Positions 1 to 50,345 of a DNA stretch of 50,345 nucleotides are shown here, in pieces (the stretch's first letter is position 1; each line of letters opens with the position of its first letter). Below the pieces are notes generated by a model. It saw nothing but the letters and a program-made list of their open reading frames with translations. It searched no databases and was not told the origin of the DNA. The position numbers were made by a program, and so were the translations under genes. Source of the stretch: Sulfobacillus benefaciens (GTDB lineage Bacteria; Bacillota; Sulfobacillia; Sulfobacillales; Sulfobacillaceae); the NCBI GenBank assembly GCA_003023725.1, contig PXYT01000022.1, positions 1-50,345 on the forward strand, in the 5' to 3' direction.

Positions 1-23
1 GGCGACCCCGCCGCCACGTCCTT

Positions 24-94
24 CACGACTCGTATCTGGCATATAATGCCATAAAGAAGTTATCCACAGCCCGAATTTTCCGCACAGCGGAAAA
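24..94 (+). repeat. Left copy of a 71-bp structured inverted repeat
   Basis: This segment matches the reverse complement of 50160-50230 with 4 mismatches in 71 bases. It contains a hairpin TGGCAT-ATA-ATGCCA (37-51), a perfect DnaA-box-like 9-mer TTATCCACA (60-68) and a second hairpin TTTTCCGC-ACA-GCGGAAAA (76-94). Both stems are fully conserved in the other copy, while the loops differ. Similarity begins sharply at CACGACTC and ends just after the second hairpin. No open reading frame fits it. It may be a dispersed intergenic repeat, the end of a larger mobile unit or a protein-binding site; the sequence alone does not decide. Confidence 0.85.
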
Positions 95-98
95 AGCT

Positions 99-574
99 CC
101 GGCTTTATTGATGTTGCTTTTACTGAAGCAGTTAGGGTGCGGTATATAAAGGTGTGACATACCACATGACTGCGTTATGGGAGCTTTTATCCCGAATGTG
201 CCAGGACCGGATTCACCGGATCCGTGTTTGTGTTTTACATGCGGGCAAGTGCATTCGCACTGTAAAAAGAGGGGCTGTTACGGACGGTTATTAAAGGCAA
301 CGAATAAAACGGTATCCTCGTTTTGTGTGGATGGCTACGACATGTTGTCTATTTTACGAATGTTGGTGACAAATGCTCGGAAAGACCCACAAATTTAAGA
401 CTGACTGCAACGCCTATGCGTGGTGACTTCATTGATTTGATCGATTGTTCAAACAGGCGGATGGCAGTGAGTGATTTTTGGTTCGACGCACAAGAATTTT
501 TGGGGATTGACGGTTAGCATGACAGGGAAGTATCTAAAGTCTCCTAACTCTCAAAAGAAACAGGAGGGCAGGAT
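99..574. other. Intergenic region upstream of urease
   Basis: There is no supported gene here. Two overlapping short frames (177-398 and 323-517) lack a ribosome binding site; the first has a Cys-rich stretch (CLCFTCG) but nothing recognisable. A weak promoter-like TTGACG lies at 507-512, without a convincing -10 element. The urease transcript presumably starts in this region. Confidence 0.4.
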
Positions 575-919
575 ATGTTTCTTTCTCCCAGGGAAAAAGA
601 AAAACTGCTGATTGTGGTCGCGGCAAATCTTGCCCGAACCCGTCTGGAACGGGGAATCAAGCTCAATTATCCCGAGGCCGTGGCCTATATCGCGGCACAC
701 CTTATGGAAGGAGCCCGGGAGGGGAAAACCGTGCCTGTCTTAATGACGGAAGGAGCTTCGTTATTGACGGTGGAGGATGTGATGGAAGGAGTGGCCGATA
801 TGGTGGATTCGGTTCAGATCGAAGCGACATTCCCGGACGGCACGAAACTGGTCACAGTTCACCACCCGATTCGTCCAGCCGCCCCTACATCCATGACCCG
901 GGTGGTGAACCAGGAATGA
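575..919 (+). CDS. ureA: Urease subunit gamma
   Basis: Small structural subunit (114 aa) of the nickel enzyme urease, which hydrolyses urea to ammonia and carbamate in the cytoplasm. The family pattern is clear from the start ([10 protein letters not shown], then [14 protein letters not shown], then [10 protein letters not shown]). It is slightly longer than the usual 100 aa because of a C-terminal tail. The start is fixed by the strong ribosome binding site AGGAGGGCAGG just upstream. The stop overlaps the ureB start by the ATGA arrangement. It is the first gene of ureABCEFGD. In an acidophile the ammonia released would help buffer the cytoplasm, which is inference. Confidence 0.96.
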
Positions 920-1287
920 TACCCGGAGAAATCCGCGTCAGCGAGGAGCCTCTTGTGACGGATAACGGTTCTGCGGTGCCTTTGGAAGTTTCCAATACCG
1001 GGGACCGTCCAATCCAGGTTGGTTCGCACTTTCATTTTTTTGAAGTCAACAAAGCTCTTAAATTTGCCCGCGATCAGGCTTATGGTATGCGTTTGGACAT
1101 TTTAGCCGGGACAGCGGTCCGCTTCGAGCCGGGCGTCAAGAAAACTGTCATGTTGACACCGGTTAACGGTCTGAGACGGGTCTATGGATTGAATGGCCTA
1201 ACGGAAGGATTCCTGGACGATCAGAGTACGAAAGACCGGGCCTTTGAGAAGGCGCGGCAACTCGGGTTCGGGGGAGAAGAATCATGA
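916..1287 (+). CDS. ureB: Urease subunit beta
   Basis: Second structural subunit of urease (123 aa), kept as a separate gene rather than fused to ureA. It begins [14 protein letters not shown] and has the family core [14 protein letters not shown] and [17 protein letters not shown]. It overlaps ureA and ureC by ATGA at both ends, so the three subunits are translationally coupled. It helps form the (alpha-beta-gamma)3 assembly. Length and sequence are ordinary for the family, and nothing is missing. Confidence 0.96.
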
Positions 1288-2999
1288 ATCCTCGGGTGGA
1301 TCGCCACCAACATGCGGCTCTCTATGGTCCCGGAGCCGGCGACCGGATTAGGCTTGCGGATACTGAATTGTGGGCTATGGTCGAGGAAGACCGGACTATC
1401 TGGAGTGAAGCGGCAAAATTTGGAGGTGGGAAGGTCGTTCGGGACGGCATGGGCCAGGCGGGCTGGCAAACCCGGACGGCGGGGGCTCCGGATTTGGTCA
1501 TCAGCAATGTTGTCATCATTGACTACTGGGGTATCGTCAAGGCAGATGTCGGCGTTAAAAATGGCCGCATTATTGCGATTGGAAAGGCTGGGAACCCAGA
1601 CATCATGGACGGCGTCGATCCCCGTTTAATTATTTCTCCTGGAACCGAGATGATTTCAGGAGAGGGGATGATTCTGACGGCGGGGGGCATTGATACGCAC
1701 GTCCACTGGATTACGCCCGATTTGTCCTTTCACGCGCTCAGTGCCGGCATGACCACGCTCATAGGGGGAGGCACGGGTCCCGCCACCGGTACCAACGCCA
1801 CCACGGCCACCCCAGGGGCGTGGTATATTGCCCGGATGCTGGAAGCCACGAGTGATATGCCCGTCAATATCGGTTTGACTGCTAAGGGCAACGCCTCGTT
1901 TGAGGAACCTTTGAGGGAGCAGGTAATGGCCGGCGCCATCGGTCTCAAGCTTCATGAGGACTGGGGAAGTACTCCCCGGGCCATTGATACTTGTCTCAAA
2001 GTTGCGGACCAGGAAGACGTGCAGGTTACCATTCACACTGACACCCTGAACGAGGCCGGATTTGTGGAACAGACCATTCAGGCCATTGATGGGCGAACCA
2101 TTCATACCTACCATACCGAGGGCGCCGGTGGGGGACATGCTCCTGACATACTGCGCATCGCGTCATTTAATCATGTTCTGCCATCCTCAACCAATCCGAC
2201 CCGGCCTTATACGCTCAATACCCTGGCGGAGCACATGGATATGCTGATGGTCTGTCATCATTTGGATCCTAAGCTTCCTGAAGACGTGGCTTTTGCGGAT
2301 TCGCGAATCCGGGGTGAGACTATTGGAGCCGAAGATGTTTTGCACGACATGGGTGTATTGTCCATGATGTCCTCTGATTCTATGGCTATGGGACGGATCG
2401 GTGAGGTGATTACCCGCACCTGGCAGACCGCAAGCAAAATGAAAAGTGAACGGGGGGCTTTGCCAGAAGACCAGGCGCTTCATGACAACTATCGGATCAA
2501 GCGATACATTGCCAAATACACCATTAACCCCGCTATTACCCATGGCATATCCGAACTGGTGGGGTCTGTAGAGGAGGGGAAATGGGCTGATCTGGTATTG
2601 TGGAAGCCAGCCTTTTTCGGGGTCAAACCATCCCTAATCATTAAAGGCGGAATGATTGTGGCGGCTCAGATGGGCGACGCTAACGCCTCAATTCCTACCG
2701 TAGAGCCCCGTTTCATGCGGGAAATGTTTGCAGCCCGGGGGCGAGCTGTCCGGGAATTGTCCTGGACATTCGTTTCAGCTAAAGCATATGACGCCGGGAC
2801 AGTCGGATCCCGATTGCAGCGAAGGCTTTATGCCGTCAAGAATTGCAGAAATCTGAGCAAACGGTCCATGATTTTGAATGACCAAACACCGGAAATTACC
2901 GTGGACCCCGAAACATACCGGGTTTACGCCAATGGTCAGTGGATTGTGTCGGCTCCGGCTGAAATTCTGCCCATGGCGCAAAGGTACTTTCTGTTTTGA
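1284..2999 (+). CDS. ureC: Urease subunit alpha (catalytic)
   Basis: Catalytic subunit (571 aa) holding the dinickel centre. Visible active-site elements are His139 and His141 (THVHW), the carbamylated lysine Lys222 with His224 (GLKLHEDWG), the His of HTDTLNE, the His-rich [15 protein letters not shown], the flap Cys324-His325 (MVCHH) and the Asp of SSDSMAMGR. All expected nickel ligands are present, so the enzyme should be active after maturation. The length is normal for the family. The start overlaps the ureB stop (ATGA). Maturation needs UreDEFG, all encoded directly downstream. Confidence 0.98.
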
Positions 3000-3038
3000 A
3001 TTTGGCTGGTTTGATAAAGACAAGACAAGGAGGACATC

Positions 3039-3503
3039 ATGGAGACGGTAACCGTCAATCGCGTTTTGGGATCCTATCTTCGAACCGGTGACGATTTGTG
3101 CAAAGAGGTCGAATGGGTGGACATGGATCATGATCACTGCGGGAAGGCTCGGTGGAAGGCTTTAAGCGACAAGGGGCGGGTGGTTCTTATTGATTTGCCC
3201 AGGAAGGTTCGGCTAGCGGACAAAGATGTTCTCTACGAGGACGAGACGCGGGTCATTGTGGCCCGGGTGAAACCGGAACAGGTATTGGTGATGAGGCCCA
3301 GAACAATCGAGGAAATGGGCGCATTATGTTATCATATCGGCAATTTGCACCAACCTTGCTGGGTAAATCAATCTCGGGTGTTCACCCCCAATGAATCCTT
3401 CCTCAAGGATCTGGCCCAGTCTATGGCGGTTCCTTTCTCCGAGGAGGAACAGATTCTTCCTCAGGGTTTTGCCACCCGACACCGTACCCACGCTGCCCCA
3501 TGA
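3039..3503 (+). CDS. ureE: Urease accessory protein UreE
   Basis: Nickel metallochaperone (154 aa) that delivers Ni to the UreDFG-apourease complex. The family pattern is visible in the N-terminal domain and in MGALCYHIGNLHQPCW, which includes the conserved metal-binding His of the C-terminal domain. The tail has only a few histidines (TRHRTHAAP), so it lacks the long His-rich nickel-storing tail of some homologues. A strong AAGGAGG lies upstream of the ATG. The stop overlaps the ureF start (ATGA). Confidence 0.94.
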   Translation: METVTVNRVLGSYLRTGDDLCKEVEWVDMDHDHCGKARWKALSDKGRVVLIDLPRKVRLADKDVLYEDETRVIVARVKPEQVLVMRPRTIEEMGALCYHIGNLHQPCWVNQSRVFTPNESFLKDLAQSMAVPFSEEEQILPQGFATRHRTHAAP

Positions 3504-4198
3504 TGACCGGAATTGGCAAAGGCGGTGAAATATTTCAGTTTATGGACGGCCTCTTTCCCTCGGGGGCTTTTACCCATTCTTTCGGACTTGAAACATTGGT
3601 TCAGGAAGGGTGGATACACGACGAGGCATCATCGAGGCAATGGATTCAGGCTATTATCCGTTACAACTGGGCCACCTCTGATGCTCTAGGAGCGTATCTG
3701 GTTTGGCAAGCGTCCGGTCGTTCGGATTTTTGGGAACAGGTCGTTGAAATTGATGGCTACTTGAGCGCGAGTCGCCCGGCCGAGGAAAGTCGCAGGGGCT
3801 CATTGCGTATTGGCCGCCGCATTCTTCTGACTGCCTGCGATCTGTTTGAGAATCCGGATTTGCTTAAGTACCGGGAGATGATCCATCTTGGCTCTCAACT
3901 CGGAAATCAAGCCGTAGTGTTGGCGGTAATCGGCGTGATCCGTGAGTGGGGGGAGAGTGTCGGGATGCAAGGACTGGCCTACGTCAGTCTCTCGGGGATG
4001 ATTCAAGCGCTGGTGCGGTTGGTACCCTTGGGGCAGAGAGAGGCCCAGAAATTGCTTTTTGACCTTCATCCTTATGTCCTGGAAGTGCTGGCAGATATTC
4101 GGGATCTGACGCTAGTGGATATAGGATCTTGCCTGCCTTTTTACGATGTGGCCACAATGCGCCACCGAGATTTGTACTCGCGGTTGTTTCGGTCGTAG
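3500..4198 (+). CDS. ureF: Urease accessory protein UreF
   Basis: All-helical accessory protein (232 aa) that acts with UreD and UreG in assembling the nickel centre and controls UreG GTPase activity. The family N-terminal pattern [17 protein letters not shown] is plain, and the C-terminal part ([12 protein letters not shown]) also fits. It overlaps ureE by ATGA. The gap to the most likely ureG start is about 38 bases, the only spaced accessory junction. Confidence 0.95.
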
Positions 4199-4236
4199 AC
4201 CGGACTGGCAGGATGTCAACGATTGGGGGAATGCAC

Positions 4237-4869
4237 ATGAAACCGGTAAGAATAGGGGTGGCAGGCCCCGTGGGTGCGGGAAAAACAACAGTGGTGCAGT
4301 GGCTGGCCGAGGCTTTAAGGGAAGAATACAGTATTGCGGTCATCACCAACGACATCTATACCAGAGAAGACGAACGCATTCTGGTGAACAGCCGGGTATT
4401 GCCTCCGGAACGCATCCTGGGTGTAGAGACTGGAGGGTGTCCGCATACGGCAATCCGAGAGGACGCTTCCGTCAACTTGGATGCGCTGGACGAGTTATGC
4501 GCCGCTTTTCCCGATTTGGATGTGGTGCTGATTGAGAGCGGGGGCGACAACTTGGCGGCCACTTTTAGTCCGGATTTGGCAGACTTCGTGATCTATGTGA
4601 TTGATGTAGCCGGAGGGGAAAAATTGCCGCGAAAAGGAGGACCTGGCATTATCAAGTCCGACGTACTGGTGATTAATAAAGTGGATTTGGCCGCCTACGT
4701 GGGAGCCGATTTAGACGTGATGGAAAAGGACACGCGGCAAATTCGCCGGGGCCCTTACGTGCTGACGAATTTAAAGACCGGTCAGGGAATGCCCCGGCTG
4801 TTGGATTTGGTACGCACGAACGCTTTGTTTGAGGAGCCGTGCGATTCTTCGCCTGCCAGTGCCAAATGA
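4237..4869 (+). CDS. ureG: Urease accessory GTPase UreG
   Basis: SIMIBI-class GTPase (210 aa) that powers nickel insertion into urease. The P-loop GPVGAGKTT is at residues 10-18, followed by the nickel-binding CPH motif ([11 protein letters not shown]) and the ESGGDN motif. The open frame extends upstream into ureF, but ATG 4237 is preceded by GGGGGA and gives the usual UreG length; ATG 4231 or 4213 are less likely alternatives. The stop overlaps the ureD start by ATGA. All functional motifs are intact. Confidence 0.95.
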
Positions 4870-5759
4870 AAAAACAACGTATTCGTGTCTACCCGAACCG
4901 CATCGAAACCTATTTTGAGCCTCCCCTTCAGCTCTTTGTGCTCAAAGAGACACCGCCTTTTCACGTGATGAGCGCGGAATTCGCGGGGGTCTTGGAAGGT
5001 GATCGGTTTGAAACCGAAATCATTGTGGAACCGGGAGCGTACGTCTTGTTGAGTACCCGGGAGGCCAGCAAGCTCATGTCTATGCCCGCTCAAGGTGCGC
5101 GGCATGACTGGCGAATTGTTTTGCGGGCCAATGCACAATTGGTCTCTTTGCCGCATGAAATCATTCCGTTTGCGCAAAGTGATTTTACCCAGAGTGTGCA
5201 CTGTGAACTGGAGCCGGGTGCCTCGCTGGTTTGGGGAGAGGTGGTGATTGCAGGACGTCTGGCTCGGCATGAATATTTTCAGTTTCGGCACTTTCACAGC
5301 CGGCTGACCATCACCCCAACCGATTCATCTATCCCTCTATATCACGACAATCTGTGTTTGAAGCCCGGGCAGAGCGGATTAAGGCACGGGGAGGATAACT
5401 GGGGTAGCTTTGGGGCTTGGGGGTCATTGGTTGCGATACGCAATGATGCCACACGTGATGGCTTTACCTCGCCACCTTTGGAATATGCCCTAGACATCCG
5501 TTCTCGTCCCTATTCCTTTGAGGGCAAAAAGGAAGGCGAACAACAACTGGCCGGGAATCCGGTTCGCCGGCAATACCAGGGTCTGTCTGCTCTTCAGGGG
5601 GGATTTATTTGGCGGATGATGGCCGACCAACCGGAAGACATTCATGATAGGATGCGGGAAAGGGCGAAGGATGCGGAAAGTCAGAAATTCCCGGCACCCG
5701 AGACTTTCCCTGCACCGAAGGCCCGTGAAAAACTCTCGGTATCGGCGGCTTTCGGTTAG
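4866..5759 (+). CDS. ureD: Urease accessory protein UreD (UreH)
   Basis: Scaffold protein (297 aa) that binds apourease and UreFG during nickel-centre assembly. Family features include [28 protein letters not shown] and [18 protein letters not shown]. The start chosen is the ATG overlapping the ureG stop; an earlier in-frame ATG within ureG would add only nine residues. The C-terminus is rich in Pro, Ala and Lys. It is last in the operon, unlike operons where ureD comes first, and it ends 28 bases from the convergent regulator. Confidence 0.93.
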
Positions 5760-5787
5760 TTTCATGAAGTCATCCTTGAGCTATCCG

Positions 5788-7422
5788 TCAAGTGTCCTGC
5801 CATAGCGGCAATTCCCGTGAATCGGCCATATACCACGACATTTGTTCGCTAACCATCAAACTGGTGATAATCTCCATAAGGCAAAGCGGATCATGCAGAT
5901 CCCATCCGGTTAAGTCTCTGATTTGTCGCAATCGATATTTGAGTGTGCCGGGGTGAATGTACAAGGAGGCGCTGGTTTTTTTCACAGACATGTGACAGGT
6001 AACGTAGGTTTTAAGAGTACTCAAGAGTTCCGTGTTGTGGCGGGAATCCTCATCTTTGAGTATGTCCAGCAACTTCTCGCAATACTGGCGAAATCCGGGA
6101 ATTTTCTGATAATAAGGAATGAGCCGAATACCGGGAAAACCCGATAGGGACAAGGGCTTGACTATATTGTGTTCAAACGCATAGCGGGCGGAATGCAGCG
6201 CCTCGTCATAGGCATAAGGGAATTCGTCAAGCGTAGACACTTTTTCACGTAATCCGATGCCTGCGTCTTCCCCGATAATACTGTGGATTATGCGGCTCCA
6301 CGGTTCCAGTGCGGATTTCGGGGTGGCTTGAGGGACGACTCCCACCCAGTTCTTTTGAACCCACCCTACCAAAACTGGCGGCACAGAGGATGGCCCTGTT
6401 GTACCTGCATACTGTCTGAACTGCCGGTTAATTTTCTCAACGTAATCTGGATCAACATTCGGCCGGTACCAGACAACAATGGTGGCGGGGCACAAGCTGG
6501 TGAGCTGACAGAAATTCCTCCAGCGGTCAAGGATTTCTTGTTTGTGTCCGGGGAATGGACTAAAGAGGATTCGCAGCAGCTCCTGACTTTCGTCCCAGTT
6601 TATTGCCAGTAACTGGCTTTCGGCCCAACGCATCGCAACCAGTCGTGCCACTACCGGAATGAAAGCAGGAAATCCAGGTATTTGAGAAGCCTTATTTTCT
6701 ACGAACAAGTGTCCGATGGGTTGGTTGCGCCAAATAACGGGGTGACTGAGGGTCATCTTGTTATCGGATGGGCGACGACCGATAACAGTCCCCTGACGAT
6801 CTTCGAACCAAATGGCACCCGATATCCATGATGCCAGCGAAGTGAATAAATCCTCCAGTGTCTGAGAATCGTCATTCAAGAGGGAAACCAGTTGGGCGGA
6901 ATCGGTTATGGCCGGCACCTCTCGTGTCCGGTTCCAGAAGGAAGCAAGAGCCGACGGGTTTTCAACCGGGCTGCCATAGGGAATGACGACGCGTCCCCGG
7001 GGCTTTGCCGTGCTGATTTCTAGATGGCACGGCTGGTCGTCCAGAGCCCAGGTCTGTTCCATAGAGACCCAGATTTCCGGAGTGGATGATGAGGCTATGT
7101 CCCCGAAAACGTGACATGTCAACAGGCACAAGTGGGGATTTGCCCGGCTCACAGCGGCGATGGGACACATGTCGATGTCCACCGACCATCCGCTGCTTTT
7201 CTCGCTTACACGGATTTTTCCTCCTATGGCCCTTTTGAAGGACGCAACCGCATTGACGGCCTCGGGCAGGGAATTCAATGGCAAAGCGTTTTGGGTAATC
7301 CAGTCCCGAACCCACTCGACAATTACACGGGACTTTTGGGACGCTTCTGTGGATTCAGGGAGTACCGGCAAAGGATGGGCAAGAACGAGTTCTAGAAATT
7401 GCTCCCGCAATGTCACTGGCAA
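5788..7422 (-). CDS. PucR/CdaR-family transcriptional regulator
   Basis: Predicted DNA-binding regulator (544 aa). The C-terminal ~60 residues form a PucR-type helix-turn-helix (HMSVKKTSASLYIHPGTLKYRLRQI), preceded by the usual middle domain (DAGIGLREKVSTLDEFPYAYDEA). The N-terminal half is a less conserved sensor-like region. PucR-family proteins often control purine, allantoin or urea-related catabolism. With its convergent position 28 bases from ureD, control of the urease operon is a reasonable inference but not shown. The start is a TTG with GAGAGGGG upstream; the exact start is uncertain. Confidence 0.85.
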   Translation of the reverse strand: MPVTLREQFLELVLAHPLPVLPESTEASQKSRVIVEWVRDWITQNALPLNSLPEAVNAVASFKRAIGGKIRVSEKSSGWSVDIDMCPIAAVSRANPHLCLLTCHVFGDIASSSTPEIWVSMEQTWALDDQPCHLEISTAKPRGRVVIPYGSPVENPSALASFWNRTREVPAITDSAQLVSLLNDDSQTLEDLFTSLASWISGAIWFEDRQGTVIGRRPSDNKMTLSHPVIWRNQPIGHLFVENKASQIPGFPAFIPVVARLVAMRWAESQLLAINWDESQELLRILFSPFPGHKQEILDRWRNFCQLTSLCPATIVVWYRPNVDPDYVEKINRQFRQYAGTTGPSSVPPVLVGWVQKNWVGVVPQATPKSALEPWSRIIHSIIGEDAGIGLREKVSTLDEFPYAYDEALHSARYAFEHNIVKPLSLSGFPGIRLIPYYQKIPGFRQYCEKLLDILKDEDSRHNTELLSTLKTYVTCHMSVKKTSASLYIHPGTLKYRLRQIRDLTGWDLHDPLCLMEIITSLMVSEQMSWYMADSRELPLWQDT

Positions 7423-8147
7423 CGCCCCTCTCTGGAAAGAAGACCCGTTCGCGATGTTCTTGTGGCCGTTCAGACATATGTGGGCACCCGCTATTGATCG
7501 GCAAACCTCTGATATGGTACCTATGGACTATCTCCATTATATACATTTCGGATAGCAGTACAACGAAGGATTCCCGCTCGTTTTGGCTTTGAAGCAAAAC
7601 CATAGAGAACATCGGCCCTCTTGATGAAGGATTGGGGCGAGACTTAAAAGATTGGGGTAATCGTATTCTGTGATTGAACAATCGTGACCTTTCCCCCATA
7701 TACAGCCGAAACACCTAGTGGTTGAAATAAACGTTCTTCGAGCGGTCGCAACCGCATTTGATCAGGGAGTTTCGATTATCTTCCCAGGAATCACTATGAC
7801 GACTGGCTAATCGTTTTCCGAACGCATGGGGTTGCTTCGGGTGGAAGAAGAACGACACGATCTGGCGAGGCCACCACTACGGAACTTCATTACCCTCAAT
7901 GGGCCCCGCGACATTACCTGTAGCATGGCGGCAGGTGCCAGGTATTATATGGATAAGAGCATTGGGCTCTTATGGTGATCATTACGCCAACTCCGAGATG
8001 GGTTGTTAAATTGGCCTGTGTGATAAGGGAGTCATTGTGAAGTGGAATTAGCCCTGTTCGTGGTGATTGCGATGGTTAGTGGCATTATCTGACAGTAAAA
8101 GCATCGTAAAAGAATTCTCTGGATAAAGGGGAGATCGATATTGGCTG
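7423..8147. other. Gap without supported gene
   Basis: This stretch holds only short overlapping frames on both strands, none with a ribosome binding site or family resemblance. A hydrophobic 16-codon piece (ELALFVVIAMVSGII) near 8043-8093 ends in a stop shortly before the small membrane gene at 8148, and may be the remains of another small membrane protein. The promoter of the PucR-type gene should lie near 7430-7600, but no clear elements were seen. Confidence 0.35.
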
Positions 8148-8306
8148 ATGGCTGCAGGAGTGGTGGCAATAGGCGATATCGTCATTTCTGTCACTGGAAA
8201 ATTACCCTCACTGCCCATCTATCTCGTTCCCGTGCTGATGGCCGTCATTTTTTTCATAATGGTCGTGATGCGACGAGTAGTTCGTCGTAAGACTGGGACA
8301 CCCTGA
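8148..8306 (+). CDS. Small membrane protein (52 aa), unknown function
   Basis: Short reading frame starting MAAGVVAIGD. It has a hydrophobic segment (YLVPVLMAVIFFIMVVM) followed by a positively charged end (RRVVRRK), as expected for a single-pass protein with the C-terminus inside. AAGGGGAG lies about 13 bases upstream of the ATG, a long spacing. It ends 19 bases before the next small membrane gene, so the two may be co-transcribed. I do not recognise a family. It could also be the tail of a degraded larger membrane protein. Confidence 0.45.
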   Translation: MAAGVVAIGDIVISVTGKLPSLPIYLVPVLMAVIFFIMVVMRRVVRRKTGTP

Positions 8307-8325
8307 GGGATCATAGGAGGCCGCA

Positions 8326-8529
8326 ATGAAACTAGGTATCACTCCAAGAGGCCTTGTGGTGGGTGCTATTCTTTTGGCCGTTTACTGGATTATTCAAGCT
8401 GGGTTTAATCGCGGACGGTATTTGTGGGGGCCCGACAAGAATTTTTCCACCATTTTTTCCATGGGACTGTTTACAGGCTTCTACCTCACTGCCCTGGTGA
8501 TGACATGGGCGTATCATCTGTTGCCTTAA
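8326..8529 (+). CDS. Small membrane protein (67 aa), unknown function
   Basis: Predicted two-pass inner-membrane protein. Hydrophobic segments lie at about residues 9-26 (LVVGAILLAVYWIIQAGF) and 43-66 (FSMGLFTGFYLTALVMTWAYHLL), joined by a polar loop (NRGRYLWGPDKNFS). The ribosome binding site ATAGGAGG is strong and well spaced, supporting a real gene. It forms a possible pair with 8148-8306. No family is recognised. Confidence 0.6.
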   Translation: MKLGITPRGLVVGAILLAVYWIIQAGFNRGRYLWGPDKNFSTIFSMGLFTGFYLTALVMTWAYHLLP

Positions 8530-8782
8530 CGACACGTACAACTTACAAACCGTAGCTTTCTCATCTTCTCCATAGCCCAGGTAACCTAAGGACGGTGGTG
8601 GACGTCCCCGTGCCCTACATTTCTTAACCTGGCTCTTGCGAGCAAGCGGAATGGGGAGAACTAAGGCCTTGTCTCGTTGTTAGATCAATCCCAGCTCTAC
8701 AGCACCCATGCACCAGGTAGACAGATGATGAGTGGCGGAGTGATATTCATCCGCCCTCAGTTTCTTCCTAAGGAGGTCGAAC

Positions 8783-8899
8783 ATGAGGGATCCTTACCGC
8801 CTTCTGTCAGCTGGTTCCGTTGAGAAGGCTGGTTGTCTTTTGCGTCAGGGACATCTAACGCGAAATTTTTTACGGACTCCGAACAGAATACATCACTGA
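8783..8899 (+). CDS. Possible small protein (38 aa) with strong RBS
   Basis: A short frame beginning MRDPYRLLSAGSVEKAGCLL. It is preceded by TAAGGAGGTCGAAC, a near-ideal ribosome binding site with 7-base spacing. The product is basic towards its end and shows no membrane segment. It could be a true small gene or the 5' stub of a decayed gene, since the following ~400 bases hold no matching frame. Function unknown. Confidence 0.3.
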   Translation: MRDPYRLLSAGSVEKAGCLLRQGHLTRNFLRTPNRIHH

Positions 8900-9280
8900 C
8901 ATTTGAGCACCCGTGGCCGATACTCGTGTGCTCGTGAACGGGAGCCTATGACGAGGGTCGAAGGCGCGTCGCTGCCACATGATATCATTCACGCTTTCCG
9001 CAAGTCCACGGGTCTTGCTTGAGAACAACGGATAAAGATGCCGTCGGTTCAGCGACGGCGCTATTTCCTTCATTGATGAAGAATGATAAAGAGTTGACGC
9101 CACCAGGTACTGGACGGTGATTAGTCACACCGCCACAATACGGTTTTGCGTACGCATTACGGTGGTGTCGGGGCCACCCCATAACCCGAATTGACCTCAG
9201 TCCGTCCAAATCCGTCGGACCAATCACGAAATACGCATACCCCGGATTTTTAAAGATAGCCACGATATTTCAAACCTGCA
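8900..9280. other. Gap without supported gene
   Basis: The minus-strand frames 8985-9263 and 8870-9103 have no ribosome binding site and no recognisable motif. They may be remnants of a lost gene, but nothing can be supported. The 253 bases before 8783 are likewise empty. Confidence 0.3.
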
Positions 9281-9318
9281 CCCGAAGATCGGAGTCCCGT
9301 GTATTTTGGGTCTTCGGG
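9281..9318 (-). terminator. Hairpin, probable terminator of the PsiE-like gene
   Basis: CCCGAAGA (9281-9288) pairs perfectly with TCTTCGGG (9311-9318) around a 22-base loop. It lies 29 bases beyond the stop of the minus-strand psiE-like gene. The T-run after it is weak, so termination is only probable. Confidence 0.4.
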
Positions 9319-9346
9319 AGGACTAGAGGTGAATGGATTTCCTGTG

Positions 9347-9784
9347 CTAGGCTTCGTCCGAATTGCCGGAGGAGTGGGGAGAAATAACCCGGGCTCGGAC
9401 ATAGATCGCCCCTAACCACATGGCTGCGAAGACTACCGTCAACACGCTGCTTCCGAGAAGCTGCTGGATCGTGGGAGCTTTATTGACCGTGAGAATGACT
9501 AGGAGATGCCGCACTGATGCCAAGGCAGCTATGGCGATGATTAATTCCGGTCGGATTTCATGACCCGACTGCATAACTTGGGCGGTATGAGCTAATTCAC
9601 CGAAAAGAAATGCCAACATCAGTGGATCGATGCTGTCATGCAGAGCCGGCAAGAGGTTGTTCGCATGAGACAGCCAAAGCCACACCGTATCGCCAATCGC
9701 TAACGCTGTAGCCAAGGTGAACGCCGCGGTGACGCTGCCCCAAAGTAGAAACTGAAACGTCCAGCGCATCGTGGTCATCATCCT
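9347..9784 (-). CDS. PsiE-like membrane protein
   Basis: Predicted four-pass membrane protein (about 145 aa) resembling the phosphate-starvation-inducible PsiE family. The recognisable core is RPELIIAIAALASVRHLLVI in the second half, with further hydrophobic segments near FQFLLWGSVTAAFTLATALAI and VLTVVFAAMWLGAIYV. The role of PsiE proteins is not established. The longest frame begins at a GTG at 9820; several ATGs at 9784, 9781 and 9772 follow AAAGGA, so the start is uncertain by a few codons. Divergent from the rhomboid-like gene. Confidence 0.65.
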   Translation of the reverse strand, partial: RMMTTMRWTFQFLLWGSVTAAFTLATALAIGDTVWLWLSHANNLLPALHDSIDPLMLAFLFGELAHTAQVMQSGHEIRPELIIAIAALASVRHLLVILTVNKAPTIQQLLGSSVLTVVFAAMWLGAIYVRARVISPHSSGNSDEA

Positions 9785-9988
9785 TTGTTTTTTCAAAAGC
9801 CATGGGAGCCATCGTACCACAACATTCTGTCGTCATACAAGACGACCATGTGTATTCAATATAACAGAAAACCACCAAGGATTACGAAACAAACAATTCC
9901 TCGTGAAGTATCCCGGCTCCTTCCGGGACATTTCTAATGCGCATGGAGGCAAAATCTGATAGGGTAAAAGTATTGACAGCCTAAGCGC

Positions 9989-10588
9989 ATGCGGGAAGGG
10001 GGACGGTCTTATTTGGACCAAGACGCTAAAAACTTTTGGCAGGAGCGAAAGAAGAGGATGCTTGCAAATAGCCGGTCACGAGGATCTGCGGGCTGGAACG
10101 GGAACCATCGTGTCACCATCGCTCTGATAGTCCTGGAGGCTTTGGGGTGGTTGGTTGAATCGTTTTTTCCCGGCTTGCTGTTCCACCTAACGCGTGTGGA
10201 ACTGATTTTGTTTGCCACGATCATGCCGGGAGGCTTATTGGGGTTGATTTTTGCAGGCTTTTTCATTTGGATAATCGGCTCTCAACTGGAAATGGTGGCT
10301 CGCCCCTGGCAATATCTTCTGGTTTTTTTTGGCTCTGGTATTGTCGGAGCTACGGTGATGACCATAATGGGAGGAGTCGGGGGAGCCTTGGCTGCGTTTG
10401 GGCTGGCTGGGGCATACGTTTACGCTATGTCGCGTTATAATTACGGGGCCGCCGTGCGATGGGCGTTGTTTTTGCTTTTGATCAATGTTCTCCTTTCGGG
10501 ATTTCAACCTGCGATTCTTTTAGGTATGGCGGGGGCTTTCGGCACGGGCCTGGGTTTAGCCTGGACCACGGGAGTGGGCGAGCGTTAA
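9989..10588 (+). CDS. Rhomboid-like membrane protein lacking the catalytic serine
   Basis: Integral membrane protein (199 aa) with about five or six hydrophobic segments after a basic N-terminus. The stretch GGVGGALAAFGLAGAYV has the spacing of the rhomboid active-site helix GxSGAxxGLxGA, but Ala or Gly stands where the nucleophilic Ser is expected. If the assignment is right, it is a proteolytically dead rhomboid fold. There is no clear ribosome binding site at 9989; ATG 10058 (residue 24), preceded by AAGAAGAGG, is an alternative start. A TTGACA at 9973 could be a -35 element. Could also be an unrelated small membrane protein. Confidence 0.5.
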   Translation: MREGGRSYLDQDAKNFWQERKKRMLANSRSRGSAGWNGNHRVTIALIVLEALGWLVESFFPGLLFHLTRVELILFATIMPGGLLGLIFAGFFIWIIGSQLEMVARPWQYLLVFFGSGIVGATVMTIMGGVGGALAAFGLAGAYVYAMSRYNYGAAVRWALFLLLINVLLSGFQPAILLGMAGAFGTGLGLAWTTGVGER

Positions 10589-10913
10589 CTATCAGACTTT
10601 GGCTCTCCCCGTCTGAGTAGCCCGGCGGGGACATCATCGTCCTATGTATTCTCTAATCGAAAGACCCCACGGAACTGGACCTGGTCTTAGGCACGGTGAT
10701 TGTCAAAACGCCGTGTTTTTAAAGACGTTCGCAGGTTTTTGGCCTCGGCTGTTGCCAGCAGTCTGCAGCAAACGGCGTGCTGCCTGTGGCGATGAGATGG
10801 CGAAAAGGCGTTGCGTGCCCGAACATGGACTTGTCCGGCGTCTCACACCCCATGATTGGGATGGCGCGTTGAAGCCGGACAGTGACAACAGGTGGGCTCA
10901 GATATGACTAGAC
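10589..10913. other. Gap without supported gene
   Basis: A weak hairpin (TCCCCG/CGGGGA) lies just after 10588 and may end the rhomboid-like transcript. The frame 10644-10907 and its antisense show neither a ribosome binding site nor a known motif. Confidence 0.3.
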
Positions 10914-11459
10914 ATGGATAAGTCCGTCAGAACGGAGAATATTCACGTGACGTCAACGAAAAATGTTGTGATCCGGTGGGCGTCATCACCCCGGGACTAC
11001 AAATGGCTCCAAAGTTTGTGGGTTTCGCGCTGGGGCGGGGAGACGATGGTTTCACACGGTCAGTTTTTCAAAGTGACTGAGCTTAAGGCCTTTCTCGCGA
11101 CCGACCAGGGCAAAATTTTTGGCGCCTTGACCTTTTCTGCGAACCCGGGGCAATCGGAGTGCGTGAGCCTCGACGCGCTTGCTCCCCGGATGGGCATAGG
11201 TACGGCACTGTTAAATGCGTGGGAGAGTTGGGCACGGCACCAGGAGATTGAACGTTTGTGGCTGATAACATCTAATGACAATTTAAACGCCTTGCGCTTT
11301 TATCAAAAACGCGGTTTTCGCCTCTGCAGGTTGTATCCCGGGGCTGTCGACGCCGCTCGTCTTCAAAAACCCGAAATTCCTCTGCTCGGAGAAACCGGTA
11401 TCCCCATTCACGATGAAATTGAACTCGAAAAATGGATCGGCACGGAATCCGGGTATTAG
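10914..11459 (+). CDS. GNAT-family N-acetyltransferase
   Basis: Predicted acetyl-CoA-dependent acyltransferase (181 aa). The central region has the GNAT order: a strand ending near GKIFGALTFS, then the acetyl-CoA-binding motif A region APRMGIGTALLNAWESWARHQ, then WLITSNDNLNALRFYQKRGF, the typical motif B with N-x-x-A-L-R-F-Y-x-x-x-G-F. The substrate is unknown. ATG 10914 has no ribosome binding site; GTG 10947, nine bases after GGAG, is an attractive alternative. It stands alone, without an operon partner. Confidence 0.82.
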   Translation: MDKSVRTENIHVTSTKNVVIRWASSPRDYKWLQSLWVSRWGGETMVSHGQFFKVTELKAFLATDQGKIFGALTFSANPGQSECVSLDALAPRMGIGTALLNAWESWARHQEIERLWLITSNDNLNALRFYQKRGFRLCRLYPGAVDAARLQKPEIPLLGETGIPIHDEIELEKWIGTESGY

Positions 11460-11504
11460 GAGATGTCTGAGCGCAACGAGCGGTAATGGCTCAACATGAA
11501 CTAG

Positions 11505-11860
11505 GTTAAGATTTTAATAATTTCCTGTTGAAGACCCATTGATATAATTTGGCGAAGTTGTGGTAGGTGATAAACTCACGACTCTGGCGTTCGAGGACTT
11601 TGGCCGAGGCAAAATGGGCGCGGTTGTTCAAGACGGGCGAACCACGGTACTAAACCCACAAGCGAGTTGGTTGAGCTGTAAGCAGTGTTAGGGCGAAAAA
11701 AGAAAGCACTCCAGGTGCCGCAGATCCAGCAAAATGCCTTGGGGACGGCTTGACGGCTGAGAATCCCGGATTGCTCCCCTTTTTTACTTATGGCCTCGTC
11801 TCAGTAACCGTCGCCCATCAAGAAGCCCACCAGCGCGTCAAAGTAATGCGGATGGAGTAT
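11505..11860 (-). pseudogene. Possible decayed coding remnant (transposase-like)
   Basis: On the minus strand, disconnected frames give coding-looking pieces. HPHYFDALVGFLMGDGY (11802-11857) ends in a stop; later, in other frames, come a LDLRHLECFLFRPNTAY piece and NNRAHFASAKVLERQSREF, followed by KLYQWVFNRKLLKS (11508-11628). The latter resembles the end of an integrase-type transposase, but I cannot name a family. No intact frame survives. The rest of 11460-12160 has no supported gene; an AT-rich, -10-like TAATATAAAA lies near 12080. Confidence 0.25.
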
Positions 11861-12160
11861 TTCTTCTCACAGATGTGTGAGTCGTGGGGACGGTGAACAT
11901 AACCGAGAAAGATTCGAACAATCCGGCCATTGGTTTCTTTACTGTGGAGGCGTTACCGCCATCATGTACTCGTCCTCCCCCTTGTCTTTCGGGCTAGTTA
12001 TTTCACGCACCATACAGAGGGACAAGAGATTAAAAAGATCTTAAAAACTAGTCCATAAGCACTATGCAAAAGTGTGGGAATAATATAAAATGACCATCAA
12101 GTTATACCCTAGTGTTCTTTTAACGAGGGTTTATGCCTTCATCCTATTGTGGGGGAGATC

Positions 12161-12400
12161 ATGATGGTCATTGTGATGCTAGTGCTTACAGCCGCCTTTG
12201 CACCTGTGTTAATTGCCTTATTTGGCCCAAGCCTCTGGTCTCTTGTCAGGCCCGTGATGTGGACATGGTTAATCCATTCTGGTGGACAGGTAATCATCCT
12301 GCCGCGAGGCTGGCGAAGGCGCGTTGCCTGGTTTGTACGCCCCTCGAAAAAACAGTCTGTCCCTTCAGTGGAAGGCCGAAGAATGCGCGACACTATTTAA
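12161..12400 (+). CDS. Small membrane protein (79 aa), unknown function
   Basis: It begins MMVIVMLVLTAAFAPVLIAL, a long hydrophobic segment that may continue into a second (LWSLVRPVMWTWLIHSGG). A basic tail follows (RGWRRRVAWFV), suggesting the C-terminus is cytoplasmic. GGGGGAG sits five bases before the ATG at 12161; an upstream in-frame GTG at 12149 is less likely. It ends five bases from the convergent secreted-protein gene. No family is recognised. Confidence 0.5.
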   Translation: MMVIVMLVLTAAFAPVLIALFGPSLWSLVRPVMWTWLIHSGGQVIILPRGWRRRVAWFVRPSKKQSVPSVEGRRMRDTI

Positions 12401-12404
12401 TGCG

Positions 12405-13142
12405 CTAACGGGCCCACAGTGGCAAAGGTAAAGGCAGTCCGTTGTCTGGAGGCATTAAGAGGTTGGTGGTGTTCAATATGGCGGGCTGGGGATTGATGAT
12501 CAGGTAGTGGGCTATCCATCGATGTTTCCATTGCCAAATGCCTACGAGCTGAATCCATCCTGGGCGGGGAGATTTCAGCAAGACCCCTAAAGCCACGGTC
12601 TTGGGACGTGTCTGCATGGCCATCATGAATCCCCTAACCTGGTCAAAACGGTTGCCTAATGTGTACCATTGCTGAGACGACGGTGAAAGGGGCACGGGCG
12701 GCGGGGCGTGACGGCGAACAAAATCATGGGTCCAGGTCATCATCTGCTGCCACGGGAAGGGCAATCCCCGAGGGGAGGTGATGTTAATTTTTTGCCATAG
12801 AATGGATGCTCCCCGACTTTGACCAAAAAACATGGCATTATGGGCCGCTAAAGGCCACACCCACCACGTTTGACGCGTGTTCTGCGGGTTTGAGACAATC
12901 CACGGCACCCACTGTACTCCCGCTCCCGTGCGTCCTAAGACGCTGGGAATCCCGCTCTTGACCCACTGAAGAGTCCAGCGCCGATGAATATCGACTTGAG
13001 CGATAAGTCTGTTCTTCTGTTGTGCCGGCCGTCCGACATGCCCCGTCTTTTGGCTTGCCGACACCTGGATGAGTGCTCCGGCAAGAACAAGCACCAAGAG
13101 AACTTGAGGGAACGGTCTGTGTAATTTTCTGAGTAGATTCAT
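12405..13142 (-). CDS. Trp-rich secreted protein, unknown function
   Basis: Protein of 245 aa with a signal peptide or N-terminal anchor: a basic start (MNLLRKLHRPF), a hydrophobic core (VLLVLVLAGALI), then QVSASQ. The mature part is basic and unusually rich in Trp and Pro, for example TRQTWWVWPLAAHNAMFF and APPPVPLSPSSQQW. The start was moved to ATG 13142 because GGGAGG lies seven bases upstream; the longer frame would add seven residues before the signal. I recognise no domain. Likely exported; function unknown. Confidence 0.6.
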   Translation of the reverse strand: MNLLRKLHRPFPQVLLVLVLAGALIQVSASQKTGHVGRPAQQKNRLIAQVDIHRRWTLQWVKSGIPSVLGRTGAGVQWVPWIVSNPQNTRQTWWVWPLAAHNAMFFGQSRGASILWQKINITSPRGLPFPWQQMMTWTHDFVRRHAPPPVPLSPSSQQWYTLGNRFDQVRGFMMAMQTRPKTVALGVLLKSPRPGWIQLVGIWQWKHRWIAHYLIINPQPAILNTTNLLMPPDNGLPLPLPLWAR

Positions 13143-13269
13143 GATGACGCCTCCCGCACCCAAAACCCTGAGTTGTCGACTCCGGTTGCATCGGCTTCAC
13201 TCATCCGCAGTACTGACGAGACTTTGCGAAGCGGCCGATCGGTTTATGGTAGGAAATTGCAACAGGTTT

Positions 13270-13602
13270 TCAACTGAACCGCACATAATGCTCCACCGGC
13301 AGCGAAAAGACGATAGCCCCACCGATCCGTACGCTTACCGGATAGGCATACAGATCCGGGTGCAAAGTCGGAAATCCCTCAACCAGGCTTTCCCGTTCCC
13401 GACAGTGTTTTTGAATGATTTCGAGGATCTCGGGGACCTTTATATCCTCCGTGCCAATCATAAATGTGGTATTGCCCAGATTGAGGAAGGAGCCTCGGCT
13501 CGTGAACTGAGTGAACGCGATCTGTGCTTGGCGCAGAGCCGAGGATACCCTTGGGGCATCACGAGACTGAACGATAACAATCAACAGCTGGTTTACAACC
13601 AT
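13270..13602 (-). CDS. Cyclic-di-AMP receptor-like protein (DarA/PstA family)
   Basis: PII-like small protein (110 aa from ATG 13602) resembling the DarA/PstA cyclic-di-AMP receptors. It starts NQLLIVIVQSRDAPRVSSAL and has the glycine-containing FLNLGNTTFMIGTEDIKV typical of the ligand loop region. The length matches the family (~109 aa). The longer frame to 13692 is unlikely; AGGA lies eight bases before the chosen ATG. The gene stands alone, so its partners are unknown. The final 20 residues (GGAIVFSLPVEHYVRF) also fit the family. Confidence 0.75.
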   Translation of the reverse strand: MVVNQLLIVIVQSRDAPRVSSALRQAQIAFTQFTSRGSFLNLGNTTFMIGTEDIKVPEILEIIQKHCRERESLVEGFPTLHPDLYAYPVSVRIGGAIVFSLPVEHYVRFS

Positions 13603-13832
13603 GTGATCATCCTGTCTTATGGACTTAGATTTACGCGCTGACCACGACGCGGTCGATACCGGTAGAATGCGAAGGTAATAGTTGAAAGACAATGGTCTTC
13701 TTCAAGATAACTCTATCATAACCGATAAAGCCGTGATCGGGATAGCCCGAGACTTTCGACGGATGAGAAATTCGGCGGGGCGCAAGACAAAACTCTCCTA
13801 AAGATCCCAAAAATGGGGGGTACGGCAATCTT

Positions 13833-15611
13833 TTACGCCAGCTGTCCTTGTTGCAGCAAATACATTTTATAGTAAAGTCCTTCGCGTGCCAAAAGTTGCT
13901 GGTGGGTTCCTTGTTCTACGATTTTTCCGTGGTGCAACACCAAAATCAAATCCGCATCCTGTACCGTTGACAGCCTGTGTGCGATCGCAATTGTGGTACG
14001 GCCGTGGCGCATTTGGGACAGTGCTTCTTGTATGGCATCTTCTGTCTCGGTGTCGACACTGGCAGTAGCCTCATCAAGTGCCAAAATTACCGGGTCGATG
14101 GCCATCGTTCTGGCGAATGACAATAATTGGCGTTGACCGGTGGATAAGGTGGCGCCTCTCTCCCCAATGGGTGCGTGATAGCCTCCTGCAAGGCGCCGAA
14201 TAAAGGGATCGGCTTGAACGAATCGCGCTGCGTCGACAACTTCGTCATCGCTCACAAACTCATTCCCCAGGCGAATATTGGATGTGATGTCGCCATAGAA
14301 CAAAAACGGTTCTTGCAACACCAGCCCCATTTTGCGCCGCAATTCATAGGACGGAATCATCCTGAGATCCGTGCCGTCAATCCAGATGTGCCCGCGTTCC
14401 ACGGGATAAAACCGCATGAGCAGATTGATGATGGAACTTTTGCCACTGCCTGTATGGCCTACTATGGCAACGGTTTGACCGGGATGAGCGGTGAAGCTGA
14501 TGTGCTGCAGGATATCATGGCTCCCATCGTAGGAGAATGACACATCATCAAAAACCACCTCACCGCGAGAAATTTGCGGATGGGTGTCGCCAATCGTTTT
14601 GGGAGCCATCTCCTTGTGATCGAGAATCTGAAACACACGTTCTGCTGAGACCATGGCCTGCTGAAAGAAATTCAGACGTTGCATCATATTGTTCACCGGC
14701 TCGAAAAATCGGCTGAGATAGGTCACAAACGCATACAGTACACCAATATTGACGGCGTGGGAGAACGAGGACAGGCCAAAGTACCATAGGACAAACATGA
14801 GGGTTAGCGAGTAAATGACGTCGTTTAAAGGCCTCAACAATAGGCCATTTAACTGCATGTTGCGGTACCGTGCCCTGCGATAGGCGTTATTGATTTGGCC
14901 GAATTCTTGGCGCATGCGTGCTTCCTGTCGCATGGACTGTATAATCGCCATGCCTTGCAATGACTCATTGAGTTTGGCATTAAGCAGGGCTAACTGTTGT
15001 CGGGCAAAGTGAAAGACGGGAGCGCTCACTTTCCGGTACAAGGTCATCACGCCAAAGATGACCGGGATGAGAAAGAGACAATACAACGCCAAATGGGCGT
15101 TTAGGGCGAACATGGCAATCAGAATGCCGGCCAAAATCGTGATATTTTGTACAAATGTTGACAGCACGGTCATGAACATCTCGAGGATCGACTGCGTGTC
15201 GTTGGTTATACGGGACACGACAACTCCGACCGGAGTTTTATCGAAGAAGGATAGAGCGATTTCCTGGGCCTTGTCGAAGAGGTCAATTCGAAGTTGCTGA
15301 ATGATGTCCAGAGCCAGTACTTCAAAAAGCAGCAACTGGACCACGTTCAACACGGCGGTGAGAATGACCAGTCCGAGGTAGAGGGCGCCCAATTCCGTCA
15401 TAATAACCCGGGGAAAATGACGGGGAATGAGGTACTGATCGATGAAGATCTTGATTAAGAGAGGTTGAACCACATCGGTGGCTGTGGCTACCAGCAGGAT
15501 GAAGAAAGCCAAGATCAGTTTAGACCGGTAAGGGCGCAAGTATTGCAATAAACGCCGGAACGTCCCGGCGGAATTCGGCACCCCCGTAATCGAGTCTTGT
15601 TCGAGGATCAT
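13833..15611 (-). CDS. ABC exporter, membrane-ATPase half B
   Basis: Half-transporter (592 aa) of the multidrug/lipid exporter type, with about six membrane segments at residues 30-310 and a C-terminal ATPase domain. Walker A is GHTGSGKSS, the signature is LSTGQ (a variant of LSGGQ), Walker B is VILALDEATASVD with the catalytic Glu, and the H-loop is AIAHRLST. The start ATG overlaps the stop of the upstream half (ATGA), with AAGGAGGA before it. The partner has a degenerate Walker B, so the two form a heterodimer. Substrate unknown. Confidence 0.93.
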   Translation of the reverse strand: MILEQDSITGVPNSAGTFRRLLQYLRPYRSKLILAFFILLVATATDVVQPLLIKIFIDQYLIPRHFPRVIMTELGALYLGLVILTAVLNVVQLLLFEVLALDIIQQLRIDLFDKAQEIALSFFDKTPVGVVVSRITNDTQSILEMFMTVLSTFVQNITILAGILIAMFALNAHLALYCLFLIPVIFGVMTLYRKVSAPVFHFARQQLALLNAKLNESLQGMAIIQSMRQEARMRQEFGQINNAYRRARYRNMQLNGLLLRPLNDVIYSLTLMFVLWYFGLSSFSHAVNIGVLYAFVTYLSRFFEPVNNMMQRLNFFQQAMVSAERVFQILDHKEMAPKTIGDTHPQISRGEVVFDDVSFSYDGSHDILQHISFTAHPGQTVAIVGHTGSGKSSIINLLMRFYPVERGHIWIDGTDLRMIPSYELRRKMGLVLQEPFLFYGDITSNIRLGNEFVSDDEVVDAARFVQADPFIRRLAGGYHAPIGERGATLSTGQRQLLSFARTMAIDPVILALDEATASVDTETEDAIQEALSQMRHGRTTIAIAHRLSTVQDADLILVLHHGKIVEQGTHQQLLAREGLYYKMYLLQQGQLA

Positions 15612-17368
15612 ACCTCGACTCCTCCTTGTTCGACTTGCGTCTCCAATTGCTGGCGACGGTACATATCCCAGTAGCGCCCGCCCAAATTCCATAAATACTC
15701 GTGGGTGCCCTGCTCGGCAATGGTTCCGTTCTCAAGTACGATAATTTGATCGGCGTGTTCGACAGTTCTCAGCCGGTGGGTGGCAATCACGGTGGTGCGG
15801 CCTTGACGGACCGTTTTGATTTGTTCCAGAATATGAGATTCGGTACGGGCGTCTACTGCGGACAAGGTATCGTCCAGAACCAGTATCTCTGCATTCTGCA
15901 ACAAGGCGCGCGCGATCGATATCCGCTGCTTCTGCCCTCCCGACAGATTTGTGCCCCGCTCTCCTACGATGGTGTCGAAACCATCGGGAAATTGCTCGAT
16001 ATCTTCCAGAACGCCGGCCTGGTACGCGGCTTCCACAATATCATCCCGAGTTGCCTCGGGATTGCCGAAAGCAATGTTGTCCGCGACGCTTTGTGAAAAA
16101 ATAAACGCATCCTGGGGTGCGTAGGCGATGTTTGAACGCAGGGCACTTAAAGTGACATCCTGAATAGACACGTCTCCTATCAAAATCCGGCCGTCTTCGG
16201 GTTTGAGATCAAACTCCCGTAGCAATAGACGCAATAACGTGGTTTTGCCTGAACCGGTTCGTCCCACGATCCCCAGGGTGTGGCCCTGTTCAATGTGCAG
16301 CGAAATGTCTTTCAGAACCGGACGACTGGTTTCCGGATAGGCAAATTCACGGATGGCATAGGTGATAGAGCCGGAGGGTGCACGCTTCGTCGCTCCGGGT
16401 TGGTCGGTGACGGCCGGAGCAATGGCTAGAAGGCTCTGTACCCGTTCGTAGGATGCTCTTCCCCGTTCGACGATGTTGAACAAAAAACCGAAGGCGAGCA
16501 TTGGCCAGATTAACTGACCTAAATAGAGGGTAAAGGTGGTTAAGTTCCCGAGGTTTAATGTACCGTGAACGACAAAGACGGCTCCCATCGCGATGGACAA
16601 AAAGTAGGAAATTCCAACGATGACAGAAATCGTGGGATCAAAAAGGGAGTCAATGCGAGCCACCGCCACGCTTTTGTTCACTACATCACGGGAGAGTGTA
16701 ATAAAATTCTTTCTTTCCCAGTCTTCCTGTCCAAAGGCTCTGACGACCCGGATACCTGATACGTATTCCTGGACACGGTCGTTGATGTCGGAAAAAGCCG
16801 CCTGAGCAAGATAAAAGCGGTCGTGCAGCATCTTACCGTAGCGGGTGACCGCATAAGCCATCACGGGCATGGGTAATAACGAGATAATGGTGAGTTTCCA
16901 ATTGAGGAAGGCCATTGTCGTAATCACCACACCGCCCGTGACAATAGAGTCTACCAATGTGAGAACACCTTCTGATGCTGTTTCTTGAATGGCTTGGACA
17001 TCGTTGGTAGAGTGTGCCATTAAATCGCCGATACGCTTGTGGTGATAAAATTCCGGAGACATCATGGTGAAATGTTCGTAAAGTCTGGTGCGCAACTCGG
17101 TAGCCAGCTGAATCGCCCCGCCGAACAGCATAATCCGCCACAGATAACGCAGTCCGTATGTTAAGAGCGCTGTAGCCAGGATAATCAGCAGATCACGGTA
17201 CAAACTGGCGTGAGTGAGCTCGTTATGGGTCAGGGAATTGATCACAAGCCCCACAATACGAGGGGGAATCAGGGACAGCAAGGCTACCATGATCAACAGA
17301 GTGATACCGGCAATGTAGCGCGTTCTGTGCCGGTGGAAAAACCACATGAGATCCAAAAATACGCGCAC
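15608..17368 (-). CDS. ABC exporter, membrane-ATPase half A (degenerate site)
   Basis: First half (586 aa) of the heterodimeric exporter: a membrane domain of about six helices, then an ATPase domain with Walker A GRTGSGKTT, Q-loop YAPQDAF, signature LSGGQKQR and Walker B ILVLDDTLSAVD. In Walker B the catalytic Glu is replaced by Asp, as in the non-hydrolytic site of heterodimeric exporters such as BmrCD or TM287/288. The longest frame starts at 17503, but GTG 17368, preceded by AAAGGA, gives the family length and starts at RVFLDLMWFF. It is translationally coupled to half B. Confidence 0.92.
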   Translation of the reverse strand: MRVFLDLMWFFHRHRTRYIAGITLLIMVALLSLIPPRIVGLVINSLTHNELTHASLYRDLLIILATALLTYGLRYLWRIMLFGGAIQLATELRTRLYEHFTMMSPEFYHHKRIGDLMAHSTNDVQAIQETASEGVLTLVDSIVTGGVVITTMAFLNWKLTIISLLPMPVMAYAVTRYGKMLHDRFYLAQAAFSDINDRVQEYVSGIRVVRAFGQEDWERKNFITLSRDVVNKSVAVARIDSLFDPTISVIVGISYFLSIAMGAVFVVHGTLNLGNLTTFTLYLGQLIWPMLAFGFLFNIVERGRASYERVQSLLAIAPAVTDQPGATKRAPSGSITYAIREFAYPETSRPVLKDISLHIEQGHTLGIVGRTGSGKTTLLRLLLREFDLKPEDGRILIGDVSIQDVTLSALRSNIAYAPQDAFIFSQSVADNIAFGNPEATRDDIVEAAYQAGVLEDIEQFPDGFDTIVGERGTNLSGGQKQRISIARALLQNAEILVLDDTLSAVDARTESHILEQIKTVRQGRTTVIATHRLRTVEHADQIIVLENGTIAEQGTHEYLWNLGGRYWDMYRRQQLETQVEQGGVEV

Positions 17369-17747
17369 GACCCATTGTCCTTTCTGCTTGCCTGGCCTGA
17401 GAGTTGTGATCTTTCGTTGAGACAGAAGATACCGCGCAACGGCGGTGACAGCGGTACCGCCATTACGCGTTTTGAAACCCGATACCTGGGGATGACAGCT
17501 CAAAGAACGTCACCGTAAAACCATCTTGGATGACCCAGCCGCCAAAAACGAAACATTCTTCATTGTAACATGTTATTAGCCAGAGTGCTCGTTCCTGATG
17601 CACTGCTGGGACATGGGAGGCTCTTGTCCCGCGTTATGACGGATGTGATCACCGTGCGCGACCCTCGTTCTTTGTAAGGGCAGTGCCTGAAAGGAATTCC
17701 CGGGTTCCACCGTTGGCGGGGAAAAAGGTTTGTTCCGAAAAGAAGAA
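17369..17747. other. Upstream region of ABC exporter, no gene
   Basis: Holds the ABC exporter control region and no supported gene. The rest of the gap to 18105 contains the hairpin at 17749-17789 and otherwise short frames on both strands (17683-17958, 17767-17991) that lack ribosome binding sites and motifs. Confidence 0.35.
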
Positions 17748-17748
17748 A

Positions 17749-17789
17749 GGGGGCGCCGCTCGTCTTCTATACGAAGTGCGGCGCGCCCC
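17749..17789 (-). terminator. Long GC-rich hairpin, probable terminator
   Basis: GGGGGCGCCGC pairs with GCGGCGCGCCCC with a single bulged base. Inside it, TCGT pairs with ACGA around a seven-base loop. On the minus strand it is followed by a pyrimidine run, CTTTCTTCTTTTC. It lies about 320 bases downstream of the minus-strand S53 protease gene and upstream of the ABC pair, so it could insulate the two. Confidence 0.45.
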
Positions 17790-18105
17790 TACTGACTGGC
17801 AACAGGGCCAAACGAGGGATCAGATGGGCGTCCGCTCCGGCGACCGTAGCACCAACACTGGCGCGAATGCGCTTTGGACCCGGCTTCCTCCCTATGACCG
17901 CAAGATGTTGAACACTCCCCCCTTCCTTAAACTTTCTTGGCTTTCCTTTCACGAGTGACGATGGAGACTGTCTCAAAAGATGTAAGATCACTCCCTGTGC
18001 ATTATGCGTTCCTCCCTGTGTTAAGGCGGATTTTTGGAGCCGGGGCGGGCCTCGTTTGGGACCGTCCTTAGGGTAGTGCGGGATTCGCTTTTTGTAACGA
18101 GAAAT

Positions 18106-19920
18106 CTAATGCGTTAAGGATAGGATGTCTCGGGTGAGGTTATAGACGTCGGGACTTCCCAAGCCAGTAACGCGGTTGTAACCTGCATGGTCATAATAGA
18201 ACCAGTTATTACCTTTGGTAATAGTGTGAAAGGCTGGGAACAAGGTGTTTTGCGGACTTTGGAAAACGGTATAAAACAAGGGATTGGCAAACCCGATTTG
18301 GGCTCTCAGGGCACTATCCATAGTTGCAGTGATTCCAGCCCACTGAGGGGAGGCAAAGGAGGTACCGCCAAATCCGTTCAGCCAGCCCTCGCCATAAGAT
18401 GTTCCGGGGCTCGTGTCGTAAATGGCGTAGCCGGTAAACGGATCGGCGTTTAGCGCCACATCGGGAACGTTACGCCCCGCAGTTTGCGGGAAATCCGCTC
18501 CCAATTGGTAAAATGGCCGGCGGAATATGGCAGAGGTACCGCCTCCGGACCCCACGGGAAAGATGACGCTATAGAATTGGGCTTCGGTGCTGTATCCGAA
18601 GTTTTTATAATAGGGTAGCAGATATGACCATCCCCATCCATGCTCGGTCCGCATAGGGATGGATCCGCCCGGAATAGGAACTTGCCCGTTGATCGGCAAG
18701 GTTGTTCCTCCGGCTGCCGTGATATAGGGCGATGAAGCCGGAAAATCGACCGACGGAGCCGCTATCTCAGGATAACCGTCATAGGCTCCCGAGTCGCCGG
18801 ACGCACAGAAAAGCGACTGGCCTTGGGCGGCACCTTCCATGAATATATTGTTGATAGCCATATCATATGCGGGGGTGGCCAGCAGTTCATCTTCGCCCCA
18901 GCTGCACGACATGGTTTGAGCCCGGTCCTGACTCACCACCGCACTGAAGAGGTCATAAAAGCCTTGAGACGTGTTCGGAGCTTCGTAAACCAAAATGTTG
19001 GCACGTGGCGCCAACGATCCCGAACGTTCCACATCTAAGGAGGTTTCGACCCGGCCCGATCCCGCTCCGCTGTCGCCGGTAGGATAGCCCCCGTCGACGG
19101 GGACGATATTTAATGACGCTGATCCCCGGTTGATGTGATAGTATTTCCAGAAATATTGGGCATCCGACGGCTTAAAGGTGGCCAGAGTGGCAATGGCAAT
19201 AGTCTGGTTTTGTCCCAGGGCACCGCTTTTATATAACGGGCTTATCTGGTAGGCTTGCGCAATTTGTTGAGGGCTATATCCCTGGGGCTGACTTGTCGAG
19301 CTCCGCCCCGAATGATTGTGGCTTAGGGACCGAGTGTTCGCCAGAGAAGAATGAAAGGCGTGATAGTTGGTCAGGCCGATAAAACCGGAAATGAGCCCCG
19401 CAATATTGGCGGGAACGGAGGGATCCTGATTATTGGCCGTAAACGATTGATTATGATGCTGATAGCGCATCATCTGGATATGAAGGGCCTGTTCGATTTG
19501 TCCGTATGTCCCGGTGAACTCTAGGGTATTGCGATTAGTGGATGTCTTCTTCAACGTGATGCCGAACTGAGAAAAATAGTGGGAAACCGACTGCACTTCA
19601 CTGAGCGTTGGAGAGAATTGGGCGATGAACTGAGAAACCGTGAGGAAATGATGGTACTGCGGCGATGTCGGCGTGTACATTTGCCGAATTTCGCTCTGCA
19701 ATTGGTTCTGGTGGCGCCAGTTCAGTGTGACCTCAAAGGTAGTCGGGGTCGACGACGAGGCGGACCCGGTCATGGTCGACTGGCGTAGGAGGTTATGGGC
19801 GACGTTATCATGCAAAACAGACAAGGTAGCTGGAGTGGATGCCGCCAGGGTCTGTGAGCCGAAGAACAAAACGCTGGCCATCGCGGCCGAAGAAAGAACT
19901 AACATCCGAGGCTTGCTCAC
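18106..19920 (-). CDS. S53 (sedolisin/kumamolisin-type) acid protease precursor
   Basis: Secreted serine-carboxyl protease precursor (604 aa). The N-terminus has a signal peptide (MLVLSSAAMASVLFFGSQTLAA); then comes a kumamolisin-type activation prodomain to about residue 190 and the catalytic domain. The catalytic set is Glu292 and Asp296 (VETSLDVE) and Ser521 (GGTSFASP); the oxyanion-region Asp fits SCSWGED, and a C-terminal calcium-site pattern TGLGSPDVY is present. The start is GTG 19920, preceded by GGGAGGATG; the longer frame adds 59 implausible residues. These enzymes work at low pH. A single gene with no operon partner. Confidence 0.93.
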   Translation of the reverse strand: MSKPRMLVLSSAAMASVLFFGSQTLAASTPATLSVLHDNVAHNLLRQSTMTGSASSSTPTTFEVTLNWRHQNQLQSEIRQMYTPTSPQYHHFLTVSQFIAQFSPTLSEVQSVSHYFSQFGITLKKTSTNRNTLEFTGTYGQIEQALHIQMMRYQHHNQSFTANNQDPSVPANIAGLISGFIGLTNYHAFHSSLANTRSLSHNHSGRSSTSQPQGYSPQQIAQAYQISPLYKSGALGQNQTIAIATLATFKPSDAQYFWKYYHINRGSASLNIVPVDGGYPTGDSGAGSGRVETSLDVERSGSLAPRANILVYEAPNTSQGFYDLFSAVVSQDRAQTMSCSWGEDELLATPAYDMAINNIFMEGAAQGQSLFCASGDSGAYDGYPEIAAPSVDFPASSPYITAAGGTTLPINGQVPIPGGSIPMRTEHGWGWSYLLPYYKNFGYSTEAQFYSVIFPVGSGGGTSAIFRRPFYQLGADFPQTAGRNVPDVALNADPFTGYAIYDTSPGTSYGEGWLNGFGGTSFASPQWAGITATMDSALRAQIGFANPLFYTVFQSPQNTLFPAFHTITKGNNWFYYDHAGYNRVTGLGSPDVYNLTRDILSLTH

Positions 19921-20127
19921 AATATCATCCTCCCAATTATTTATAAGCCCGGCGGAGAGAATTAAGTATTGTTCCGTCGGGGTCACAAGGAATATCCTTC
20001 GACGTACCCGGTAGAACTTCGCACTTGGCCGAAGAAAATCCTTTATTGGGGAGGAATAAATTTTCGACATTCCGATCCGTTCATTTTGGTTTGACACGGA
20101 TGAGAATGCGTGCGTAACCGTCGAAAT

Positions 20128-20346
20128 TCAATGATCGTGACTGTCCTTGGGTTTGGGAGCGTCGGGCGGCTTGCGTAAAGGAGACAAGGTACCGAGAGTG
20201 ATAAACGTACCAATGACCAGCAGCAGCACTCCAATCAAGACTTTCGGACTGTTAAAGGGGAAGAGTGCCAAGGAGATCATGCCGAATCCGACAATGCCGA
20301 AGACACTGCCCAGAGTAAACCTTAGTGTTGCGACCCACCGTTTCAT
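20128..20346 (-). CDS. Small two-pass membrane protein (72 aa)
   Basis: Two hydrophobic segments (FTLGSVFGIVGFGMISLAL and VLIGVLLLVIGTFITLGTL) are joined by a short loop (FPFNSPK), with a basic start and a Pro/Lys/His-rich tail. AGGGAG lies about ten bases upstream. I do not recognise a named family. It lies between the S53 protease and the insertion sequence. Confidence 0.6.
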   Translation of the reverse strand: MKRWVATLRFTLGSVFGIVGFGMISLALFPFNSPKVLIGVLLLVIGTFITLGTLSPLRKPPDAPKPKDSHDH

Positions 20347-20399
20347 TGCGCCATCGCTCCCTATTAATTCATGACACTTGACTTCTTATCATATCAAAT

Positions 20400-22315
20400 A
20401 AGGCATTCAGCCGTATATGGGGACTGCGAAAAATGCAAGGCCCCGTCAAAGTTCTCGAAACCCAGATGGGGTCTATCAGTCATTTTAGGGTGGACTATTC
20501 GCCCACGCTATGATAGGGTAGGAGGCATGAAACCCGCACACATTGGAAAAAAACCCGTCACAGATTGGGCAGCACATCTGGTGATTCGGCTTGTTCGGCC
20601 GGAGGAGCGGACACGGTGGCGGACGCTGATGGCCCAACATCATTATTTGGGATTTCGGGGGATGGTCGGCGAGGCCTTGATGTATGTCGCCTGCCTCGAT
20701 GAGGAATGGGTTGCTCTGCTGGGATGGGCCGCAGCGGCGTGGATGTGTCGGCCCCGAGACCAATGGATCGGGTGGACCCGTTCCCAGCAATGGGAACGCC
20801 TCCGGTTTGTGACGAATAACGTCCGCTTTCTGATTTTACCCGAGGTACACATCCCCCATTTAGCCTCGAAGACCTTAGCCCTCAATACGCGACGTTTGTC
20901 GGAGGATTGGCGGGCCGTCTATGGACATCCCGTGGTCTTAGCGGAAACCTTTGTGGATCCGGCCCGCTTTGCGGGGACGGCATACCGCGCGGCAGGATGG
21001 CTCCGATTGGGAGAAACGCGGGGGTTTGCCCGCACCAAGACCGGTTACGTGCGCCATGGTCACCCCAAAACCCTCTGGGTGCGTCCCCTGGAACCTCAGA
21101 GTCCCGCGCAATTGGCCGCCCCGTTTCTCTCTCCCGCCTGGACAGGAGGCGCTCTGACCATGATAGATTTTGATGCCCTCAACTGGGCGGGGCCCCGTGG
21201 TCTCCGGGACCGCTTGAAGACTCTAATTGACCCGCGTCATCGACGCGGAATCCGCCATTCCGTGGACCAAATCTTGGTCTTAGCGTTAGGAGCGGTCATG
21301 GCCGGGCAACGCACATTTGTCGGCATGGGGGATTGGATTCGCGATCTCCGCCCGGAACAACGGGCGGTCTTTGGATGCCCGCGCTGGGGTGAGACCTTTA
21401 AAGTGCCGAGTGAACCCACGGTGCGGCGCCTTCTGCAAAATCTGGATGCGGATGCGTTGGATACCGTACTGAACCAATGGCTCACCGAAGAAGAACTCCG
21501 CCTGGGCGAGGTCCTGGCCCGGGATGGGAAGAGCCTCCGGGGATCGGCTCATGGTGCGCGCAAACGCCCAGTGCATCTGCTCTCCGGATTGCTACATCGG
21601 ACAGGCCAGGTCGTGGGGCCTGTCGATGTCGACGGGAAAACCAATGAGATTCCCCAGCTCAAAGTTCTATTGGATCCCCTCGACATCGCCGGGGCCATTG
21701 TCACCGTCGATGCTCTGCACACCCAAACCGAAACTGCCCGCTATGTGGTCGAGGACAAACATGCCCACTATGTGATGGAAGTCAAAAAAAATCAACCTTC
21801 ACTGTATGAAGCGATTCAAACTCTCGACGAGGACGATTTTTCTGATGCGGATCGCACCATCGAGAAAGGCCACAGTCGCATTGAAACGCGCCGAGTGCGG
21901 ACAAGTCTCGTGCTCACGGCCTCCCTCGAGTGGCCTCATGTCCGCCAAGTCTTTCGCATTGATCGTCATGTCACGGACCTCAATGGGGAGAATCCCCGTG
22001 ATGAAACGGCTTTTGGCATCACCGATCTGGATCCGAACCACGCGGATGCCCAGCGCATCGGCACTCTGGTGCGAGGTCATTGGGGGATTGAAACGCGTTG
22101 ACATTACGTGCGCGACATGACCTATGATGAGGATCGATCCCAGGTTCGCACCGGGAATGGCCCTCGTACCATGGCCACTCTGCGCAATTTAGCCATCGGT
22201 CTTTTGCGTCGCCTGCATTTACCCCATATTCAGCGGGCTGTCGATCATTTACGGCGTCGACCGGAATCAGTCGCCGCCCTGCTTTTGAGCTAACAGCAGA
22301 CGGGCTGAATCCCTT
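20400..22315 (+). mobile_element. ISAs1-family insertion sequence with DruA-like fusion (inactivated)
   Basis: The element contains one transposase frame (20527-22293) and is bordered by short imperfect inverted ends. AAGGCATTCAGCC-GT at 20400-20414 matches the reverse complement of 22300-22315 (AAGGGATTCAGCCCGT) with one mismatch and one gap. No convincing target duplication was seen, so the exact ends are tentative. The transposase is interrupted by TGA at 22099-22101, so the element is probably immobile unless supplied in trans. A perfect hairpin at 22323-22345 lies just outside the proposed right end. Confidence 0.7.
20527..22293 (+). pseudogene. ISAs1 transposase with N-terminal DruA-like (DUF4338) domain, nonsense-broken
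   Basis: Reading frame of 589 codons with one internal stop. Residues ~15-220 resemble the DUF4338/DruA family (HHYLGFRGMVGEALMY, WERLRFVTNNVRFLI, VLAETFVDPARFAGTAY). About residues 255-345 are the DDE_Tnp_1-associated domain (LIDPRHRRGIRHSVDQIL), and the rest is the ISAs1 DDE transposase (ARDGKSLRGS, IVTVDALHTQ, VRGHWGIETR). TGA 22099 stands where family members carry a residue of the N/R-x-HYVRD stretch. In-frame coding then continues HYVRDMTYDEDRSQVRTGNG to 22293, so a TGG-to-TGA change is likely. The start is at ATG 20527 after AGGAGG. Confidence 0.85.
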
Positions 22316-22322
22316 TTGGGCC

Positions 22323-22345
22323 TGACCCGGTCGTAGACCGGGTCA
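22323..22345. repeat. Perfect 10-bp hairpin beside the insertion sequence
   Basis: TGACCCGGTC and GACCGGGTCA are perfectly complementary around a three-base GTA loop. It lies immediately downstream of the proposed right end of the ISAs1 element. There is no T-run on either side. It may be a terminator-like structure or part of the element end. Confidence 0.6.
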
Positions 22346-22544
22346 CTTGTCGTGGGCGTCACGAACAAACCCTCCACGCCTGAGTTCCCCTCCCTTCTCC
22401 ACTCTGCTGATCGGGAAGTATGCCCATTTTTCCGCAATTTTCACACGACTACTATGACGTTACCTTGGCGAAAAATGAACAAGAGGTGAGAAATGAGCAC
22501 GGTAAGGGCGTAGGTACAGGACCCTGCCAGCCGTGTTGTCTCCA

Positions 22545-23150
22545 TCGGGAAGACTGGGGATAGATCCAAGCCCGATGCTGATTTGGGGAATTTTTGAAGC
22601 GGCAGCAATACCGTTGGCGGGCTTGACGGCATCGGAAGCAAAGCAACTAGCCCGTCTTGGACTTGAACAACGGATTTCAGTGCATGGAGGTGCCGGTGGG
22701 GTTGGGGGCTACGCCATTCAACGGGGCAAAGACGCTGGATGCCCCGTGTGGCAACGACGACCGGCGGCGTGGATATCGAATATGAGTGTTCTTTTAGAAG
22801 CCGAAGAGGTGACTGATAACGGAATTCAAGATCTTGCCGCGAAATTCGTGATTATGATGCGGTGCCGGCTACCATCGGAGAAGAAGTTCAGCACAAGATC
22901 TTTTCTCTTTCGAAATGGGGTGGTATTTTGATATCGGTAGTGCGGTTGATCAAGACGAAGCGAAAGGTCAAGAGTGGAAGCTACCGGGTTTTTCATGAAC
23001 CCGACGGACAAAGACTTGAGAATTTGGGTCGGGCGTTTTCGGAACGAAAAATGAGGCCGACGGTGGAACAGACATGTTCTCTTGCAAATATTTTCTATGC
23101 ACACCTTTTGAGTCAAAGAAGGCCTGTGTGAGGGAAGATCGATGTTCTGG
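22545..23150 (+). pseudogene. Quinone oxidoreductase (MDR family) pseudogene
   Basis: Broken zinc-independent alcohol dehydrogenase/quinone oxidoreductase. Recognisable pieces lie in order but in shifting frames: KPDADLGNF, then EAAAIPLAGLTASEAKQLA, then RISVHGGAGGVGGYAIQ (the NADPH-binding glycine motif), then RDYDAVPATIGEEVQHKIFS, GGILISVVRL, and finally RPTVEQTCSLANIFYAHLLSQ before a stop and GKIDVLVD. These match the usual EAAALPLAGLTA, HGAAGGVG, DTVGGE and RGKIVL landmarks. At least two frameshifts and a terminal stop destroy the frame. The N-terminal third is lost, and the nearby insertion sequence may have caused the damage. Confidence 0.7.
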
Positions 23151-23206
23151 TCGACCCTAAAAGGGCTTACCAGCGCCTGCAGACGCACAAGCGCCGATAC
23201 GGTGCG

Positions 23207-23947
23207 GTGGCCCGGATTAAGGGGTGCGGTATGGAGCTGTTTGGGCGTGCTGCCACAGTGATTCTTTACCGGCAATGTCAAGAAGGTTACGAAGTGTTCA
23301 TGACCCAAAGGTCCGTGCAAACCCAATCCTTTCCGGGTTTCTGGGTCTTTCCCGGAGGCCGGGAACATCCGGACGACAGCGTGGTTGCGGCGCACTTAAG
23401 GCAAGAACCGGTTTTGAATCTCGTGGTGGAACAACAACAATTTCAAGAGACCATGTCCCGCGATTTTGTCATGTCAATGGGTTATCTGCCTTCTTTGGAG
23501 ATCCGCCCCGCGTTTGGACTGCCGGACTGGCAAAGTCTCGTGGTGACGGCCTTGCGGGAATTATGGGAAGAAACGGGGATGGCCTACACCAAGCCGGTTT
23601 TGATTCAGGACGAACGTGTGGCGATTCAACAGGCTCTGCTGGAAGGGACACCATTGCTTCGATTGATGGACCGCTATCATTTTGAACTTGATGCGGGTGC
23701 GCTGACGGCGATTGGGCGCATTACCACGCCAAATCTTGGCGAAAAAGTCCGGCGCTTTGACACGGCTTTCTTCATGGTTCCGGCCCGGAACGAGGCGGAA
23801 CCATTGCGAAATTCGGCTGAAGTCGCCGCCACCTGCTGGTTGACTCCTGCCCAGGCTTTGAAACAGTACGGGTCCATCCTGGCTATTCCTACCCGGTACA
23901 TTTTGATGCAGCTTGAAAAAAAAGTATGGGGGGAATCTATGTCATGA
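23207..23947 (+). CDS. Nudix hydrolase (NUDT19-like layout)
   Basis: Predicted hydrolase (246 aa) of nucleoside-diphosphate-linked compounds, possibly coenzyme A derivatives or nucleotides. The Nudix box is split: FPGGREHPDD is followed after about 60 residues by ALRELWEETGM, which carries the metal-binding REx2EExG. This long insert is seen in NUDT19-like proteins. The C-terminal part (RRFDTAFFMVPARNEAEP) fits the family. An alternative start is the ATG at 23231 (MELFGRAATVIL), which would remove an eight-residue lead. The stop overlaps the start of the metallo-hydrolase (ATGA), so the two are coupled. Confidence 0.85.
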   Translation: MARIKGCGMELFGRAATVILYRQCQEGYEVFMTQRSVQTQSFPGFWVFPGGREHPDDSVVAAHLRQEPVLNLVVEQQQFQETMSRDFVMSMGYLPSLEIRPAFGLPDWQSLVVTALRELWEETGMAYTKPVLIQDERVAIQQALLEGTPLLRLMDRYHFELDAGALTAIGRITTPNLGEKVRRFDTAFFMVPARNEAEPLRNSAEVAATCWLTPAQALKQYGSILAIPTRYILMQLEKKVWGESMS

Positions 23948-24774
23948 GCAGCGAATTTTTGGAGCCGGTGGCCGAAGGGGTCTGGAAAACCTCCGTGCCG
24001 TCAAAGACGATTCCTCCTTATCATCACACGCACTGTTACTGGATTGACACGCCCAAAGGATTTTTGCTCGTGGATACTGGTGACGGGATTCACACACATT
24101 ACCTTCTTGCGGCGTACCAAGAGCTTGGACGGCCCATCATGTTGGGCGTGATTATGACCCATGGTCACAGGGATCATGTCGGAGGGGCATCTTTTGTCTG
24201 CACTGAATGGCATGTGCCGATGTGGATGGATTTCAAGGACCGGAAGTTATTGGATGGGGGATTAATGTCTCTGGGATGCTGGAGGAATATCCCGGAGCAA
24301 GCTGTAGGTGAATTGCCCGGCATCGAGCTTATTGCGGCCCCGGGGCACACTCAGGGACAAATCAACCTGTTTTTACGAGCCTCCCGGGTTCTCCTCGCGG
24401 GGGATAACCTTCTGGGCAACAGCACAAGTGTGATTACGCCCCCTCACGGACATTTGCGCACGTATTTAGCAACCCTGGACCGCCTCTATAATCTAGGGGC
24501 CGTTTTGGCTCTCCCGGCGCACGGAGATGTGATTACGGATCCGGCTGATTATATCACCCAATACCGCAGACACCGTTTTGAGCGGTTGGCGCAAATTCGT
24601 TCGGCTTTGGACTCGGAAGCTCTCTCCGCAGCGGAAATTGCGCAGATGTTATATCCTGGCCCGCAACGCATGATAGGGGAGAGGATGGTCATGTCGCACT
24701 TGCAATATCTTCTGGAGGACCGCGAAATTCGTCCTGTTGAGGGGGGTGAGCGCTACATGCGTCTTTCTTCCTGA
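23944..24774 (+). CDS. Metallo-beta-lactamase-fold hydrolase (LACTB2-like)
   Basis: Predicted zinc hydrolase (276 aa). The HxHxDH metal motif is THGHRDHVGG, followed by APGHTQGQINLFL (third metal His), LAGDNLLG (bridging Asp) and PAHGDVI. A C-terminal winged-helix-like extension (LSAAEIAQMLYP, HLQYLLEDREI) resembles that of LACTB2-type proteins. ATG 23944 overlaps the Nudix stop; six further upstream residues in the long frame are not likely used. The Nudix-MBL pairing suggests a shared role in hydrolysing acyl or nucleotide derivatives; the substrate is unknown. Confidence 0.88.
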   Translation: MSSEFLEPVAEGVWKTSVPSKTIPPYHHTHCYWIDTPKGFLLVDTGDGIHTHYLLAAYQELGRPIMLGVIMTHGHRDHVGGASFVCTEWHVPMWMDFKDRKLLDGGLMSLGCWRNIPEQAVGELPGIELIAAPGHTQGQINLFLRASRVLLAGDNLLGNSTSVITPPHGHLRTYLATLDRLYNLGAVLALPAHGDVITDPADYITQYRRHRFERLAQIRSALDSEALSAAEIAQMLYPGPQRMIGERMVMSHLQYLLEDREIRPVEGGERYMRLSS

Positions 24775-25206
24775 CACGGGGTCATGGTTTTTGGTGGCAG
24801 TCCGAAGATTTGACGACGGGTGGGTGGCAGAGAGACGACAAATCCTTGAGGTTCTTTTCCGCACCGACTTTCACAAACCCAGGGCTGTAGGAGCTGCTAA
24901 GGATTATTGCAGGGGGCTTAACAAATAGGAAAAAGTCCCCTATAGTTGGAATCGTACAACCTCGAAGCGACGCCGGTTTATGGCGGTTTCGCGAGGTGTG
25001 TTGAATTCTCGTGTTATCTGCAGTATGTCGTACGATTTCATGGAACTGTGGGTTTTGGGCGGAGGTCCGTGAAATTTCCTCCAGATGAGTTCTGCTCTCA
25101 CTAAGGGTTCGAAGGGCGCCGAAGTGACAATGGTTTGGCTGTGAGTTGCAGGATCTAAGCAACAAAACATAAGAGGGAGTGGCGAAGGAGCCACGGGAAA
25201 GACTTA
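24775..25206. other. Intergenic region before the cox operon
   Basis: No supported gene. An imperfect hairpin GGGGGCTT/AAGTCCCC near 24911-24940 may terminate the Nudix-MBL transcript. Minus-strand frames here (24782-25306, 24940-25194) lack motifs and ribosome binding sites. Confidence 0.35.
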
Positions 25207-25256
25207 TTGTTGTTACTTGAGCAACAATTGGCACAAAATTCTCTTCGTGATATGAT
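25207..25256 (+). promoter_or_regulatory. Probable sigma-A promoter and operator of the cox operon
   Basis: TTGGCA (25228-25233) and TATGAT (25251-25256) are separated by exactly 17 bases, each one mismatch from consensus. Directly upstream, TTGTTG (25207-25212) and CAACAA (25222-25227) form an inverted repeat abutting the -35 element, a place suited to a regulator. The cox start codon lies 75 bases downstream. Confidence 0.55.
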
Positions 25257-25330
25257 TTTTCTGGTTTGTTGGAAAAGGATGGACTACCAAGAAATATCTG
25301 CAGCAAAATAGCCTAAAGGAGGAGAGTCCT

Positions 25331-25849
25331 ATGGCATCTCAACGCATTCCGGTGACTCTCACAATCAATGGCCAAAAGATCGTCCGAGATATAGAACCTC
25401 GAACACTTTTGGTTCATTTTTTGCGGGACGAACTCAATTTAACCGGGACACACGTCGGCTGCGATACCTCGCAGTGCGGCGCTTGCACCATTTTGCTTGA
25501 CAATCAAGCGGTGAAGTCGTGTACGGTACTGGCGATACAAGCTGATGGCTCCGAAATCGTTACGGTGGAAGGCTTGGAACAGGAACAATTGCATCCGATT
25601 CAAGAAGCATTTCGAGAAAAACATGGTCTGCAGTGTGGCTTTTGCACCCCTGGTGCCATGATGCTGGGGGCTTATTTATTGAATCACAATGGACCTTTGA
25701 CGGAAGAAACCATTCGTGAGCAACTTGACGGGCTGTTGTGCCGGTGTACGGGCTATGAAAATATCGTCCGGTCCATTCAGCGGGCCAACGAAATCATGAA
25801 TGAAAGGCAAAACGCTCAACAGGCCGCACGCGCTACGGGAGTGGGGTAG
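25331..25849 (+). CDS. coxS: CO-dehydrogenase-type small subunit (two [2Fe-2S] clusters)
   Basis: Iron-sulfur subunit (172 aa) of a molybdenum hydroxylase. The plant-type [2Fe-2S] cysteines are Cys44, Cys49, Cys52 and Cys64 (GCDTSQCGAC...C), and the second cluster uses Cys102, Cys105, Cys137 and Cys139 (CGFC...CRC). It passes electrons from the Mo site to FAD. AAAGGAGGAG lies before the ATG. It is first in the operon, with L and M subunits following. Its length is normal for the family. Confidence 0.94.
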   Translation: MASQRIPVTLTINGQKIVRDIEPRTLLVHFLRDELNLTGTHVGCDTSQCGACTILLDNQAVKSCTVLAIQADGSEIVTVEGLEQEQLHPIQEAFREKHGLQCGFCTPGAMMLGAYLLNHNGPLTEETIREQLDGLLCRCTGYENIVRSIQRANEIMNERQNAQQAARATGVG

Positions 25850-25935
25850 ATTTCAACAAATACAATCCTTGAGGCATCTTTCGGATCGACCACGAGAGAG
25901 AAACAAGGGAAAAAAGCAAAAAGAGGTGAAAGAAT

Positions 25936-28299
25936 ATGACCCAGGTTATGGGACAGGCAGTGAAGCGTCACGAAGACATCCGATTAATCAGAGGTCAGGG
26001 ACAGTACACCGACGACATGAAACTTCCCGGAATGGTGTATGCCTATATTGTGCGCAGCCCCTATGCTCATGCCAGAATTACGGAAATCAACACGTCTCGT
26101 GCCGCAAGCATGCCCGGAGTGGTGGCGGTTTTCACCGGACGGGATGTAAAAGACGAAGTGGGGCTCATCCCTACCGCCTGGATTCCGCCGGATGCTGACT
26201 TGAAAGTCACTCCGCATTCCGTTTTAGCGTATGATGAAGTTCGCTATCAGGGAGACGGGGTGGCGGTGGTCATTGCCGAAACGCCTTATTTGGCTCAGGA
26301 CGCTGCATTGGCGGTTGACGTCAAATACGAATCCCTGCCGGTTGTCACCGATCCTTTTGAGGCGCAGAAAGACGGGGCGCCCCAGGTCCACACGGACATT
26401 CCCAACAACATTGCTTTTCACTGGAAAGCGGGGGAAAATCTTGACGAAATTTTTGCCGGTGCCGAAGTGGTCGTCAAGCAGCATTTTCGTCAGCAACGTC
26501 TTATCCCCAGTGCCATGGAGCCCCGCTCGGCCCTGGCTCAGTATCATGCCGCCCAGGGGGAGTTGACGTTGTGGGCGACCACGCAGAATCCTCATATCCA
26601 CCGTCTGTTGATGTCCGGCATACTAGGTATCCCGGAACACAAACTGCGCGTGATCGCCATTGACGTAGGGGGAGCATTTGGCAGTAAGATCGCGTGTTAT
26701 CCGGACGAGGTTATCGTCTCCTGGGCGAGTAAAAAACTCAACCGTCCTGTCAAGTGGACGGAAACCCGTCAGGAAAATTTTCAGGTGACCACGCATGGCC
26801 GCGACCATGTCCAAGAAGTGGAACTGGCCGGAACTCGGGACGGCCAAATCCAGGCTATCCGTGTGAAAACCTATGCCAATATGGGAGCCTACTTGTCTAC
26901 CGCCGCACCAGGAGTCCCAACCATTTTGTTTGGACTGATTGTTAATGGGGCTTACAAAATTCCTCATGCGTCATCGGAGGTGTTGGGCGTTCTCACTCAT
27001 ACGACTCCAGTGGATGCCTACCGCGGGGCGGGACGGCCAGAAGCCACGTTTTTGGTGGAAAGAATGGTGGATCTGTATGCCGGAGCTGTGCAAATGGATC
27101 CGTTGAAGGTACGGGAAAAAAATCTGATTCGACACGAAGACTTTCCTTATACCAATGCATTCGGTCTTCAGTATGATAGCGGAAACTATCAGGAGACAGT
27201 GTCCAAAGCTCTTCAAATCTTTGATTATCCGGCTTTCCGTCGGGAACAGGAAACTTTGCGCAAGCAGGGAAAGTACATCGGAGTTGGCTTCAGCACCTAT
27301 GTGGAGATGTGCGGCCTAGGTCCGTCAGAGGTTGCCGGTGCTGTCGGCTTTCAGGGGGGGTTGTGGGAAAGTGCAACCGTCAGGGTTCACCCTACCGGCA
27401 AGGTGAGTGTCTTTACCGGAGCATCCCCTCATGGGCAGGGTGAAGAGACGACTTTTGCCCAAATTGTGGCAGAAGAACTCGGTATCCCTGTGGACGACAT
27501 CGAAGTGATTCATGGGGACACGGCGCAAATTGCCATGGGATGGGGAACTTACGGATCGCGAACGACAGCTGTAGGCGGAGCCGCTATTCATATGGCCAAT
27601 GAAAAAATCCTTGAAAAGGCCCGCAAGATTGCGGCTCACAAACTGGAAGTCAACGAAGAGGACGTGACTTATGACAGCGGAGTATTTTCGGTCCGGGGTC
27701 TGCCGTCCAAGGGCGTGACGTTTCAGGAAGCGGCACTCGACGCTTACTTGGCTTGGAACTTGCCCCCTGGAATGGAACCGGCGCTAGAAGGGACTGCGTT
27801 TTATAATCCTAAGAATTTTACCTACCCATTCGGCGCCCATATCGCCGTGGTGTCGGTAGATCCCGAAACCGGTGATGTGAAACTACTGCGCTATGTGGCC
27901 GTAGATGATGTTGGCCGCATCATTAATCCGATGATAGTCGAGGGGCAAATCCACGGGGGACTGGTTCAAGGAATTGGCCAGGCGTTGTGGGAAGGCGCTG
28001 AATTCGACAACCAAGGTCAGCTCGTCACCGGATCTTTTTTGGATTATACGGTGCCTAAGGCCCGGTTTTTCCCCAAATTTGAAACGGCTCACACCGAAAC
28101 CCCTTCGCCTCACAACCCCCTGGGAGTCAAGGGTGTCGGCGAAACCGGAGCTATTGCCTCCACACCGTGTATCGTCAATGCGGTTATGGATGCTTTAAGG
28201 CCGTTTGACATCCAGGACTTGCCCATGCCGCTCACCCCACAAAAAGTGTGGCAGGCGATTCGTCAGGCACAGACCAAAGAACCAGCTGAAAGCAAATAA
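25936..28299 (+). CDS. coxL: Form II CO-dehydrogenase-like molybdenum large subunit
   Basis: Molybdopterin-cytosine-dinucleotide subunit (787 aa) of the xanthine oxidase family. The active-site loop reads AYRGAGR (residues 361-367), the form II signature. True CO dehydrogenases (form I) have AYxCSFR with the Cu-binding Cys, so CO oxidation is not assured; an aldehyde, purine or other N-heterocycle is possible. GGAFGSK, SPHGQGEETTFAQI and the C-terminal GVKGVGETGA also match the family. It has an AGAGGTG-type ribosome binding site and starts 86 bases after coxS. Confidence 0.9.
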   Translation: MTQVMGQAVKRHEDIRLIRGQGQYTDDMKLPGMVYAYIVRSPYAHARITEINTSRAASMPGVVAVFTGRDVKDEVGLIPTAWIPPDADLKVTPHSVLAYDEVRYQGDGVAVVIAETPYLAQDAALAVDVKYESLPVVTDPFEAQKDGAPQVHTDIPNNIAFHWKAGENLDEIFAGAEVVVKQHFRQQRLIPSAMEPRSALAQYHAAQGELTLWATTQNPHIHRLLMSGILGIPEHKLRVIAIDVGGAFGSKIACYPDEVIVSWASKKLNRPVKWTETRQENFQVTTHGRDHVQEVELAGTRDGQIQAIRVKTYANMGAYLSTAAPGVPTILFGLIVNGAYKIPHASSEVLGVLTHTTPVDAYRGAGRPEATFLVERMVDLYAGAVQMDPLKVREKNLIRHEDFPYTNAFGLQYDSGNYQETVSKALQIFDYPAFRREQETLRKQGKYIGVGFSTYVEMCGLGPSEVAGAVGFQGGLWESATVRVHPTGKVSVFTGASPHGQGEETTFAQIVAEELGIPVDDIEVIHGDTAQIAMGWGTYGSRTTAVGGAAIHMANEKILEKARKIAAHKLEVNEEDVTYDSGVFSVRGLPSKGVTFQEAALDAYLAWNLPPGMEPALEGTAFYNPKNFTYPFGAHIAVVSVDPETGDVKLLRYVAVDDVGRIINPMIVEGQIHGGLVQGIGQALWEGAEFDNQGQLVTGSFLDYTVPKARFFPKFETAHTETPSPHNPLGVKGVGETGAIASTPCIVNAVMDALRPFDIQDLPMPLTPQKVWQAIRQAQTKEPAESK

Positions 28300-28335
28300 G
28301 GCTCGCAATGATATACCACCGAGAGATAGGAGGTT

Positions 28336-29214
28336 ATGAATGTGTACACGGCACCCTTTGAATACCGAAGAGCAGATACGGTAGAACAGGCCATAGGCTG
28401 GCTCGCGAACGACCCGGAAAACAGCAAGGTCTTGGCGGGCGGGCACAGTCTGCTGCCTCTGATGAAGCTGGTTCTGGCACAACCGCAGGTTCTAATCGAT
28501 ATCGGGCGGATAACGGCCCTGAAAGGGATCCGGATTGAGGGCGATGATGTGCAAATTGGGGCGTTCACCACATACCGGGAGATCGTCGAAAGCCCCGAAG
28601 TGAACGAATTCTGTCCTCTTTTAGCCCAGGCTGCGCAGACCGTCGGAGATGTTCAGGTGCGTAATCGCGGTACTATTGGCGGCAGTCTGTGCCACGCTGA
28701 TCCCCAGGCTGATATGCCTGCGGCGGTTTTGGCTCTGGATGCCGAACTCTTGATTGAAGGACCTTCTGGGCAGCGCACACAGTCTATCGACGGGTTTTTT
28801 CTTGCCCCTTTCATCACTTCGCTCGCCCCCGGCGAGATTTTGACGGCCGTGAAGATCCCTAAATTGCCCGCTGGGGCGCACACTACGTATCTCAAACGTC
28901 CGCATCCCGCATCCGGTTATCCTCTGGTTGGGGTCGGAATATGGTTGACAGTTCACGATCAGGTGATAGACAACGGTCATATCGGCATCACGGGTATTGC
29001 CGATTTGCCGTTCCGGGCCCGGCATCTGGAAGATTTTCTTAAAGGGCGTCTGTTAGATGCCGCCACCATTGCCCAGGCGGGTCCTCTGGCCGCAGACGAC
29101 GCCAATTTGGACGACGATCCGTACAAGAAGAACCTTCTGCAGGTGTACGTCACTCGGGCCTTGTCTCAATTCGGGGAATCATTCGCGGCAAAGGGACTCA
29201 ATGGCAAATCTTGA
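28336..29214 (+). CDS. coxM: CO-dehydrogenase-type FAD subunit
   Basis: Flavoprotein subunit (292 aa) that takes electrons from the iron-sulfur subunit and passes them to the respiratory chain. FAD-binding motifs AGGHSLLPLMK and NRGTIGGSLCHADP are present, and the C-terminal CO_deh_flav_C region follows. ATAGGAGG stands directly before the start. The 3' end overlaps coxD by 14 bases. Confidence 0.92.
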   Translation: MNVYTAPFEYRRADTVEQAIGWLANDPENSKVLAGGHSLLPLMKLVLAQPQVLIDIGRITALKGIRIEGDDVQIGAFTTYREIVESPEVNEFCPLLAQAAQTVGDVQVRNRGTIGGSLCHADPQADMPAAVLALDAELLIEGPSGQRTQSIDGFFLAPFITSLAPGEILTAVKIPKLPAGAHTTYLKRPHPASGYPLVGVGIWLTVHDQVIDNGHIGITGIADLPFRARHLEDFLKGRLLDAATIAQAGPLAADDANLDDDPYKKNLLQVYVTRALSQFGESFAAKGLNGKS

Positions 29215-30112
29215 CCGGATTGAAGACGTGATGCAACAATTGTCGCACCAACAGTATCTGGCCGATAGGTCTTTGGCCACGGCGATCTTTCTGTGCCTGA
29301 AACTGGAACGTCCTCTTTTTCTTGAAGGGGAACCAGGGGTAGGCAAGACGGCCGTGGCCCAGGCCATGGCTCAGGTGTTGAATGTTCCCTTAATTCGTCT
29401 GCAATGCTACGAGGGCATCGACCGAGAGAGTGCGTTGTACGAGTGGAACTATCCCAAGCAGTTATTGGCTATTCGCTTGCACGAAAGTTCGGCGCAGGGT
29501 GGTTTGACACTGGGTCAAGACTCCCTGTATCAAACCGAATTTCTGCTCAAGCGTCCGTTGTTCGAGGCCTTGGCACCCGAGGGGCCGGCACCTGTGCTAT
29601 TAATTGACGAAATTGATCGTAGTGATGATGAATTTGAGGCATTTTTGCTGGAGATTTTGTCGGAATTCCAGATTAGTATTCCCGAACTCGGTACGATTAA
29701 GGCGAAAGAAAAGCCTTTTATTGTCCTCACGTCCAACCGCACGCGGGACATTCATGACGCGCTGAAACGCCGTTGCATTTATCACTGGCTCGACTATCCG
29801 TCTTTTGAACGGGAACTTGAAATTGTGGAGTTGAAAGTCCCGGGTTTGGACGGAAAGTTGCGCCGCGACATCGTCCGATTCATCCAGCGGTTTAGACGGG
29901 AGGGCTTTGACAAGAGGCCAGGAATTGCCGAGACCCTGGACTGGGCCAATGCTTTGGAAGCGCTGGTGACGAGGAGCCTGTCCCCGGAGGTCATAACCGA
30001 TACCCTGGGTGTTCTCTTAAAGGATCGGGAAGATCTGAAACTGGTTCAAGAAGAGGAATTGATCGAGCGCATTCTGAAGGAGCTTGAAGCCGATGACACC
30101 TCTCTCTGGTAA
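29201..30112 (+). CDS. coxD: MoxR-type AAA ATPase (CoxD-like)
   Basis: AAA+ ATPase (303 aa) of the MoxR group. Walker A is GEPGVGKT (residues 43-50), Walker B is VLLIDEIDRSDDE, and sensor 1 is VLTSNRTRDIHD. Together with the VWA protein CoxE, such ATPases mature the CoxL active site. The longest frame starts inside coxM at 29057; ATG 29201 starts where the family starts (MANLDRIEDV). It overlaps both neighbours. Confidence 0.92.
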   Translation: MANLDRIEDVMQQLSHQQYLADRSLATAIFLCLKLERPLFLEGEPGVGKTAVAQAMAQVLNVPLIRLQCYEGIDRESALYEWNYPKQLLAIRLHESSAQGGLTLGQDSLYQTEFLLKRPLFEALAPEGPAPVLLIDEIDRSDDEFEAFLLEILSEFQISIPELGTIKAKEKPFIVLTSNRTRDIHDALKRRCIYHWLDYPSFERELEIVELKVPGLDGKLRRDIVRFIQRFRREGFDKRPGIAETLDWANALEALVTRSLSPEVITDTLGVLLKDREDLKLVQEEELIERILKELEADDTSLW

Positions 30113-31193
30113 TTTATGGGCCTTAGCACGATCTTTGCGCCACTGGGGTTTTACCTTGGGGGTGTCAGACTTGAAAGATGCAGAAACCGCGTTACTGATT
30201 ACTCAGGATTTTTCTCTGACCGGCATTCATGATGTCGTCGAAGGATTATGGGTCCGATCTTATAACGAAAAGCGTATTTTCGATCACGCTTTTGCAATTT
30301 GGGCACTGGAACTCGCAGGAACGCCATTCGTAGCCGGCCCTCCTTCGTGGTTCTCCCAGTTGCCTAAAAAGGCGATGGGGCCGAGGCGGGTGGTGTGGAT
30401 GTCCCGGAAAGAGGCGGGGGGAATGGCGGCTACAGCCAATCAAACGTTATGGACCAGCACGCACACCGCCAGTGCCGAGGAAGCGAATTCGGCTAAAAGG
30501 CCGGAAGAAAATGACTATCCGATTCCCGACTTCTTGCCCGTGGAACACCATTACCGCAAGGGGTACCGAAGACGCCCGGCGCGAAAAGGCCGAGTATGGA
30601 ATGTGCCCAAAACACTCAGAAAAAGTTTAAGTTCCGGTGAATTGATCAAGTGGTATTATCAGGCTGAACGCCCCAAATGGCGGTCAACGGTATTTTTGTG
30701 GGATGTGAGCCAGTCCATGGCGCCGTTTATTCCCCTGTTTTTCCGGTTTTTTTATGGGCTGTCCAAATTTGGGGAACGGGTCGATGTGTGGGGGTTTAGT
30801 ACCCGCTTGACGCACCTCAACCCGATTTGGGAACATCGTAATCCGGCTTTGGCCTATCAGGCGCTGTTCCGTCAGGTTCCTGACTTGGGAGGTGGGACCC
30901 GGCTTGAGCACACGCTCTTGACTTTCGGTTCACAATCCAAGTCTCGTCTGCGCCATGATACCGATATCGTTTTAATTACCGACGGCTATGAGAGCGGAGA
31001 ATGTGCCCGGCTTGATGGGGTACTTTCGCGGCTAAAGCGGCGGTGCCGTCGGTTAAACTGGTGGAATCCATGGTATTTGACGCCGCACTACGAAATTGTC
31101 AGCCAGGCAGGACAGATTCTTCGCCGTTATTGTCGGGTGCAGAAAGCGGGAACGATGGAGGATTGTCTCTATTCTTGGTCGCAATTAGCGTAA
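30093..31193 (+). CDS. coxE: VWA-domain protein (CoxE-like)
   Basis: Von Willebrand A-domain protein (366 aa), the usual partner of the CoxD ATPase in maturing the Mo/Cu or Mo centre. The MIDAS pattern DxSxS is WDVSQSM, with Asp at about residue 204. LITDGYESGEC, near residue 300, is the second metal-site loop. Start ATG 30093 has AAGGAG ten bases upstream and overlaps the coxD stop. The N-terminal half is a CoxE-type helical region. Confidence 0.88.
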   Translation: MTPLSGNLWALARSLRHWGFTLGVSDLKDAETALLITQDFSLTGIHDVVEGLWVRSYNEKRIFDHAFAIWALELAGTPFVAGPPSWFSQLPKKAMGPRRVVWMSRKEAGGMAATANQTLWTSTHTASAEEANSAKRPEENDYPIPDFLPVEHHYRKGYRRRPARKGRVWNVPKTLRKSLSSGELIKWYYQAERPKWRSTVFLWDVSQSMAPFIPLFFRFFYGLSKFGERVDVWGFSTRLTHLNPIWEHRNPALAYQALFRQVPDLGGGTRLEHTLLTFGSQSKSRLRHDTDIVLITDGYESGECARLDGVLSRLKRRCRRLNWWNPWYLTPHYEIVSQAGQILRRYCRVQKAGTMEDCLYSWSQLA

Positions 31194-31237
31194 CAGGCAT
31201 CTAACAATACTCGAATCCGGGAAAGGACTGGTGTTTT

Positions 31238-31684
31238 ATGCAACTGTCCGGAAACAAACACATTCCAGCATCCATTGACAAAGCTTACACTTTATTGACC
31301 GATCCGGAGGTACTGACGCGCACAATGCCGGGCCTGAAACGGTTAACGCCCATTTCGGAAGGTGCGTATGCCGCCGACCTCGAAATGGGAGTCGCGGCCA
31401 TTAAGGGCAAATATCAGGGAACAATGCGGATCGAGGATGCCAGCCCACCCCATTCTTACCGACTGGTTCTGGATGGCCAGGGGCCGGGGGGGTTCGTTTC
31501 TGTGAATATGTCCGTCGAATTCGTTTCAGACGGTGACGAAGCGTCCGTAAGTTATCAGGGAGAAGCGCAGGTGGGAGGAACGATTGCATCGATGGGTCAG
31601 CGCATGATTTCGGGCGTGGCCAACTATTTGACGAATCAGTTTTTCCAAAACGTCGCCAAAGAGGCTATACAGGCCAAGAATTAA
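31238..31684 (+). CDS. coxG: CoxG-like SRPBCC protein
   Basis: Small START/SRPBCC-fold protein (148 aa) of the CO-dehydrogenase subunit G family (MQLSGNKHIPASIDKAY, LLTDPEVLTRTMPGL, LEMGVAAIKGKYQGTM). In characterised cox systems CoxG helps attach the enzyme to the membrane through a C-terminal tail. This protein is short and seems to lack a hydrophobic C-terminal anchor (it ends FFQNVAKEAIQAKN), so any membrane link would need another partner. AAAGGA lies before the start. Confidence 0.9.
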   Translation: MQLSGNKHIPASIDKAYTLLTDPEVLTRTMPGLKRLTPISEGAYAADLEMGVAAIKGKYQGTMRIEDASPPHSYRLVLDGQGPGGFVSVNMSVEFVSDGDEASVSYQGEAQVGGTIASMGQRMISGVANYLTNQFFQNVAKEAIQAKN

Positions 31685-31755
31685 AGTTCCATGGAGAAAG
31701 GCATCACCCGTTGTTCCAAGATGGGACACGGGTTCTCAAGGAAAGGAGTCAGAAT

Positions 31756-32796
31756 ATGTCCTCTATTCGAGAGGCTCAAAAGATTTTTCAGGCTATTTCC
31801 GATGCGGAGTTGAATGGGCACCCGAGTTGCCTATTGATGATCACCACAGTTAAAGGATCGGCGTATCGGCGCCCTGGAGCCAAAATGATGATGGCGCAAG
31901 GCGGACTAATGGTAGGCACATTAAGCGGTGGATGCCTGGAAGGAGATCTCTACCACTGGGCGGAAGAGGTCATGAAAACCCAAAAGCCTCAGATTCACCA
32001 TTACAACCTGGCCGAGGACGATATGTGGGGACTGGGCATTGGCTGTAAAGGGGAAATTGACGTCCTGATCGAACCGGTTACAGTGCATCAATCTTTTTGG
32101 CTGGGATTTGCTGAAGCGTTGCAGGATGACACGGGTCTCCTATTGGTCATGGAACTACCGGATGGCAACCGCTTTTATCAGGGTGTGTCCGGAAAGAGGG
32201 TCAGTTTGGGCGGACAGCTCTCCGACGATGTGTCGGGGTGGTCGTTTCCCGTACACGGTCAAACCGTGCGAAAGGGGACTGCAATTTGGGACTATCTCGT
32301 TCCTCCTGCTAGGCTAGTCGTGGCCGGAGCAGGACACGATGCCAAACCTGTTGTTGAGTTGGCTAGCCGTGTGGGCTTCGATGTTTATGTGCTTGACTCC
32401 CGTCAGTTATTTAACAATCCCCGGGAATTCCCCTGGGCAACCAATTGGATTGCCGACGAAAAGGAAATGGGCGAGAGCGATGACTGGTATGGCGCATTTT
32501 GGCTTATTATGAATCACCACCAGGCTCGTGATGAGGCGGCTTTGTCCTTAGCGCTTCGCTCCCATCCTCGGTATGTGGGGGTCTTGGGTCCACTGTCACG
32601 AACACGGGATATGTTAAAAAAACTGGAAGTGACTTCGCTTGCCGGAGTTCCATTGTTTGCTCCGGTCGGTATGGATCTGGGAGGGGAGATCCCCGAGGAG
32701 GTGGCTGTGAGTATCATCAGCGAAATGATGATGATTCGACAGCAGACAGCAGGAGGACATTTAACCGGCCGTGACACGATTCATCTCACGTCGTAA
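31756..32796 (+). CDS. coxF: XdhC/CoxI-type molybdenum cofactor maturation factor
   Basis: Protein of 346 aa with an N-terminal XdhC/CoxI domain (GTLSGGCLEGDLYHW) and a C-terminal Rossmann-like XdhC_C domain (ARLVVAGAGHDAKPV, then YVGVLGPLSRTRDML). Relatives bind the molybdenum cofactor, have it sulfurated and insert it into xanthine oxidase-type enzymes. The start is ATG 31756, after AAAGGAG; the longer frame to 31711 is not needed. It is last in the cox operon. The name coxF follows operon position and is tentative. Confidence 0.85.
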   Translation: MSSIREAQKIFQAISDAELNGHPSCLLMITTVKGSAYRRPGAKMMMAQGGLMVGTLSGGCLEGDLYHWAEEVMKTQKPQIHHYNLAEDDMWGLGIGCKGEIDVLIEPVTVHQSFWLGFAEALQDDTGLLLVMELPDGNRFYQGVSGKRVSLGGQLSDDVSGWSFPVHGQTVRKGTAIWDYLVPPARLVVAGAGHDAKPVVELASRVGFDVYVLDSRQLFNNPREFPWATNWIADEKEMGESDDWYGAFWLIMNHHQARDEAALSLALRSHPRYVGVLGPLSRTRDMLKKLEVTSLAGVPLFAPVGMDLGGEIPEEVAVSIISEMMMIRQQTAGGHLTGRDTIHLTS

Positions 32797-33534
32797 TGCC
32801 AGTCTCATGGAGCTACCGACACAAGAAGAAGACCCACAGCGACAAGGTTATGACATTTTCCAAGGGGTGGCCCGAGACAGACGACCTCACAATCAACCCC
32901 AGCGACAGCACCGGCCAGAAAAACTGGCTGAAACGGTACGGGGGATTCCATGAGGAATTCGAGGAGAAACCTTGCGGATGGTTGGTTGGGTTGGGGTCCA
33001 TGAAAATTCCTCCTACTCCTTGGGTTGTTGGTCTCATCGAGGGGCCTTGCAAGCGGCTGTCTGCGATTTGTGCCAGGAAGATCGGGGGCGCAGGGTAACC
33101 CTTCGGAATGAGTTGTTTGTAAGATATAACGCTGGCGCAAGAAAAAAGGTTTCAGGACGTCCGAAATCTGACATGGTGAAAGACGTGCGGCGGAGGACGT
33201 CTTCATTCCGGCATTTGATGAGCAGTTGTTCGTTTGCATTAACGCCAGCCCGCATAACGCGTACTGTCTCGAGATATCTGTCTTGTGCTCCGGATCTCGC
33301 GTTGTTCTTTCCGGGCGTTTCCGGTGAGTAAGGCCCTTAGTTGGAGAGGAGCGATCCAGGGCACGGAGTGATATGAGTGCAACCATAAGGGCCGTTTCTT
33401 GGACATTCGCCCCGGAAATTCGGTCATTATCAGCCGGGGGCCCTGTAGGATGGCGGTATCGGTTCGCATAATTTGTGTCTAACAACACATTTCGTGTTTT
33501 TCTGCCGCATATCTCGGGTGTTGACCCCAGAAAT
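32797..33534. other. Gap after the cox operon, no supported gene
   Basis: Several overlapping short frames exist on both strands, including a 227-codon minus-strand frame (32805-33488) and a plus-strand 100-codon frame (32796-33098), but none has a ribosome binding site or a recognisable domain. The latter contains a plausible-looking piece (TGQKNWLKRYGGFHEEFEE) and may be a coding relic. Confidence 0.35.
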
Positions 33535-33543
33535 TGCTATAAT
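33535..33543 (+). promoter_or_regulatory. Probable extended -10 promoter
   Basis: TGCTATAAT is a perfect extended -10 element. A TTGACC lies 11 bases before TATAAT, too close to act as -35, so recognition would rest on the TGn extension. It sits 66 bases before the start of the YQFW-repeat secreted-protein gene. Confidence 0.4.
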
Positions 33544-33609
33544 TTAAGAAAACAAAGAACTCGCCGGCGAAAAAATCATGACGGTCTGGTGCAGGAGGAT
33601 TGCCTCATT

Positions 33610-34641
33610 ATGTCGGTAATGTTTTTGGCTATGGCCCTAACACGTTATTTCTCTTCGGCTCGCCCCCAATTTCATGAAAATACGCTCACGTATTCCCAAA
33701 GGGCCCATGCCGTCAATATTGTTGGTCCGATCACGGTGAGTGAGGGAAATTTGATATCCGTGACAGCGGAACCCGTGCATTTTTTAAACCCGGTTTTCCA
33801 GTTTTGGATTGAATTGCCCGGTGGGTCTTATGAGTCAAGCGGACCTTACAGTGCTCATACCCATTTTACGTTTACTGCAACCAGCCCGGGCACGTTTCAT
33901 ATTAAGGTTTTTGCTCGGGAGGCCAACGCACCTTCTAATGAAAATCTCTCCCAGCGTCGGCTCTACGAAGTAGTCTCCAGCAGCATCCCGGTTAAGATCA
34001 CCCCCACCACTCATTATCCTATTCAGTTGACCGCAAACGAGCCACTGGTGCGAAGCGGACAGGCTATTACGCTGACGGCCTCCATGTCCAATCCCACGCC
34101 TATTGGGGATTTCTTTGAACTCGTAGACACCACTACCGGCCAGATAGTCTACCGCACCAACGACGTCAATACCTTTTCGTACCGGCAAACGTTCAACGAC
34201 TCCCAGAGATTTGTGGCCGAAGTGGTTAACAGCCCAAGCCCCGGCAGCTCTCCTTTAATGGAGTCCGAACCTCTGATCATTGACTGGTCGACCAAACCGA
34301 TTGGAACCAATCAAGGTCATGCCAACCAGGCCGGCCAGACGGTTTCTATCTCTTACCCGGCCGCGGCAACAGTGGGTACTCCGGTAACGCTGACCGCCGT
34401 TCCCAAGGGGTTTCAGCATCCCGTGTATCAGTTCTGGATCCTTCCTCCCAACGGGTCCTATGAGTCCAGCGGCAGTTATCAGTCATCTCCCACCTTCACT
34501 TTTACGCCGACTATACCCGGATCTTGGCAGGTGATGGTCTATGCACGGCCGCAATCGGCCCCGTCTCATGAAACGCCCGCACAACAGGCAGTTTACGAAG
34601 CAAAGTCAAACACCCATTTTGTGACGGTCACAAGTCCATGA
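33610..34641 (+). CDS. Secreted protein with YQFW-type repeats
   Basis: Protein of 343 aa, probably exported through a short N-terminal signal (MSVMFLAMALT). It has two long repeats, each beginning NPVFQFWIELPGGSYESSG or HPVYQFWILPPNGSYESSG and ending in a beta-rich F/W-x-V-x-V-Y/F-A-R strand. They flank an Ig-like middle domain (LTANEPLVRSGQAITLTA). Closely related repeats end the S53 protease at 43991-47254. The start follows AGGAGG at 33593-33598. It probably works at the cell surface or outside the cell; ligand unknown. Confidence 0.7.
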   Translation: MSVMFLAMALTRYFSSARPQFHENTLTYSQRAHAVNIVGPITVSEGNLISVTAEPVHFLNPVFQFWIELPGGSYESSGPYSAHTHFTFTATSPGTFHIKVFAREANAPSNENLSQRRLYEVVSSSIPVKITPTTHYPIQLTANEPLVRSGQAITLTASMSNPTPIGDFFELVDTTTGQIVYRTNDVNTFSYRQTFNDSQRFVAEVVNSPSPGSSPLMESEPLIIDWSTKPIGTNQGHANQAGQTVSISYPAAATVGTPVTLTAVPKGFQHPVYQFWILPPNGSYESSGSYQSSPTFTFTPTIPGSWQVMVYARPQSAPSHETPAQQAVYEAKSNTHFVTVTSP

Positions 34642-34646
34642 AGCGG

Positions 34647-36704
34647 CTATTTTCTGCGTGCCATTTCATGGACAGCTGTGGGCCACGTCGGATTATCCAT
34701 CAGGTATTGGGGACCGTTGGCATTGAACAAGAGAATTAAATCTTTGTGGTAACGGGCATAGAATTCGGGATTTTTTTCCATGACCCATTGGTATAAGAGC
34801 ATCAGGTTGTCCATATTGAATCCTCGCGACATCGAGTCGTCGCGGATCCGATACAAAAAAAACGGCTCGGGAATGACAACGCCCTGACACCCGTTCGCTA
34901 AAAGACGTACCATACTTTCATAATCTTCCATGCCATATTCCATTTCAGGGTCGTTCAGGCCGTATCGCAGAAAATGCTCTGTTTTATACACCAGGGCACT
35001 GGTGTTCAAGGGGTTATGATAGAGCGCGTACGGCGGTTCGGGATTCCATGCTGGCCAAACACCCTGAGTCTCACCGAAATATTGAGCCCAGGCTCCGACA
35101 AAACTAACATTGTCGTAATGTGCCAACATCTCCAGGGCCCGTGCGTAATATCGCGAATCGACCTGGTCGTCCGCATCCAAAAAGGCTAAGTAAGGACTCG
35201 ACGCGAGACGGGCACCATCGTTTCGGGTGGCAGCGAGCCCCTCGTTCGCTTTTCGGAGGACACGCACGCGGGAATATTGGCGCTGAGCCCGGTGCAAGGT
35301 GGCGATGCTAATGCCGTCAGTTGAACCGTCATCGACAACGATAATCTCAAGAGAAATGTCTGGTACCGCTTCGAGGGCGTCGAGAGTATCCATTAAGTAC
35401 ATACCGAGGTTGTAGTATGGAATGACCACTGTTAACTGGGGGGAACCAGGTTTGATGGCAAGGTTCGGGACCGGAACAGACTGTGTGAAAAGAGGACGGA
35501 CAAAGGGAAAGTGGCGAACATTTTTGGGAGATTCGAGGATTCGCTCGAAATAATTCAATTTTTGTCCGTAAATCCGTTCCGGGTCGACGATGGGCTCGAT
35601 GTCTCTTCGCGCTTGTTCCCCTATTGACTTGATGTGGGATGGGGGAATCTGGGCCAATTCTTCCAGTTGCCGAGCTAAAGATTCGGGGCCGAATAGCCAG
35701 CCGCTTATTCCATGGCGGATCAGATCAGCCTGGCCGCCGGTTTTCGAGGCGAGCACGGCTCGGCTGTGGGACATGGCTTCCACGGCCACATAAGGGAAAT
35801 TTTCAAAGAGGGAGGGAAGAATTACCGCTTTGGCGTGGTCATAAAAAACGGCAAGCTGGCGTGGTGTCATCGGGCCGTGAAGAACGAGCTTCCCTTGCTG
35901 AATTTCTTGCTGATACCGCTGTTCAATGAACGTCCGCATGGAGATGCCACGCGGATGAAAGTAACTATCACCACCCACCACGTCGAGGGACAGGGGATAA
36001 TGGCGTCGCCACAATTGGGACAAGGTGTCCAGCAAGGTGAGAATGCCCTTAAGATATTGTAACCGTCCCACATATAACAAACGGTCTCCCGGCTCTTGGG
36101 TACCGACAGCAGGAACGACATAGGGATTGGGAATGACGGTTGCTTCGAAGTTTCCCAATTCCCGTATTAACGAGGATTTTAGGTAGTGACTGGGACAAAT
36201 GGCGCCGTCTGCGGCTTTCAGAGAGAATCTCTCCATTTCCCCCAGCCAGTAGTCGGGGAAAGCATAGACAGGAGCCCGTTCAATGGGATCCAAGACGAAT
36301 TTGGGACTGTGGGCCGTAATGATAACAGCAAGATAACGAAAAAGCGGGTCAAGAGTGCGTTTGCGCTGTAGCAAATGAGCGGCAATGCCTGAGAATTCCT
36401 GAGACTCGATGATGTCCGGAGCACCGTCCAGTTCCAGGAAATGCTGAACCCAATGGGCATAATAATAACTGAGGCGTGCACCGTAGCCTAAAGCCTCTAA
36501 ATGCGGTGTGCTATGATTAGGGAACCGCACGACCCTCAGCGAGTTTTCTTCGGTCACTTGCATGGCGTCCAATGTATTGTCCACCACAAAAACTGTGACT
36601 TCGTGACCGTGCTCCGCCCATATGCGGGTGGTAATATCACTGTACGTGGCAATGCCTCCCCCAAAATGGGGAGGGTATTCGGTAGTGAGCAACCAGATTT
36701 TCAT
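34647..36704 (-). CDS. GT4-GT2 fused glycosyltransferase
   Basis: Large protein (685 aa) with two glycosyltransferase domains. The N-terminal ~410 residues are GT-B/GT4 type: MKIWLLTTEYPPHFGGGIATY, RLLYVGRLQYLKG and the sugar-nucleotide-binding PSLFENFPYVAVEAM. The C-terminal part is GT-A/GT2 type: LTVVIPYYNLG, IIVVDDGSTDG and the DxD motif FLDADD. Together they could add two successive sugars to a surface glycan. The start was placed at ATG 36704 at the true GT4 N-terminus, after GAGGATG; the longer frame begins upstream without support. It ends six bases from the convergent YQFW gene. Confidence 0.9.
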   Translation of the reverse strand: MKIWLLTTEYPPHFGGGIATYSDITTRIWAEHGHEVTVFVVDNTLDAMQVTEENSLRVVRFPNHSTPHLEALGYGARLSYYYAHWVQHFLELDGAPDIIESQEFSGIAAHLLQRKRTLDPLFRYLAVIITAHSPKFVLDPIERAPVYAFPDYWLGEMERFSLKAADGAICPSHYLKSSLIRELGNFEATVIPNPYVVPAVGTQEPGDRLLYVGRLQYLKGILTLLDTLSQLWRRHYPLSLDVVGGDSYFHPRGISMRTFIEQRYQQEIQQGKLVLHGPMTPRQLAVFYDHAKAVILPSLFENFPYVAVEAMSHSRAVLASKTGGQADLIRHGISGWLFGPESLARQLEELAQIPPSHIKSIGEQARRDIEPIVDPERIYGQKLNYFERILESPKNVRHFPFVRPLFTQSVPVPNLAIKPGSPQLTVVIPYYNLGMYLMDTLDALEAVPDISLEIIVVDDGSTDGISIATLHRAQRQYSRVRVLRKANEGLAATRNDGARLASSPYLAFLDADDQVDSRYYARALEMLAHYDNVSFVGAWAQYFGETQGVWPAWNPEPPYALYHNPLNTSALVYKTEHFLRYGLNDPEMEYGMEDYESMVRLLANGCQGVVIPEPFFLYRIRDDSMSRGFNMDNLMLLYQWVMEKNPEFYARYHKDLILLFNANGPQYLMDNPTWPTAVHEMARRK

Positions 36705-37091
36705 TATGACATCCTCATCCAGCAGATTTGTGAAATGAATAAAACACATCAAACATCGTTCAACCCTACGATGATGATACCTGAGACTATCATACCTGTT
36801 AGTCAGTGGTAAACGCCATGATGACGTCTGCCCCCGCCGGAGGATTTTCCTTTCCGACGTCATAAACCGCTAAAGCCAGCACGACTCTTCCAAAAAACAT
36901 GGGACAACAGAGCCATTTGGCTCCGGGAATTACAACAGTCCTACGACAAGAGGATGACTCTTTTAATAAGGAATACAAAGGGGACTTCCAGTTCTCGCGA
37001 AGACCCGCCCGAGGACCAAAAGATTGAACCGGGATCAGACGAATACAAGGGGCCCTGGTTCAAGGAACATGGTGAAGCCAAGTTGATGGCA
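36705..37091. other. Intergenic region between glycosyltransferase and Fur-family genes
   Basis: No supported gene. A plus-strand frame from 36954 continues as the antisense of the Fur-family gene and lacks a ribosome binding site. The control region of the glycosyltransferase must lie within 36705-36900. Confidence 0.35.
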
Positions 37092-37529
37092 TCAAGGAGA
37101 TTCCGCATGGCACTTTTCACACTGTCCATAGATATCGACCTTGTGTCCCATAACCCTTACTCCTGTGCCCTCCAGACTCTTGTCCAGAGCCGTGTCAACT
37201 CGTCCCGCCGGAAGATCCTGAACGGCCCCGCAGTCCAGACAAATAAAATGGTGATGATGGGACGAGAATGGCGGAATCAGCTCATAACCGACCACTCCGT
37301 CGTGGAGCAACACCGTTTGCACGACTGCCACAGCCAAAAACTGTTCCAGTGTTCGATAAACAGTGGCCTGATTCACGCCGTCCTCAGCCACCATGCTGAT
37401 TAAGACGGGAACGGAGACGGGTTTCCCCGCATCCGCCAAGGCGCGAAATATGCGCAGGCGGTCGGGGGTAAACCGTAATCCACGTGTTCGCAGCAATATT
37501 TTTAAATGGTCTTCTGCACTTCTCTCCAT
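37092..37529 (-). CDS. Fur-family metal regulator (candidate Nur)
   Basis: Metal-responsive repressor (145 aa). It has the winged-helix N-terminal half (RGLRFTPDRLRIFRAL, NQATVYRTLEQF) and the metal-binding part: the His-rich SSHHHHFICLDCG and a second CxxC (CEKC) near the end, the structural zinc site. It lies 19 bases downstream of the probable nickel transporter in the same direction, so the two form an operon. The Nur-box-like site upstream supports a nickel-sensing role; Zur, Fur or PerR are alternatives. Confidence 0.85.
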   Translation of the reverse strand: MERSAEDHLKILLRTRGLRFTPDRLRIFRALADAGKPVSVPVLISMVAEDGVNQATVYRTLEQFLAVAVVQTVLLHDGVVGYELIPPFSSHHHHFICLDCGAVQDLPAGRVDTALDKSLEGTGVRVMGHKVDIYGQCEKCHAESP

Positions 37530-37548
37530 TGTCGATTGAATCAGCCTC

Positions 37549-38451
37549 CTAATGCTGCAGTGAATGTTGCGCCGATTTGGCCTGCCGTGCCCAGTACCGG
37601 GTTTGCTGAATGAGTGTGGTCAGTCCAATACCCATGACCGAGACCACTACCAGGATAAAGGCAATGCCCAGTCTGTCCAAATTGTGAACGTGAATGCCTG
37701 TTGATATGCTGAGTTGGGCGAACTTAGGCAATGCCAGCCCTATTATGCCTCCGGCGATAAAAGCAATGCCACCCCATCTCAGTGTACGTCCTGCAGTCAC
37801 CAACGCAACCTTCTGAGTGGCTTCCGGAGGTAATCCCAACCGTTGGCTAATCCATCCAAAAAGCGCACCTGCGAGCGCCTGCATGACGGTGGTGCCGAGC
37901 CCGAACAAAGCACCCGGGACCCATCCCCATGCGGCTGACGGCATAGCTGGAGCCAGTACCGTGTAGATAATAATCGCGAAAGCGCCGAAACCCCAACCCG
38001 CAATAAATCCATGGACTAGAGGCATCCACGGTTTAGGTGCATTGACCGTGGCCCCCCTGTTCGGTTCCATTTTGTGAGAGCGCCGAAGAGACAGATGCCA
38101 GTGCTTTCCTTGAAGAATATAACGGCCAGCCCACACCATGGCAACGCCCACGACCAGATACACCACGTAGTCGACTGGACTTCCGAGGGTGAACCATTTG
38201 TCCAAGGCCAAATATGCCAGCTCGCTGGCGATTGCCCGTTGGAGTGTGAATGCGGCGGAAAAAGTCAGTCCCGCCATTAAGCCCTTTTTTGTGGAGTAAC
38301 TGCCTATTGCGTAGCTAAAGGTAATAGGCCAGGTGTGTTCATCAGGCGTAATGCCATGAACCATACCCAAAAGAAATGCCGTGGCCAGAGCTGTGGTCCA
38401 GATAATGCCGGCGTGTGGATCCCAAAGGTTTAACATGCTTGCGCACCCCAT
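37549..38451 (-). CDS. Probable nickel/cobalt transporter
   Basis: Polytopic membrane protein (300 aa, about seven or eight segments). The first segments contain GMVHGITPDEHTW, an H-x4-D-E-H pattern close to the H-x4-D-H metal signature of nickel/cobalt permeases, and conserved glycines follow. It is paired with a Fur-family regulator, and a Nur-box-like site precedes it. Nickel for the urease encoded in this window is a logical use. ATG 38436 (MLNLWDPHAG) is an alternative start. The exact permease family is uncertain. Confidence 0.65.
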   Translation of the reverse strand: MGCASMLNLWDPHAGIIWTTALATAFLLGMVHGITPDEHTWPITFSYAIGSYSTKKGLMAGLTFSAAFTLQRAIASELAYLALDKWFTLGSPVDYVVYLVVGVAMVWAGRYILQGKHWHLSLRRSHKMEPNRGATVNAPKPWMPLVHGFIAGWGFGAFAIIIYTVLAPAMPSAAWGWVPGALFGLGTTVMQALAGALFGWISQRLGLPPEATQKVALVTAGRTLRWGGIAFIAGGIIGLALPKFAQLSISTGIHVHNLDRLGIAFILVVVSVMGIGLTTLIQQTRYWARQAKSAQHSLQH

Positions 38452-38457
38452 TCGTTA

Positions 38458-38474
38458 TTGCGATTTTATTGCAA
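38458..38474 (-). promoter_or_regulatory. Candidate Nur box
   Basis: On the plus strand the sequence is TTGCGA-TTTTA-TTGCAA, one base from the TTGCAA-N5-TTGCAA consensus of Nur (nickel uptake regulator) sites known in Streptomyces. It lies 7 bases upstream of the longest transporter frame. A nickel-loaded Fur-family protein bound here would block transcription of the transporter-regulator operon. Confidence 0.5.
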
Positions 38475-38532
38475 GAACAAGATATCATGAAGAGAAGGAA
38501 AAAGCAATAGACGATGACGGGAAATATGCGTG

Positions 38533-38587
38533 TTGACAACGAGTCAGAACAAAATGTAACCTGGGTGCAAATGCAAGAGACTTGCAT
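38533..38587 (+). promoter_or_regulatory. Probable promoter and palindromic operator of APC permease
   Basis: TTGACA (38533-38538) is a perfect -35 element, with TGTAAC 16 bases later as a moderate -10. Downstream, ATGCAAG-AGA-CTTGCAT (38571-38587) is a perfect 7-bp palindrome overlapping the likely leader just before the permease start, a plausible repressor site. Confidence 0.45.
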
Positions 38588-38593
38588 GTGGAG

Positions 38594-40027
38594 ATGATTC
38601 GCGTGGAGGATGTGAGACCCAATGATTTGACCCCAAACGTGGTCGGGTTTTGGGGACTGGTGAGTCAAAGTCTGGCGGGCATGGCGCCGACGTGCGACGT
38701 GGTGGCATTTATGACGGCCGGAGCGGCTTTTGCCCTGGTGGCACTGCCTCTGTCGTATTTATGGGCCTTTGGATTAATGTTTATTGAAGTCAATACGTTG
38801 TATCACTTGTCTAAAAACCGGGCAGGAGCCGGCGGATATTACAGTTATGTCTCTTCGGGACTGGGACCGGGGGCCGCCTTGGTGACCGGATTCATGGTGA
38901 GCTTTTACCAAGTTTTCAGTATGGCTGGAATTCCCGTGTATGTGGGTGGGGTGTTTCTGCCTGGTTTAGCTCATCACGTCGGATTGACGTTGCCCAGCTG
39001 GTTTTGGATCGTGGCCGTGTTGTTTTTCATCGGTGTTCCCTGGATGCTGGGAATTATGGGAATCGGTCCCAGTATCAGAGTGCTGGCGACGACCAGTCTT
39101 ACCGAAATAATTTTTCTGATTGCAGCCTCGCTCATTATCATCACACGGGCACATTCCGGACATCCTTTCAAACCCTTTCACGTGGGAAAGGTTGGATATA
39201 AAGGAGTGGCGCGGGGTATGATCTTCGCCATTACCAGTTTCATTGGCATTGGCAGTCATGCTTCTCTCGGTGAAGAGACGAAGGGGGTGCAGACACAAAA
39301 GGGCAGGCTAATCGGGAAGGCCGCGCTCGTGTCGCTGACACTGGTGGGTGCTGCCCTGACGATGTCCGCCTATGCTTTAACCGTGGGATGGGGAGAAAAC
39401 AAAATGGGAAGCTTTGCCACGGCTCGCGCTCCTGGGGTTACGGTGTTTTTGCATTATTTAGGACCTATTGGAGCCGTGGCTCTGGTCGTTTTGGCCATTA
39501 ATAGCGCGCTTATGGACAGTCTGGCTCTGTTAACCAGTTCGTCCCGTGTGTTATATGCCATCGGGCGGGACGAGCTAATCAGTGCCCGGTTTGCCCAGGT
39601 GAACGGGAGCCGGGCTCCCGCCAAGAGTGTGACCTTGTTGGCTATGCTGGCAGTCGCGGTGGGTTTAGGCACGGGATTGTGGCTGGGGCCGGGGGAAGCC
39701 TTCAATGTCATGACGACGGCGGTATTATTTGGACTGGTCACCGCCCACACTCTCATGAACATTTCTCTGATGCGGTTGTTCCGGGATGAAAAGAAACCGG
39801 CTCACGCCGTCCAGCACTTTGTTTTGCCGTTTCTAGCCACGGGACTCTTCTGGTGGGTTCTTTATGAATCAGTATGGCCCATTAACTTGCCGCTTAGCTG
39901 GTCTGTGGTTATTTGGGCTGCCGTGCTAATTCCGGTTATTGTCTATGTCCTGGTGGTGATCCGCGGCATGGGCTCCGCCGAGGGACGTCAGCTGGGAATT
40001 CGCAAGACTCAGCCTCCAGTGATCTAG
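38594..40027 (+). CDS. APC-family amino acid permease
   Basis: Cytoplasmic-membrane transporter (477 aa, about twelve segments) of the amino acid-polyamine-organocation superfamily. The N-terminal segment carries SQSLAGMAPTCDVV, followed by GAGGYYSYVSSGLGPG, which match the substrate-binding helices of the family, and ITSFIGIGSHASLGEETKG, which corresponds to the F/Y-x-G-x-E stretch of TM6. The start is uncertain: TTG 38582, ATG 38594 or GTG 38612 (with GGAGG). The substrate is not predictable; it is divergent from the nickel transporter. Good candidates are amino acids or amines. Confidence 0.88.
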   Translation: MIRVEDVRPNDLTPNVVGFWGLVSQSLAGMAPTCDVVAFMTAGAAFALVALPLSYLWAFGLMFIEVNTLYHLSKNRAGAGGYYSYVSSGLGPGAALVTGFMVSFYQVFSMAGIPVYVGGVFLPGLAHHVGLTLPSWFWIVAVLFFIGVPWMLGIMGIGPSIRVLATTSLTEIIFLIAASLIIITRAHSGHPFKPFHVGKVGYKGVARGMIFAITSFIGIGSHASLGEETKGVQTQKGRLIGKAALVSLTLVGAALTMSAYALTVGWGENKMGSFATARAPGVTVFLHYLGPIGAVALVVLAINSALMDSLALLTSSSRVLYAIGRDELISARFAQVNGSRAPAKSVTLLAMLAVAVGLGTGLWLGPGEAFNVMTTAVLFGLVTAHTLMNISLMRLFRDEKKPAHAVQHFVLPFLATGLFWWVLYESVWPINLPLSWSVVIWAAVLIPVIVYVLVVIRGMGSAEGRQLGIRKTQPPVI

Positions 40028-40030
40028 TTG

Positions 40031-40287
40031 GTGATCTTGCCCGAAAGATCTTTGAAAACTATTTTACAAAAATCTCCTGTGGAGGATGAATCCCATGGGT
40101 TCAGCCGTGTGTTAGTCATGGCGGCAACCCTTCTCTTACGCCAAGAGGTGACGCAGGCCGGGTTCCCTTAAGCATCCCACACCTCTTGCGGGATCTGACA
40201 CGCATTCAAGACGTCCCGGTGGCGGATCTTTCTCTGATCAGACTTTATGATTCCGCAAACGCATGTTCAATCTGCTATACCCTCTAA
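40031..40287 (+). pseudogene. Possible decayed coding remnant
   Basis: A 46-codon frame (40031-40171) reads LPERSLKTILQKS, then RVLVMAATLLLRQEVTQAGFP, and stops. The overlapping next frame continues SIPHLLRDLTRIQDVPVAD to 40287, so one frameshift joins them into one coding-looking stretch. There is no ribosome binding site at the proposed start, and no family could be named; it might be the C-terminal end of a transposase. The rest of the gap to 40532 holds no supported gene. Confidence 0.3.
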
Positions 40288-40532
40288 CCAATACAGCCAT
40301 ACTCCTCTAAGTGCGGGACAAGGTACGGGCGGAAGAGCAGCAGACAAATCTGCCCTGCTGCCCTCGCCCGACATTTCTTTTTGCGGCAGTGGCTTGACTT
40401 TTTCCGTCAATTCGGACGTGATCTGTGCGATATGCGGTTACCTAGACGCACCGAATGCGTTAAGGTTATAGAGAGATTTCCAAAATTCCATGTGCGCCGT
40501 AATTTGGCGCCACTTGGGAAGGAGATTGATCG

Positions 40533-42332
40533 ATGAGTCATCCTCAGTTTTACGGGTTTTTGGCCAACAGTTATACTTCGGCTTTGGTATCCCCAAAAGG
40601 CGTTATTGAATGGTTCCCCTGTCCCCGTTTTGACAGCGACGCCATCTTTTGCCGTCTTCTTGACAAGGCGCGAGGGGGATTCTTCAGTATTCAGCCGGCC
40701 GAGCCGTTTGAAAGTCAACAAGCGTATGACGACGATACCAATATCGTGGTGACAACCTTTCGAACGGAACAGGGGAGCGCTCAGATACGGGATTTTTTGC
40801 CCATTGGACGGGCGGCTATCTGGAGAAGGGTGAAAACGGATATTCCCCTTGAGCTGGTGTGTCGGCCCACCTTTTCGTTTGGAGCGACAGGAGCCGCCTA
40901 TGAAATTATCAAAGACGGCGCGGTGTTTTCTCACCCCGAGCGTACGGAAGCCGTCAAGCTAATTATCGACGGACCGATGGAGAAACTTGATCACCGTGAT
41001 CACTGGAGAATCGGTCCGGGCGAGGTGACCGTGGTGTTGCGATATGCGGGCGATTACGACCGGGAACTGACAATGCTGGAGGAACCGTTATCGAACCCCA
41101 TATCATTGGATAAAGGGACCCGCGACTTTTGGCAGCGGAGTCTTTTGCCCTATGACGGGCCTTACCCGGAGGCATTTAACCGCAGCCTGCTAGTGATTCG
41201 GGGATTGACCTATAGAACCAATGGAGCCCTGATGGCCGCCGCCACCACTTCATTGCCGGAAGTCGTGGGCGAGAGCCGGCAGTGGGACTACCGATTTGTG
41301 TGGATTCGGGATGCGTCTTATGCAGCTGAAGCTTTGCTGGAAGCGGGCGATCCTGTGGCGTGCCGGCGTTTTGTGGAATTCATGCTCAATACGGTGGACT
41401 TGGCGGGTAAACCGTACGCCGCCCCTTTTTATCGCGTTGATGGAACCAGGAGCCATGGGGAAAAAGACTTGCTGTGGCTGGCGGGATATCAGAACTCTCG
41501 TCCGGTGCGCGTGGGCAATGCCGCAACCGATCAAACCCAAATGGATATTGAAGGCGATTTGTTATGGGTGGTTCTGAGGTATTGGCGCAAGACGCACGAC
41601 GACACATTTGTTAAAGAATACTGGTGGGCTATAGATACCCTGGTCTCATGGGTTGCGGCCAATTGGAATACATCCGACGCGTCTTTGTGGGAGTTCCGCG
41701 ATGATGACGATATCTACACTCATTCGCAGGTAATGTGCTGGGTCTCGCTTTATGTCGGTTCCGTCCTGGCCGAAAACGTGATGCACTTGGACATCGTGGC
41801 CAAGTCGTGGAAACAGGTTGGGGATGTCATTGCCGCCCACATTTGGAGGGACCAAGAGAGTAGCGGCTTTCCTTTCTTAACCCAAGGGCGGAAACACCGT
41901 CAAGTCGATGCCGCTTTGCTGACCTTGCCTTTATATGGATTTGTCGATGTCAGTAATCCCGCTTTTACCAGCACTCTTCAGCAAATCGAGCAGGTTTTGC
42001 TACACGAGGGATTCGTCTACCGTTACCGCCAAGACAACATGGGAACGGTACGTTATCCATTTACTCTGGCCGGGTTTTGGTTGGCCCGGATCTACCTGCG
42101 TTTGGGAGACATCAAACGCGCTGACGAGCTCATCGCCCGGCAACTGGACTGTGCCAGCGACCTTGGGCTTTTTGCTGAACACGTGGATCCCAAGAGTCTA
42201 GAGCCTCATGGAAATTTCCCGCAACTTTTTCCGCATGCTGGGCTGGTGACAACCTTGATAGAACGGCAGCTTATTGTGGGCCAGGAGGTGCACAAAGCCG
42301 GCAAGGAGCAGGAAATTCTGCCGTCTTCCTAG
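40533..42332 (+). CDS. GH15 family glycosidase (glucoamylase/trehalase type)
   Basis: Cytoplasmic protein (599 aa), no signal peptide. It is built as the bacterial and archaeal GH15 enzymes: an N-terminal beta-sandwich (QFYGFLANSYTSALVSPKG) and then an (alpha/alpha)6 barrel with RQWDYRFVWIRDASYAAEAL, QTQMDIEGDLLW and RQVDAALLTLPLYGF. GH15 members cleave alpha-glucosidic bonds, and several archaeal ones are trehalases. AAGGAG lies before the start. The next gene is zwf, suggesting that released glucose feeds the pentose phosphate route. Confidence 0.9.
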   Translation: MSHPQFYGFLANSYTSALVSPKGVIEWFPCPRFDSDAIFCRLLDKARGGFFSIQPAEPFESQQAYDDDTNIVVTTFRTEQGSAQIRDFLPIGRAAIWRRVKTDIPLELVCRPTFSFGATGAAYEIIKDGAVFSHPERTEAVKLIIDGPMEKLDHRDHWRIGPGEVTVVLRYAGDYDRELTMLEEPLSNPISLDKGTRDFWQRSLLPYDGPYPEAFNRSLLVIRGLTYRTNGALMAAATTSLPEVVGESRQWDYRFVWIRDASYAAEALLEAGDPVACRRFVEFMLNTVDLAGKPYAAPFYRVDGTRSHGEKDLLWLAGYQNSRPVRVGNAATDQTQMDIEGDLLWVVLRYWRKTHDDTFVKEYWWAIDTLVSWVAANWNTSDASLWEFRDDDDIYTHSQVMCWVSLYVGSVLAENVMHLDIVAKSWKQVGDVIAAHIWRDQESSGFPFLTQGRKHRQVDAALLTLPLYGFVDVSNPAFTSTLQQIEQVLLHEGFVYRYRQDNMGTVRYPFTLAGFWLARIYLRLGDIKRADELIARQLDCASDLGLFAEHVDPKSLEPHGNFPQLFPHAGLVTTLIERQLIVGQEVHKAGKEQEILPSS

Positions 42333-42421
42333 GAGGGGGGGTCTAGCACCTTGAAGATTTCGAAACGCAGGCATGAATGATGTCTCATCACGGTGTCAGT
42401 CTAAGAGAGAGGGGACCTTCA

Positions 42422-43858
42422 ATGTCCGAGACGCAAAGCACGTTCGTAATATTGGGAGCAACGGGAGATTTGACACGCCGTTTACTGTTTCCGGCCATTT
42501 ACCGGCTCTATGCGCAAAATGAATGGACGGCCGGTCAGATTGTCGGCTATGCCGTGGAAAAATGGGACCGCAATCAGTTTCTGGACCATATCAAAACAAA
42601 CCTGAAAGCATTTGTCACAGGTTTTGACGAAAAGACCTGGGAAGGACTCGCGGCCCGAATTCAATATCAATCAGGGGATTTAAGCGCCCCCAGTCTTGGT
42701 GCACTCAAACGTTTTGTTCAGGATGACGCTATTTTTTATCTGGGCTTGCCGCCGCAATTATTTGCCAATGCGGCACAGGGACTGGGGCAGGCCGGATTGA
42801 GCCGTCCGCCCCACTCCGGGATCTTTCGGCGCATTGTGATTGAAAAGCCTTTTGGCTGGGATTTGAAATCGGCCCGGGCTTTGGGCCAGGCCCTAAGCCC
42901 TTGGTGGCAGGAAGATCAAGTGTTTCGGATTGACCATTTTCTCGGCAAAGACACCGTGCAAAATGTACTCGTTTTTCGTTTTATCAATCGCCTTTTGGCA
43001 TCGATCTGGGACAGCCAGCACATTGCCCAAGTACAAATAACGTATGCCGAAACTCTCGGTCTGGAAGGACGCTGGCAATATTACGACAAGGCCGGGGCGT
43101 TGCGCGATATGCTGCAAAACCATTTGATGCAGCTATTCACCCTAGTCGCAATGGAACCGCCTAGCGAGTGGGATGCCGACATTTTGCATAACCATAAGGC
43201 CGAAGTTCTGCGCGCCGTGCGTTCCCTACCTCCCGAACGTCTAGCCGATTTCGCCGTGGCAGGACAATATAGCGCGGGGCAGGTGGGAGGGCACGCGGTG
43301 CCCGCTTACACGGAAGAAGAGGGGATCAAGACGGATTCCGCGACAGAAACCTATGCCGCTCTGAAACTTTACGTGGACAACTGGCGCTGGTACGGCGTGC
43401 CCTTCTATCTGCGAAGCGGCAAAAGAATGGCGCAAGACTATGCTGAAATTGGCGTTCAGCTCAAATCTGTTCCGGAAAAACTATTTGGCGCCGGGTTGTC
43501 GGACTGGTTGGTATTTCGCATGAAGCCTGATGAAGCCATTGATTTGGTTATGTGGGCCAAGAAGCCGGGGATGGATCTAGTGAGTGAACAAATTGTGTTG
43601 ACGGCCCCGTATAAAAAGGCTGGGGAAAGTGACTATTCGGCTTACGAACAATTGCTTTTGGATGTGCTCAAAGGCGATCAGAGTGCCTTTCCCCGCTTTG
43701 ATGAAGTGGAAGCATCGTGGCGTATCGTTGACCCGGTGTTAGAAGCGTGGAAGGCACAAAAACCCGAACTCTATAGGGCAGGAACGGATGGACCCGCTGG
43801 ACAAGATCGGCTCATGGACGCCAATTTGAGTTGGAGACCTTTGGGAACTCCGTCCTAG
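42422..43858 (+). CDS. zwf: Glucose-6-phosphate 1-dehydrogenase
   Basis: Enzyme (478 aa) that oxidises glucose 6-phosphate with NADP to 6-phosphogluconolactone, the entry to the oxidative pentose phosphate route. Motifs are the nucleotide-binding GATGDLTRR at the N-terminus, the substrate-site RIDHFLGKDTVQN (usual form RIDHYLGKE), and EKPFGWDL. The start is ATG 42422 after AGAGGGGA; the longer frame adds 15 residues without support. It follows the GH15 gene by 89 bases, probably in one transcript. Confidence 0.94.
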   Translation: MSETQSTFVILGATGDLTRRLLFPAIYRLYAQNEWTAGQIVGYAVEKWDRNQFLDHIKTNLKAFVTGFDEKTWEGLAARIQYQSGDLSAPSLGALKRFVQDDAIFYLGLPPQLFANAAQGLGQAGLSRPPHSGIFRRIVIEKPFGWDLKSARALGQALSPWWQEDQVFRIDHFLGKDTVQNVLVFRFINRLLASIWDSQHIAQVQITYAETLGLEGRWQYYDKAGALRDMLQNHLMQLFTLVAMEPPSEWDADILHNHKAEVLRAVRSLPPERLADFAVAGQYSAGQVGGHAVPAYTEEEGIKTDSATETYAALKLYVDNWRWYGVPFYLRSGKRMAQDYAEIGVQLKSVPEKLFGAGLSDWLVFRMKPDEAIDLVMWAKKPGMDLVSEQIVLTAPYKKAGESDYSAYEQLLLDVLKGDQSAFPRFDEVEASWRIVDPVLEAWKAQKPELYRAGTDGPAGQDRLMDANLSWRPLGTPS

Positions 43859-43915
43859 ATCTCTTAGCCATGGGAAAACACCCCAGATTGGTTCAGATGG
43901 CTACCGTAAAATGTC

Positions 43916-43962
43916 AGGACGTTCGCCCCCGGAAGTTTTTGGGGTCCGGGGGCGAACGTCCT
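43916..43962. terminator. Perfect 17-bp stem, bidirectional terminator
   Basis: AGGACGTTCGCCCCCGG (43916-43932) is perfectly complementary to CCGGGGGCGAACGTCCT (43946-43962) around a 13-base loop. It sits between convergent genes: zwf ends at 43858 on the plus strand and the S53 protease ends at 43991 on the minus strand. There is no long T-run on either side. Confidence 0.75.
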
Positions 43963-43990
43963 TCAAGTTGCGCCTCAGCCAGCCAGTGGC

Positions 43991-46900
43991 TTAGGAGACA
44001 GTGACCGATTGAGAAGCTGTGACGGCAAACTGACTCGTAGCGGGTGCGTAAGGGTCCTTGGCAAATACGACGATCGTATAGGTACCGCTATGAGACGGAG
44101 TAAACTGATAGGTTCCCCCTCCATAGGCACCACTTTGCGACCATTGCCCGTCAGGGGACTTGATCCAAAACTGATAGACGGGATTGGTGAGACCGTGGGC
44201 CGTCGCGTTAAGCGCCAACACGTGACCCAGAGTCAGGGTGGAGGGAGCGGTTAATGAGACCTGACTGCCCACGTTTAAGACTGTCGTGTAATAATACGCC
44301 TGGCTAAAAGCATGATGGTCATACTGGTTTTTGTCGAGTGCATAGACTGCGACGGCATAGGAACCGGACGTGAGGTCTTTTAACGTGAGACGGGAATTTG
44401 TTGAATAGTTCTGCACCATGGTCCAGCGGTTATTGGGTCCGTGGACCCAATACTGATATAAAGGAATCCCCGAGGGATCTGTGGCCTGGGCGCTGAAGGT
44501 AACACTCGTTCCGGGATTTTGAAAGATTTGGGGAGCCGAAACACTGAGCGCGGAGACCATCGGTTTGCCTGTCGGAGCCGCAACGGAAATGGAGCCGTTC
44601 GTGACAAGTGATGAGGCGCTCAGGCCCTTTACGAAGACTTGGATGGAGTAAGTGCCCGGAACCTGGGGCGTAAACTGAATCGAGCTATTCGTAGAATAAG
44701 GACCTAGATTGGTCCAAGATTGGGTTGCCGGATCTTTGACCCAGAACTGGTATTGTAAACCGGATGAACTCACAGAGGCATTGGCGGTCATGGTAACGGA
44801 CTCTCCCACAGTCGCTGGCGACGGAGTGACACTGAGAGTGACAGGATTTGTGACGTTAACGGGATTCGATGTGACTTGCAGGCCCGTTTGGAGAGGGTCC
44901 TTCACCGTGACGCTCTGGGATCCAGTCTGTTCAAAGACGACGTTGAAAATAGCCTGTCCATCCGAAAAATGCAGCTGTGATGATGAGGGTAGCTCAGCAG
45001 TGGGATCCGAACTGGACAGCGTGACAGGGCCGGTGAAATAGGGGTCCGGATTGCCGTTTGCAGTGAGAGCCGTTAGAGTAAACGGCACTTTGGATCCCAC
45101 AGTGGCCGAGCTGACGACCGGAGTCAACGAGACACTTTTCACGCTCTGGGGATGCCACAAAGACGCCAGCTGATCCCAGTTTGGTGCTCCCAGACCTGTG
45201 ACGGGATTCCAAGAACCATCCTGTGACGAAGTAACTTGATAGTATCCGTTGCTTCCCCATTGCGCCTGCAGAAAATCGGAGGGGTGAGTGCTCGCCGCCT
45301 GGAACAGCAGGGGATTGATGTTACCCATCCCCGAGCTCTGGACCTGATTGACTGCTTCCAAATCGGCCAGCCATCCTGCACTTAGAGGAGCGGCAAGGCT
45401 GGTTCCGCCAAATTGTGCCGGTTGTCCGTTTATAATACCCTGCATAGCCGGCATTCCGGCGAGAGAGGCGATGTCAGGGACCCCGATGCCCGGTGCGCCG
45501 GCGGGAAGGTGCCCTTGTTGCCATGAGGGTACGGGATTGGAGCCGAAGCCGCCGCTTGAGGCGGCATTTTTCTGTAAGTACGACTCTAGGACCGGGGAAG
45601 GCAAGGCGTTTAAATAGTCTCCGCCCCAGGATTTCAAGATCGTCGGGCCCGATAGGCTGGTCATCGTCCCGGCGTTGTTAAAAGTGGCGGTGGCCGCCAT
45701 ATCCAGACCGCCCACGGTTAGGATGCCGGGCTGGCTGTCGGTGGAGGGAACACCCAACTGGCCGCCGGTTCCGCCATAGGCTCCCTGATCGCCGCTCGCA
45801 AACACCAGCGTAATGCCTTCGGCTGTGCAGGCATCCACCAATGTGCTTAGCACAGCCACATTCTCTCCCGAAAAACCGTAGCTGACGGTTGCGATTTTGA
45901 TTGTGCTTTGCTGAGACAACATTGTTAAGAAGGATAGCAGTGGGTCTGCGGCACTTGTGGGATAGATCTCATCGGTAATGGGGGCGCTGGGCGCGACGGA
46001 ACTGACGGCTTGAACATCCAAGTTGGATTCCAAGGCTGTGGCGGCGTCCGTGCTTCCCGGCTGGGCACCGTCCTGGTATTGAATCTGAAGGTGGGGCATG
46101 GGTAAGCCTTCCTGATTCATGAGCGTGGATAAATCACTGAGGCTGGGGGCCTGGCCCAAAGAAAAAATCGCAATGGGAGCTGCAGCCTGTTTCAGTGCGG
46201 CTTGGTATAAGCTCTGAGCGCCCAGCAGTTGACTAATCTCGGAGCCGTTGAGTGGGAATAAGGCGGTGGCGGTGCCTGTAAAAGGGGGAAGGGAGAAACT
46301 GACGGTAGACCGGGTGCCATTTGCTAACGTCACCTGGGCACTGAGTGTGTCCGCCTTCTGGGTGGGTCCGAAGCCGACAAGTCCCAGTTGCCACAGCGTT
46401 CCCTGACTGCCTGGGAACGGCTGACCCTCTCCGTAGTAACCGATATTGTTAAGGGTATCCGAAATCGATTGGACAGATTGGATAGCCAGTGGGGTTCCGG
46501 AAGGGGTTTGGGCAGAGATCACCAGATTAAACGGCAGTCCCGACGGCAGTGGGCTCGTAATGCCGGGATTAAAACTCATAACGCGAAAAATATCTCCATT
46601 GGCAGCGGTTGTGACGCTGCTTTGAGTGGGAGATTGACGAAAGTTGTTCACAGACAACGGGGCAGTCGACGTGGCATTGACCGTAACGCCGAGGGTGTTT
46701 AGGGGCTGCAAACGGTGCGACACTCCGCGATGCTGCGATGCGGGCTGGATGTGCACAGGATTTAGACCCGCCACGGCATATAAAGCACTGGTTACCGGGA
46801 TTTTGAAGGATTGGGGATTGCCGGTGGCTACTTCCATGGAAAAGGCGGATTCGCCGAGAATTTTCCACCCGGCGTCTTTAATCGCCGCCCTGGCTTGGCT

Positions 46901-47254
46901 CATTAACGTTTTGGTTGGTCCAAATCGTGCGTCCACTTGTTTCGGGGTGAGGAAATGGTGAAATAACGGAGAACCCGGAGTGTTGACGGCACGAGCGTAA
47001 GACTGAAGCTGCGCCACACGCTGCGACGAATCGACAATAATGGTAAGCTTTTCGGGCCTTGGGTCATTATGCACTTGTTTCAAAGCTCCCATTTGACTCC
47101 GGTACAGGGGAGTAGCCGGCAGGGAAGTTTGGGGCAAACGATTCCATAAGACGGCATAGGCGGTTGGCGGCACTGCGGCTTGCGCCGATAAGGGGGAGAG
47201 GAATGGGGTTAACAGTGCGGCCGAAGCCAGAACCGATGAGACCACTTTCTTCAC
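43991..47254 (-). CDS. Large S53 acid protease with C-terminal Ig-like and YQFW repeats
   Basis: Secreted precursor (1087 aa). The order is signal peptide (LASAALLTPFLSPLSAQAA), pro-kumamolisin activation domain (about 45-190), a linker or inserted region (about 200-330), the catalytic domain with Glu409 and Asp413 (ALESNLDVQ), SGDQGAYGGTGG and Ser619 (FGGTSLAAP) and calcium-site TGLGAPNWD, then an Ig-like domain (about 705-800) and three YQFW-type repeats to the C-terminus. The start is GTG 47254, after AAAGGAGAAAG. The repeats probably bind substrate or cell surface, which is inference. Confidence 0.92.
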   Translation of the reverse strand: MKKVVSSVLASAALLTPFLSPLSAQAAVPPTAYAVLWNRLPQTSLPATPLYRSQMGALKQVHNDPRPEKLTIIVDSSQRVAQLQSYARAVNTPGSPLFHHFLTPKQVDARFGPTKTLMSQARAAIKDAGWKILGESAFSMEVATGNPQSFKIPVTSALYAVAGLNPVHIQPASQHRGVSHRLQPLNTLGVTVNATSTAPLSVNNFRQSPTQSSVTTAANGDIFRVMSFNPGITSPLPSGLPFNLVISAQTPSGTPLAIQSVQSISDTLNNIGYYGEGQPFPGSQGTLWQLGLVGFGPTQKADTLSAQVTLANGTRSTVSFSLPPFTGTATALFPLNGSEISQLLGAQSLYQAALKQAAAPIAIFSLGQAPSLSDLSTLMNQEGLPMPHLQIQYQDGAQPGSTDAATALESNLDVQAVSSVAPSAPITDEIYPTSAADPLLSFLTMLSQQSTIKIATVSYGFSGENVAVLSTLVDACTAEGITLVFASGDQGAYGGTGGQLGVPSTDSQPGILTVGGLDMAATATFNNAGTMTSLSGPTILKSWGGDYLNALPSPVLESYLQKNAASSGGFGSNPVPSWQQGHLPAGAPGIGVPDIASLAGMPAMQGIINGQPAQFGGTSLAAPLSAGWLADLEAVNQVQSSGMGNINPLLFQAASTHPSDFLQAQWGSNGYYQVTSSQDGSWNPVTGLGAPNWDQLASLWHPQSVKSVSLTPVVSSATVGSKVPFTLTALTANGNPDPYFTGPVTLSSSDPTAELPSSSQLHFSDGQAIFNVVFEQTGSQSVTVKDPLQTGLQVTSNPVNVTNPVTLSVTPSPATVGESVTMTANASVSSSGLQYQFWVKDPATQSWTNLGPYSTNSSIQFTPQVPGTYSIQVFVKGLSASSLVTNGSISVAAPTGKPMVSALSVSAPQIFQNPGTSVTFSAQATDPSGIPLYQYWVHGPNNRWTMVQNYSTNSRLTLKDLTSGSYAVAVYALDKNQYDHHAFSQAYYYTTVLNVGSQVSLTAPSTLTLGHVLALNATAHGLTNPVYQFWIKSPDGQWSQSGAYGGGTYQFTPSHSGTYTIVVFAKDPYAPATSQFAVTASQSVTVS

Positions 47255-47486
47255 GGTGAACTTTCTCCTTTTTTCGATACATTAGTTTTCCTGTTATGGA
47301 AAATATTCGCGATTATAGGCGAAAAGTCCTTTTCATCGGCTTAGAAAAGTTTTATTAACCCGAAATCCGACACGAGATTTCGAAAACTCCAGCCGGTAGA
47401 CAAAGTCATGCCCTTAGGTTAACATCTCAAATGAGTTATTTTTTGGATATGATTGCAGTTTGTGTAAATTCTTTTTGGAGGTATTT
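47255..47486. other. Divergent intergenic region
   Basis: Shared control region between the S53 protease and the TPR lipoprotein. A TATGAT-like -10 lies near 47446-47451 towards the lipoprotein, but no well-spaced -35 was found. No gene is supported. Confidence 0.3.
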
Positions 47487-48083
47487 ATGAAAACGTGGCA
47501 TAGCGTTACCGTCGCCGTCTTATCGGCTGGGCTTGTTGCAGGATGCGGACAATCGCAAGCGAGTGGCCATGCAAAGGCGGCAAAGTCTACCCAGGCGACG
47601 TCACAAAGCGCTTCTTCGGCGTCACCCACCCGGGTTTTCCGGCTGGGTACGGCACCATACCGAGGGCAAAAAAATCTTCAAAAATATGAAACCGAGGCCA
47701 AGGTCCACTCCGGTAGTTATCAGGCACAAATTTATGCGGGTACAGCTGCGAGCGTTAATAACCAGCCGAGTCTGGCTATCCAGTACTGGAAAAAGGCAAT
47801 TCAAGTCGATCCTCATAAAGGGAATGCTTACGAATACATTGGAAACATCTACCTTGAAGACTACAACAATCCCCAAGAGGCCCTGGTCTGGTATAAGAAG
47901 GCTATTACTTATGGCCCTTCCTACAACTTCGGATGGTACCGCGTGGTTCAACTGGAAGTTCATTTCGGGCATATGACAGCAGCCAAAAAATACGCGGCTG
48001 AAGCAGCCAAAGTTTTGCCTGCCGGAAACAAGATCCTAAAGGATCTTGAAAAATTTGTTGCGCCGAAAACTCCTAAAAGCTAG
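47487..48083 (+). CDS. TPR-containing lipoprotein
   Basis: Exported lipoprotein (198 aa). The signal MKTWHSVTVAVLSAGLVAGC ends in a lipobox L-V-A-G-C, with Cys at about residue 20. A Ser/Ala/Gln linker follows, then TPR-like helices (YAGTAASVNNQPSLAIQYWKKAIQVDP, YIGNIYLEDYNNPQEAL, KKAITYG). TGGAGG precedes ATG 47487, eight bases before it; the longer frame adds nine residues before the signal and is unlikely. TPR lipoproteins serve as scaffolds at the outer side of the membrane. No partner is evident; the divergent neighbour is the S53 protease. Confidence 0.8.
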   Translation: MKTWHSVTVAVLSAGLVAGCGQSQASGHAKAAKSTQATSQSASSASPTRVFRLGTAPYRGQKNLQKYETEAKVHSGSYQAQIYAGTAASVNNQPSLAIQYWKKAIQVDPHKGNAYEYIGNIYLEDYNNPQEALVWYKKAITYGPSYNFGWYRVVQLEVHFGHMTAAKKYAAEAAKVLPAGNKILKDLEKFVAPKTPKS

Positions 48084-48164
48084 GTTAGCGAGAGAATGCC
48101 AGTCCGGCCAATATAGTTGTTCGGGAAGCCTGGCGGTATTGAAGGGGAAATTGAGGGAATGCGG

Positions 48165-48213
48165 GGCCTGGGGAAGAGCGGATACGTTGAAAGAAGTGGT
48201 CTTCTCCAGGCCC
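48165..48213. terminator. Strong hairpin between convergent genes
   Basis: GGGCCTGGGGAAGA (48165-48178) pairs along its whole length with TCTTCTCCAGGCCC (48200-48213), with one G-U pair and a 21-base loop. It lies between the lipoprotein (ends 48083) and the minus-strand methyltransferase (ends 48272), so it could serve both. T-runs are poor. Confidence 0.55.
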
Positions 48214-48271
48214 TGGGGCTTAGGGTTTGGCTTGGTGTTAACACACCTGAGCAAATCAATCGCCTATAGGC

Positions 48272-49435
48272 CTATTCAGAGTTTGAGGACCGATGACGGA
48301 GTTTTATCATGGTTCTGCGCATACGTTTGAGTAATGGTCCCAATCCTGGGCTGTCCATAGTACGCCAGTATCGTTTAATCAGTCTCCAAGACCTGGATTG
48401 GTAAACGACGTTAAGTTCTGTTTCCAGTTCGGCAATTCGCTGACGGAGAGGGTTAATTTCTTGAACCGTGGCCTCGAGGTTGTCAAGGCGCTCCAGCCGT
48501 TCCCTATATGATTCATGCATCGTCAACAGCGTATCCGAAATAATGCCGACATCACGGTTGGCTTGGTCCAGCTGAGCCTGTAAAGTCCGGATGGTGTCCT
48601 GGGATTCATTCAGCGTTTTCTGCAGTCCGGCGATTTCTATTTGCCGCCTGTCCTCTTCTTCCTGTTTCATCTGCAACTGCCATTGTAAGTGGCCGGAACG
48701 ATCCCACAGTTCCGTGAGAATACGGCGCTCATACTCGACGCACACGCTGGCCAGGGAATGCTCAAGAGGGGCATTGCTGGCTTGGGCAATAAGAGTCAGA
48801 CGGGTAACCGTGTCGAGCGGCGCCGGCACCGAACTACCACTTAGAATTTTTATCCCGTATCCACGGAAAGACGTGGTGTCCCGCGACCAGATAAGGCTCG
48901 CGGCATTGACTTCCTGGGAATACAGTTCGCTGAAGGCAAAATTTTGGTCTAAGAGCCATCGCAATTCCGTTTCTGTGAGTTCCCCCGTGTGGTATGGGTT
49001 TTTTTCCGGAAAGTTTTTCGTGCGATCGTGATCTGGGGTCGACATCAAAAACAGACCGTTCGGCTTCAAAATCCGCTGAATTTCGCGGATCAGTGATTGC
49101 TGTTGATCCTGGGCGATATGTTCAATGACCTCAAAAAGCACAACGGCATCAAAACTTTTTTCCTCAAAGCAATGCTGTTGCAATTCTCCCGAGATGAAGG
49201 TCAAATTGGGACGATGGTACTGCAATTGCGCGGCTTCCACAGCCTGAGAATCGATATCAATGCCGGTGACATGTTCGGCATACCCTGCCAAATAATTAGA
49301 GCCGTACGCGGTTCCGATTCCCAAATCGAGAACACGAAGACCTTTCACTAATTCAGCGGCCACCTGGTAACGGTGCCAGTGAAATAATAGCTCAATATAA
49401 TCATGAGACCCTGGCGATAAGCGTTCTTCGACCAT
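48272..49435 (-). CDS. SAM-dependent methyltransferase with C-terminal coiled coil
   Basis: Class I methyltransferase fold (387 aa) at about residues 10-200: the SAM-binding motif VLDLGIGTAYGS, GIDIDSQAVEAA, VLFEVIEHIAQD and LKPNGLFLMSTPDHDR. It is followed by a long coiled coil (about 230-345) rich in Gln, Glu and Leu (SQDTIRTLQAQLDQANRD) and a basic tail. This layout resembles proteins acting on surface polysaccharides. The start is ATG 49435 after GAGGAGG; the longer frame to 49456 adds seven residues. It may work with the glycosyltransferase fusion. Confidence 0.82.
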   Translation of the reverse strand: MVEERLSPGSHDYIELLFHWHRYQVAAELVKGLRVLDLGIGTAYGSNYLAGYAEHVTGIDIDSQAVEAAQLQYHRPNLTFISGELQQHCFEEKSFDAVVLFEVIEHIAQDQQQSLIREIQRILKPNGLFLMSTPDHDRTKNFPEKNPYHTGELTETELRWLLDQNFAFSELYSQEVNAASLIWSRDTTSFRGYGIKILSGSSVPAPLDTVTRLTLIAQASNAPLEHSLASVCVEYERRILTELWDRSGHLQWQLQMKQEEEDRRQIEIAGLQKTLNESQDTIRTLQAQLDQANRDVGIISDTLLTMHESYRERLERLDNLEATVQEINPLRQRIAELETELNVVYQSRSWRLIKRYWRTMDSPGLGPLLKRMRRTMIKLRHRSSNSE

Positions 49436-49559
49436 AAGACCTCCTCGTGTGTGCACCTTTTAGACTATACGAAAGGCGGTGGATATCGTCAAATTTTTCG
49501 CTACCATCCCCTTCGTTTTGCCTTGATGACGATAATTCACGTAAGAAAGGACGATCTTA

Positions 49560-49724
49560 ATGTCTCAGAATGTGGTGCGTTTTCTTGCGGAACTCGATAT
49601 CGATGAAGAAAAATGGCATGCCACGCGCCCTGTTTGTGGAGAACGATGGGAAATCCAGGACGGCGAAACCGATACCGATTTCATCGATTCTCTGGTGCTT
49701 CACATTGGGACGTGTGGTATGTAA
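49560..49724 (+). CDS. Small acidic protein (54 aa), possibly the first half of a frameshifted gene
   Basis: Begins MSQNVVRFLAELDIDEEKW and contains a DGETDTDFIDS stretch; AAAGGA lies nine bases before the ATG. It ends CGM* at 49724, but another frame continues with well-formed protein (WYVIDVVVDPILSWHVLGEL, then the Cys-rich FLHLGYCGCGRLTVFCP) to 49876. The two parts together would make a protein of about 105 aa. Either two genes or one gene with a frameshift near 49700-49720. No family is recognised. Confidence 0.45.
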   Translation: MSQNVVRFLAELDIDEEKWHATRPVCGERWEIQDGETDTDFIDSLVLHIGTCGM

Positions 49725-49876
49725 TCGATGTGGTCGTCGATCCGATTCTGTCCTGGCACGTCTTGGGTGAGCTGGACCGCGACGGGGCTCCGGCATCTGT
49801 TTCCGGCGGATCTCGTTTCTTGCATCTTGGATATTGTGGATGCGGTCGATTGACCGTGTTCTGTCCCAAATTTTAA

Positions 49877-50154
49877 TGAAAAGGCGATGATAGTTATGTC
49901 TAACCCCATCCTATCTCTCGAAAATGTCAAAACGGGCATTGGCGCCGGCCAAATCTGCGGGAAGTCATCTCGGTTCATCCTCAACCAAAAGGCGTGAAAA
50001 AGGGCGGGATGAAGAGGAACGGACAATGGCGGCATAGGCCCCGAATTGCGTTATGCTGGTATTGTCGGCAGGGGCTTTGCTTCCGGGCGGTTCCATGCTC
50101 TATGCCGCCCGCTTTCCTGAAGAATGCCCGGAGATGGCAAGCGCTTAGCTCAAT
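49877..50154. other. Gap to the right repeat, no supported gene
   Basis: A 33-codon frame at 49896 (MSNPILSLENVKTG) and other short frames occur, none with a good ribosome binding site or motif. The right inverted repeat follows. Confidence 0.35.
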
Positions 50155-50159
50155 GAGCC

Positions 50160-50230
50160 TTTTCCGCTGGGCGGAAAATTCAGGCTGTGGATAACTTTTT
50201 TATGGCATTATATGCCAGATATGAGTCGTG
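50160..50230 (-). repeat. Right copy of the 71-bp structured inverted repeat
   Basis: Reverse complement of the left copy (24-94) with 67 of 71 bases matching. It has the same three parts in mirror order: hairpin TTTTCCGC-TGG-GCGGAAAA (50160-50178), DnaA-box-like TGTGGATAA (50186-50194, perfect on the opposite strand) and hairpin TGGCAT-TAT-ATGCCA (50203-50217). Differences fall in loops or in single positions outside the stems. The flanking 115 bases to the window end show no gene. Confidence 0.85.
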
Positions 50231-50345
50231 CTGTACAGGACAACAAGGCTTGCCCGGGACGCGTAGGCCGCGGCGATCGCTGACCACCCAGGCCCAAATT
50301 CCGGTGCCCGGCGCCGGTTTTTTGTCAGACCGTGAAAATTGGTGT

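Follow-up and report, generated by a model that had tools for sequence, protein, structure and literature searches.

A conserved Nur-like operator at a predicted metal-uptake operon of Sulfobacillus benefaciens and its relatives

The transporter-regulator operon and its two boxes

The window analysed here, a 50,345-nt stretch of the Sulfobacillus benefaciens genome (G000), contains a two-gene operon on the minus strand and, facing it, a divergent permease gene. The first gene of the operon (P0002; 37549-38436, minus strand) encodes a UreH-like membrane transporter that probably starts at the ATG at 38436, where its orthologues start, with an alternative start at 38451. It matches Pfam DsbD_2 (PF13386), the family that we take to cover UreH, at 34.1 bits (cut-off 24.9) over residues 91-207 only, and such a match (E up to 0.01) is found in 10 of 21 members of the transporter family. 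Besides the DsbD_2 match, it may share with UreH-type secondary nickel transporters an H-x6-H motif with acidic residues (read by eye), and it differs from them in a motif of its own, HGITPDEHTWPITFSY. The transporter has no NCBIfam match, its family has no PDB sequence relative at E up to 1, and a fold search with its structure model (pLDDT 72) returned no match at E 0.001 or below.

The second gene begins 19 bp past the transporter stop (37092-37529, minus strand) and encodes P0001, a Fur-family regulator (PF01475, 65.4 bits, cut-off 23.1) with the recognition helix GVNQATVYR, which bears out the claim of an earlier note on this DNA that the operon also encodes a Fur-family protein. The AlphaFold model of P0001 has a mean pLDDT of 90 and, by eye, a Fur-like order of helices and strands, and PDB sequence relatives include Fur, PerR, Zur, and Nur chains. 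Its FUR domain and predicted winged-helix plus dimer fold place P0001 in the Fur superfamily, and its clade is found in many of the examined genomes. The divergent gene (38594-40027, plus strand, start codon inferred) encodes an APC-type amino-acid permease (PF00324), a predicted member of the same regulon, for which no PDB sequence relative was found at E up to 0.001.

The gap between the two divergent genes carries two boxes. Box 1 (38458-38474) is TTGCGATTTTATTGCAA, or TTGCAATAAAATCGCAA when read on the minus strand, and has the form TTGCGA-N5-TTGCAA exactly as the earlier note had written it. It lies 21 bp from the probable transporter start and is the predicted operator of the transporter-fur operon. 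The note had described it as upstream of a probable nickel transporter; what follows it is a UreH-like probable metal transporter, the nickel part of that description not being established. Box 1 begins 4 bp past the -10 element of a putative promoter (38479-38507, minus strand; TTGCTT-17-TATCTT, a weak match read by eye) and covers the probable start site, a position that would fit a repressor. As evidence for this promoter, the string CATGATATxTTGT recurs in five orthologues (L005, L006, L007, L009, and L010). Box 2 (38571-38587; ATGCAAGAGACTTGCAT), absent from the earlier note, is the predicted operator of the divergent permease; it sits ten bp past a putative permease promoter (38533-38560, plus strand; TTGACA-16-TGTAAC, likewise weak and read by eye) and is followed by the permease gene. 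A consensus promoter scan listed neither putative promoter.

Only two perfect TGCRA-N5-TYGCA cores occur in the window (38459-38473 and 38572-38586), and both fall in the 142-bp transporter-permease gap, a length taken from the alternative start at 38451. When the gap was base-shuffled 20,000 times, at least one perfect site arose in 0.02% of cases and two in none. Copies with up to two mismatches occur at chance level (5 in the window vs. 5.67 expected), so that sequence alone would not prove the site. The genome-wide motif search that the earlier note had proposed found WTGCRA-N5-TYGCAW at 12 places in G000, against 2 for the backwards control. Besides the two window sites there are ten places, eight of them within reading frames of at least 265 aa and two (L034 and L120) in ORFs of just 90 and 118 aa, which may not be genes. 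Reconstructing a G000 regulon from the motif alone therefore gained little.

Conservation of the box in related genomes

Conservation was assessed in a set of 61 genomes, 36 of which have relatives of the transporter, by searching 200 bp before each match and 20 bp inside it, with the window's own loci included. The earlier note had made the presence of the site upstream of orthologues one of its tests, and a perfect TGCRA-N5-TYGCA box is indeed present at 18 of the 24 transporter loci with at least 59% identity. It is likewise found at 11/16 permease loci, ten of these being places besides that of the window, at 7/13 loci of an SQR-like flavoprotein, and at 5/24 more distant transporter loci. 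The backwards control gave 0 in each of these four sets. When every 5-mer inverted repeat with a gap of 0-12 was ranked by frequency (13,312 in total), TGCAA-N5-TTGCA came first without a tie in the close-transporter, permease, and SQR-like sets and shared first place in the distant-transporter set. Permease loci L245, L252, L255, and L258 were dropped (broken frame, contig edge, partial, 36% identity), leaving 16 of 20, as was SQR-like locus L270 (33% identity), leaving 13 of 14; the base table of 22 boxes covers 22 of the 24 close transporter loci, with G032 and G047 omitted.

Perfect boxes are missing at 6 of the 24 close transporter loci, 19 of the 24 distant ones, 5 of the 16 permeases, and 6 of the 13 SQR-like loci. 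Four of the six close loci (L085, L094, L098, and L099) have a box with one mismatch at the expected place, L095 has two mismatches, and L093 has one mismatch in the box but a Zur-like partner. A second transporter paralogue of the window genome (G000:C73) is without a box. A different conserved string, GCAAAAAGGTTTCA, stands about 110-130 bp before a box-less transporter relative at L069, L072, L073, L102, and L113, with the variant ACAAAAAGGTTTCA at L113; Rfam gave no match at this string. Neither the window nor nine loci with box-less or distant relatives of the transporter yielded a riboswitch above the Rfam gathering score.

The SQR-like gene was picked up by a pattern scan of five genomes, which gave 20 places. 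By eye, 14 of these fall within reading frames, and six are located between genes or ahead of one: the transporter of G003, the SQR-like genes of G003 and G005, a permease of G005, L219 (G035), and L235 (G005), the last with no clear gene. Automated classification had flagged L219, L222, and L227 as inside ORFs owing to upstream alternative starts; starts were moved downstream on the basis of orthologue starts for L222 and L227 and of a ribosome-binding-site-like stretch for L219. At L219 (1501-1517, G035) a perfect Nur-type box stands just ahead of this stretch and of a small gene (MILNLTPHALQL...). The SQR-like protein belongs to the pyridine-nucleotide-disulphide oxidoreductases and is a relative of type III sulfide:quinone reductase, with a score under the curated cut-off. 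A Nur-type box precedes its gene at seven genomic places (among L222, L224, L259-L264, and L267), and the window's own genome has no orthologue at E 1e-50.

The box is kept with the permease in other genera even when the permease is not beside the transporter. G005 has no transporter match and carries perfect boxes on one of its two permeases and on the SQR-like gene, the boxed permease arguing that the box follows the gene and not the neighbourhood. In G001, permease and SQR-like gene are both boxed in a genome with no transporter or urease match, no hydrogenase over the cut-off, and weak LarA-type matches (E 9.4e-8). Together, the boxes of G005 and G001 indicate that the regulon does not depend on transporter, urease, or hydrogenase. 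The draft genome G026 has boxed or near-boxed targets, and no close P0001 orthologue was found in it (best E 3.6e-16). Where the regulator gene lies away from the transporter, a perfect-core box precedes it in 2 of 17 loci (G011 and G015), which would fit autoregulation there; at the other 15, none was found even with one mismatch allowed.

We considered whether the motif could be there by chance and have no role, as might be argued from the low background of such sites in coding sequence within one genome. The conservation of the boxes rules this out, and with their position and their recurrence before three gene families also against it, we regard a chance motif as extremely improbable. Judged from sequence, the boxes form a conserved multi-gene regulon. 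Among open-licence papers, none turned up that treats a Nur-type regulon of Sulfobacillus or the transporter motif.

Regulator residue 53 and operator type

In Streptomyces coelicolor, the Fur-family protein Nur responds to nickel, represses nikABCDE and sodF, and has the consensus operator TTGCAA-N5-TTGCAA. The window sites match the Nur form (tTGCaa-N5-ttGCAA), and, as with Nur, the operator overlaps the promoter, although here the one is predicted and the other putative. P0001 also shares with Nur an Asn at the start of the recognition helix, an HHxH region, and two CxxC pairs. On these features the system appears to work like Nur at the DNA level. It differs from Nur in its predicted targets, namely the UreH-like transporter, the APC permease, and, in relatives, the SQR-like flavoprotein. 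NikR belongs to a different protein family from P0001 and uses a different operator. In NikR regulons, nickel-uptake genes are under a metal-bound repressor, according to a review (PMC7055735), an arrangement that is putative here.

The Asn is residue 53, common to P0001 (GVNQATVYR) and Nur (GINISTVYR), whereas the Fur chains compared have Gly at this position (GLATVYR, GIATVYR). In the AlphaFold model of P0001, residue 53 directly precedes helix 54-66; the equivalent helix of Escherichia coli Zur and its Arg65 touch DNA (PMC4219657).

The relation between residue 53 and the operator was surveyed in 80 loci, the best 80 of 581 confirmed, whose titles include Bacillota, Actinomycetes, Proteobacteria, Dormiibacterota, and Thermotoga. 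Forty-seven linked regulators were judged, the minus-strand regulator of L129, the unlinked regulator of L145, and L161 (N run) being set aside, and a Nur-like box was defined as GCAA-N5-TTGC or TGCRA-N5-TYGCA. Among these best 80 of 581 loci, every linked regulator with Asn or Asp at position 53 has a Nur-like box with at most one mismatch at its operon promoter (36/36, of which 33 are perfect), a count that does not represent 36 independent cases since near-duplicates occur among the loci (e.g., L189/L190, L149/L153, and L171/L175/L177) and about three regulator clades are involved. Regulators with Gly at 53 have a Nur-like box in none of nine cases and a 7-1-7 box with up to two mismatches in four of the nine. 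Of the two remaining regulators, that of L194 (Ala at 53) has a perfect GCAA-N5-TTGC and that of L176 (His at 53) has none. Base-shuffled upstream regions gave a one-mismatch box in 6.6% and a zero-mismatch box in 0.1%. A Zur ligand, the Cys before HHxH, is present in all nine Gly-type linked regulators of this sample, the other 38 having Glu.

Both the operator patterns and position 53 were picked after viewing the same sequences, and because of this and the small number of clades, we put the position-53 code forward as a hypothesis. We see about an even chance that transporters with the HGITPDEHTWP motif and their Fur-family regulators form an unrecognised multi-phylum metal-uptake group in which residue 53 sets the operator (GCAA-N5-TTGC for Asn or Asp, 7-1-7 for Gly). 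Nur would then be one long-known Asn case, and the Asn-type regulon of the Sulfobacillus relatives would join metal uptake, an amino-acid permease, and an SQR-like enzyme.

Several surveyed loci show other arrangements upstream of fur. At L133 and L139 a TGAGAATGATTATCA box precedes a Zur-like regulator gene, behind which comes a member of the same transporter family, and Athalassotoga (L199) has AGAAAATTATTTTCT. At L140, L143, L147, L149, L172, and L189, loci titled Actinomycetes, Dormiibacterota, or bacterium, fur is preceded by overlapping boxes in tandem with a spacing of about 13 bp, GCAA-N5-TTGCGCAA-N5-TTGC, an arrangement that suggests binding of two or more dimers.

The metal, the proposed regulation, and its implications

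That nickel is the metal sensed is a guess, to which we give somewhat less than even odds. The Nur-type box and the UreH-like transporter speak for it. The histidines of the Nur metal sites are H33, H70, H72, H86, H88, H90, and H126 in Nur numbering, and of these seven P0001 keeps just the equivalents of H88 and H90, the others being K, T, L, S, and K, respectively. Nur itself has a four-His and a three-His site, according to PMC7055735. The ligand positions thus place P0001 outside the Nur group and largely rule out a true Nur, a nickel sensor with the metal sites of Nur shared horizontally or vertically with actinobacteria. The form of the box and Asn53 of the helix speak for such a regulator, as does the mostly nickel-transporting UreH family (PMC2667541); against it, Nur (3eyy) ranks only eighth among the solved relatives of P0001, and seventh by profile, behind chains named Fur or PerR. 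With five of the seven histidines replaced, we consider a true Nur very improbable.

Nickel enzymes offer no positive link. With cut-offs of E below 1e-40 for urease, below 1e-50 for the NiFe hydrogenase family, and below 1e-40 for LarA, at least one nickel enzyme was counted by hand in 13 of the 36 genomes with the transporter and in 14 of the 25 without it; in 23 of the 36 transporter-bearing genomes, neither urease nor a strong match to NiFe hydrogenase or LarA turned up. A search for SodN matched 0/61 genomes, and it did not pick up its controls either.

Urease genes do occur in the window, as had been claimed: ureA, ureB, ureC, and ureG score over NCBIfam cut-offs at 575-4866, together with a UreE-like protein under its cut-offs and two further ORFs without an NCBIfam match. 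Control of urease by the box was rejected, no site with up to one mismatch being found in the 574 bases between the start of the contig and ureA; any promoter farther away would lie outside the contig. An Rfam match to the 5' ureB sRNA lies antisense to the urease alpha gene (1437-1733, minus strand) and may reflect only urease coding similarity. Elsewhere in the window (25331-31684), a gene cluster resembles, by eye, a molybdoenzyme of the aerobic CO dehydrogenase/xanthine dehydrogenase type, accompanied by MoxR- and CoxG-like neighbours.

What stands of the earlier proposal of Nur-box nickel control in a Firmicute is a conserved, Nur-like operator of a probable metal-uptake operon in these acidophiles; nickel is not established, given the missing Nur histidines, the absence of a ureA box and of a nickel-enzyme link, and the Zur-like partners of the transporter elsewhere. 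These partners bring in zinc. P0001 could be a Zur with unusual ligands whose transporter takes up zinc, the Nur-like operator being a shared solution to reading DNA. Zur belongs to the same superfamily, and Zur-like regulators appear to control the same transporter family in other lineages, with 7-1-7 boxes in L133 and L139 and weaker ones in L186 and L199. The Cys of the nine Gly-type regulators stands in a Y-x-x-C before HHxH, and the transporter is not tied to nickel enzymes. G000 has three FUR matches only, and since the other two best match NCBIfam Fur and PerR, under curated cut-offs, P0001 is a candidate Zur by elimination. However, P0001 has Glu83 where Zur has Cys, as do all 36 Asn/Asp-type linked regulators among the best 80 of 581 loci, and its predicted operator is GCAA-N5-TTGC, the form of Nur, not the 7-1-7 box; by Cys ligand and operator alike it would fall outside the Zur group. 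The permease and the SQR-like enzyme are, moreover, not usual Zur targets. We therefore think zinc sensing unlikely.

Alternatively, the regulator might sense cobalt, manganese, or iron, and the UreH-like protein might transport that same metal. Together with HHxH, the conserved Glu looks like a Fur-type site. By eye, the transporter neighbourhood gave little clue to the metal, consisting mostly of generic genes, Nramp-family genes aside. In several genomes the latter are found close to the transporter or regulator gene or diverge from it (G009, G017, G018, and L189/L190, and after the regulator in G015, by eye), an example being L108:2887-4212 (minus strand; PF01566, motif GENDAPSM), with the like in L107, L109, L189, and L190 and, by eye, in L066. 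The Nramp-like protein nevertheless appears by eye to be without the canonical metal-site motifs of Nramp transporters. A UreH relative of Moritella is tied to cobalt by its gene neighbourhood (PMC2667541). We rate this reading, too, as unlikely.

Whichever metal is involved, we favour, at a probability of roughly 0.6, the reading that the two Nur-type boxes are operators for P0001, which as a metal-bound dimer would repress both the transporter-fur operon and the permease. When metal is plentiful, each box would be occupied by a metal-bound P0001 dimer lying across the start site, which would block transcription of the transporter-regulator operon, including its own gene (autoregulation), as well as the divergent amino-acid permease. 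When metal is scarce, P0001 would leave the boxes, and the transporter operon and permease would be expressed. The Lys at the position of Nur H33 in P0001, which bears on how metal would close the dimer, counts against this model.

Fur-family proteins are hard to separate by sequence, and their metal specificity is usually guessed from neighbouring genes. The present case is a warning that the box alone is no ground for calling nickel control. If the operator code is true, a one-residue marker of operator type would allow regulons to be mapped across acidophiles and uncultured phyla, and a Nur-type regulon outside the actinobacteria without the Nur ligands would mean that operator and metal specificity evolve separately.
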